Shown: positions 1-5,966 of the stretch, piece by piece
Position numbering within the stretch: the first letter of the stretch is position 1
How the letters are laid out: each line of letters begins with the position of its first letter
Made by a program: the position numbers and the translations under genes
Assembly: GCA_034717985.1 (NCBI GenBank)
Contig: JAYEMH010000035.1
Location: forward strand, 25,380-31,345
Origin: JAYEMH01 sp034717985 [NCBI: Candidatus Ratteibacteria bacterium]
GTDB lineage: Bacteria; CAZDME01; JAYEMH01
Length of the DNA: 5,966 nucleotides
Direction of reading: 5' to 3'
The notes under the pieces: model-generated
What the model was told of the DNA's origin: nothing
The model's database searches: none
The model's input: the letters and a program-made list of their open reading frames with translations, nothing else

Positions 1-985
1 ACCGGTGTCCGAAAAAAATTTCTTTAAAGAATATTTTTAAATTAGGCGCCGGGATATGTAAAAAAGTCCGGCGCCTGAGCATATCGCACTTCCGACAGGA
101 CTCAAATTCGGCTATTTCTCTTTCTTGCATTTTCTTCCGCAACTTACTATATACGCTACTACGCCATATAGCTCCAATGGAAGAATTCCTTAAATTTCCC
201 ATGATAAGCTGGCCAAAAAAATCTTGTGGGCAAGGGGATATATCGCCATTCCAGAGAATCACCATAGCATACCAGGGAAAGGTGCAGGCAGAAAACTTCG
301 CCCCGTTAGAACTAATGGGGTAACTCCCGGCCCAATTATGCGGCGATTTTACCACGAATTTATTCAAATGTAAAGAATAAAGCTTTTCCCTCAATGCCTC
401 TCTGGCACTTAGGTAATCCCCTGTTTTAACCTCGCTAAGTTCCATCGTTTCAAAAACCGTAAAGGGTTTAACCTTTCGGAGCTTCTCTTTAAGTTTCAAG
501 AAGTTTTCAATATGATTAATGGTAGTTTCGAAATTAGCCCCGCGGCGAATTTTCTCGTAAGTCTCTGCGATAAAACCGTCAAATGAAAAGGAAAGAAAAT
601 CCAATTCCGCTTCAAGGATTGCCCGGGCCTTCTCTTCATCAAGAATTGTCGCATTGGTATGAAGGCGGGTGTAAAGGCCTGCTTTCCCGGCATAATCAAT
701 CATCCGGGACAATTCCGGATGCAATAAAGATTCTCCCCGATGATGTAAATTTACGTCATAGACGAAATTTTTAGCTTCATCAATTATCTTTTTGAAAAGT
801 TCGAATTTCATAAACCCTCGTTTGATGGAACCGGATTCACTCTGCGGACACATAACACAGCGTAAATTACAAGTACTGCTCAGTTCAATCCAGAGCCGAA
901 TAGGCAAATAATTCAACTTTTCCTTCTTGCGCCAATAACTGGCGGCAATCTGTAATAATCGTTTAGTTCGCTGCAATTTATTCAT
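1..985 (-). CDS. Radical SAM/SPASM domain protein, 3' end cut by window edge
   Basis: The frame is open from ATG at 985 to the window edge: 328 codons with no stop, so the C-terminus lies outside. Residues about 31-46 (RLWIELSSTCNLRCVMC) carry the radical SAM CxxxCxxC motif, C39, C43 and C46, which binds the 4Fe-4S cluster that cleaves S-adenosylmethionine. HHRGESLLHP (81-90) is the GGE-like SAM-contact strand, here RGE. The C-terminal part fits a SPASM domain: C234, then NGDISPC (G247, C252), then GNL and IW at about 263-274, then CRKC (C297, C300). These four cysteines could bind one auxiliary cluster. The start is fixed by an in-frame TAA at 994-992, just upstream. The previous gene's stop is 11 bases before the ATG, implying one transcript. 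No good Shine-Dalgarno is visible. SPASM proteins modify peptides, sugars or other substrates; no precursor peptide gene is visible, so the substrate is unknown. A collapsed palindromic repeat lies inside the gene at 301-320. Confidence 0.9.
   Translation of the reverse strand, partial: MNKLQRTKRLLQIAASYWRKKEKLNYLPIRLWIELSSTCNLRCVMCPQSESGSIKRGFMKFELFKKIIDEAKNFVYDVNLHHRGESLLHPELSRMIDYAGKAGLYTRLHTNATILDEEKARAILEAELDFLSFSFDGFIAETYEKIRRGANFETTINHIENFLKLKEKLRKVKPFTVFETMELSEVKTGDYLSAREALREKLYSLHLNKFVVKSPHNWAGSYPISSNGAKFSACTFPWYAMVILWNGDISPCPQDFFGQLIMGNLRNSSIGAIWRSSVYSKLRKKMQEREIAEFESCRKCDMLRRRTFLHIPAPNLKIFFKEIFFGHR
301..320 (-). repeat. Short in-frame palindrome, collapsed copy of the 3567-3630 element
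   Basis: On the plus strand CCCCGTTAG (301-309), a 2-base spacer AA, then CTAATGGGG (312-320) form a 9-bp inverted repeat with one mismatch. The arms match the outer arms of the 64-bp element at 3567-3630: in the coding direction this copy reads TACCCCATTAG followed directly by TTCTAACGGGG. It is read in the same frame as the larger copy and gives residues YPISSNG (222-228) of the SPASM protein. These lie in the stretch between NWAG (217-220) and the first SPASM cysteine C234, which I would expect to be a variable loop. That it belongs to the same family as the long copy is inferred from sequence likeness and shared frame; chance resemblance is less likely but not excluded. Confidence 0.6.
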
Positions 986-996
986 TTCTCTTTATT

Positions 997-2436
997 TTAT
1001 TCCTTAATTCCGGGTATTTTTTTTAACATATAAGTTTTTCCCACTACCAATAAACGTTTCAAATCTCCCCATGATCTTACTCCTTTGATAGCCTCAGGGA
1101 GCCTCTTCCAGAGTGAAATTTTACTTTGTAAAGCCCATTCAATGGCTAAATTAGAAAGTTCCTGCCAGCTTAAAGTATCAATAAATAATGGGGCTTCACC
1201 GTGGGCCGCTCCTACAGACAATGCTTTCTGACTTTCAAAACTCGACCAGGAAAAGTCTCCGGGCAAAACATTCTTTTGTTTAGCCACTGCCTCTATCTTT
1301 GTTCCGGGATAAATACGTAAAAAACTCAGAGAAACCTCACCCCCAATTTTCCCCATTAACTTAAGTGTCATACGGGCCTCCTCTAATGTTTCGGTAGGAA
1401 ACCCGATAATGTAGCTGGGATTTTTAATAATCCCTAATTCATCAAGCCAGAGGGACAACTGTTTAACCTGCTCCAGGGTTATTTTTTTTCCGCAAACCTC
1501 ATCTAAAATCCTTTGAGAACCGGATTCGACTCCAAAAAAGATTTTAAAACACCCTGCCTTCTTCATAGCTGTGAGTAATTCCTTATCAACCGTATCGGCC
1601 CGGACAGAACAGGTAAATTTAATATTCAGATTCCTTCTTATAATCGAATCACAAAGCTCTATTACTCTCTTTTTGCTTATCGTAAAAGTATCATCGTAAA
1701 ACCACATAGTTCTGATTCCGGTATTCTTTATGATTTCTTCTAATTCGGCTATAATATTTTCCTGAGTTCTGGCCCGCCAGATTCTTCCTGACATTCTGCT
1801 GGTAATACAAAATGTGCAGCCGAAAGGACAGCCCCGGCTGGTTATCAGGTGAGTGGTTTGGCACCAGCCTTTACCGGGAACAAAAAGTTTAAAATTATAT
1901 TTTTCCAGAGGGATTAGATGTCGGGCCGGAAAAGGCAGACTATCCAGATTTCTAATAAGTGCGGCTTCCGGGTTTTGATAGATTTTTCTCCCTTGGCGAT
2001 AGGTTATTCCGGCAACATCTTTAAGCTCCAATTCCTCCTCGTAAGCCCGGCATAAGTCCAGAAGAATGTATTCTCCTTCTCCCCTGACCACGATATCAAT
2101 CTCCGGGTTGTTGATAAGGGTATCTTTATCGCAGAAAGTCGGATGCGGCCCGCCGAGCAAAACCCAGCTTTTCGGTGAAATCCTTTTAGCGATTCGGGCC
2201 GTTTTAAAAGATTCGAAACGGAATTCAGTCAAACAGGTAACACCTATAATTTGAGCCTTTGATTCCTTTATTCGCCTTCCTAAACCGAACCAGGAAAGCT
2301 TATTTATTGAAGCATCGATTACCTGGACGTCAACCCCTTCCTTTTCTAAAACTGCGGCTAAAGAAATAAGCCCAAGAGAAGGTAACGGCTCCTTAGAAGT
2401 AAATCCCTTGGGTGGAAAGATTAGTAATACCTTCAT
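997..2436 (-). CDS. B12-binding-domain radical SAM protein (class B / BchE-like), 479 aa
   Basis: Complete gene with ATG at 2436 and TAA at 999-997. Residues 1 to about 140 form a Rossmann-like cobalamin-binding domain: MKVLLIFPPK at the start, PLPSLGLISLAAVLE (18-31), VIDAS (39-43), LLGGPHPTF (93-101) and RGEGE (118-122). I do not see a DxHxxG base-off histidine motif, which is common in this radical SAM branch. A linker with LDSLPFPARHL (164-174) leads to the radical SAM core, whose cluster motif is RGCPFGCTFC (C203, C207, C210). Further core signatures are FYDDTF (246-251), FGVESGSQRILDEV (301-314) and YIIGFPTETLEEA (342-354). Family members include methyltransferases acting on unactivated carbons and ring-forming enzymes such as BchE; the sequence alone does not decide which. 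A C-terminal helical region of about 90 residues follows. No Shine-Dalgarno precedes the ATG; a promoter-like pair lies immediately upstream. The gene is followed after 11 bases by a second radical SAM gene, so the two probably act in one pathway. Confidence 0.93.
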   Translation of the reverse strand: MKVLLIFPPKGFTSKEPLPSLGLISLAAVLEKEGVDVQVIDASINKLSWFGLGRRIKESKAQIIGVTCLTEFRFESFKTARIAKRISPKSWVLLGGPHPTFCDKDTLINNPEIDIVVRGEGEYILLDLCRAYEEELELKDVAGITYRQGRKIYQNPEAALIRNLDSLPFPARHLIPLEKYNFKLFVPGKGWCQTTHLITSRGCPFGCTFCITSRMSGRIWRARTQENIIAELEEIIKNTGIRTMWFYDDTFTISKKRVIELCDSIIRRNLNIKFTCSVRADTVDKELLTAMKKAGCFKIFFGVESGSQRILDEVCGKKITLEQVKQLSLWLDELGIIKNPSYIIGFPTETLEEARMTLKLMGKIGGEVSLSFLRIYPGTKIEAVAKQKNVLPGDFSWSSFESQKALSVGAAHGEAPLFIDTLSWQELSNLAIEWALQSKISLWKRLPEAIKGVRSWGDLKRLLVVGKTYMLKKIPGIKE

Positions 2437-2443
2437 TGATATT

Positions 2444-2512
2444 TAATTGTAAAATGTAAAATTAACAATTATCAATTTAAATTTAAAATGATAATTTTGC
2501 ATTATTAATTTT
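2444..2512. repeat. AT-rich intergenic element with nested inverted repeats
   Basis: Several inverted repeats overlap here: TAATTGT (2444-2450) with ACAATTA (2465-2471); AATTATC (2467-2473) with GATAATT (2490-2496); and AAAATTAA (2458-2465) with TTAATTTT (2505-2512). The last two are nested around a palindromic centre, AATTTAAATT (2474-2483), so most of the spacer can be read as one imperfect palindrome. It lacks a GC-rich stem, so it is a poor intrinsic terminator. It could be a dispersed intergenic repeat or an AT-rich promoter region; its copy number cannot be seen from this window. Confidence 0.45.
2446..2475 (-). promoter_or_regulatory. Candidate sigma70-type promoter for the radical SAM pair
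   Basis: On the minus strand TTGATA (2475-2470) and TACAAT (2451-2446) are separated by 18 bases; each matches its sigma70 consensus at five of six positions. Only 9 bases lie between the -10 box and the ATG at 2436, so transcription would begin within a few bases of the start codon. That agrees with the lack of any Shine-Dalgarno there. The region is very AT-rich, so chance matches are expected. Read-through from the upstream membrane-protein pair is also possible, because no terminator separates them. Confidence 0.35.
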
Positions 2513-2526
2513 GGAATTACTTCATC

Positions 2527-2568
2527 CTAAACTATGGACTATCGACTACGGACTGTGGACTAAAAACT
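2527..2568. repeat. Six degenerate 7-bp tandem units ending in ACT
   Basis: Plus-strand units are CTAAACT, ATGGACT, ATCGACT, ACGGACT, GTGGACT and AAAAACT, in exact 7-base phase; ACT is present in all six and GACT in the central four. On the minus strand the central units read AGTCCAC, AGTCCGT, AGTCGAT and AGTCCAT. The array begins 2 bases past the stop codon of the flippase-like gene and fills the GC-richer half of the spacer. It has no coding role that I can see. It may be a short dispersed intergenic repeat, a site for a repeat-recognising protein, or slippage-derived sequence. Confidence 0.6.
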
Positions 2569-2570
2569 AT

Positions 2571-3506
2571 TTACCTTCTCACTGTATAAACCACCGCGCC
2601 GAAGACGGCAGTTAAAATCACAAACCCGAATGACAGCCAGGCCAGGGCTAAAGCCGGGGCATTAAGCACCCCGTAAGCGCTGAAAAAGAAAACATAAGCG
2701 CTCTCTCTTACCCCGATACCGCTGATAGTTATCGGCAGGGTTAAAATCAAAGAAATCACCGGAATGATTAGAAAATAAAAAATCAGCGGAACCGGAATTC
2801 CCAGGGCAAATCCAATCAGATAGTAATGTAGAACAACTACCACTTGAAGCAGGGTCGCCGTCAAGAGGACCCAACCGATATGTTTGCCTTTGTGGCGGTA
2901 AAGATGCAGGGCTTCATACATTTCTTTAATCCAGTGTCGGAAAAACCTCAAGCCCGGCAGATTAAAGAGCCGGCCGGAAATTCTGGCCAGCGGCGGCCAC
3001 AAGAACAGCAGGAGAAAAAGAGCAATTAAAACAAAAAATAGGGCGCAAATCCATATTAGCGTGGAAGCCTCTTTTACCTCAACCCCGGAAAATAATAAAA
3101 TTGCCGCGGCAATGACCATTAAAACAAAAAGCCCCGAGAGGCGCTCAACAAAGATAACCATAACCGGCTTGATAGCCGTCTTGCTCCAGCGGATGGTATC
3201 ATAAGCCCGGATCATATCCCCCCCGATGCCGGTGGGTAGAAAAGTGGTAAAAAAGGTGCCGACAAAATAAGAACCCAGAAGACGGCGGTAAGGCAGTTCT
3301 ATTCCCTGGGCATCAAGTAGTAATTTCCAGCGGAAGGTGCTGATGGGATAATCAAGCAGATGAACAAAATAAGCTGCTCCCAGCCAGAAAATATTAACCG
3401 ATTTCAAACTCACCCAGACCTGCTGTAAATCCACCTTGTTGACGATAAATAAAACCAGCAGAAGGCTGAATACAAGTTTTCCGACGGATAAAAGGATTTT
3501 TTTCAT
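2571..3506 (-). CDS. Flippase-like membrane protein, LPG-synthase-TM / UPF0104 family, 311 aa
   Basis: Complete integral membrane protein with about eight hydrophobic segments, roughly at residues 7-23, 36-50, 75-93, 112-138, 150-171, 209-233, 240-260 and 285-308. The family motifs are clear: FRWKLLL (58-64), PTGIGGDMIR (91-100), ERLSGL (121-126) and LPITISGIGVRESAYVFFF (257-275). The length is typical of stand-alone members (about 300-330 aa), without the soluble aminoacyl-transfer domain of MprF. Members are implicated in moving or modifying lipids and lipid-linked intermediates in the cytoplasmic membrane; the exact substrate here is unknown. The ATG at 3506 overlaps the TGA of the upstream GT-C-like gene as ATGA, so translation is probably coupled, and a GGTGA lies 7 bases upstream. 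The context suggests it handles the same lipid-linked glycan as its neighbour. Downstream comes a 134-base repeat-bearing spacer without an evident terminator. Confidence 0.92.
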   Translation of the reverse strand: MKKILLSVGKLVFSLLLVLFIVNKVDLQQVWVSLKSVNIFWLGAAYFVHLLDYPISTFRWKLLLDAQGIELPYRRLLGSYFVGTFFTTFLPTGIGGDMIRAYDTIRWSKTAIKPVMVIFVERLSGLFVLMVIAAAILLFSGVEVKEASTLIWICALFFVLIALFLLLFLWPPLARISGRLFNLPGLRFFRHWIKEMYEALHLYRHKGKHIGWVLLTATLLQVVVVLHYYLIGFALGIPVPLIFYFLIIPVISLILTLPITISGIGVRESAYVFFFSAYGVLNAPALALAWLSFGFVILTAVFGAVVYTVRR

Positions 3507-5966
3507 AATTCATTCACCGGTTTAATCTCAATCATATCTACCCAGAGCTTTCCTTGATGGGAATAAACCCCGTTAGAAGTCCCCGCCAGAAGCGGGGCAG
3601 TCGCCTGAGGCGACTTACTTCTAACGGGGTAAACAATTCGGAATTCAAGAATTTGCTCCTTTTTCAATCCAAAAGGAAAGGAAAAGTACTGGTAGATCCC
3701 TTTTTCTTTAAAATCGCTTCCCTTGATTTCTCTTTCAGCCAGTTTATTCCGGCCAAAATTTGTGGTTACCTCCAGCGTCGCCAGGGGAAAATCAGATAAT
3801 TCATCAGTCTTTAAGCGGAATGAAATTTGATAAATTCCTTTAGAAAGCCGGCGGTAAGGCCCGAAAAGAACCTCTTGATGTCGGGTCAAACCGGGGGTGA
3901 AGACAATTGTTTCTTCCGCGGAAGCATCACTATCTTCAGAAAGCAAACCGCGGTAATAAAGATCCTCGGCCTCATAATGATATCGCGGGTCTTCCTGGTC
4001 GGCGAATAAAATGTAAAGGTAATTAACCCAGAGGTTGGCTTTGTTTAAAAATTCTATACGGAATTCGGGAAAAAATGGTTCCTCCGGAACTTGTCCGGCC
4101 TCATCTCTAATAGAAATCCCTGAGGGATTGAATTTAATAACAAAATCCTGGTATTTCCCGGCCTTTTTAAAATCAGTCCCTTTTATTTCCTGCCGGCTAA
4201 TTATATCATGGCCATTATTGGCACAGACATCCAGAATAGCAATGGGCTCACTTATAGTGTTATCATCGGTTTTGAGACGAAATATAAGTTTGTACTCTCC
4301 CCGGGGGAAAACCTGCTGGCGGCCAAAAAGCAGATGTCCCGGCTGGTCTGTTTCAACCGAAGCAAAAAGAGCCTGGCCGTCTTCCGCCGCCGGATCATCA
4401 ATCAACCGGCCGATACGCCGGTGGAACTGCCCGGATAATTTAAGAACCCCGGCCACTGAAATCAACTTAGAATCATCCTCTTTTAAAACAGGCTTATCCC
4501 TCAGTTCGAAAAGCCAGATAAGTTTTTCCCGGGTAACAAATTTAAGATAGGCTGACTGCTTCAGCCGGTTAACCGAATAGATAGAACGGAAATGACTTAC
4601 TTTTAACGGGAAGGCATCTTCGTGCATAACAATATACTTCACCCCGAGTTTCTTTAAAAACTCATATTGGGCCTGGCTGATATCGCCTAAATTCAGGCTG
4701 ATCAGGGGATAAAATATCCTATCGACATATTCCTGGGGCACCAAGGGATAATAGCCGTTAATAATCTTTACCTGCGTCAGCGTAACGTAATAAAGATAAA
4801 TGGATGTCCAGGCCGTATCGCCGGGCCAGAGCGGAAGCTCAAGAACCTTTTTATCGCCGGCGTTTTCCCTTATAATTTCATAAATTCTATTTTTTTTATC
4901 AAAAAGACATATACCCGCGTTAGAATTTGAATGGCAATCAAGAAAAATCCCGAAGCACAAAGAAATGCCAACTATGACTAAAACTGCCTTTTTAAAAACT
5001 TCCTTCCTGATTCGGGAAATAAAAGCAATAATCTCTTTAACTCCGTTTCCGGCCAATACAGACAAGCATAAAAAACTTATTGCGATTATCCGTCCGGGAA
5101 CCCGCGGGTAGTTAAAATAGGGAATGAATTTATAGCAAAAATTATAAAGCGGGAAGAAATCGTTTAAACTCGGCCCCAAAGCCAATATGGCGCTTATCAG
5201 CAGTCCGCCGGCAAAAAAAAGACGGTTAATTTTTTCTTCATACTGGTTTGTACTACTTGCCGAACGGCAGGAACTAAAAATAAACCCCAAAAAAGCCAGG
5301 GCCAAAGAAACCATTCCTAAATAAATATTTTTTTCGGCATCAACATTCCCCCGGCTGAATAAATCTTTGATGCCCGGCGAATAGAGTCTTACTTCCGAAA
5401 GATCCCTCCCTTTCCGGGCAATAGAAACTCCCAATTCAACATTTTTCAAAAAAACAACGAAAAGAAAAACCAGAAGCAAAGATAGAAAAATCGGCGCCCA
5501 GGCTTTCATCAGACGCTTTATCAAATTGAAATTGTCCTCCTTCCATCTGGCCAGGCTGGTAACTGTTTTTATCGGCAGAAACAGCAGGCTAAAGAAACTC
5601 AGATAGTAAAGAAAATGGTACTCTATCAGGGCGAAACTAAAAAGACAGAAGAAATAAAGAAGGGCAAACTTAAGCTCCCCTTCAGAAAAAAGTTTCTCCA
5701 GTGAAAAAACCGCCAGCGGTACTATTCCCCACAGGAAACCGTTGGTATGCCCGCCTAAAAGCTGGGCAAGGGCAAAGGGAGAAGCCGCATAGATTAAACC
5801 GGCAATAAAAGCCGGAAAATCACTTTTAAGGTAAATCCTGGCTAAAAGAAACATTGCCAGCCCCGAAAAGGTCAAGGAAATAATCACCGTCGCGTTATAA
5901 GCAAAAGCTCCCCCAAAAACGGAAAAAATTACAAAAATAATCGAAAGAGGAAGACGCCTGACAGTG
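3503..5966 (-). CDS. GT-C-like integral membrane protein with two tandem C-terminal beta-sandwich domains, 5' end cut by window edge
   Basis: The frame is open to the right edge (820 visible codons); a GTG at 5887 is possible but unlikely as start, because the 26 codons before it encode another hydrophobic segment (LPLSIIFVIFSVFGGAFAYN) typical of the family. Numbering here is from GTG 5887. Residues 1-317 hold about ten membrane segments, with YAASPFALAQLLGGHTNG (33-50) and YPRVPGRIIAISFL (260-273), as in the large GT-C / YfhO / PTPS-related membrane proteins. Next is a soluble region with LELPLWPGDTAW (349-360), INGYYPLVPQEYVDR (376-390) and LKKLGVKYIVMHEDAF (411-426), also typical. Two paralogous beta-rich domains follow (about 480-630 and 636-792), the second opening YEAEDL like CBM6/CBM35-type modules. 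Such proteins use or resemble users of polyprenyl-phosphate sugars and place their soluble parts outside the cytoplasmic membrane. The N-terminal catalytic loop is outside the window, so activity cannot be judged. The TGA overlaps the next gene's ATG. Confidence 0.85.
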   Translation of the reverse strand, partial: TVRRLPLSIIFVIFSVFGGAFAYNATVIISLTFSGLAMFLLARIYLKSDFPAFIAGLIYAASPFALAQLLGGHTNGFLWGIVPLAVFSLEKLFSEGELKFALLYFFCLFSFALIEYHFLYYLSFFSLLFLPIKTVTSLARWKEDNFNLIKRLMKAWAPIFLSLLLVFLFVVFLKNVELGVSIARKGRDLSEVRLYSPGIKDLFSRGNVDAEKNIYLGMVSLALAFLGFIFSSCRSASSTNQYEEKINRLFFAGGLLISAILALGPSLNDFFPLYNFCYKFIPYFNYPRVPGRIIAISFLCLSVLAGNGVKEIIAFISRIRKEVFKKAVLVIVGISLCFGIFLDCHSNSNAGICLFDKKNRIYEIIRENAGDKKVLELPLWPGDTAWTSIYLYYVTLTQVKIINGYYPLVPQEYVDRIFYPLISLNLGDISQAQYEFLKKLGVKYIVMHEDAFPLKVSHFRSIYSVNRLKQSAYLKFVTREKLIWLFELRDKPVLKEDDSKLISVAGVLKLSGQFHRRIGRLIDDPAAEDGQALFASVETDQPGHLLFGRQQVFPRGEYKLIFRLKTDDNTISEPIAILDVCANNGHDIISRQEIKGTDFKKAGKYQDFVIKFNPSGISIRDEAGQVPEEPFFPEFRIEFLNKANLWVNYLYILFADQEDPRYHYEAEDLYYRGLLSEDSDASAEETIVFTPGLTRHQEVLFGPYRRLSKGIYQISFRLKTDELSDFPLATLEVTTNFGRNKLAEREIKGSDFKEKGIYQYFSFPFGLKKEQILEFRIVYPVRSKSPQATAPLLAGTSNGVYSHQGKLWVDMIEIKPVNEL
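3514..3518 (-). promoter_or_regulatory. Shine-Dalgarno-like GGTGA for the flippase-like gene
   Basis: GGTGA reads on the minus strand at 3518-3514, 7 bases before the ATG at 3506. It lies inside the last codons of the upstream gene, whose TGA overlaps the ATG by 4 bases. This supports ATG 3506 as the start and suggests reinitiation by ribosomes finishing the upstream gene. It is the best ribosome-binding site among the starts visible in this window. Confidence 0.5.
3567..3630 (-). repeat. 64-bp palindromic element inserted in frame in a coding gene
   Basis: The outer arms ACCCCGTTAGAAGT (3567-3580) and ACTTCTAACGGGGT (3617-3630) are a perfect 14-bp inverted repeat. Inside are two further hairpins: CCCCGC (3581-3586) with GCGGGG (3592-3597), and AGTCGCC (3599-3605) with GGCGACT (3609-3615). 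The whole could fold as a three-way junction. TAAA occurs at both edges (3564-3567 and 3630-3633), possibly a 4-bp target duplication, though it overlaps the arm ends by one base. The element lies in the 3' part of the GT-C-like gene and is translated without a stop, adding residues 754-775 (counted from GTG 5887), from PVRSKSPQ to LLAGTSNGVY. The paralogous domain earlier in the same protein lacks these residues, which supports an insertion. It is not a terminator, since it lies within a gene and has no T-tract. Confidence 0.85.

What the first reader, a model, noticed from the sequence alone, without database searches (positions are those of the whole stretch)
3567..3630. In-frame palindromic element inside a membrane-protein gene
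Seen: a 64-bp element with perfect 14-bp outer arms and two internal hairpins lies within an open gene and is translated through. The two C-terminal domains of the host protein are paralogs, giving an internal control: domain 1 reads FRIEF-LNKAN-LWVNYLYI, whereas domain 2 reads FRIVY, then about 22 residues from the element, then SHQGK-LWVDMIEI. The insertion therefore falls in a loop between two conserved strands. TAAA at both edges may be a target duplication. Known parallel: Rickettsia palindromic elements insert in frame into genes; this sequence is not one that I recognise.
Basis: partly seen in the sequence, partly recalled or inferred. Interest (0 to 1): 0.72.

Follow-up and report, generated by a model that had tools for sequence, protein, structure and literature searches.

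The report
Gene-invading palindromes with tiny nuclease partner
A 62-base self-complementary DNA element that has jumped in frame into a bacterial membrane-protein gene belongs to a family found in several little-known bacterial phyla, whose longer members, only about 280 bases, carry one small DNA-cutting enzyme that probably moves them all.

Summary
The element is 62 nt (3568-3629) with TAAA duplicated on both sides, so it adds 22 codons in frame; it folds as a 13-bp stem carrying two hairpins. Its arms, with other interiors, occur in genomes labelled Patescibacteria, Planctomycetota, Omnitrophota, Nitrospirae, Elusimicrobia and others (119 stretches, capped scan). 48 of 49 short copies inside long ORFs preserve the frame; 99 of 174 copies have exact 4-bp duplications, all YNNR. 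Solved relatives of three host enzymes lack the inserted 21-23 residues. The inner hairpins covary. New: the same arms also bound elements of about 275-285 nt whose interior is one GIY-YIG nuclease gene, typically 84-94 residues, under purifying selection (median dN/dS 0.18) and co-distributed with the short copies. A GIY-YIG gene with different arms and TAAA flanks, beside a short copy, repeats the pattern. I read the window element as a non-autonomous, MITE-like derivative of a minimal GIY-YIG mobile element. It works like Rickettsia palindromic elements but is not shown to be one. Movement by the nuclease is inferred, not shown. Some copies carry tRNA genes and sit inside other tRNA genes.

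The parts
3564..3567 (.). TAAA, left copy of the 4-bp target duplication
   Evidence: sequence; coordinates; 99 of 99 exact duplications in the family are YNNR
3568..3629 (-). the element proper, 62 nt, translated in frame with the host gene
3568..3580 (.). left arm CCCCGTTAGAAGT (family core CCCCGTTAGAA)
   Evidence: same arms in genome contigs
3581..3597 (.). inner hairpin 1, CCCCGC-CAGAA-GCGGGG
   Evidence: fold, (on the other strand closes one more pair)
3599..3615 (.). inner hairpin 2, AGTCGCC-TGA-GGCGACT
   Evidence: folds; covariation in 65-nt relatives
3617..3629 (.). right arm ACTTCTAACGGGG
3630..3633 (.). TAAA, right copy of the duplication
3503..5965 (-). host gene: membrane protein with two paralogous C-terminal domains (open at the window edge, 820 aa)
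   Evidence: no Pfam match; paralogy

Best explanation
The window element is a short non-autonomous (MITE-like) copy of a palindrome-ended mobile element family. SHOWN by sequence: a family with core ends CCCCGTTAGAA/TTCTAACGGGG and, in more than half of the copies, exact 4-bp YNNR duplications; copies inside long ORFs that almost always make element plus duplication a multiple of three; interiors that keep two hairpins while their sequence changes; and long copies (about 275-285 nt) in which the same ends enclose one single-domain GIY-YIG nuclease gene. INFERRED: the nuclease is the mobility enzyme of long and short copies. It probably cuts a YNNR target with a 4-nt stagger and acts on the extruded hairpin or cruciform of the element, as its relative SLX1 acts on branched DNA; gap repair then leaves the 4-bp duplication. 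Copies that break a gene are lost. Those that survive add about 18-25 tolerated residues, or sit at a start codon, where the element's last base plus the TG of the duplicated TGAA remakes an ATG or GTG.
For: 99 of 174 copies have exact 4-bp duplications, 99 of 99 YNNR. 48 of 49 short copies inside ORFs of 150 aa or more preserve the frame. Solved relatives align flush across the insertion in glutamate dehydrogenase, tRNA-guanine transglycosylase and TrpRS. Inner helices: 15 of 15 pairs with changes on both sides; covariation score 0.314 against 0.111 in shuffles, 0 of 500 as high, slid controls at most 0.177. In most of one genome, 22 of 26 inverted repeats flanked by perfect 4-bp repeats carry this tip. 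Long form: arms at that distance in 31 of 78 genomes, reversed control 0; a GIY-YIG frame in 24 of the 30 places fetched, one per genome (read by eye); Pfam GIY-YIG E 6.9e-19 for the one tested; motif residues invariant in 22 sequences; dN/dS median 0.179 over 101 usable of 406 pairs; of 10 pairs of copies 85-99% identical, 9 have both flanks at most 45% identical. Long and short forms co-occur: 8 of 379 genomes have both, 6 long only, 14 short only, p 8e-8. A GIY-YIG gene with other arms (CCCCACACCTTTT) lies between TAAA copies beside a 49-nt short copy of those arms. The predicted fold is nearest UPF0213 and SLX1.
Against: No step of movement was observed. GIY-YIG relatives without these arms exist: 6 of 8 in genome G004, and among 11 fetched loci that my motif located, 5 lack them, one of these (L290, 140 bits) a near relative, so the gene could be cargo. 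6 of 30 long matches held no GIY-YIG frame. Copies as short as 29 nt are hard to picture moving as double-stranded DNA. 75 of 174 copies lack an exact duplication although 58 of those have YNNR on both sides, and only 11 of 30 GIY-YIG copies have one; simple cut-and-fill does not explain this. The co-occurrence test uses one arm motif for both forms, so it is partly built in. About a fifth of cells in the inner helices do not pair. No long copy could be sought in the window's own genome.
Confidence: 0.7

Rival explanations
1. The palindromes are MITEs moved in trans by a conventional transposase (DDE type or tyrosine RAYT); the GIY-YIG gene is only a frequent cargo.
For: RAYT genes (PF01797) are in 47 of 63 element-positive genomes; 5 of 30 RAYT loci have at least one arm motif nearby; GIY-YIG genes also exist outside such arms; very short copies look like ordinary MITE deletion products.
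Against: 25 of 30 RAYT loci and 18 of 20 wider neighbourhoods have no arm motif; in the wider set one (L193) lies among three copies and one (L207) has a single arm beside it. Three of four RAYT genes of G004 have other hairpins close by. IS1380-type PF13701 is in 4 of 63 genomes and none of the 6 loci fetched has arms. Other transposase families were not searched. Two different arm families both enclose a GIY-YIG gene.
Confidence: 0.2
2. Homing only: the nuclease breaks particular sites and the element is copied in by homologous recombination, as for free-standing homing endonuclease genes.
For: GIY-YIG is a homing-nuclease fold; tRNA-carrying copies sit repeatedly in anticodon-loop regions of other tRNA genes.
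Against: Ordinary copies lie in unrelated genes with only a degenerate 4-bp target in common, and 9 of 10 near-identical pairs have different flanks, so flanking homology is unlikely to have guided them.
Confidence: 0.07
3. RNA-level introns: the stem is a splicing or processing signal and the element is removed from the transcript.
For: Elements in the anticodon-loop region of outer tRNA genes.
Against: Inside long ORFs 48 of 49 preserve the frame, which splicing would not need. Of 68 frame-breaking copies I inspected 23: about half sit at a start codon, the rest upstream of genes, at gene ends or without a clear gene, none clearly inside one. Only 6 of 12 outer tRNA genes are recognisable after joining and trimming.
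Confidence: 0.03

Closest known systems
Rickettsia palindromic elements (RPE)
   Same: palindromic, many copies, in-frame insertion into unrelated protein genes (as described in PMC10969869, passages seen)
   Different: RPEs are described there as about 150 bp and in Rickettsia; here 29-130 nt for most short copies, several other phyla, 4-bp YNNR duplication, and a nuclease-coding long form. No RPE sequence was compared.
MITEs with an autonomous insertion-sequence partner
   Same: terminal inverted repeats, target duplication, short copies sharing the ends of a coding copy
   Different: the coding copy has about 280 nt and encodes a single GIY-YIG domain, no transposase
REP/REPIN palindromes with RAYT (TnpA-REP)
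   Same: hairpins in many copies, some intragenic and translated (PMC3733652, passages seen)
   Different: 4-bp duplication; three of four RAYT genes in G004 have other hairpins; GTAG or CGTC tags were not tested for
Free-standing GIY-YIG homing endonuclease genes; UPF0213 and SLX1 proteins
   Same: GIY-YIG catalytic domain; nearest solved chains are UPF0213 BH0048 and SLX1
   Different: bounded by palindromic ends with short target duplications and accompanied by non-coding derivatives

Membership tests
Rickettsia palindromic elements | in-frame insertion of a palindrome into protein genes | tested here: met
   48 of 49; window
Rickettsia palindromic elements | sequence of a described RPE family, Rickettsia host | not tested
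   no RPE sequence was at hand; hosts listed by the capped scan are bins of other groups; no Rfam match in the window
MITE | terminal inverted repeats with a target duplication of fixed length | tested here: met
   4 bp exact in 99 of 174, all YNNR; window TAAA
MITE | coding partner with the same ends | tested here: met
   GIY-YIG long copies
MITE | that partner encodes a transposase | tested here: not met
   the long copies read hold a GIY-YIG frame only
REP with RAYT | cognate RAYT gene flanked by the same palindrome | tested here: not met
   18 of 20 neighbourhoods without arms, one among three copies, one with a single arm; 25 of 30 loci without arms
Homing endonuclease element | nuclease of a homing family encoded in the element | tested here: met
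   Pfam GIY-YIG; NCBIfam group I intron endonuclease only below its cut-off
Homing endonuclease element | insertion at one cognate site by flanking homology | tested here: not met
   many unrelated sites, 4-bp degenerate target; possible exception tRNA carriers

The most novel reading that the evidence does not exclude
A class of DNA mobile element not described in the paper listings I saw: autonomous units of about 280 bp, among the smallest known, that move with a single structure-specific GIY-YIG nuclease and no transposase, recombinase or reverse transcriptase of their own, spread across several bacterial phyla, amplify hairpin-only derivatives into essential genes in frame, and form tRNA-carrying versions that replace the tRNA gene they destroy.
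Probability: 0.5. Interest if true: 0.93.

Novelty: new variant of a known kind. Interest (0 to 1): 0.8.

Why it matters
If the nuclease moves these elements, a complete mobile element can be one 86-residue domain and two 13-base arms. That would widen what counts as a transposition enzyme and explain 20-odd-residue insertions in enzymes of uncultured phyla. It also makes the old question of how palindromes such as RPEs enter genes in frame directly testable, because here a candidate enzyme and target site are named.

Tried and rejected
IS1380-type transposase (PF13701) as mobiliser: 4 of 63 genomes, no arms around the 6 loci fetched. RAYT (PF01797): 47 of 63 genomes, but 25 of 30 loci and 18 of 20 wider neighbourhoods without arms. 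Splicing of elements from mRNA: rejected by frame preservation and by the positions of frame-breaking copies. Origin of the ~109-nt copies of G004 as deletions of the long form: one match at E 0.005 with arms masked, left open. Empty-site orthologs of the window gene: 2 weak matches in 145 genomes. Rfam: nothing in the window at gathering thresholds. Ten paper searches, each showing at most 20 titles and abstract starts of up to 277 matches, listed none that describes this family or a GIY-YIG element with inverted-repeat ends; most subscription papers are not held, and the preprint library is not.

Full report
WHAT IS IN THE WINDOW. The element proper is 62 nt, 3568-3629, between two copies of TAAA (3564-3567 and 3630-3633). 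With one copy of the duplication it adds 66 nt, 22 codons, to an open frame of 820 aa on the minus strand. On the gene strand it folds as a long stem with an unpaired A, a 7-bp hairpin, an unpaired G and a second hairpin. Such a repeat did not arise in 200 shuffles. The host protein has no Pfam match and its two C-terminal domains are paralogs.

THE FAMILY. In an even draw of 379 genomes of the phylum of G004, 22 have a short copy by the pattern used, and the reversed control pattern has none. The spread is thus wide and patchy. Nearly all these records are metagenome bins, so some taxon labels may be wrong. Because the scan demanded exact arms, arm invariance there is by construction. In genome G004 (a Giovannonibacteria bin, 680,410 bases read) a search without arm sequence found 26 inverted repeats of 12 bp or more bounded by perfect 4-bp repeats (two of them overlapping); 22 carry NCCCGTTAGA, with stems of 13-18 bp and an outermost base that varies together with its partner.

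INSERTION. Of 174 copies (two of L073, part of G004, and one of L005, cut by its contig end, were left out) 99 have identical 4-bp flanks, all YNNR, 89% with T first and A last. Of the other 75, 58 have YNNR on both sides, often CNNG; I cannot explain this class. Of 95 copies of 50-75 nt in the first set, 73 have length plus 4 divisible by three (binomial p 5e-18; lengths are not independent). By a second definition (103 short copies), 49 lie inside ORFs of at least 150 aa and 48 of these preserve the frame, against 30 of the other 54. That ORF criterion favours frame-preserving copies, so flanks of the 68 frame-breaking copies were joined; of 23 inspected, about half sit at a start codon, the rest upstream of genes, at gene ends or without a clear gene. 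In G004, 17 of 34 copies sit at a start codon, 4 in frame inside ORFs, 3 around tRNAs and 10 elsewhere. By the stricter count (ATGAA before, TGA after) there are 16, and in 9 the leader frame opened by the old ATG ends in a TGA that overlaps the new start.

EMPTY SITES. Solved glutamate dehydrogenase aligns to query residues up to 56 (weakly) and from 78, at adjacent chain residues 46 and 45. For tRNA-guanine transglycosylase, query 107 and 131 match chain 114 and 115. For tryptophanyl-tRNA synthetase, query 214 and 238 both meet chain 210. The 21-23 unmatched residues are the element translation; element plus duplication is 23-24 codons.

STRUCTURE. In the 21 copies of exactly 65 nt (none dropped; several fold differently) all 15 inner pairs have changes on both sides; 79% of inner cells pair; the covariation score is 0.314 against 0.111 in shuffles (0 of 500 as high) and at most 0.177 when slid. 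Related sequences inflate such scores, so this is support, not proof. Other copies have little inner structure or almost no interior (29 nt).

THE LONG FORM. One G004 copy of 277 nt encodes 94 residues with a GIY-YIG domain. Arms bounding 265-295 nt or so occur in 31 of 78 element-positive genomes, reversed control 0. Of 30 such places fetched, 24 hold a GIY-YIG frame, by my reading, and 6 do not. Collected by motif over two fetches, 30 distinct copies show 11 exact duplications and 23 with YNNR on both sides; in 16 of 30 the stop codon is the first three bases after the element, and in five the frame runs on into the flank. Where it is present the C-terminal LTG is written by the right arm. 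Twenty-two sequences (three broken or partial frames left out, one G004 copy added) share invariant YTG, R, H and E residues; dN/dS over 101 usable of 406 pairs has median 0.179, maximum 0.312. Of 10 pairs of copies at least 85% identical, 9 have flanks at most 45% identical over 60 nt and one has a right flank 90% identical; L239 and L264, on one contig, are 99% identical. A profile finds relatives at E 1e-10 in 28 of the 30 genomes given to it, but in G004 only the two nearest of eight have these arms, and of 11 fetched loci that my motif located 5 have them, 5 have none (L290 among them, a near relative) and one has others. That one, L303 in G017, reads TAAA, arm CCCCACACCTTTT, GIY-YIG frame, a right arm with one extra base, TAAA, a 49-nt copy with perfect arms, TAAA (the inverted repeat joins the first and last arm). 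Short copies with those arms occur in 3 of 47 genomes. In the 379-genome draw 8 genomes have long and short forms, 6 long only, 14 short only and 351 neither (Fisher p 8e-8); since both patterns use the same arms, this shows co-distribution, not cause. The AlphaFold model (pLDDT 90.6) has one match at E below 0.001, UPF0213 BH0048 (TM 0.53), followed by SLX1 chains, nucleases of branched DNA by the titles of their entries.

MECHANISM. Shown: ends, duplications, frame selection, nuclease gene in the long form, purifying selection. Inferred: the nuclease cuts target and hairpin, and repair inserts the element. That I-TevI, another GIY-YIG nuclease, prefers CNNNG is recalled and comes from no call. 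The tRNA carriers are the strangest part: 16 places in 12 of 78 genomes have a tRNA-like interior by pattern. In all 12 loci read, ARAGORN sees the inner tRNA; in 6 the flanks, with 0-8 bases trimmed on each side, join to something it calls a tRNA, while in others the outer gene is decayed or cut. L114 looks nested three deep, by eye. My guess is an element that carries a replacement for the tRNA gene it hits.

COMPARISON. It works like RPEs and MITEs. I do not call it an RPE: no RPE sequence was compared and the size differs. What sets it apart is a nuclease-only coding partner. The GIY-YIG survey PMC1564403 (passages seen) holds neither 'inverted repeat' nor 'palindrom'.

Noticed in passing
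L213-L224; G004 C1:38269, C1:72191, C3:20952; L114 3449-3555: Elements enclosing complete tRNA genes (Val, Ala, Pro, Thr, Leu by ARAGORN), many of them in the anticodon-loop region of another tRNA gene, often with flanks TTCA and CAAG or their reverse complement; L114 looks nested three deep.
   Followed up: partly
L227, L239, L263, L264 (and L007 3651): GIY-YIG frames, or a short element, run in frame into a downstream sequence that looks like a type IV pilin N-terminus (LTG-FTLIEV; motif recalled), supplying the Gly before the Phe.
   Followed up: no
L303 1488-1795: GIY-YIG element with different arms (CCCCACACCTTTT), TAAA on both sides and a 49-nt short copy directly beside it: a second family of the same build.
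   Followed up: partly
G004 C1:118349, 146986, 166262; C2:89219, 179679: A 109-nt family, four of these five with an open leader frame at a start codon, encodes related peptides (MNPVRNS...LLVKFLTG), with copies differing largely at third codon positions by eye.
   Followed up: partly
window 301-320: CCCCGTTAGAACTAATGGGG, a 20-nt near-palindrome with the family core inside the first radical-SAM gene; perhaps a minimal or decayed copy.
   Followed up: no
window 4594-4610: GACTTACTTTTAACGGG matches 16 of 17 bases of the right half of the element, a possible solo arm in the same host gene.
   Followed up: no
G004 C1:231411, C2:98478, C2:104091: Three of four RAYT genes have their own, different hairpins close by (for example TGTTGAACATTCAATGTTCAACA).
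   Followed up: no
75 copies without exact duplication: 58 of 75 have YNNR on both sides although the two 4-mers differ, with CNNG enriched; no explanation accounts for this.
   Followed up: partly
L120 2297-2354 and 5697-5725: Two copies on one IMG/VR contig, a possible route between hosts.
   Followed up: no
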